The notes beneath the pieces were generated by a model. It was not told the DNA's origin, did not search any database, and saw only the letters and a list, made by a program, of their open reading frames with translations. Source: a virus. From it: 27,445 bases of DNA. The position numbers were made by a program, and so were the translations under genes. The stretch lies in the IMG/VR virus record IMGVR_UViG_3300030333_005267, positions 19,050-46,494 of that record; one strand, given 5' to 3'. Shown one piece after another: positions 1-27,445 of this stretch (its first letter is position 1; every line of letters starts with the position of its first letter).

Positions 1-1
1 A

Positions 2-478
2 GGTTCGGGAGATGCTAGCTCACTGACTTCTATTGCCAATAGTAGCGGAGCAGTAAATCCACCATCATCTATGGTGGGGTCTATTGTTAGACTTGTAGCT
101 GACGGAAGTCTAGCCACAGGTTTAGCTGGTAACAATCCATATAACGAACAGCATGAAATCACAACTGTAGGTACAGCAACACTATCCATTGCTGGAACAT
201 TGTCACAGGCTTATTCAGGAGCAAAGATATTAATATCTGATCCTATAGATATGTCTGACAATATGATTGAAGCACTTAAAGCCCAAATAGAATATCGCTT
301 GGCACGGTTCGCCAATGATAAGCGGGGAACCGTAACTGCTCGCAAGGTAGCTGACTTTGAATTACGCAGAGCTTTGGAATCAGAATCTCGCGTTTCAGGG
401 GCAGGAGGCGTAAGTAGATATTCGAGATACGATTATTTGTTTACGCACTTGTCCAACGTCATTACTACGAGTACCTAA
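2..478 (+). CDS. C-terminal part of a virion neck/adaptor-like protein (5' end outside window)
   Basis: The reading frame is open from base 2 with no stop before TAA at 476-478, so 158 residues of a longer protein are visible; the ATG at 71 is more likely an internal Met than the start. The visible part has a beta-rich stretch followed by a helical segment (IDMSDNMIEALKAQIEYRLA) and a charged Arg/Glu-rich C-terminus. A helical C-terminus of this kind immediately upstream of a nozzle-type gene suits a head-to-tail adaptor (T7 gp11 position), but no diagnostic motif is visible. The next gene starts 2 bases after the stop, so the two are surely co-transcribed. The coding call is firm; the adaptor role is inferred mainly from position. 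Confidence 0.6.
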   Translation, partial: GSGDASSLTSIANSSGAVNPPSSMVGSIVRLVADGSLATGLAGNNPYNEQHEITTVGTATLSIAGTLSQAYSGAKILISDPIDMSDNMIEALKAQIEYRLARFANDKRGTVTARKVADFELRRALESESRVSGAGGVSRYSRYDYLFTHLSNVITTST

Positions 479-480
479 AA

Positions 481-3213
481 ATGCCTCGCATATCAAACTT
501 CAAAGGTTTAATAACAGATGCAGATGGAGCAGATTTACCATCCGGAGCATCTAAAGAGCAGACTAATGTAGTAACTTCAGTCTTAGGCGAATTGACTCCT
601 CGAAGAGGGATTCAACCAGCTACATTTTCTACCACGACGACACTATCCAGTGGCTACGATACCTTCCAAAAGATGTGTTTTTGCAAGACACGAAAAGGTG
701 AGGTCGTTGGTGTTAATGGGCTTAATCGGGGCTTTTACTGGGACGGTGTATCTTCCACTAGTGTTCCACTAGGTATAACAGCACCTAATGTCACACCGAC
801 TATTACTCGCGAAGCAATTACGGTTATAACTGCCATTGCGGATAGTAATGGTGCTTCCGCTGGCGGTCTTTATAGAATAACCACAAGTACAGACCATGGC
901 TTTGAAACCAACGATACTGTCCTCATTGGTAATGTGACAGCTACAGGTGCTATGGCTACGGATATCAACGGAAAGAAGTTTGAAATAACAAAACAAAGTG
1001 CCACTCAATTTGATCTAAATGATACAGAGTTTTCTGGTGCTTATGTTTCTGGGGGAGCGTGCTCAATAGATGGAACCGGAACTACCAAAGGCGATTATTT
1101 ATGTGCTTATCGTTACGTTGATTTGCAATCTACTCCTATTTACAGCTCTTTATCGCCTGGAACGGAAGTCACGGCATTAACTGCTGATAAGTTAACGTGG
1201 GCTGCTCCCACGGCATCGACAGAAAGTAGAGTAGATGCCATAGAATTGTGGCGCACAACTGCTGGAGTCACTAATGTTTATTTTAAGATTGCTCAATTCG
1301 GTGCATCGGGTAATGTGACAAGTTCTGCGGATTCGAGTGGTAAGATAGTATTCACTGTCCCCGAAGGTCATAGGGTAGTTGTAGGTCAAAAGATCACAGT
1401 TGCTGGCAGTTCTGTAGGTGCTGATAATGCAACGCACGAAGTTACAGCAGTAACCGATACCACGATAACCACTGGAACCTCATCTACGGGCGGTAGTCAT
1501 TCAGGTTCAGGAGGAACGTGGTCTAATGCTGGCTATATAGATAATGTTGATGACGACACATTAAACATATCTGATAGTGAAAACGTTCTTTTAGTGGTTG
1601 CCAATCCTCCTACTGATAATACTATTGTCGCTCGCAGATTCGAGCCTCCACCGACTGATATGGCTTATTGCGTAATGTTCCAGGATAGGTATTTTTATTT
1701 TGGTGTTGTTAACTACAACAAAGGAACGATTCACAACGGCAACGACGCAAACAACAAAACCATTACAGGTGACGGGACTACCTGGAATTCAGAGATGGTT
1801 GGCCGCTACATAGAGGTTTCGGGAACTAACAAGTCGGTAAAGGTAAAAACTGTTACCGACGCAGACACAATAGTGCTTGAGGAAGCTCTGGGGGTAGCTA
1901 TACCCGACAGTGCTAAGAAGTCATATGTCATAGCTCCTGAAAAATCTAAGTGGAGAACAATATATTATTCTTACCAGGATGAACCAGAAAGTGTGCCTAG
2001 TAGTAATGCACTGCTTCTTCAGGAGAATTCTGGGGATGATGACGCAATCGTAGGGGCAATGCCTTATGGCCCTTATCTTTATATTCTTTCGCAGAGACAT
2101 AAATATGCTCTTTCGTACAGCCAAGACCCTATCAGAGATGGGTCAATTAAATACATCGACGATCGAGGTGCTTTCAATCATGATTGCTGGGATTACTATG
2201 GGAACCAAGCCTTTTTAATGGATGAATCTGGGTGCTATAAGTTTAGCGGGTCAGAGACAACAAGCATCTCAGATACTATCCAGAATATGTTTCGTCCTGA
2301 TTCTGACGGTGACAGGATAGATTTAACTAAGTCTCAGAACTTCTTTGTTAAGTGCGACAGATCCAAAGAGAAAGTTTATTTTTTCGTTTGCTTTGTTGGA
2401 GACTCAGGTAATTACCCTCAAAGAGCTTTAGTTTATAACATCAAGCGTGAATCGTTTGATCCAATGCACTATCCAGTACAGATAACTTCAGCATCATCGG
2501 TTGAGAAAAATGGACAATCCCGACTTCTCTTTAGTGCAGAGAATGAAAAGTTATACCTTGCTGATGAAGGTAATACTGACATAGTCACATCAGAAACTAA
2601 GGGAACTTGTTCTAGCAGTTCAAATACCACTTTAGTTGATAGTTCTAAAACATTTACAAGCAGTATGGTTGGTGCGTCAGTATACATATATGAAGGAACA
2701 GGCAAAGGCCAAAGAAGAACTATCTTAACCGCTAGCAGTCATACGCTAGGTGTTGCTACCTGGACTACAAACCCTGATACAACTAGCAAGTATGTTATTG
2801 GTGCTGTCGTGTGGAACTGGAAAACATCTACATTTGAGTTCCAGGAGTCCGAGCAAAGAACTGATAGAGAGATAGTTCTCAATTTTGAGCCTACAACCAA
2901 TGCACAGACTATTGATGTGAGGCTCTATTACAACAAAGAAGATACTCCATCGTCATTCGAGACTGCCCAAGACCTGGGAGATGCTGTTCAGATTGTTTAT
3001 GAAAATAGGGAGGATGTTGTATTCCATTTAGGCAAAAATTACAACGAACTCCAAGAGTCTGTAGGTAAAGAACGGTTTAATTTTGATGGAATGTCATCCA
3101 TTATGGGGTATCACGACCACCAATTAGCAGTTGAAATGCGCGGTTACTCAGCAGCCGAGCAGCAAAAGATCAATGCTATAGAAATTCGTGGCGTTGGAGG
3201 TGGTGAAGGATAA
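481..3213 (+). CDS. Tail nozzle / tail tubular B-like structural protein
   Basis: This 910-residue protein opens with a segment typical of nozzle-type proteins (NFKGLITDADG, then GELTPRRGIQPA), a 'many copies, flat annotation of the genome-delivery tube' type of N-terminus seen in podovirus tail tubular B relatives. Residues about 131-185 carry an HGF...NDTV...INGKKFEI pattern like the FCCH-type beta domain found in many phage tail proteins, with a weaker second copy near 275-355. Residues about 413-480 (ITGDGTTWNSEMVGRYIEV) and 707-775 (TLVDSSKTF, then GTGKGQRRTI) match small beta modules recurrent in environmental phage structural proteins. Near 560-590 the pattern DRGAFNH...FLMDESGCYKFSG resembles a propeller-blade motif in such proteins. 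The expected role is the lower tail tube that gates DNA exit. It follows the adaptor-like gene by 2 bases and shares TAATG with the next gene. Confidence 0.7.
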   Translation: MPRISNFKGLITDADGADLPSGASKEQTNVVTSVLGELTPRRGIQPATFSTTTTLSSGYDTFQKMCFCKTRKGEVVGVNGLNRGFYWDGVSSTSVPLGITAPNVTPTITREAITVITAIADSNGASAGGLYRITTSTDHGFETNDTVLIGNVTATGAMATDINGKKFEITKQSATQFDLNDTEFSGAYVSGGACSIDGTGTTKGDYLCAYRYVDLQSTPIYSSLSPGTEVTALTADKLTWAAPTASTESRVDAIELWRTTAGVTNVYFKIAQFGASGNVTSSADSSGKIVFTVPEGHRVVVGQKITVAGSSVGADNATHEVTAVTDTTITTGTSSTGGSHSGSGGTWSNAGYIDNVDDDTLNISDSENVLLVVANPPTDNTIVARRFEPPPTDMAYCVMFQDRYFYFGVVNYNKGTIHNGNDANNKTITGDGTTWNSEMVGRYIEVSGTNKSVKVKTVTDADTIVLEEALGVAIPDSAKKSYVIAPEKSKWRTIYYSYQDEPESVPSSNALLLQENSGDDDAIVGAMPYGPYLYILSQRHKYALSYSQDPIRDGSIKYIDDRGAFNHDCWDYYGNQAFLMDESGCYKFSGSETTSISDTIQNMFRPDSDGDRIDLTKSQNFFVKCDRSKEKVYFFVCFVGDSGNYPQRALVYNIKRESFDPMHYPVQITSASSVEKNGQSRLLFSAENEKLYLADEGNTDIVTSETKGTCSSSSNTTLVDSSKTFTSSMVGASVYIYEGTGKGQRRTILTASSHTLGVATWTTNPDTTSKYVIGAVVWNWKTSTFEFQESEQRTDREIVLNFEPTTNAQTIDVRLYYNKEDTPSSFETAQDLGDAVQIVYENREDVVFHLGKNYNELQESVGKERFNFDGMSSIMGYHDHQLAVEMRGYSAAEQQKINAIEIRGVGGGEG

Positions 3214-4079
3214 TGTTTAGCAAGCACGCACTTCAATTCGACAGGTTAATAACAGAAGGGATGACTGTAGGGCAGGTAAATGTCCTAAAATCTATTTTGA
3301 CTAATCCTGACATTGAACTGGAACACAATGGTGTAATAAAACTTACCGGTTCAATTGAAGGCCCAACTGTAAAAGCATCAAAATGGGCTGTTTGCAACAC
3401 AAATTGGGAATATGTATCATCCCCTCCTAGTCAAGGTGGAGGCATGGCTTTTGTATACGCCCATGAATGCGATGATTCCTCCGGAAGAAATAAAGTAGGC
3501 GATTTGAGAAAGATTTTTCTGCCAGTGTCACCTTCACAGGATCCTAATTTAGAGGAAGGTGATGTTATTAGCTTCATTACAGTCGAAGACGGCACTGATA
3601 TGGCTCCTGGCTATGGAGATTCCCGCATAGGAACACTCCAAAACAATACTAGGATAGAAGAAAAAACAAAAGGCTGGGGACTATTGAATGGAATTAACAA
3701 TTCAATAGCCAAGGGGGGCTCTGGTATAGACGCATCGGACAAGTTTTTGCGACAATGGAGTAGCAGTAGTGATGCAGGTACTTCAGGTGGAGCTGCTTCT
3801 AGCAACTTAACTATTGAAGGTACTTTTACAGCTAATGGCATTGGAAACCATAGTCACGAACTAAACGAATCTTCCATTGCCCAGGGTGATGGGAGTAGTG
3901 GCACTATTAGTGTTGTTACTGGGTCAAATACTGCTGACGAAGGTATAGATTTAGGGACGGTTAGTATTTCCTTTACAGGTGCTTCAGGCAGTGGAAGCCC
4001 CTCGGCAGCTACGATACCACCTTTTGTGTATGTAGCTACTTACGAAAGACTAAATAACTCAAAGAATAAGGTAGGTTAA
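3213..4079 (+). CDS. Tail-collar-type virion protein (fibre/spike candidate)
   Basis: A 288-residue protein whose ATG overlaps the stop of the nozzle gene by one base (TAATG), preceded by purine-rich GGAGG and AAGGA, so translation is probably coupled. Residues about 154-180 (GWGLLNGIN... SDKFLRQW) and 211-280 (GNHSHELN ... IPPFVYVATYERL) resemble the phage tail collar fold, in which a GW.LcDG-like segment, a His cluster and a terminal PP..xxxYI+R strand recur in short tail fibres. His213 and His215 form a His-x-His pair like the metal-binding His of such fibres. Between them lies a Ser/Gly-rich spacer (185-200). The probable role is a receptor-binding or collar element at the tail tip. The family call is moderate because the N-terminal 150 residues are unrecognised. 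Confidence 0.6.
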   Translation: MFSKHALQFDRLITEGMTVGQVNVLKSILTNPDIELEHNGVIKLTGSIEGPTVKASKWAVCNTNWEYVSSPPSQGGGMAFVYAHECDDSSGRNKVGDLRKIFLPVSPSQDPNLEEGDVISFITVEDGTDMAPGYGDSRIGTLQNNTRIEEKTKGWGLLNGINNSIAKGGSGIDASDKFLRQWSSSSDAGTSGGAASSNLTIEGTFTANGIGNHSHELNESSIAQGDGSSGTISVVTGSNTADEGIDLGTVSISFTGASGSGSPSAATIPPFVYVATYERLNNSKNKVG

Positions 4080-4081
4080 TT

Positions 4082-4933
4082 ATGCAAACTCCGATGGGAA
4101 ACCCACAATGGGGTGGATACTGGGATCCTTACTGGAGCTGGTATCAAAGGCCGTATTACGGCAGTTACTTTCCGATGATGCCTTATGGCCAGCATCATGC
4201 TGCAAACTGGATGTGGCAACAGTTTAATACTGCCCTTCCCAATATGATTGCTAACCTACAAAATAGTTGGCGATACTACGACCGCTGGAATGCTAGTCGT
4301 AAAGACAAGATCTGGATGGACAATTTTCTTGCTCAGCAGCACTTGGACAACATGAAGTTCAAGAATAGATTGTTGGATATCATGGAAGGTATGTATAGCC
4401 CAGGAGGAACTCTTTCCGGCATTTATGGTGACATTGCTTCGGGGATGGGGCAAATCTTTAAGGGAGTTCCTTGGTTCCAGAATGTTGACCAATCTCAAGC
4501 CCAATCGAATATTGATGGTACTGCAGTTGTAGACACTGGAATGTCAGCATTCGGTGGCATTAAAGAACCGCACCTACGTAAGAAGTTTAAGACCGCCAAA
4601 ATGCAGGGCAAGGGCGGGGATGTCTTAAGAGCACTTAAGCAGGGCCTTCAGAGTAAGATTACTCCTCAAGCCAATAAGGTTGCTCGACAGCTTACAGGCG
4701 AAAACCTGCAGGCTAGAGCTGGCGCCAATATAAACGCACTTAATACTTTGCAGAAATCGTACCAGAATGAAGCAAAGAACATCCTTAAGAAAGCTGATAT
4801 TAACCGTAAGATCGTGAAGGGTAAGAATGCTTTAGGCCCAGCACTATCTAATATCCTATTAGGACAAATGGGCGGATTGTTAGGTGGTATGCCTACATTG
4901 CCTACTTGGGGAAGTACAACAGGAAATATCTAA
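4082..4933 (+). CDS. Aromatic-rich virion-associated protein, unknown
   Basis: I do not recognise this 283-residue protein. Its first 50 residues are extraordinarily rich in Trp and Tyr (segments GGYWDPYWSWYQ, RPYYGSYF, NWMWQQF) with Pro, Gly and Met. A helical charged segment follows (about 60-105), then a basic Lys/Arg/Gln-rich stretch (about 155-245). The tail is Gly/Leu-rich and hydrophobic (LLGQMGGLLGG). It begins 2 bases after the collar-type gene and ends 1 base before the next gene, inside the structural block. Small proteins at this position in T7-like phages are internal virion proteins that assist tail-core assembly or membrane passage, and the hydrophobic C-terminus would suit that. 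This is positional inference only. Confidence 0.6.
   Translation: MQTPMGNPQWGGYWDPYWSWYQRPYYGSYFPMMPYGQHHAANWMWQQFNTALPNMIANLQNSWRYYDRWNASRKDKIWMDNFLAQQHLDNMKFKNRLLDIMEGMYSPGGTLSGIYGDIASGMGQIFKGVPWFQNVDQSQAQSNIDGTAVVDTGMSAFGGIKEPHLRKKFKTAKMQGKGGDVLRALKQGLQSKITPQANKVARQLTGENLQARAGANINALNTLQKSYQNEAKNILKKADINRKIVKGKNALGPALSNILLGQMGGLLGGMPTLPTWGSTTGNI
4921..4924 (+). promoter_or_regulatory. Ribosome binding site deciding the start of the low-complexity gene
   Basis: AGGA lies 10 bases before ATG 4935, inside the 3' end of the previous gene. It supports 4935 over the in-frame upstream ATG at 4884. Confidence 0.45.
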
Positions 4934-4934
4934 G

Positions 4935-5936
4935 ATGATGAATGCAGAACAGCTTATTGCTGCTATAGCACAGGGTATGGGGTTTAGTGGCGATGCGTTA
5001 ACCGGCGCTAATGGTTTGCCAATTATAGACCAGACACCCACAGGTATGTTTGGCCCGTCACATCAACACGGCCCTCCTAGCGGGCAAGGTGCAGGTCACC
5101 ATTGGCCTCTTGAAGATAGAGGATTTATGGGAGACCAGCCCGGAGAAGGTGGCCCTGATGGAGGCCCTCAAGGACAGCCACCTGAAGGTGGCCCTGAAAA
5201 CGCTCCTGGCCCTGGCGGTAATAACCCTGGCGGGCCGGCCAACCCCGGCCCTGGCGGGCCTGTCAACCCCGGCCCTGGCGGGCCTGTCAACCCCGGCCCT
5301 GGTGGCCCTCCTGGCGGGCCGGCTGGCCCTGGTGGAGGTAACACCCCTCAAGGACAGCCTCCTGAACATCCTGTACCACCATTACCACCTGGCCCTGGTG
5401 GCCCTGGTGGCCCTGTTAACCCAAACCCTCCGGGGCCAAACTTTCCGCAACCTCCGCAGCCACCTCATCCTCAACCTCAACCTCAACCGCAACCTCAACC
5501 GCAACCGCAACCGCAACCGCAACCTAGCCCGCAACCTCCATATCCTAACCCCAACCCACCAGGGCCGTACCCACAACCCAGTCCACAACCTAGTCCACAA
5601 CCTAGTCCTTCGCCTTGGCCTGAGCCACCAGATACACCAATAGATGAACCACCAGAGTATCCAGATCCGCCATTGCCTCCGAGTCTACCAGAGATGGAAA
5701 TGGACTTGCGGGATCCCCATGGCAGGTTTGTAACTCCTGATATCATTTACGAAGAAGGAGATTCAGAAGGGTGGAATTATGAAGATTCAGTAGAATCGAT
5801 TCCGTTTGGATTTTATGACTCAGGTTTAGGGGATGTAGCTGGGTGGTCAATGCCTACCAATGCAGACCCCCTTGCACCATGGGTTGCAAATCAGGTCGGA
5901 GGCCCAGTTCCCCCATTATTTCAGGCTTTAAGTTAA
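4935..5936 (+). CDS. Pro/Gly/Gln low-complexity virion protein
   Basis: The chosen start is ATG 4935 (333 residues): AGGA lies 10 bases upstream and the preceding gene stops one base before. The in-frame ATG at 4884 would sit inside the previous gene and lacks a better site. Residues 1-40 are an ordinary helical N-terminus (MMNAEQLIAAIAQGMGF). Residues about 76-165 are a Gly-Pro-rich, collagen-like run built on PGGPVNPG units. Residues about 179-196 are an uninterrupted Pro-Gln dipeptide tract, followed by PQPS and PNPN repeats. The last 95 residues are acidic with aromatic residues (DIIYEEGDSEGW). I see no enzyme motif. Such a protein would form an extended, stiff spacer in a virion structure. 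Other frames are open here only because of base composition. Function unknown. Confidence 0.65.
   Translation: MMNAEQLIAAIAQGMGFSGDALTGANGLPIIDQTPTGMFGPSHQHGPPSGQGAGHHWPLEDRGFMGDQPGEGGPDGGPQGQPPEGGPENAPGPGGNNPGGPANPGPGGPVNPGPGGPVNPGPGGPPGGPAGPGGGNTPQGQPPEHPVPPLPPGPGGPGGPVNPNPPGPNFPQPPQPPHPQPQPQPQPQPQPQPQPQPSPQPPYPNPNPPGPYPQPSPQPSPQPSPSPWPEPPDTPIDEPPEYPDPPLPPSLPEMEMDLRDPHGRFVTPDIIYEEGDSEGWNYEDSVESIPFGFYDSGLGDVAGWSMPTNADPLAPWVANQVGGPVPPLFQALS
5227..5298 (+). repeat. 24-base tandem repeat, three copies, in frame
   Basis: Three consecutive 24-base units at 5227, 5251 and 5275 begin CTGGCGGG; the second and third are identical and the first differs at a few bases. They encode an eight-residue Pro/Gly unit (PGGPVNPG), so gain or loss of a unit keeps the frame. 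Confidence 0.85.
5469..5525 (+). repeat. Hexanucleotide (CAACCN) tract coding Pro-Gln dipeptides
   Basis: Alternating CCT/CCG and CAA codons run for about nine Pro-Gln pairs. The unit is six bases, so slippage changes length by two residues without a frameshift. A mixture of CCT and CCG interrupts perfect identity. Confidence 0.85.
5571..5606 (+). repeat. 12-base tandem repeat, three copies
   Basis: CCACAACCYAGT is repeated three times, coding a Pro-Gln-Pro-Ser unit; the last two copies are identical. It lies in the same low-complexity protein. Confidence 0.8.
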
Positions 5937-5959
5937 TTTACTGCAGGCTTTGCAGTAAA
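5937..5959 (+). promoter_or_regulatory. Intergenic hairpin (8-bp perfect stem)
   Basis: TTTACTGC at 5937-5944 pairs perfectly with GCAGTAAA at 5952-5959 around the loop AGGCTTT. It starts directly after the stop codon of the low-complexity gene and ends 15 bases before the next ATG. There is no T-run of useful length (only ATTT), so it is not a strong intrinsic terminator. It may be an RNA-processing site or an attenuator between the tail-protein genes and the large internal-protein genes. Confidence 0.6.
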
Positions 5960-5974
5960 ATTTAGGTAGTAGAT

Positions 5975-8900
5975 ATGTCCATATTCAAAGCGCCTTTTCC
6001 AGGGTGGTCTGACCAAAGATTAACAGATCTTTTTAATAAGGTCGGCCAAGGAGGTATTCAGCAAGGTTCTGAAGACGATCAGTTTTCGGCTGCAGATTTT
6101 ACTAAAGCGGCACTGACCAAAGACTATCTTCATGGACTACAAACTGAAAAGCAAACCTTCGGTGGAGATCTAGTCGAAGACGAGGACAGCGACCCTACCA
6201 AGATGGGTTTCTCCGTGCGCTCAAACCAAACTGGCGTAGGCCAGGAAGGTTGGCGGGATGCTGTAGATCAGCAGAAAAGCTCTATCAAGGATTTCTACGG
6301 CGGCTTAGGTTCTACCTCGGGTAAGCATGAACTTGGTTTAGGTCAGACTCTTAGTGGGAAGATGGGCTACAGAACCTTCGGTGATTATGTAGACCAAGCT
6401 GCTAAAGCTGTTCAAGAAGGGCATGGGCAGCAGCAAGCTCAGCAAACAGATTGGGAATCTTGGAGGCAAGAGTTATCAGGGCGGGATCCTATACAAGATC
6501 GCATTGAAGGGATTAACAACTTCATAAACTCTGGCCAAACTCCGGACACCTATGATCTTGGCGCGCTTGATATAAACGGAGATGGTTATGTAACTCCTGC
6601 TGATTCGCTTAATTTAATAAACCAATATAACAGCGGACAGCAATATATTGGCGGTGTGTCATCACTTCCTGGAGATATGAAAGTTTCATCGGGGAGAAGT
6701 TTCTATGTTCTTCCTGATGGGACAGTAAGAGTAAATAATCATGGCGGGATAAACGCTCAGGCTGGCGAATATACCCTAACTCTAGAAGAGCTTAGAGTGT
6801 GGGAAGCTGCGTTGCGTGAGCAGTACGGTGATTCAGGCCAATTAGCATCAATACTAGAGGCAGCTGAAAGATATGCGGCTGGTTCGCCAGCTGAAGCTCA
6901 GCAAACCCAAGGTTCATATTTGAATTATCTATGGGGAACGGAGCCTTATTCAGGTCATGACAGCCAATGGGGTACAACACCAGCGCCAGGTGCAAATGTA
7001 AACGATCCCAACTCGGTACTTATTGGCCCATATGAAAATTTTGAGGGAACCTTTCAGGACTTTGTGCAGAACCAATACCCAGGTTTAGCAGCTGCAATGA
7101 TCCCAACGGAGATGGAACAATACTTCGGGGGTAAATACGGGTCTAATGTACGAGAGCTAGAGTTTGGTCAAGGTGCATTAGGGTACCAAGCAGGTACTGA
7201 TCCCAATCTAAACAGAGTTTTGTTTGCTACATTACCTAACGCTCCTGAGTTTGAGAACTTAATGGTGGGGCAAGTAGGTAATCAGATCCGTGAATACGCC
7301 ACTCATATGGCAAATGCCTTCCGTTCTGAGGAAATGTCTGGAATCTTTAATGACCAACGAAAGTTTGGTCTGACCGACGCTAACATCCAAGAACTCCAGA
7401 ACCTAGATCCAACGCAAGCCGGTCTCTCTATGACTCGTCGAGATGCCGATACGTTAATGACGTACATAAAGAGTATTGAATCTATTTACGGACAAGATTA
7501 CTGGGGTAGCAAAGATGCCGGTCAGTTAATGTACGACATGTCGCCACGGCTAACTGCATCATACGCATTAAAGAATCCAGTTCAGTGGAGCTTCTTGCAG
7601 CTAAGAGAAGGCGGCGATCCCAATAACATGGATGATTGGGTTCCTCGCACATTGCAAACCAGCGTTATTAATATTCCTCTTACGGATATGCAGCGATCTA
7701 TTATGGAACGAGTTACTGCTAATCCTCAAGATCTTCAAGTGTTTATTGATTGGTTTAAGGATATATACGGACAGGGAGACCCAACTGTAGGGTCAGCAAT
7801 GCCTGAGCAATTACCTACGTCAAGCAATCCTTACCAAAACTGGTCTGAATGGCAGCATCCAGAACAAGATGCTGGTCTACCAGAAGGTGTTCAGCAAGAT
7901 ATAGTCGGTTACCAAAATCCTCAAGATCAGCAGTATTACCAAGGGCCTAGTTATTATGCCCCAACTAGCCAAGTATACTCAGATGCGGGATGGCAAGCAG
8001 GACTTCCTCAAGACTTCCAACGTCCTGACCCTATGTTCCCAGGCGAAACCGCTTCAGATATATACGGCTTAACGACTCAGTTCAGACCAGGCGGAACACA
8101 AATTGAAGACGTAATAGACCAAGGCCAAACTGACCCTATACAAGACGCAATATCAGGTCAAACTGAAACTGGAGATCAAGTATTCCCAGATGAAGTTGTA
8201 GAGCAGATCGAAAGTGGTCAGGCCGATGTAGACGAAATAGACATCGGAAGTGGCACCACAGTTGACCCAGTCACGGATGCTCTTACTGGCGGCACTAGCG
8301 ACCAAGTTGATTCTGGAACTCAAACCGGAGCCCAAGATCAATCTGGAGTAGTTGACCAGTCACCAGCAGGGCAAGACGAACAAGGTGAACAGGCAGAAGT
8401 TGGAACGCCGGATTCAAATTACAACTCAACGACATTCAAGAAAACTGTTATTACTGGCGGCATAAACCCAGATGGAACAAGAAATAGCGATCCATTTACA
8501 TATGAGCATAAAGACATTAAGGCTTACCAAGTCGGGACAGCAGTTAATGGTACGCCTGTATGGGTAACTGAAGATGGTGTTATATACGGAAGCAATGATG
8601 ATGGAACTTTATCTGTAAGCATTAGCCGAAAGGGTATGGATAAAGCCTTTGATGAGTCAGGGCGATACATTGGCCCTGTAATTGACCCACAAACTAAACG
8701 GCCTTATGGCGAAATCTTGATGAAATCAGATTACGAGATGGGGCTTCAGCCGGGGGATCATGAAAACGATCATATCCCCAGAAGATATGAGCTTCTTGGT
8801 TGGTGGAATGGTATGGAAGTGCGACATGCTTCTGGCAATATTGTTTATTATGATGGTCAAAAATGGAATGGTATAAATCGTCGTGCAATCACTGATCCTG

Positions 8901-10753
8901 GAAAATGGTATATACATGCAGCGGCTATGGGTATTCAGGGATATGCTAACTGGCAGCCTTACGAGTACAGGGCACAGTTTGACTGGCAACCCTTAGACAA
9001 GGTGTATAAACGAACCTCATTACATCCACATGGGCCATCCGGTGAATGGAACTTGGAATTTGTCGGAATGTATCGTGGCGATGAAATACGTCGAGATAAA
9101 AACACAGGGAAGTATTATAAAAATGGCAGCCTATCCGGATGGGGAGAACATTCAATATGGAACGAAATAGACTTTGATAGGCCTGGTAATCACCAGTTAG
9201 GAGCAATTCTAGATGGCCGTGAATGGTTTAATGTTGGTGGGCCTTACAACTTTGGCCCACAGAACAAGTCTGACTCTTGGATGATCTGGCAGCCAGCTTC
9301 AAATCTGCGTCAGAACAAACAAGGAGAAGCATCTACAGCCACAGGCAATAGCATAGATTGGTACTCAGATCACGCTAGACAAAATAATTATTTTGGAAGC
9401 GCTAACCAGGGGGTTTCACAAGGAACATCACAGGCCAGTTCTAATATAATGGGTTTTGCGCCTACTCAAGGATCTTCTGCGGAAAGTCAAATTAGGAGTT
9501 TTGCTGCATCATCTGATCAAACAGGAAATCAATACCGTGCTCCAGATATAGATTACCAAGATCCATGGAGAGATCAGGGCGAAGGCTTAGGCCCAATTAC
9601 TCAGGAGCAGCTGGATTGGTATGAAAGCAACCAAGCAATGCTAGGTGGGCCAGCGCCTCCTGGCGGTCACATAAGTGCTTACGATATTACAGCTGACAAC
9701 TGGAGACATCTTCCAGGCAAAATGAGAGATCTCGCACAGGGTACTATCGAATTAATGATCGACAAGTATAACGAGAACGTCAGGGAGCTTGATAGAATTT
9801 CTTCTGAAAATAATCTGACTTGGGAGCAAGTATATCCTATGCGTGACAGATTATACAAAGAGCTTGTAGATACTTATCGTGGAGGTTTTAGAGCCTGGCA
9901 AAACTACACTGGCGGCAATCAAGGAATGGATACTAAGATTTACGGCAACCCAAATGCTTATGATTTTAGTATTCATGAACCAACCGACAAGATGCCTGAA
10001 GACTGGATGGCTAAAATAATTAAAGGTCAGGCGACAGCTAGTGCTGAATGGATTCAACAGCAAATTAAAGCTGATATATCTGCTGGAGAAGCAATGGCAG
10101 CCTATATCCAGCAGGAAATAAATAATGAAACTAACCCTGAAAAGAGACAGCGTTTGAAAGCGCAGCTGAACCAGGTGAAAGGTACTGGTGCTTGGTACGC
10201 TAAGATACTTAAGAAGCATGGTATTAACGTAGGCAATCTTCATGATAAAGTCTGGAGAGATGCCAAGATGCCTATAGTAAAAGCTAGGGATGCTGCAAGA
10301 ATGTCTGACCAGCAGCTCGGAAAGAAAGCTGTAAGAAACTTATTCCAATACAGGGTTAATGAGTATGGTATAGGAATGGGTTCACACACCGCTTTGAATC
10401 ACCCTCACTTATTGCATGACTGGGATCCAGGCGAGAGTTTCAAGGTTCCAATAGGACTTCAAGTTCAGTCTGCTCTGGGGCTGTACAACGATCAATCACA
10501 AGGCAAGGGAGGCTGGTTAGAAACAGCCTTGAGCGAATTAGGTGTAAATCGAAATAATATAATTATGGTTTCTGGGAAAGTAAAAGAAGGTAGCAGACAA
10601 ATGACTCGAATCTTCTCGATACAAATTGGTTCTCAGGCCCATAACATGCTACGAAATGGTTGGTCAGTACAACAAATTGTAGATATGACTGGAGGCAATC
10701 CTTACACCAAATACAAGGGTTCAGAGGTAAGCAGGAAATATTATGGAGGATAA
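5975..10753 (+). CDS. 1,592-residue virion-type protein with a dockerin-like calcium loop
   Basis: A very long protein in the position of T7-like internal core proteins; I recognise no full-length family. Residues 199-210 form a textbook EF-hand/dockerin loop (DINGDGYVTPAD, Asp/Asn at 1, 3, 5 and Asp at 12), followed by the helix-like SLNLINQYN typical of a dockerin half-repeat. Residues about 690-820 are an acidic Asp/Gln/Thr/Gly-rich linker. Residues about 854-1130 are rich in Trp, Tyr and Gly, and a G-x3-G-x2-[VI]...Y pattern recurs at 854, 942 and 1031. The C-terminal 400 residues are helical and charged (e.g. ENVRELDRISSENNLTWEQV). No lytic transglycosylase motif was found. The start is ATG 5975 with a weak AGG site; the next gene begins 6 bases after the stop. 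The role as an ejected internal protein is inferred from size and position. Confidence 0.65.
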   Translation: MSIFKAPFPGWSDQRLTDLFNKVGQGGIQQGSEDDQFSAADFTKAALTKDYLHGLQTEKQTFGGDLVEDEDSDPTKMGFSVRSNQTGVGQEGWRDAVDQQKSSIKDFYGGLGSTSGKHELGLGQTLSGKMGYRTFGDYVDQAAKAVQEGHGQQQAQQTDWESWRQELSGRDPIQDRIEGINNFINSGQTPDTYDLGALDINGDGYVTPADSLNLINQYNSGQQYIGGVSSLPGDMKVSSGRSFYVLPDGTVRVNNHGGINAQAGEYTLTLEELRVWEAALREQYGDSGQLASILEAAERYAAGSPAEAQQTQGSYLNYLWGTEPYSGHDSQWGTTPAPGANVNDPNSVLIGPYENFEGTFQDFVQNQYPGLAAAMIPTEMEQYFGGKYGSNVRELEFGQGALGYQAGTDPNLNRVLFATLPNAPEFENLMVGQVGNQIREYATHMANAFRSEEMSGIFNDQRKFGLTDANIQELQNLDPTQAGLSMTRRDADTLMTYIKSIESIYGQDYWGSKDAGQLMYDMSPRLTASYALKNPVQWSFLQLREGGDPNNMDDWVPRTLQTSVINIPLTDMQRSIMERVTANPQDLQVFIDWFKDIYGQGDPTVGSAMPEQLPTSSNPYQNWSEWQHPEQDAGLPEGVQQDIVGYQNPQDQQYYQGPSYYAPTSQVYSDAGWQAGLPQDFQRPDPMFPGETASDIYGLTTQFRPGGTQIEDVIDQGQTDPIQDAISGQTETGDQVFPDEVVEQIESGQADVDEIDIGSGTTVDPVTDALTGGTSDQVDSGTQTGAQDQSGVVDQSPAGQDEQGEQAEVGTPDSNYNSTTFKKTVITGGINPDGTRNSDPFTYEHKDIKAYQVGTAVNGTPVWVTEDGVIYGSNDDGTLSVSISRKGMDKAFDESGRYIGPVIDPQTKRPYGEILMKSDYEMGLQPGDHENDHIPRRYELLGWWNGMEVRHASGNIVYYDGQKWNGINRRAITDPGKWYIHAAAMGIQGYANWQPYEYRAQFDWQPLDKVYKRTSLHPHGPSGEWNLEFVGMYRGDEIRRDKNTGKYYKNGSLSGWGEHSIWNEIDFDRPGNHQLGAILDGREWFNVGGPYNFGPQNKSDSWMIWQPASNLRQNKQGEASTATGNSIDWYSDHARQNNYFGSANQGVSQGTSQASSNIMGFAPTQGSSAESQIRSFAASSDQTGNQYRAPDIDYQDPWRDQGEGLGPITQEQLDWYESNQAMLGGPAPPGGHISAYDITADNWRHLPGKMRDLAQGTIELMIDKYNENVRELDRISSENNLTWEQVYPMRDRLYKELVDTYRGGFRAWQNYTGGNQGMDTKIYGNPNAYDFSIHEPTDKMPEDWMAKIIKGQATASAEWIQQQIKADISAGEAMAAYIQQEINNETNPEKRQRLKAQLNQVKGTGAWYAKILKKHGINVGNLHDKVWRDAKMPIVKARDAARMSDQQLGKKAVRNLFQYRVNEYGIGMGSHTALNHPHLLHDWDPGESFKVPIGLQVQSALGLYNDQSQGKGGWLETALSELGVNRNNIIMVSGKVKEGSRQMTRIFSIQIGSQAHNMLRNGWSVQQIVDMTGGNPYTKYKGSEVSRKYYGG
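6569..6604 (+). other. Dockerin/EF-hand-like calcium-binding loop (residues 199-210)
   Basis: The encoded 12-residue loop has Asp1, Asn3, Asp5, Gly6, Thr9 and Asp12 (DINGDGYVTPAD), the ligand pattern of type I dockerin and EF-hand loops, with the typical following Leu/Ile helix. Only one such loop was seen, whereas a full dockerin has two. Confidence 0.7.
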
Positions 10754-10759
10754 TAAATA

Positions 10760-11473
10760 ATGAGTTGGGCACCAATAATCGGGCCGAATCCGAGAATTCC
10801 GCAAACTAATGAAGATCCAAACCTTCCTGGTGGCCCAGGAGGGCCTTCATCTGATCTTCCGGACGTAGAATTCCCTGATCCAGTTGAGGTTGAAACTCGC
10901 GTACCTGAAATGATTACCAGGTTTTCAGGGACGGATGATTTTCTACCTATACAAACTACTTATCAATTACCCCATCGTAATTATTTCGATGAAGGTGACG
11001 ATCAGTTGATTAAGAACTGGGCTGTTGCCGATGCTGTTCAGCAATCTGGCAGCCCGAGTATCAATTTAGCTAATGCAGCTCGTCCAGGCATGAGTGTTGG
11101 AAGTCCACAGTATCAGTATTTGTACGATGCTAACAATGCAGCAAGGACAGCTGCAATGGTTGGAGGACTAGCACAGCAGGAAGTAGCAAACCAAGCAGAA
11201 GCACAGCAATATCGAAATCAAATCGAAGCTGCGAAAGCTGATGAATTTAATAAATTGGCTGCCTGGATGCGTGACAGAATGCAGCTCAATACTGATGTTG
11301 GTTTAGGACTTAAAGAGATTGAAGTTCAAGCGTACTTAGACCAGTTAGAGAATCGGCTTAACTTGCTTGGCATCCAAGGTAATTTCATGGGAACCTTGCT
11401 GCAGCAATTGATGGGCAATGTTGGTGATATTTCTGTTGGCGGTCTAGGTAATATTGGAGGATGGTTTCAGTAA
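10760..11473 (+). CDS. Small helical internal virion protein candidate
   Basis: A 237-residue protein preceded by GGAGGA with 9 bases spacing, and ending in TAATG shared with the giant gene. The first 40 residues are Pro/Asp-rich and probably flexible (PGGPGGPSSDLPD). Residues about 115-210 are predicted long helices rich in Ala, Gln and Asn (AARTAAMVGGLAQQEVANQA, AAKADEFNKLAAWM). The C-terminus is Gly/Leu-rich and hydrophobic (LLQQLMGNVGDISVGGLGNIGG), similar in style to the end of the aromatic-rich protein at 4082-4933. Size, helical character and position before a giant protein recall the small internal core proteins of T7-like phages (gp14 position). No specific motif proves this. Confidence 0.6.
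   Translation: MSWAPIIGPNPRIPQTNEDPNLPGGPGGPSSDLPDVEFPDPVEVETRVPEMITRFSGTDDFLPIQTTYQLPHRNYFDEGDDQLIKNWAVADAVQQSGSPSINLANAARPGMSVGSPQYQYLYDANNAARTAAMVGGLAQQEVANQAEAQQYRNQIEAAKADEFNKLAAWMRDRMQLNTDVGLGLKEIEVQAYLDQLENRLNLLGIQGNFMGTLLQQLMGNVGDISVGGLGNIGGWFQ
11456..11460 (+). promoter_or_regulatory. Ribosome binding site deciding the start of the giant gene
   Basis: GGAGG lies 12 bases before ATG 11473 but directly abuts the in-frame ATG at 11461, where it could not act. With the TAATG stop-start overlap this favours 11473. Confidence 0.6.
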
Positions 11474-14400
11474 TGGCTAAATCGAGACCACTTGGGGGAA
11501 ACTGGAGAAAACGGAGAAGGCCAATGACTGGCCCTCCTGGGTATGCTAGTTCTGTAGACTATACAACAACTCCAACTCCAACTCCAACGCCAACTCCAAC
11601 TGGAGTTCTACCATATCCACAGATATTGAGTCCTCAACAAGTTATTGAGTTATCTACTAGATATCGCATGACACCTGCTGATATAGCTGAAGACTATGTA
11701 AGGGATAGGGTTCAAGGCAGGACTTCTGAGGTTACAGATTCCCCAGAAACTGATCGAACATATGAAGTCTTAAAGGCACAGAACAGACTTCTGAAAATCA
11801 TGCAGATAGCTGTGTATGAAGAGTTCATTCGTGTTCAAGATGCCATTGCTGAGGCCAAAGAACGGGCTTTTCAACAAACAAAAGGCATGAAGAAAGGGAA
11901 GGATGAAAGACATAAAATATTCTTAAACCTGATGGCCGATTATGACGAAGGCTATTACGATACTCGGCGTGTCAATCGCTCGGTGAATGCTGCGCTAAGT
12001 AAAGTCAAAGAGAATGCTGGGATAGTTTCCTTGGAGCGATCCGATATAGGTCGCTTAGATAATTATATAAATAGACTACAAGCAATACTTGATGGTGGTG
12101 GTATTGGCAACAGGAAAGATGCCAGATCGCGAGATGTTAAAGTAGGTTTTCCTAAGTTAGTAGTAACTGACATGGACGGCCAGGCAGTTGACTTCAGGAA
12201 TTCCGCTGATGAAATCATCATGGCTCTCTGGGATCCAAGCAAAGCGCAAGAGCTTTCAGACCTGGGATGGGAATGGAAAAGGAGAGGTCAACAACAGCAA
12301 AACAATAAGTTAACTAAAGATGGTCAGCGACTTATTAATATCGGCGAATCCCTCAAGTCTCTCAGTGGCTTGTCAGAACTTGATCCCAATTCTCGCGCCC
12401 AGACCATGGGATGGGAAACCCTAGGAGAAGGAGACAATCCTTATATAACAAGAGAAGCCCTTGGGGATCAGCACTTCTATCTAAAGCCTAATGCAATTGA
12501 AACCAAAACGAATGAATTCATAGGTATATCCAAAGAAGGCTTTGGCTCAGATCCAACGCAAGAAATAAAAGGTCAGTTTGCAAGTGATGAGAATATCGAG
12601 AGTGGTGATTTTGAAGTAGGAAGACGAATTGATGAGTTAGTTGCAAGAGAACCTACACTAGACGAGGTTGCACGATGGGTACAGGAGAAACCTCCAGAGG
12701 GCTACGAGAACTGGCCTGATGAAAAGCAAAAAGCATGGCAAAATTCTGAAGACAGAAAAAGGGGTATCCATCCAAATCTAGTGACGCAGGAGCATATTGA
12801 TGCGTACAAGAAAGCAACCCGTCCGGGAATTGTTAGCCCTCAAGATCTTATTGGCACAAGGCTAGCAAGATTTGAAAGCGAAGAATTTCCTCTCAAGAGG
12901 GGCATTCACGCTCTGATTTCCTCGGTAGCAACGCACGCAATAGTAGGAGATGACACTGCATTACCTAAAGGTATTGAGCAACCTTACATAGATCCTGACA
13001 CTGGCCAACAAAAGATAAATAAAGTTGACAGTATTGCCGAAATCAATAAAGCCCAGTTTATTGATATAGCCCCTCCAGTCCGAATTAGCCCTTCTAGGTT
13101 AGCCGAGTCACTGCAAGTTCTTAACTCCGGTTTCGTAGACGCATTAAGAAGGCAGGAAACCAGAGAGAGGGTAGAGGCCAAGCAATTTGGAGACAGGTTT
13201 GTAAAGGTTAAGCGGACTACCCATAAACCAACTTACGATCCACTGGTAGTTAATAAAGTTCTCTTTGACGCTAGCCCAGAAGACGGAAAGAAATGGCTTG
13301 ATGCACTACGAGATTTAATAGGCGCACATTCAGAGGATCTGAGTGAAGCGTATAAAAAATTGGGTTGGAAAAAAGATCGAGATGGGAACAGGGCACTTTT
13401 CCATGTCATCCGAACTGACATATACGAACAAAAGCCGAAGAAAGTCCAGAGAAAAGACGAGACTCCAGCCACCCTTGCAGCAAGAAAGCGTGCTGAAGAA
13501 GAAAGAGCTGCGCAGGAAGCGGAAAGCAGAAGGCGATCTGATCTAGCTAGGCGAACTTTTTCTGGCCCAGGTGGGATCATACCTCCACCTAGCATGTTAG
13601 GCATTTCACAAGCAGAAGCTGATAGGTCTATTGACTATTTAGCTCAACCTCCTAGCAATGTCGAATCTCGTCCAGTCCGAGATGATCTTCCAGAAGAAAG
13701 TCGTCCCGAGCCTGCGGCTGTAAGTGTTGAAACGGGTGCAGTAATTGGCCCTGGAGAAGCTGAAAGACAGCAGGCTAGAAGAGATCTGCAGCTAGAACAG
13801 TATGACATTGATCGTATTGCAACTTCTGGATGGGTTGATGCACTACAAAGACCTAACGTCCGGCAACAGATGACTGATTTATCTGTGCAGTCTGGCTTTG
13901 GTTCTGATCTGAATACCTTAAGCGTAGACCAAAGAAAGCAATTGATCCGAAGGTTCGACGTTGGCTATGAAGGTCTTCAGTCTGTTATAAGCAGCGGCAA
14001 TCCTGAGCTACTTAAGCCAGCTCACTCACGAGGGTTTACCCAGCCCGGCAAAGACACTGGAGGTTTTGTACATCCAGACAATGCTAAAGGTATTGTTGCA
14101 GATTCAATGACTATATTTGGTGGAAGCTCTCTTTCTCCAGAACAAATACGAAGATTCAAAGAGGAAATACCTCAAGGAGACCGTAAAAGACTGGGGATAA
14201 ACTCTAGCCCAGATTCTATTCAGGCGTACTTCAATGCTGTAAATGCTGATGCAACATTAATTTTGGGAACAAAGACTACACTCTATGGTGATGATGTAAC
14301 AACCTTTACTGATGAAGCTAAAGTTGCAAATGAATTTGGTGGTAATGTCATTCATAATCCATCACCTCAAGAGTTTGCTGATTGGCTGAAGCAGGGTCAG

Positions 14401-17400
14401 GTAAGGGTTCTTAATGTTGTTGGTTCAACACAAAGTCCATACGCTGGGCCAAATGAACTTCAACGTCAGCTACAGACGTTACTTGCGGAAGCGGACAGGA
14501 ATAGGATTCTTAATCCAGCATCAGGAGATACCTTAGCTGACCATGCTCAGTTCTGGATTGACCTTGGGCCTAATTCTGGAGTTGAGCAGCTTCCTGTTCA
14601 GTACACAGGGCCAACTAGACCTATCAAAGCTATGGGTAAGGATGGTGGTTCTAATCATGTTCTGTCAAACCTATGGCAGATTGACATGGATTATGATCCG
14701 CTTGCGGGTGGAGGCTTGAGAGTAGAAGTTCCTACTCCAAGGGGAATGCAGATGACTACATTCCCGTCTGTCGAACACGCATATCAAGCCTTGAAGGGCG
14801 GAGGTACTGTTACCCTTGAGCAGATAGCTCCCTTCCAGACTTTGCAACAAGTTCCAAAGAACTTTGAAAGCTGGTCTCCTGAAAAGCAACGGTCTTGGCA
14901 GGGTCAGCAGGCTAGGAGAATGGGCGGTAAGGATGTTGATAAAACCACAAACTTACAACTCATGGAGAGTTTGCTTCGTGCTAGGTTTGAGCAGGATCCT
15001 GAGTTCAGGGATGCGTTGCTTGCAACTGATGGTTCACGTTTAACTCATCCAGTTAAAGATAAATTCTGGGCAGAAAACTACCCAGCTCTTTTAATGGGAA
15101 TACGAGATGGTGAACTAGGTGGTGGAAGAAGGACGCTCGATAGAGACCTTAGCCATTTCCAAGCGAGAACCATGCGGTCAATTCAGGCGGAAGGCCTTGA
15201 TCCAAAGACAGCAAGCAATATAAACAGGAGACTCGATAAGGGTGAGACTGTAACTTACGGAAGAGAAGTTGGTCAGCCTGGTGAGATACTTAGTATTGAA
15301 GGGCTTAAAACTCCCGTCAAGATTATTGGCTCAAAAGACGGACGAACCAGAATCAAGGCAGCTACTCCAGCAGAGATAAGGGAATATGGCAATGCAGTAA
15401 ATACACTGTTTCCTGATGCTTATCCTGAGATGCTCACGCAGCAGCAACGACAAGACAGGAGAGCCCAAGCCTTCATTGGGGATGCCGAAGTCTTAGAAGA
15501 TGTGCGAATCACTCCTTCACCAGATAACATTCGTGCCCCGTTCGCCTTGCCGTTCAGTCCTGCCATAAGTCCAAGGATGTTTGAAGATCGTCCACTCGGA
15601 AGTGATCGCCCCGTAGAAACAGGAAGTGTACGAGATGATATTCCTGTAGATACTCAGGGTAGACGGGGGCCAGGCTATGTAGAAGTAGAAACCGTAGGTG
15701 GAGACGTACGAGGGCTAGGGCAGCCATTGCCAAGCTATCAAGAAGGCGTACAGATTAGTGGTCTTACTGGGCCACCTCCAAGAAACTTGCCACCTGAACT
15801 CTATGACTTACACAGTCAATACGTACAAACTCATGGCAGAATTGTAGCAGACCAAGCATTAAGTTATGCCTACGACCAAAGAGGCTTTGGCAATTATAAT
15901 TCAATCCAAGCATTCAAAGACTTTATTAATTCTAGAGCTGGAAAGAGATCGGCGATCCCAGTAGATAAGCCACGGGCACAACAGCCAGCCCGACCACAAA
16001 TCAGAAAGATAATAAGTGGTATGCAGATAGGGGGAGATCAGCTCTCCTTACAAGCAGCGCAGCAATTAGGTATTGAAACTGGAGGATATGGAGCAGGTGC
16101 GTCTGGAGCAGTAACCAAGGATGAACGCGGAAGGAATATTGAAGATACCGCAAGCAGAGATAAGTTTGGTATTGTCCCTGTTACGCCGGAATTGCAACAG
16201 CAATACAACCAACGCTATGGACAGCCTGGAGGAGAGAGGGGTGTTTGGCTTTATAGAACCTTCGCAAATGTTGCAGACTCAGATGCTACGGTATTCTTTA
16301 TAGGGCAAGATACTTCAGCAGGACTTGCTGCAACTAAAAGGTTTGCAAGAGATTTAGGGAAACCTTTCTTGGTTGTTGATATTAGAAAACCGGGAGACCT
16401 CAATAAGCTAGCTGAGTTTGCTGCTCAGCATAATGTTCAAGTCTTAAATGCTGCAGGAAATAGAGGCATTAAAGACTCTGCCTTTATTAATAAAGCAATA
16501 ACTCAAGCGGTTAGGCCTTCGATTGCTCCTCCTCCTCAAACCCCAGCAGACAAGCCTGTACAGACTGTTCCTGAACCTACAACTCAAAGCCCTCCAGTGG
16601 GTGCTAAGCTCCTAGGCCCTCAAGTCGGGGACAATCTTCCGGTAGATGTTGATGCGGGTAATGAACAGTTAGCTACAATCTACGCAGAGGAAGAAGCTGA
16701 TAGGCCATATGACCCAACACCTCAAAATCTTAAAGCTCCTCCAGGAAACAACCCATCAACTCCACCTGGATCCCAGAAATCAGATCCTACACAGGATGTT
16801 GTTCCTCAGCCAGTTCAGGGTGTTCAGCCTGGCTTATTGAAGGATTGGGACTACGATGCTATGCCAGCAGATGATCCGAAGGTTGCGCCTTCTACTCTAG
16901 AACGTGCTGATAGAGTTCGTGATAGGGACATGAAGCAAGCAGGCTTAGATCCTACTAAGACAGTAGATCAAAACGCCTGGCAAAAAGTAAAGGAAACTGG
17001 AACTTACAAGTTTGTTAATAGTGCAGGTAAAGTGTTTACGTTCCCTGCCAAAGCTAGTTGGTGGGCATCTAAGAAAACAATTACTGGAGCTGTAGCACTG
17101 TCGAAGAACAACCCAAGTATTGCCGGTGTTGGAATACCTGACTTGGTTGAATTTGCTCCTATTGGTATACAGAAATACGAAGATGCTGTCCGCCCTAAGC
17201 ATAGAGGTCGAGATCTATACTTGCATCAGCTTCCTGAACATCAAAGAAGTTTTGAAAATATATCAGCCTACTTGTTTAACAACAATTTTATTGGACAGGA
17301 AGCGAAGTCGTACCTTGATGAACTTTCCAATAATATTAAATCTGATGTCGCTCGTGGTTTAGTTGCATCACCTAAAGAACATCCTGACTTTGAAGAACTT

Positions 17401-19008
17401 CGCTCTGCCTTGAACGAGTATGCTATTGAGCCAACCGCACATAAAGGCCGAATGTTTACTATTAACGAGCAGGTTGATGAAGATGATCTAAATCAGTTCG
17501 AGCTTAATCTAGCTAACCTGCAGGGTAGAAGCCTTGGAGGACAGACTAACAATGTCCTAAGTGCTAATGCCCATCGAGGAGGAAATGTTTATGACATATG
17601 GGGCTGGTCAGATTTAACACATCAAAGACAATCATGGGATGACTTTGCTGATGGCTTGATGTCTTCTGCTGAATTGATGGCTCAGGCTCGGGGGCTGCGA
17701 GTGGCACGAGGGTTTGTCGGTAAAGGTGCTGCAAACTTAGCCGCACGGGCGGGTGCTCTTAAATGGGCTGGAAGAATCGGAGGCAGGGCTATTGGATGGC
17801 CTATGGTTGCTGCTGAAGCCGCTATCTATGCTGAAGGTGCAGCTGATGATTTGGCTAGCTACTTCCATCCAGACTATGGAATTCCTGGGCTTCGAGAAGC
17901 AACGGGTGTAGATCCAATTACAGTGTCTCATATGTACACTACCTTCCAGCAGAGGCCAGACGCCAAAGAAGAGTATTTGCAATTTGCAAGAGAGAACCCA
18001 ATAACGGATGAGAACTACAGTGTTCATCACAACATGCTTCTCAATGGTATACCATATAGCAACTTCCACGTTTGGGAATACCGAGATGAGGTTGATGGAG
18101 TAAAGCTCCCGCAAGACCAGATCCATGTAGTAAACACATGGACTCAAGAGACAGTACCTATCGCCGAAGTAGAGAGAAGAATTCCTAACTATGGAAGCAA
18201 GTGGAAAGCGGAAGTTTCTAGGGATTCAATTATCCAAGGGCTTAAGTTAGCAGAGAGCGTTAACAAGGAACGTGCAGAACTAGGCTTACGTCCTGATGGA
18301 AGAGTAATTATATCAGACGATATGATTGCAGAGCAGCGACAGATCTTGTCTGAAATGAGAGATGGCTTTACCCAAGAAGAACTCCAAGGATTTGATTCAT
18401 TAAACCCAATACCTAATGTCGCTGGGTTCGGCCCGATTAGAGAGAGCCTTGATACGGCTAGGGGAATGCGTAATGAGTTTGAATTGGATACTGGGATTGA
18501 TTGGCTCAATGAAGGTATCAGCTGGGGACTAGAGAAGTTTGGACAAGCCGAGGATATTCCTAGAAAGTATCTAGCTAACGAAGAATTAGCTAAGAGGATG
18601 AATAACCAAATTACCCTAGGTAAAGGCCATGTGGATGGCAAGGGAAATAAAATTCCATCTGCTTCCTGGGAAGAATCTTCTGGGAGGAATCTTGCAACAG
18701 ATCTATGGGGCTCAGCAAAAGGTACGGCTCAGTTATTTGGGGCTCCAGTTGAGTTTGATAAAGATAAATATAGAATTATCCATAGGGATATAGCGAGGGA
18801 TCCTAAGTCAGCTTACGACATTCAGCAGATGAGAAATAAATTTAATTACTCACCGCAAGTCCAGGCATTAGACAAGTGGCAGGAGCCTCAGTTAATGGCA
18901 CCGCCATCCCCAGACGAACAAATGAAAAAGAAAAATAGAAGGAAGAATACACTAAGCAATCCGTTTGATACAGGGTTACTAGGCCCGCAAGACTGGATGA
19001 ATCAGTAA
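11473..19008 (+). CDS. Giant (2,511-residue) polyvalent virion protein with SLOG-NADAR-SLOG module
   Basis: Residues count from ATG 11473. In order: basic N-terminus (NWRKRRRP) and a Thr-Pro tract; helical unknown regions; a charged coiled segment near 670-695; degenerate SLOG copy at about 855-990 (NADATLILG 924-932, VRVLNVVG 977-984); NADAR/YbiA-type domain at about 1055-1215 (LSN 1064-1066, FPSVEHAYQALK 1097-1108, FW...LLMGIR 1198-1211); intact cpYpsA-type SLOG at about 1510-1682 (ISG-Q-GGD 1514-1522, LGIETGG, ADSDATVFF 1601-1609, AGLAATKRFARDLGKP, VLNAAG 1657-1662). The C-terminal 800 residues include a Gly/Ala-rich hydrophobic segment near 2083-2130 that might insert in membrane. Known for these families: SLOG domains bind nucleotides and NAD-derived signals; NADAR domains act on N-glycosidic ADP-ribose links. 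Inferred: a virion protein ejected with DNA that brings enzymes. It could also be a purely intracellular protein. Confidence 0.75.
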   Translation: MAKSRPLGGNWRKRRRPMTGPPGYASSVDYTTTPTPTPTPTPTGVLPYPQILSPQQVIELSTRYRMTPADIAEDYVRDRVQGRTSEVTDSPETDRTYEVLKAQNRLLKIMQIAVYEEFIRVQDAIAEAKERAFQQTKGMKKGKDERHKIFLNLMADYDEGYYDTRRVNRSVNAALSKVKENAGIVSLERSDIGRLDNYINRLQAILDGGGIGNRKDARSRDVKVGFPKLVVTDMDGQAVDFRNSADEIIMALWDPSKAQELSDLGWEWKRRGQQQQNNKLTKDGQRLINIGESLKSLSGLSELDPNSRAQTMGWETLGEGDNPYITREALGDQHFYLKPNAIETKTNEFIGISKEGFGSDPTQEIKGQFASDENIESGDFEVGRRIDELVAREPTLDEVARWVQEKPPEGYENWPDEKQKAWQNSEDRKRGIHPNLVTQEHIDAYKKATRPGIVSPQDLIGTRLARFESEEFPLKRGIHALISSVATHAIVGDDTALPKGIEQPYIDPDTGQQKINKVDSIAEINKAQFIDIAPPVRISPSRLAESLQVLNSGFVDALRRQETRERVEAKQFGDRFVKVKRTTHKPTYDPLVVNKVLFDASPEDGKKWLDALRDLIGAHSEDLSEAYKKLGWKKDRDGNRALFHVIRTDIYEQKPKKVQRKDETPATLAARKRAEEERAAQEAESRRRSDLARRTFSGPGGIIPPPSMLGISQAEADRSIDYLAQPPSNVESRPVRDDLPEESRPEPAAVSVETGAVIGPGEAERQQARRDLQLEQYDIDRIATSGWVDALQRPNVRQQMTDLSVQSGFGSDLNTLSVDQRKQLIRRFDVGYEGLQSVISSGNPELLKPAHSRGFTQPGKDTGGFVHPDNAKGIVADSMTIFGGSSLSPEQIRRFKEEIPQGDRKRLGINSSPDSIQAYFNAVNADATLILGTKTTLYGDDVTTFTDEAKVANEFGGNVIHNPSPQEFADWLKQGQVRVLNVVGSTQSPYAGPNELQRQLQTLLAEADRNRILNPASGDTLADHAQFWIDLGPNSGVEQLPVQYTGPTRPIKAMGKDGGSNHVLSNLWQIDMDYDPLAGGGLRVEVPTPRGMQMTTFPSVEHAYQALKGGGTVTLEQIAPFQTLQQVPKNFESWSPEKQRSWQGQQARRMGGKDVDKTTNLQLMESLLRARFEQDPEFRDALLATDGSRLTHPVKDKFWAENYPALLMGIRDGELGGGRRTLDRDLSHFQARTMRSIQAEGLDPKTASNINRRLDKGETVTYGREVGQPGEILSIEGLKTPVKIIGSKDGRTRIKAATPAEIREYGNAVNTLFPDAYPEMLTQQQRQDRRAQAFIGDAEVLEDVRITPSPDNIRAPFALPFSPAISPRMFEDRPLGSDRPVETGSVRDDIPVDTQGRRGPGYVEVETVGGDVRGLGQPLPSYQEGVQISGLTGPPPRNLPPELYDLHSQYVQTHGRIVADQALSYAYDQRGFGNYNSIQAFKDFINSRAGKRSAIPVDKPRAQQPARPQIRKIISGMQIGGDQLSLQAAQQLGIETGGYGAGASGAVTKDERGRNIEDTASRDKFGIVPVTPELQQQYNQRYGQPGGERGVWLYRTFANVADSDATVFFIGQDTSAGLAATKRFARDLGKPFLVVDIRKPGDLNKLAEFAAQHNVQVLNAAGNRGIKDSAFINKAITQAVRPSIAPPPQTPADKPVQTVPEPTTQSPPVGAKLLGPQVGDNLPVDVDAGNEQLATIYAEEEADRPYDPTPQNLKAPPGNNPSTPPGSQKSDPTQDVVPQPVQGVQPGLLKDWDYDAMPADDPKVAPSTLERADRVRDRDMKQAGLDPTKTVDQNAWQKVKETGTYKFVNSAGKVFTFPAKASWWASKKTITGAVALSKNNPSIAGVGIPDLVEFAPIGIQKYEDAVRPKHRGRDLYLHQLPEHQRSFENISAYLFNNNFIGQEAKSYLDELSNNIKSDVARGLVASPKEHPDFEELRSALNEYAIEPTAHKGRMFTINEQVDEDDLNQFELNLANLQGRSLGGQTNNVLSANAHRGGNVYDIWGWSDLTHQRQSWDDFADGLMSSAELMAQARGLRVARGFVGKGAANLAARAGALKWAGRIGGRAIGWPMVAAEAAIYAEGAADDLASYFHPDYGIPGLREATGVDPITVSHMYTTFQQRPDAKEEYLQFARENPITDENYSVHHNMLLNGIPYSNFHVWEYRDEVDGVKLPQDQIHVVNTWTQETVPIAEVERRIPNYGSKWKAEVSRDSIIQGLKLAESVNKERAELGLRPDGRVIISDDMIAEQRQILSEMRDGFTQEELQGFDSLNPIPNVAGFGPIRESLDTARGMRNEFELDTGIDWLNEGISWGLEKFGQAEDIPRKYLANEELAKRMNNQITLGKGHVDGKGNKIPSASWEESSGRNLATDLWGSAKGTAQLFGAPVEFDKDKYRIIHRDIARDPKSAYDIQQMRNKFNYSPQVQALDKWQEPQLMAPPSPDEQMKKKNRRKNTLSNPFDTGLLGPQDWMNQ
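11568..11602 (+). repeat. Hexanucleotide (CCAACT) tract coding Thr-Pro repeats
   Basis: About five CCAACT-type units near the 5' end of the giant gene code a Thr-Pro tract at residues 32-43. The six-base unit permits in-frame length change. Confidence 0.75.
14035..14442 (+). other. Degenerate SLOG-like copy (residues about 855-990 of the giant protein)
   Basis: The second half matches the SLOG copy downstream: NADATLILG parallels DSDATVFFIG, a helix with AKVANEFGG parallels AATKRFARDLG, and VRVLNVVG parallels VQVLNAAG. The N-terminal Gly-rich nucleotide loop is not clearly kept; only a loose DTGGFVHP resembles the TGG segment. It is probably an old duplication that lost the binding loop. Confidence 0.6.
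14635..15117 (+). other. NADAR/YbiA-type domain (residues about 1055-1215 of the giant protein)
   Basis: Family hallmarks appear in order and at usual spacing: LSN near the start, a T/S-VEHAYQA helix (Glu1101, His1102, Tyr1104, Gln1105), a Leu-rich helix ending RARFEQDPEFRDALLATDG, and a terminal DKFW...ALLMGIR. NADAR proteins cleave N-glycosidic bonds of ADP-ribosylated or ribosylated compounds. The canonical Gly-Asn-Leu-Gly stretch before the last helix is reduced to ENYPA. Confidence 0.8.
16000..16518 (+). other. cpYpsA-type SLOG domain (residues about 1510-1682 of the giant protein)
   Basis: The order IRKIISGMQIGGDQ, LGIETGG, RTFANVADSDATVFF, SAGLAATKRFARDLGKPFLVVD and VLNAAGNRG follows the 'putative molybdenum carrier' SLOG family closely. 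The SGG of the family is SGM here and the usual Gln-Thr-Gly is Gln-Ile-Gly, but Asp1522 is kept. The name 'molybdenum carrier' is historical; the fold is a nucleotide-binding Rossmann-like one. Confidence 0.85.
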
Positions 19009-19018
19009 GGAAAAGCAA

Positions 19019-20182
19019 ATGGCCATATTCGGAAATCAACACACGCTATATCAACAACCAGCAAATTTCGCAAACGCCTTTCAGGGTGCAGGTTCGCCTC
19101 CTCCTCCCATAGAAGAAAATGTGCCGGGCATTGAAGATAAACCGACTCAACATGTCCCATTCCAGAATCAGAAATCTTCTAAGCGATGGGATGAAGGCAG
19201 TTCAAAATTTGACAAGAAGATACAGCACGTAGTTTCGCCCCAAGGCTCGAACCGACCTGAAGATCTTTTGTACTTTGCACTACAGAAAGCTGGTGCTGAA
19301 AAGTATACAGCAGAAAGTATCGTTAAGAATCTTCAGAAGAGTGGCAATGTCGATGCTTTAGGTCGGAGGTTTATGGGCATGGGCACAAGGAGTTTGGTAG
19401 ATGATTCGCCCGTTGACAGACCTCCCGCATTAAACAAAACTGCCTTAGACAGATGGGCACAAAGCACGATGGATACTTATCGTGTAGCTCGTCAGGGAGT
19501 GACTAAAGGGTACAGCTCCAGAGATGCTTACGATATCATCAGGAATCCTCAGCGATCTGATCGTGTTAACAAAGAGCTGGAAGGGATTCAGGATCGCTAT
19601 GCAAACGAACTGTATAAACCATTGCAGTCAGCCTTCGATTCCAAGAACCCTATGCGCATCCGTGCTGCCCTTCACATGGCAGAACAGCAGGGCTTGGGTA
19701 ATCCTAATCAGATCCTTCAAACTGAGCAGATGCTTCGAAACCTAAATCGTCCAACCGATATGTCAGCTCAAGAGAAACATATGATGGGCATGATAGATAA
19801 GCAGTTGGAGAGAGTCTCTGACTACTTAGACATAGATCCACGCTTTGAAAGTATAAAGAAAATATTATTCTTCCCATCACAAATGAAATTGAAAGACGGA
19901 ACTGTACTATCACCTGGATACTATATGCCTGAGCAAGGTGAGGGTGGGGTTGTTAAATACAATCCTGTATCAGACGAAGCCTTTGATAACCTAATGGCAG
20001 AGAAACAGAAAGCTATGAATCAATATATGCTAAAGCAGCCTTGGTTCCAGAAAATATTCAGAGAGAATCCAGGATTGAAATCATACTATATGGACAATAC
20101 ATTCTCCTTAAGACCAAGTAACGAGGTTATAGATCGAGGCTCATCGAGCAGGGGTACTAAGAGACCCGGACATGGAAGGTAG
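19019..20182 (+). CDS. 387-residue protein of the structural block, unknown
   Basis: I do not recognise this protein. It begins 10 bases after the giant gene with AAGGAAAAG as ribosome binding site, and ends 3 bases before the next gene. The N-terminal 70 residues are Pro/Gln-rich and probably disordered. Residues about 78-125 form a compact helical segment (EDLLYFALQKAGAEKYTAES). Residues about 140-280 are helical and charged, with many Met, Gln and Arg residues. The C-terminus is Ser/Arg/Gly-rich (DRGSSSRGTKRPGHGR). No enzyme motif, signal peptide or membrane segment is visible. Sandwiched between two very large proteins, it is probably a virion component or assembly partner for them. Confidence 0.6.
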   Translation: MAIFGNQHTLYQQPANFANAFQGAGSPPPPIEENVPGIEDKPTQHVPFQNQKSSKRWDEGSSKFDKKIQHVVSPQGSNRPEDLLYFALQKAGAEKYTAESIVKNLQKSGNVDALGRRFMGMGTRSLVDDSPVDRPPALNKTALDRWAQSTMDTYRVARQGVTKGYSSRDAYDIIRNPQRSDRVNKELEGIQDRYANELYKPLQSAFDSKNPMRIRAALHMAEQQGLGNPNQILQTEQMLRNLNRPTDMSAQEKHMMGMIDKQLERVSDYLDIDPRFESIKKILFFPSQMKLKDGTVLSPGYYMPEQGEGGVVKYNPVSDEAFDNLMAEKQKAMNQYMLKQPWFQKIFRENPGLKSYYMDNTFSLRPSNEVIDRGSSSRGTKRPGHGR

Positions 20183-20185
20183 ATA

Positions 20186-23100
20186 ATGCTGTTTGCACCT
20201 TCATCTTCAAGCAATAGATGGAAACCGATAGAGAACCTGAGCGAAGAAGAGCAGGAATCTTGGTTAGGTCGTGGTATTAGTGCGTTTCAGTATGCCGCTG
20301 ATACAATAGACAAGCCCTATAGAACTGCTGCTCAGATAGCATCTGAGGTGCGTTCTTGGTTTGGTGGCCCTGAGCATGACTTCAAAGCCTCGGAGCTTGC
20401 TGCTTGGGTGCCCTTCTCTGACACGATGGGGTGGACTGACCCTAAGAATAGGGCTTCTGGTCGTGATATCTTGGGACTTCATGACACGACTAGCACTGCA
20501 CAGGGTGTCGCTGGGTTTGCAGCGGAGGTCGCATTCGATCCTCTTAATATTGTTACTCTTGGTGGCTACGGAGCCTTGACCAAGGGCGGAAAAATATTAA
20601 ATAGGATGGACATCCTGGATGATGTGGTCACTGAGTCAGCTAAAAGAGCAGGCCGTGAAGCAGCTCAAGGAACCTTGCCTAAGTTCACAAAGATGGACAC
20701 TACCGTAGGCCAGGGTTTAGAGAATTATAAATCAAGTCTGGTCAGGAAGTACGGCGAAGAAGCCACTGATAAAATAAAACAAATTGACCAGGACTTTATT
20801 AGCCAAGCTCAGCAGATGGGGCTAGGCAACCAGAAGTTATCCAGCCTATTGGACGAACCCATCGGTGGTATGTTCGGTAGAAACTCAGCAAACCCTATCC
20901 CAGGCCTCGGTCGTTCTATGTGGGGCGACAGTATAGATGTAATGGGGACAGGGGATATAAGCAAAGCAGTAGCAAGAGCAGCAGGCAAAGGCTATCACAA
21001 AATAAAACATGCCCCTGGAATTAGAAATCTGCGGGCAATGTTCGATTCGACTTTAGTGAAAGCGGTCACACCCGAAGGCCAGATGATGGCTCAGACTGCT
21101 ACGCGAGCAATTAAAAAATCTATTGAAGAAGCCAGGCTTGATGCAGTTGCAGGTATTCGAGAGATGCAGCAGCTCCCTCAATACTTTCAAGTTGGCCACA
21201 GGCTAGAAGATGGAACTCAGTTAACGCAGCACCAGGTTTCTTCTAATAAAATATTATTAACTAAGTACCTGGAGAATCCTGAGATGGCTGTGCCTACGGA
21301 TCTCCAACCTCTGGTGTCTGTAGGTAGAGACTTGCAGTCTAAGATGCGAGGATTAATGCAGGCTGCAAGAGACAAGGGTATGGACATTGAGTCCCTGCAA
21401 GACCTTGAGCTTACAGCCGAAGGTTTTATGCCACGCCAGCTATTCAAGTGGGGTGGCGACGGCCAGAAAATGGACGTCATCCCCGACCCGCAAAGAATTT
21501 TGCAAACAACTCACGGCTCCCAATTCCAGCGTACTGCTTTAGCCCGTGATATTCCGGGCGGTATTGCTGGGATACAGCAGTTATCTATGGATCCAAACAT
21601 CAGCGGCTTGCTTCACGCAGGGGGCAAGTGGAAATTGGATAAGCGCGTAACGGATTTCGACACTGCTGTTCAGGGTTTTGAATCTACTACTCACCGAGGG
21701 TTCCGTCCGTGGAGATCTTCGGAATTCCTTCGTAGATATATCCGAACAGCAGAGGCTGTACCTACTGGCAAACAACAGAAAGTAACATTCCACATCCCTG
21801 GAGATCGTGGCGAGATACCAATTGAATTTAATGTTACGGGTATTGATCCTATAGAAAAGCGATGGAGCAGGATAGAGAATCCCGACGGTTCAATACTAAA
21901 GCGGGCGGCCTCACAAAAAGAAAAAGATGAGCACCTGGATAAAGTAATTAATTTCTTAGGCGACCTGGATTCGAGGCACGCTTCAGAGGGTATGCCTGCA
22001 TACATTGCCGACCCAATACAAAACTATATTAATTACACCGAGGTGATGCACAGAGCGATAGGTGCTCATGACCAGCTTGCCGATGCGTTTGGGGATGCAG
22101 TTATCAAACAAGGTGATCCCAGGTATCTGCCGGAAAAATATATTTCTTTGGGTAAAGCACTAGAGCAGTTAGATGTAGTGACCAGAAAAAATAAGAAGGT
22201 CAGTGCTATTGTAGATGGTGAGCATGTAGTAAGAGATGTTCAGTTCAAAGAGCCTAGCCTGCGAATGGTTAGGAATATCTTAAAAGACAAGCCAGACTTT
22301 GCAGATATAGCAAAGCTGAATGATGTAGATCTTCTTAAATTTATTCAGAACGACTACCTGGATAACACATTAATGATACCTAAGCGTCTGTTTAATGATG
22401 CTAACAGAATGTACAGTGCTTATGTCTCCCCGTCAAACATGGAAGACTTCGGTGCATTTGTAAACTTCTTCGATAAGATTACCAACGCATGGCGAGCTGC
22501 GGTAACTGTACTCTTCCCCAAGTTCCACATCCGAAACTTTGCGGGCGGGCAGTTTAATAACTGGGTGATTGACGCATGGTCTCCTGGCTCGCTAGTGGAT
22601 GCCCAGAATAGTATGCTTGGCAACACTGTTAAGGGTGCGGGTAATATTAATTGGAGTCTAGATGGATTGCCTCCGGTAATACAGAAGCAGATCCGTAAAG
22701 AGATGGCAAAGAATGGAGGCGTAATTACCGATGAGCTTGGAACAAGGATAGGCCTTGCGCATATATTCTCACAGCAACTTTGGGTTCCAGACATGCCAGC
22801 CCCAACGATGGAACTAATTGAAAAGATTGGTTCAGGCAATGTGGTCGATGAATTAATTAAAGTTGCGGACACCCCTAAGACTACGACAAGTGCAGTGTCT
22901 GATTACCTCGGTAAGCTCATGTCAGAAGACGCTAACGGAACGTGGGCTTGGACGATGGCGGATGTCATTGGCAACTTTAATTTAATTTTTCCAGTTTCAC
23001 CCGGTGCTATTATGGGGCGTGGTGCTTTCGGGTCTAAGCAAAACGTATCTAAGCTACAGACTTTAGGGCACAAGGCAGCGGCACAGATAGAAGGGTACAA

Positions 23101-24031
23101 CCGAGTAGCGCCCTTCTGGAAATTAATTAAAGATGGATGGAGCCCCCAGGCAGCAGCAAGAAAAATAAAAGAAGCTCAGGTAGATTACGGTAGACTGTCT
23201 GAGTTTGAAAGAAAGGTGGCCCGAAGGACGTTCAGCTTCTATACCTTCTCAAGGGGGATGATACCGTTTGTATTGCAGAGAATGGTAGAGCGACCGAGTG
23301 GCAAGATGATGCAAGCGGTCAGAGGTATCGGTAGAGTACAGAGGGACGACGAGTTCAACCCATGGCTGCCAGAGTACATGAGGCAGGGTGCCGCACTACC
23401 TATCCCTGGCTCTGGAGAATACGATCCTATAACAGGCCAAAGAGATATCTCTTATATACAATCATTAGGTATACCACCGGAAGATACTCTTGGGATGCTT
23501 GGCTTCGGTACTGATAGAGGCGGTGCTATGGGGATGATCCAAGGAACAGCCGAGAATCTGTTTATGAAGTCTCACCCCCTAGCTCAAGTTGGATATGAGA
23601 TGGTCGTTGGTGAAGATCCATTCTATAAGAAAGATACTAGATCTATTGGGTATGGTAGGAAGTCATACGGAGAAGATACTTACGGCGTTAAGAATCACTT
23701 CATGAATTTACCAGCACTTGGTTTGATTCCAGGATTTTCACGAGGGCCTAAGATTAAGCCTGGCGATTCGTGGGCTGGATGGAAGAAAGCATTCACTAAG
23801 CAAATGCTACCATTTTCTACACAAGATATTAAAGACATGGATAGACAGAGAAAGTCTACCATGCAGACAGTCCTCGACGAGAGGCTCAAGGGACAGACAG
23901 GATACTATCCTGATACCACTATGAGATTGCAGGGTGGTAGAGAGGGAGGCTATTATCAAAGCCTTCAGCCTGGCACTGAAGAGTGGAAGCTAGAGATGGT
24001 TAGACAATGGCTAGAAGGACAGTCTAGGTAA
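20186..24031 (+). CDS. Large internal virion-type protein (1,281 residues)
   Basis: GGAAGG lies just before ATG 20186. Residues about 105-140 (GVAGFAAEVAFDPLNIVTLGGYGAL) and 769-795 (WRAAVTVLFPKFHIRNFAGG) resemble conserved blocks of very large phage internal or polyvalent proteins. Residues 1012-1033 (ARRTFSFYTFSRGMIPFVLQ) match the aromatic-Arg-Pro block often found near the end of such proteins. Between them lie long helical regions. The N-terminus holds a short motif (ENLSEEEQESW, residues 16-26) also found twice in the giant protein upstream. Its position, last in the late block, parallels T7 gp16. No lytic transglycosylase active-site pattern was seen, so I do not claim that activity. 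Its last 8 bases overlap the oppositely oriented fibre gene. Confidence 0.7.
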   Translation: MLFAPSSSSNRWKPIENLSEEEQESWLGRGISAFQYAADTIDKPYRTAAQIASEVRSWFGGPEHDFKASELAAWVPFSDTMGWTDPKNRASGRDILGLHDTTSTAQGVAGFAAEVAFDPLNIVTLGGYGALTKGGKILNRMDILDDVVTESAKRAGREAAQGTLPKFTKMDTTVGQGLENYKSSLVRKYGEEATDKIKQIDQDFISQAQQMGLGNQKLSSLLDEPIGGMFGRNSANPIPGLGRSMWGDSIDVMGTGDISKAVARAAGKGYHKIKHAPGIRNLRAMFDSTLVKAVTPEGQMMAQTATRAIKKSIEEARLDAVAGIREMQQLPQYFQVGHRLEDGTQLTQHQVSSNKILLTKYLENPEMAVPTDLQPLVSVGRDLQSKMRGLMQAARDKGMDIESLQDLELTAEGFMPRQLFKWGGDGQKMDVIPDPQRILQTTHGSQFQRTALARDIPGGIAGIQQLSMDPNISGLLHAGGKWKLDKRVTDFDTAVQGFESTTHRGFRPWRSSEFLRRYIRTAEAVPTGKQQKVTFHIPGDRGEIPIEFNVTGIDPIEKRWSRIENPDGSILKRAASQKEKDEHLDKVINFLGDLDSRHASEGMPAYIADPIQNYINYTEVMHRAIGAHDQLADAFGDAVIKQGDPRYLPEKYISLGKALEQLDVVTRKNKKVSAIVDGEHVVRDVQFKEPSLRMVRNILKDKPDFADIAKLNDVDLLKFIQNDYLDNTLMIPKRLFNDANRMYSAYVSPSNMEDFGAFVNFFDKITNAWRAAVTVLFPKFHIRNFAGGQFNNWVIDAWSPGSLVDAQNSMLGNTVKGAGNINWSLDGLPPVIQKQIRKEMAKNGGVITDELGTRIGLAHIFSQQLWVPDMPAPTMELIEKIGSGNVVDELIKVADTPKTTTSAVSDYLGKLMSEDANGTWAWTMADVIGNFNLIFPVSPGAIMGRGAFGSKQNVSKLQTLGHKAAAQIEGYNRVAPFWKLIKDGWSPQAAARKIKEAQVDYGRLSEFERKVARRTFSFYTFSRGMIPFVLQRMVERPSGKMMQAVRGIGRVQRDDEFNPWLPEYMRQGAALPIPGSGEYDPITGQRDISYIQSLGIPPEDTLGMLGFGTDRGGAMGMIQGTAENLFMKSHPLAQVGYEMVVGEDPFYKKDTRSIGYGRKSYGEDTYGVKNHFMNLPALGLIPGFSRGPKIKPGDSWAGWKKAFTKQMLPFSTQDIKDMDRQRKSTMQTVLDERLKGQTGYYPDTTMRLQGGREGGYYQSLQPGTEEWKLEMVRQWLEGQSR

Positions 24032-25514
24032 TGTCTCGCTTCATTATCACTTGCCCTTCATCATTGAAAGCTAGGATGATATCGGATGTTCCTGATATAT
24101 CAAAGCCTTCCATAGAAAGATAAGTATTGGTTGTTACGGCAAACTGCTCTGGCAAACCGTAGCCGGTACAGAACTTTACGTTGCCGGAGTCATCTGCATA
24201 TACAGTAACTCCATCTCTACCACGAAGGTAGTGCATGACACGGGTTGCTGTAGGCCCTGTAACGATTGAATGTCCTTCGTTGTAAGCATAGAGACCAGCG
24301 GCATCTCCTGTCCTAATCTCTTCACCAGCAGGTGGCTCACCTTCGGCTGCATCTTCTTCGTCGATGTTATATGTTGCACGGAATGATGCTGGTAGAGATA
24401 GAATTGTAGCTTCGCTTACACCAGCCGTACTTAGGCTCCCCGCTATCGCACTGGCTATTGGCCTTACTACATACGTATTTGTTTTTATAGCTGTTGCAAC
24501 TGAAATTGCCGCTGGTGCATTAATTGATTGAGTTACCATTCGTGCTGAAGCTACACTGCTTGCAACGATACTAGACACTACTTGAGTGTCTGCTTTTGCA
24601 GATGCTACAGCTGTTGCAATACTATTAAATACATATGAGACTGTTTTTAATGCGGTAGCAGAAGCGGATGCGGATGCGTTCCAGCTAATGGTATTTATCT
24701 GAGCTGTTACTGCAGCAGTTGCAGTAGCATTGATTGCCTGAGTCTGCATTGCTGCACTGGATGCAGCAGAAGCTATTATTACAGTGACTATATGCGAATT
24801 AACAACAGCAGAAGCAGCACCGATAGCCTGAACCGTTACTTCAACATCAGCCCAGCTAATAGTAACGGTAGGACTTTGACCAGAAGCAGCAGCTATGGCA
24901 GGAAGTGGTTCATCTATGATCGTCGGAGAGAGGGCTGAGGCGGCTGCTGTGGCCGGCAAAGAATACTCGAAGTATGTGCCGACATGCCCACTCGAAGCGG
25001 CTGAGGCGTGAGCTGGGGTCACGTTGATGGGGGGCATGTCAGGGCACTCGAAGTAGATATTGGAAACTCGGGTTTCACTCCCCATTCCAAATCCGTCGGT
25101 TGCTGTAATTATTATATTCAGATCTGTATAGTCTGATATATTCCCAGCTTCAGTAGTGCTAAGGGACATCGTGTGTGCGCCAAACGATGTGCCTGGAGTA
25201 AAGTTGGCACTCTTTATCGAGGTAGTACCATCTCTTAAATTTATATTAAGAGTGACTGATGAATAAAAAGAATCAGTATAGGCTCTAAGTTTAACGGATG
25301 TTGCAGTATGATCTCCTGGATCACCTACATCACTGAGCCTTAAGGTACATGCTTCAGCACTTCCACTAGAATCTGTTACCGTTATGTAGTCAGAGTCACC
25401 TGAACTAGAGCTGCTCGCTACTGCGTCATCCACCATTGCATACAGCGACGAGCCGGAGCTTGCGCTCCAGTTACCTGCACTAGTATCGGCATCTGGTCTG
25501 GCGAATTGTGCCAT
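24024..25514 (-). CDS. Tail-fibre-like protein with Ala-rich repeats
   Basis: A 496-residue protein with AAAGGAG 6 bases before its ATG. Residues 1-160 form a beta-rich domain (RPDADTSAGNW, then YTDLNIIITATDG) of a type common in phage and environmental bacterial surface proteins. Residues about 186-366 are ten imperfect repeats of 15-24 (mostly 17-19) residues, each with an Ala/Ser-rich core then alternating polar and hydrophobic residues, e.g. NASASASATALKTVSYVF and NSIATAVASAKADTQVV. They suggest an extended beta or trimeric shaft. The C-terminal 125 residues are a mixed beta domain that may be the tip. It follows the 162-residue gene by 22 bases and is probably coupled to it. The probable role is host attachment; the family is not identified. 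Confidence 0.6.
   Translation of the reverse strand: MAQFARPDADTSAGNWSASSGSSLYAMVDDAVASSSSSGDSDYITVTDSSGSAEACTLRLSDVGDPGDHTATSVKLRAYTDSFYSSVTLNINLRDGTTSIKSANFTPGTSFGAHTMSLSTTEAGNISDYTDLNIIITATDGFGMGSETRVSNIYFECPDMPPINVTPAHASAASSGHVGTYFEYSLPATAAASALSPTIIDEPLPAIAAASGQSPTVTISWADVEVTVQAIGAASAVVNSHIVTVIIASAASSAAMQTQAINATATAAVTAQINTISWNASASASATALKTVSYVFNSIATAVASAKADTQVVSSIVASSVASARMVTQSINAPAAISVATAIKTNTYVVRPIASAIAGSLSTAGVSEATILSLPASFRATYNIDEEDAAEGEPPAGEEIRTGDAAGLYAYNEGHSIVTGPTATRVMHYLRGRDGVTVYADDSGNVKFCTGYGLPEQFAVTTNTYLSMEGFDISGTSDIILAFNDEGQVIMKRDIT
24405..25013 (-). repeat. Ala-rich degenerate repeats in the fibre-like gene
   Basis: About ten units of 15-24 residues (codons 186-366, with Ala-rich flanks). 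DNA copies are diverged, so the array is old or under diversifying change rather than recently amplified. Confidence 0.65.
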
Positions 25515-25541
25515 CCTAAACTCCTTTAATCAGAGCTTAGG
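25515..25541 (-). promoter_or_regulatory. Hairpin overlapping the fibre gene's ribosome binding site
   Basis: On the minus strand CCTAAGCTC can pair with GAGTTTAGG around a 9-base loop (8 Watson-Crick pairs and one G-T). The stem contains the upstream stop codon and part of the AAGGAG ribosome binding site, just before the ATG. A ribosome finishing the upstream gene would open it, which would couple the two genes. Confidence 0.55.
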
Positions 25542-26025
25542 TCAAGCGGATTTCTAAGTCCTGAAGGGATAGCTTCTGGCCACTAGATAGAGTTCGCTCG
25601 CCACCTAAGTCAAACCAAGCAATTACTTTATTGCCTGTTGCATCAGCAGAACTTCCAGCATTATCCATAAGAATAGCATAGGAAGCACCGTCACCTGAAG
25701 ATGGAAATGTACCTGTTGCAGTCCACTCAATGTTCTTTAATTGAATGTAACCATAGTTATTTGTATCCGCGTCTGCGTCGGAGATAACTACATCAAAGTC
25801 TGTTGTGCCTCTAGTTAGCGAGATACCCCCAGCTGTGTAGCCGTTACCAGCCGCAATCTCTGTGCCGTTGAGGTCATTCCATGTGGTGTCATCAGCATTA
25901 GGTACATTGTCGTCCTTGATTAGGGCTATATACATAGTGTCACTGACTGAACCACCATTCATTTGCTTACGGAAAGCAGTCTCAAGGATCCATGCTTTCC
26001 CTTTATTTGTAATTCCGCTTGCCAT
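25537..26025 (-). CDS. Virion-type protein, 162 residues, unknown precise role
   Basis: The start is ATG 26023-26025 with AAGGAGAAAG immediately upstream. The protein has a short helical start (MASGITNKGKAWILETAFR), then a beta-rich body (DTMYIALIKDDNVP, AGGISLTRGTTDF, NNYGYIQLKNIEW), ending in SLQDLEIRLT. This layout resembles small phage structural proteins that begin with a 'KG..LL..' helix, list 'ALi' and 'GY...GG' strands and are commonly placed next to fibre genes. It is acidic overall. It sits directly before the fibre-like gene and is separated from RusA by a 50-base gap. It may be a fibre-attachment or head-decoration protein; exact role unproven. Confidence 0.6.
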   Translation of the reverse strand: MASGITNKGKAWILETAFRKQMNGGSVSDTMYIALIKDDNVPNADDTTWNDLNGTEIAAGNGYTAGGISLTRGTTDFDVVISDADADTNNYGYIQLKNIEWTATGTFPSSGDGASYAILMDNAGSSADATGNKVIAWFDLGGERTLSSGQKLSLQDLEIRLT

Positions 26026-26037
26026 TTCTTTCTCCTT

Positions 26038-26052
26038 GGGGTAGCTAACCCC
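26038..26052 (-). promoter_or_regulatory. Small hairpin directly 5' of the 162-residue gene's ribosome binding site
   Basis: GGGGT and ACCCC (5 bp, strong) are separated by a 5-base loop, followed on the minus strand by AAGGAG. No T-run follows, so it is not an intrinsic terminator. It could stabilise the transcript end or affect ribosome access. Confidence 0.45.
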
Positions 26053-26075
26053 GATTCACTATAGTAATAGGTCTA

Positions 26076-26447
26076 TTATACCTGTTCAATCTCTGTTATT
26101 TCTACCTCAAGACAGCCAGGTTTCATTACGTCGCACCGAATCACACGAAGATCGTCTATCTGGTTATCATCTCCATAAATACCAGCGTATCCGAGTGCAT
26201 CCAGGGCCGCTTTATTTATATTATCTATGTCTCTTCTACGTTTATCAGGCATCGTTGCCTTAATTACAACCTTTAATCTGCCTAGCAAGGGGCGTGGATC
26301 CTCTACATCTTCAGGCTCGAATGCGTTTGCGACTGCTACATTCACTGCATCCCTGTATTCCCTCCCTTTTTTTGATAGGATTACCCTGCCCTTTACTGCC
26401 CTCCAGTATGTATTAACTGACGGCGGATATGGAATAACTATTTCCAT
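26076..26447 (-). CDS. rusA: RusA-family Holliday junction resolvase
   Basis: A 123-residue protein, close to the roughly 120 of RusA. The start at 26447 is chosen over the upstream ATG at 26549 because AAGGAAGG lies 9 bases before it, and residue 1 then leads into the family N-terminus (MEIVIPYPPSVNTYWR). Asp73, Asp75 (RDIDN) and Asp94 (YGDDNQIDD) match the three catalytic aspartates of E. coli RusA in spacing. RusA resolves four-way DNA junctions made during recombination and replication of phage DNA. It overlaps the HNH-type gene by 10 bases, so the two are translated together. Confident. Confidence 0.9.
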   Translation of the reverse strand: MEIVIPYPPSVNTYWRAVKGRVILSKKGREYRDAVNVAVANAFEPEDVEDPRPLLGRLKVVIKATMPDKRRRDIDNINKAALDALGYAGIYGDDNQIDDLRVIRCDVMKPGCLEVEITEIEQV

Positions 26448-26836
26448 TTTGGATGGCCTTCCTTTTTCAGTTCCTTGAAAGCGTCTAGAATCTCTTTCAA
26501 TTCTACTCGGCGAGGTGCTCTTAACTCTGGGTCTCTGAGCTTTAGCCATCCCTCTATCTCAAAGTTGTGTGTGTCATATATTATTTTATATGCCAGTTGC
26601 CTGGGATGTGGCATTGCTGCGAGGTCATCCATGTGGCATTTCTTGCATGCACAAAAATAATTATTTAAGTTCGCCCAGGCGTGATTCGGTGCTTGGCTTT
26701 TGCGTTCCATCTCATGGGTCTCTAGCGGAAAACCTGCATGATGCGTTGCTCCACACACCCAACAGAACTTTTGTTTCTTAGCCCATTCTTTCCTGGCTGC
26801 CATCAATTTATTTATTTCTCGTGTCGTCTTCTTCAT
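26438..26836 (-). CDS. HNH-type zinc-finger protein / endonuclease candidate
   Basis: A 132-residue protein with AGGAAG 8 bases before its ATG. Residues Cys25-x2-Cys28 and Cys64-x2-Cys67-His68 form two metal-binding knuckles. Between them lies His41-Glu42 and a conserved Asn (58 or 59), the arrangement of an HNH fold carried by a zinc-binding scaffold. HNH proteins of this size cut or nick DNA; the catalytic second His is not placed with certainty. It overlaps the 56-residue zinc-ribbon gene by 4 bases (ATGA) upstream and rusA by 10 bases downstream, so it belongs to one small DNA-processing operon. A structural zinc-finger role without cutting is possible. Confidence 0.6.
   Translation of the reverse strand: MKKTTREINKLMAARKEWAKKQKFCWVCGATHHAGFPLETHEMERKSQAPNHAWANLNNYFCACKKCHMDDLAAMPHPRQLAYKIIYDTHNFEIEGWLKLRDPELRAPRRVELKEILDAFKELKKEGHPKWK
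26457..26464 (-). promoter_or_regulatory. Ribosome binding site deciding the start of rusA
   Basis: AAGGAAGG on the minus strand ends 9 bases before ATG 26447. This supports the 123-residue form over the 157-residue reading. Confidence 0.6.
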
Positions 26837-27003
26837 AGCTCATGCTTCCTGTTTAATGCTCCGCCACAAGAACTACATCGTGGTCGTGCCGCCTGGTACT
26901 CATTGTTTATTATTATTTTCTCTGACCCCCCACAGTCAGAGCAGTATAGCCTGACATGCGTGGGTTTCTTTCTCTTCTTTGGGCGTTTCTTTTTTTTCTT
27001 CAT
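26833..27003 (-). CDS. Small zinc-ribbon protein (56 residues)
   Basis: A short gene with a very basic N-terminus (MKKKKKRPKKRKK) followed by Cys21-x2-Cys24 and Cys43-x2-Cys46, a treble-clef or zinc-ribbon arrangement. Its ATG is preceded by AAGGAAG and overlaps the stop of the upstream DUF3820-like gene by 4 bases (ATGA); its own stop overlaps the HNH-type ATG by 3 bases. Such coupling strongly supports a real gene despite its size. The basic tail plus zinc ribbon suggests nucleic-acid contact; specific function unknown. Confidence 0.7.
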   Translation of the reverse strand: MKKKKKRPKKRKKPTHVRLYCSDCGGSEKIIINNEYQAARPRCSSCGGALNRKHEL

Positions 27004-27440
27004 CTCCTCTTCCTTTCTTTCACCATAGCATTTCTTAGCCAGCTTGCTGCTATGTATGGCTTACCACTCAGGCAGCTGTCGATATACCAAGTAGGCAGAT
27101 CTTCAACTAGAACTCCTTTATATTTCCCGAAGATCATCCTGGCCCCACGTTTCTTTTTTCTTACACCAGCTGACGAGGCGCCCTTAAATGGATTTATATT
27201 TAATGTTTTGTACCTGGCTTCGGCTTCAATTAATTTTCTTCTTTGCCTTTCAGCCTCCTCCCTTCGCTCCCTGACTAGTTTCTTTGCCTCAAGCATAGCC
27301 TCGTCTAGCTCGATGGCAGCCTGGTCTTCTAAAATTATTTTCTTTGCCTCCTGGATCTCCTCTGGCAAAGCATCTCCACTCATTACGTCGGGTGAAGTTA
27401 TTATTTTGTGCGCCAAGGAAGAATCTACTAGATCAATCAT
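27000..27440 (-). CDS. DUF3820-like protein, 5' end near window edge
   Basis: The visible protein is 146 residues from ATG 27438-27440. Only five bases of minus-strand sequence remain upstream, so an earlier in-frame start beyond the edge is possible. Residues about 25-80 are a charged helix rich in Glu, Lys, Arg and Ala (probably coiled). Residues about 101-138 contain FGKYKG (104-109), DLP (114-116) and WYI, the pattern of the short DUF3820 domain, which occurs alone or fused to DNA-processing enzymes in phages. Its stop overlaps the zinc-ribbon ATG by 4 bases. It heads the visible DNA-processing cluster; biochemical role unknown. Confidence 0.65.
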   Translation of the reverse strand: MIDLVDSSLAHKIITSPDVMSGDALPEEIQEAKKIILEDQAAIELDEAMLEAKKLVRERREEAERQRRKLIEAEARYKTLNINPFKGASSAGVRKKKRGARMIFGKYKGVLVEDLPTWYIDSCLSGKPYIAASWLRNAMVKERKRR

Positions 27441-27445
27441 CCTAA

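Follow-up and report, generated by a model that had tools for sequence, protein, structure and literature searches.

Dockerins hold bacterial extracellular complexes together. Dockerin type I (PF00404), as in clostridial CelL (6kge) and C. thermocellum (2ccl), occurs on secreted enzymes and is built of two tandem calcium-loop/helix repeats, with Asp/Asn-type ligands at loop positions 1, 3, 5 and 9 and Asp at position 12. The module described here shares with this family the D-x-N-x-D-G-x-V-T-x-x-D loop, both predicted helices and the overall fit of a modest-confidence structural model. It differs in carrying a single calcium loop, in lying inside a phage protein, and in that the viral clade yielded no cohesin partner. 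Dockerins of Planctomycetota (our loci L109-L117) also resemble the module in having Pro-Ala at loop positions 10-11 and, in the next helix, Ile-Asn, and three of the seven loci hit by the loop pattern likewise have no canonical first loop. They differ in residing within large cellular proteins, most of which have two loops, and no link between them and this phage was shown. As for phage proteins, EF-hand-like calcium loops are described for endolysins (e.g. PMC7098653); these are lysis enzymes, whereas the module is carried by a large late-gene protein in which we detected no enzyme domain.

A dockerin-type calcium loop in a late-gene protein

We analyzed a window of 27,445 nucleotides from an uncultured phage, which corresponds to bases 19050-46494 of a 46,494-base virus record. 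The ORF at 5975-10753, on the forward strand like all other features of this gene, encodes a protein of 1592 aa, within which an earlier note had recognized a dockerin/EF-hand ligand pattern at residues 199-210. We found the loop exactly there: DINGDGYVTPAD, at 6569-6604, matches the sequence pattern at all five ligand positions (1, 3, 5, 9 and 12, corresponding to D199, N201, D203, T207 and D210). Position 6 is Gly, positions 10-11 are a conserved Pro-Ala, and position 12 is Asp rather than Glu, in the style of dockerins. By pattern search, this is the sole loop of dockerin type among the 32 ORFs (14,411 aa) from the 46.5-kb record. When the proteins of the 32 ORFs were shuffled, the strict loop pattern appeared a mean of 0.02 times per shuffle, and a longer dockerin pattern, drawn up after viewing the sequence, in none of 2,000 shuffles.

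The search for dockerin family members returned Pfam Dockerin_1 on residues 180-217. Its hmmscan score of 19.1 bits (E 0.0015) does not reach the cut-off of 22.9, and the 23.7 bits obtained in a search restricted to the 46,494-base record itself (E 2.8e-6) exceed it. The dockerin of CelL was a sequence match of the module in the PDB (E 5e-4). As delimited by the alignment of model residues 7-66 with 2ccl_B, the dockerin-like module spans residues 163-222 (6461-6640). Helices are predicted by the model on both sides of the loop, at residues 172-186 (6488-6532) and 208-219 (6596-6631), and the calcium loop expected ahead of the former is lost. The earlier note had spoken of a single loop. This is correct as to number, because only one loop is found by pattern and a test for an internal repeat or a hidden first repeat upstream of it was non-significant. 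The loop is not isolated, however, since the Pfam match covers profile positions 18-55 and, with the flanking helices, suggests a lost first loop. Both dockerin helices seem to be present, the first calcium loop seems to have been lost, and the neighborhood looks like a dockerin reduced in this way rather than a loop on its own.

To obtain a structural view, residues 157-234 were modeled with AF2 from seven module sequences, which returned a model of modest confidence (mean pLDDT 64, about 76-82 at the loop). Compared with solved dockerins over residues 163-222, the model aligned to 17 entries at Z 3.3-4.8, as opposed to 2.2 or less for unrelated chains, in VIA-align, which merely re-aligns the candidates proposed by Foldseek. 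Since a Z below 8 may reflect an arrangement that is common, and dockerin structures of the PDB may have entered the training of AF2, this fit supports a dockerin fold but does not prove it. In Foldseek itself, dockerins were top-ranked with weak, non-significant scores (E 0.7-1.6). A fold search of BFVD placed a tail protein of Siphoviridae sp. ctQtc11 first and a protein of Myoviridae sp. ctCL221 named 'Dockerin type 1' third, neither with a significant E and both compared by fold rather than by reading their sequences. Modeling preferred dockerins, with modest confidence, and did not predict an unrelated fold. A longer model of 612 residues was unusable (pLDDT 40) and had no matches in a fold search.

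Conservation of the module and its genomic context

A search with the whole 1592-aa protein returned no relative from viral contigs or from 50,697 phage records, and relatives were therefore reached via the terminase, which matched 63 viral contigs. Relatives of the 1592-aa protein were present in 5 of the 37 records searched and, by blastp, in G004. The members of this clade come from environmental metagenomes, which are probably marine. The homologues in G001 and G006 carry one module each, with loops ALDINGDGFITPAD and DDINGDGQLTPAD, respectively. In the three-sequence alignment (G000, G001 and G006), where the sequences are 42-47% identical to the first of the three, 10 of the 12 loop residues are invariant, T207 included, and so are the four residues named in the earlier note (Asp199, Asn201, Asp203 and Asp210). 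The loop forms a conserved island, with 2 of 51 invariant columns before it and none of 94 in the variable stretch after it (residues 217-310, 6623-6904), a pattern drawn from the two alignable relatives that have the module in the same gene. Conservation is at ordinary levels in the N-terminal region (residues 1-147, 5975-6415, with 40 of 147 columns invariant) and in a conserved clade domain (residues 311-605, 6905-7789) that overlaps a segment matched also in relatives with no dockerin. Scanning with this alignment retrieved no relatives beyond G001 and G006. In G002 and G004, a Gln/Gly-rich linker of low complexity takes the place of the module. The loop is thus kept where it is present and dispensable in the clade. 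Together with the Pfam match, the similarity to the CelL dockerin and the fit of the model, the conservation of the four named residues upholds the earlier description of the segment as dockerin-like.

Beyond the dockerin, no significant PHROG or Pfam match was obtained for the 1592-aa protein. The gene upstream encodes a 910-aa protein that matches a virion structural protein (phrog_3287, E 3e-8), and a 237-aa and then a 2515-aa ORF follow downstream, an order common to the clade relatives. By their position and appearance, ORFs further upstream seem to encode capsid, terminase and portal; for the terminase, a tblastn match with an annotated one lends support. Given this shared gene order, the 1592-aa protein is likely a virion or ejection-complex protein. 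The Pro-rich gene at 4884-5936, upstream, was considered as a partner of the module, as a gene of its position and ending is found in the dockerin-bearing records and is absent from G002 and G004; it was rejected because G031 has a similar ending and no dockerin.

Two further genes of the window deserve mention. In the 2515-aa ORF (11461-19008), residues 1517-1674 match a cpYpsA/SLOG domain (PF12694, E 4.7e-20) and residues 1086-1204 match NADAR more weakly (PF08719, 26.6 bits, short of the cut-off of 35.1); both are NAD/ADP-ribose-related domains within a probable virion protein. On the reverse strand, 26076-26549 encodes a RusA-like Holliday junction resolvase (phrog_34, E 5e-44).

Possible role of the module and competing explanations

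On balance, we consider it probable that the module, dockerin-like and folded by calcium, serves as a spacer or docking element in the variable linker of a probable virion protein. In such a scheme, the module covers about residues 163-222, keeps one calcium loop intact and is set in the variable linker that separates two conserved regions. In calcium-rich surroundings, as may be expected for the probably marine sources of the relatives, the predicted binding of Ca2+ by the loop would fold the two helices against each other, and the folded module may form a compact spacer or a docking surface that holds a neighboring virion protein or another copy of itself. The host cytoplasm is low in calcium, and there the module would be loose. 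We infer calcium binding, docking and a switch on cell entry from the loop, combined with what is generally known about calcium levels. A one-loop form of dockerin, conserved in the linker of a phage protein and recurring in other viral contigs, would mean that calcium-folded elements for docking or spacing are in use in phage particles.

A rival account, serious but unlikely in our judgment, is that a plain EF-hand-like DxDxDG loop arose independently in a flexible linker, where it would provide local stabilization, with neither docking nor descent from dockerins. The single loop and its non-significant symmetry with the upstream segment agree with this account, as do the calcium loops in other genes of the relatives, such as the post-portal proteins of L016 and G007. 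However, Pfam favors Dockerin_1 and its match reaches upstream to residue 180, position 12 is Asp and follows a conserved Pro-Ala, and the model fits whole dockerins. It is extremely unlikely that the loop owes its resemblance to chance, within a linker that is acidic and rich in glycine. In 14,411 aa, 0.2 matches to a loose EF-hand pattern are expected (P 0.18, non-significant by itself), so that this pattern alone carries little weight, and G002 and G004 have only low-complexity sequence at the site; yet the loop is the one conserved island of a variable region in three sequences, which argues against chance.

We also regard as very unlikely that the module is a true docking domain captured from a bacterium, by which the particle, or a protein that it ejects, attaches to a partner on the host surface or in the phage. 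Its nearest cellular motifs are consistent with such a capture: the pattern of loop and following helix recurs in seven GTDB contigs, where the motifs are dockerins, and six of the seven contigs are titled Planctomycetota or Planctomycetaceae. Moreover, the three Planctomycetota genomes that we checked have 7-54 Dockerin_1 matches each. The cohesin partner that the earlier note had in mind finds no support, however, since PF00963 has no match in the 13 clade records (this record and 12 relatives, as partial records), and any docking partner of the module would not be a recognizable cohesin. The terminase was unmatched in GTDB contigs and in 294 Planctomycetota genomes, which leaves a planctomycete host unsupported, although this search lacked a positive control and its empty answer by itself shows nothing. 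The motif does not have the length that a tree or an inference of transfer would need, and the gene piece taken from a host that the earlier note proposed is a candidate origin.

Similar modules in other viral genes

Among IMG/VR contigs, four match the strict pattern with Pro-Ala, including three from this clade, and a looser pattern matched 28 contigs. G007 and G008 each have two loops in another protein, about 890-1010 aa long, which blastp did not relate to the 1592-aa protein; the two-loop protein of L094 is identical to that of G008. Among the matches to the looser pattern, the protein of L137 has a collagen-like tail-fibre segment, and L128 scores 40.8 bits with Dockerin_1, above the Pfam cut-off. 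A second loop within 60 aa is absent from 22 of the 28 viral modules, compared with 3 of 12 planctomycete loci, a contrast that is indicative only since both sets were chosen by loop pattern. Against phage records, the module had nothing better than E 5-8, and the other viral modules were likewise unmatched. A dockerin-like product is reported for gene 40 of Vibrio phage VvAW1 (PMC3558961), in which the pattern search found no such loop. It is conceivable, but distinctly doubtful, that single-loop dockerin-like modules recur in phage particles as exchangeable calcium switches, which would fold in water rich in calcium, be loose in the host cytoplasm and have been inserted in the linkers of unrelated virion proteins.

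A few other features were seen in these contigs. The 497-aa ORF of L128 (3-1493) has two near-identical tandem helix-loop-helix modules (GFTS.DILNASVGN...FLEYD[VI]NGDG). EF-hand-like calcium loops occur in proteins downstream of the portal gene in L016 (at 9374 and 10007) and L085 (2661-4721), and also in the post-portal protein of G007, with weak EF-hand_1 scores in L016 and G007. Finally, a 418-aa ORF of L002 (5244-6500) looks by eye like a membrane dipeptidase (M19).
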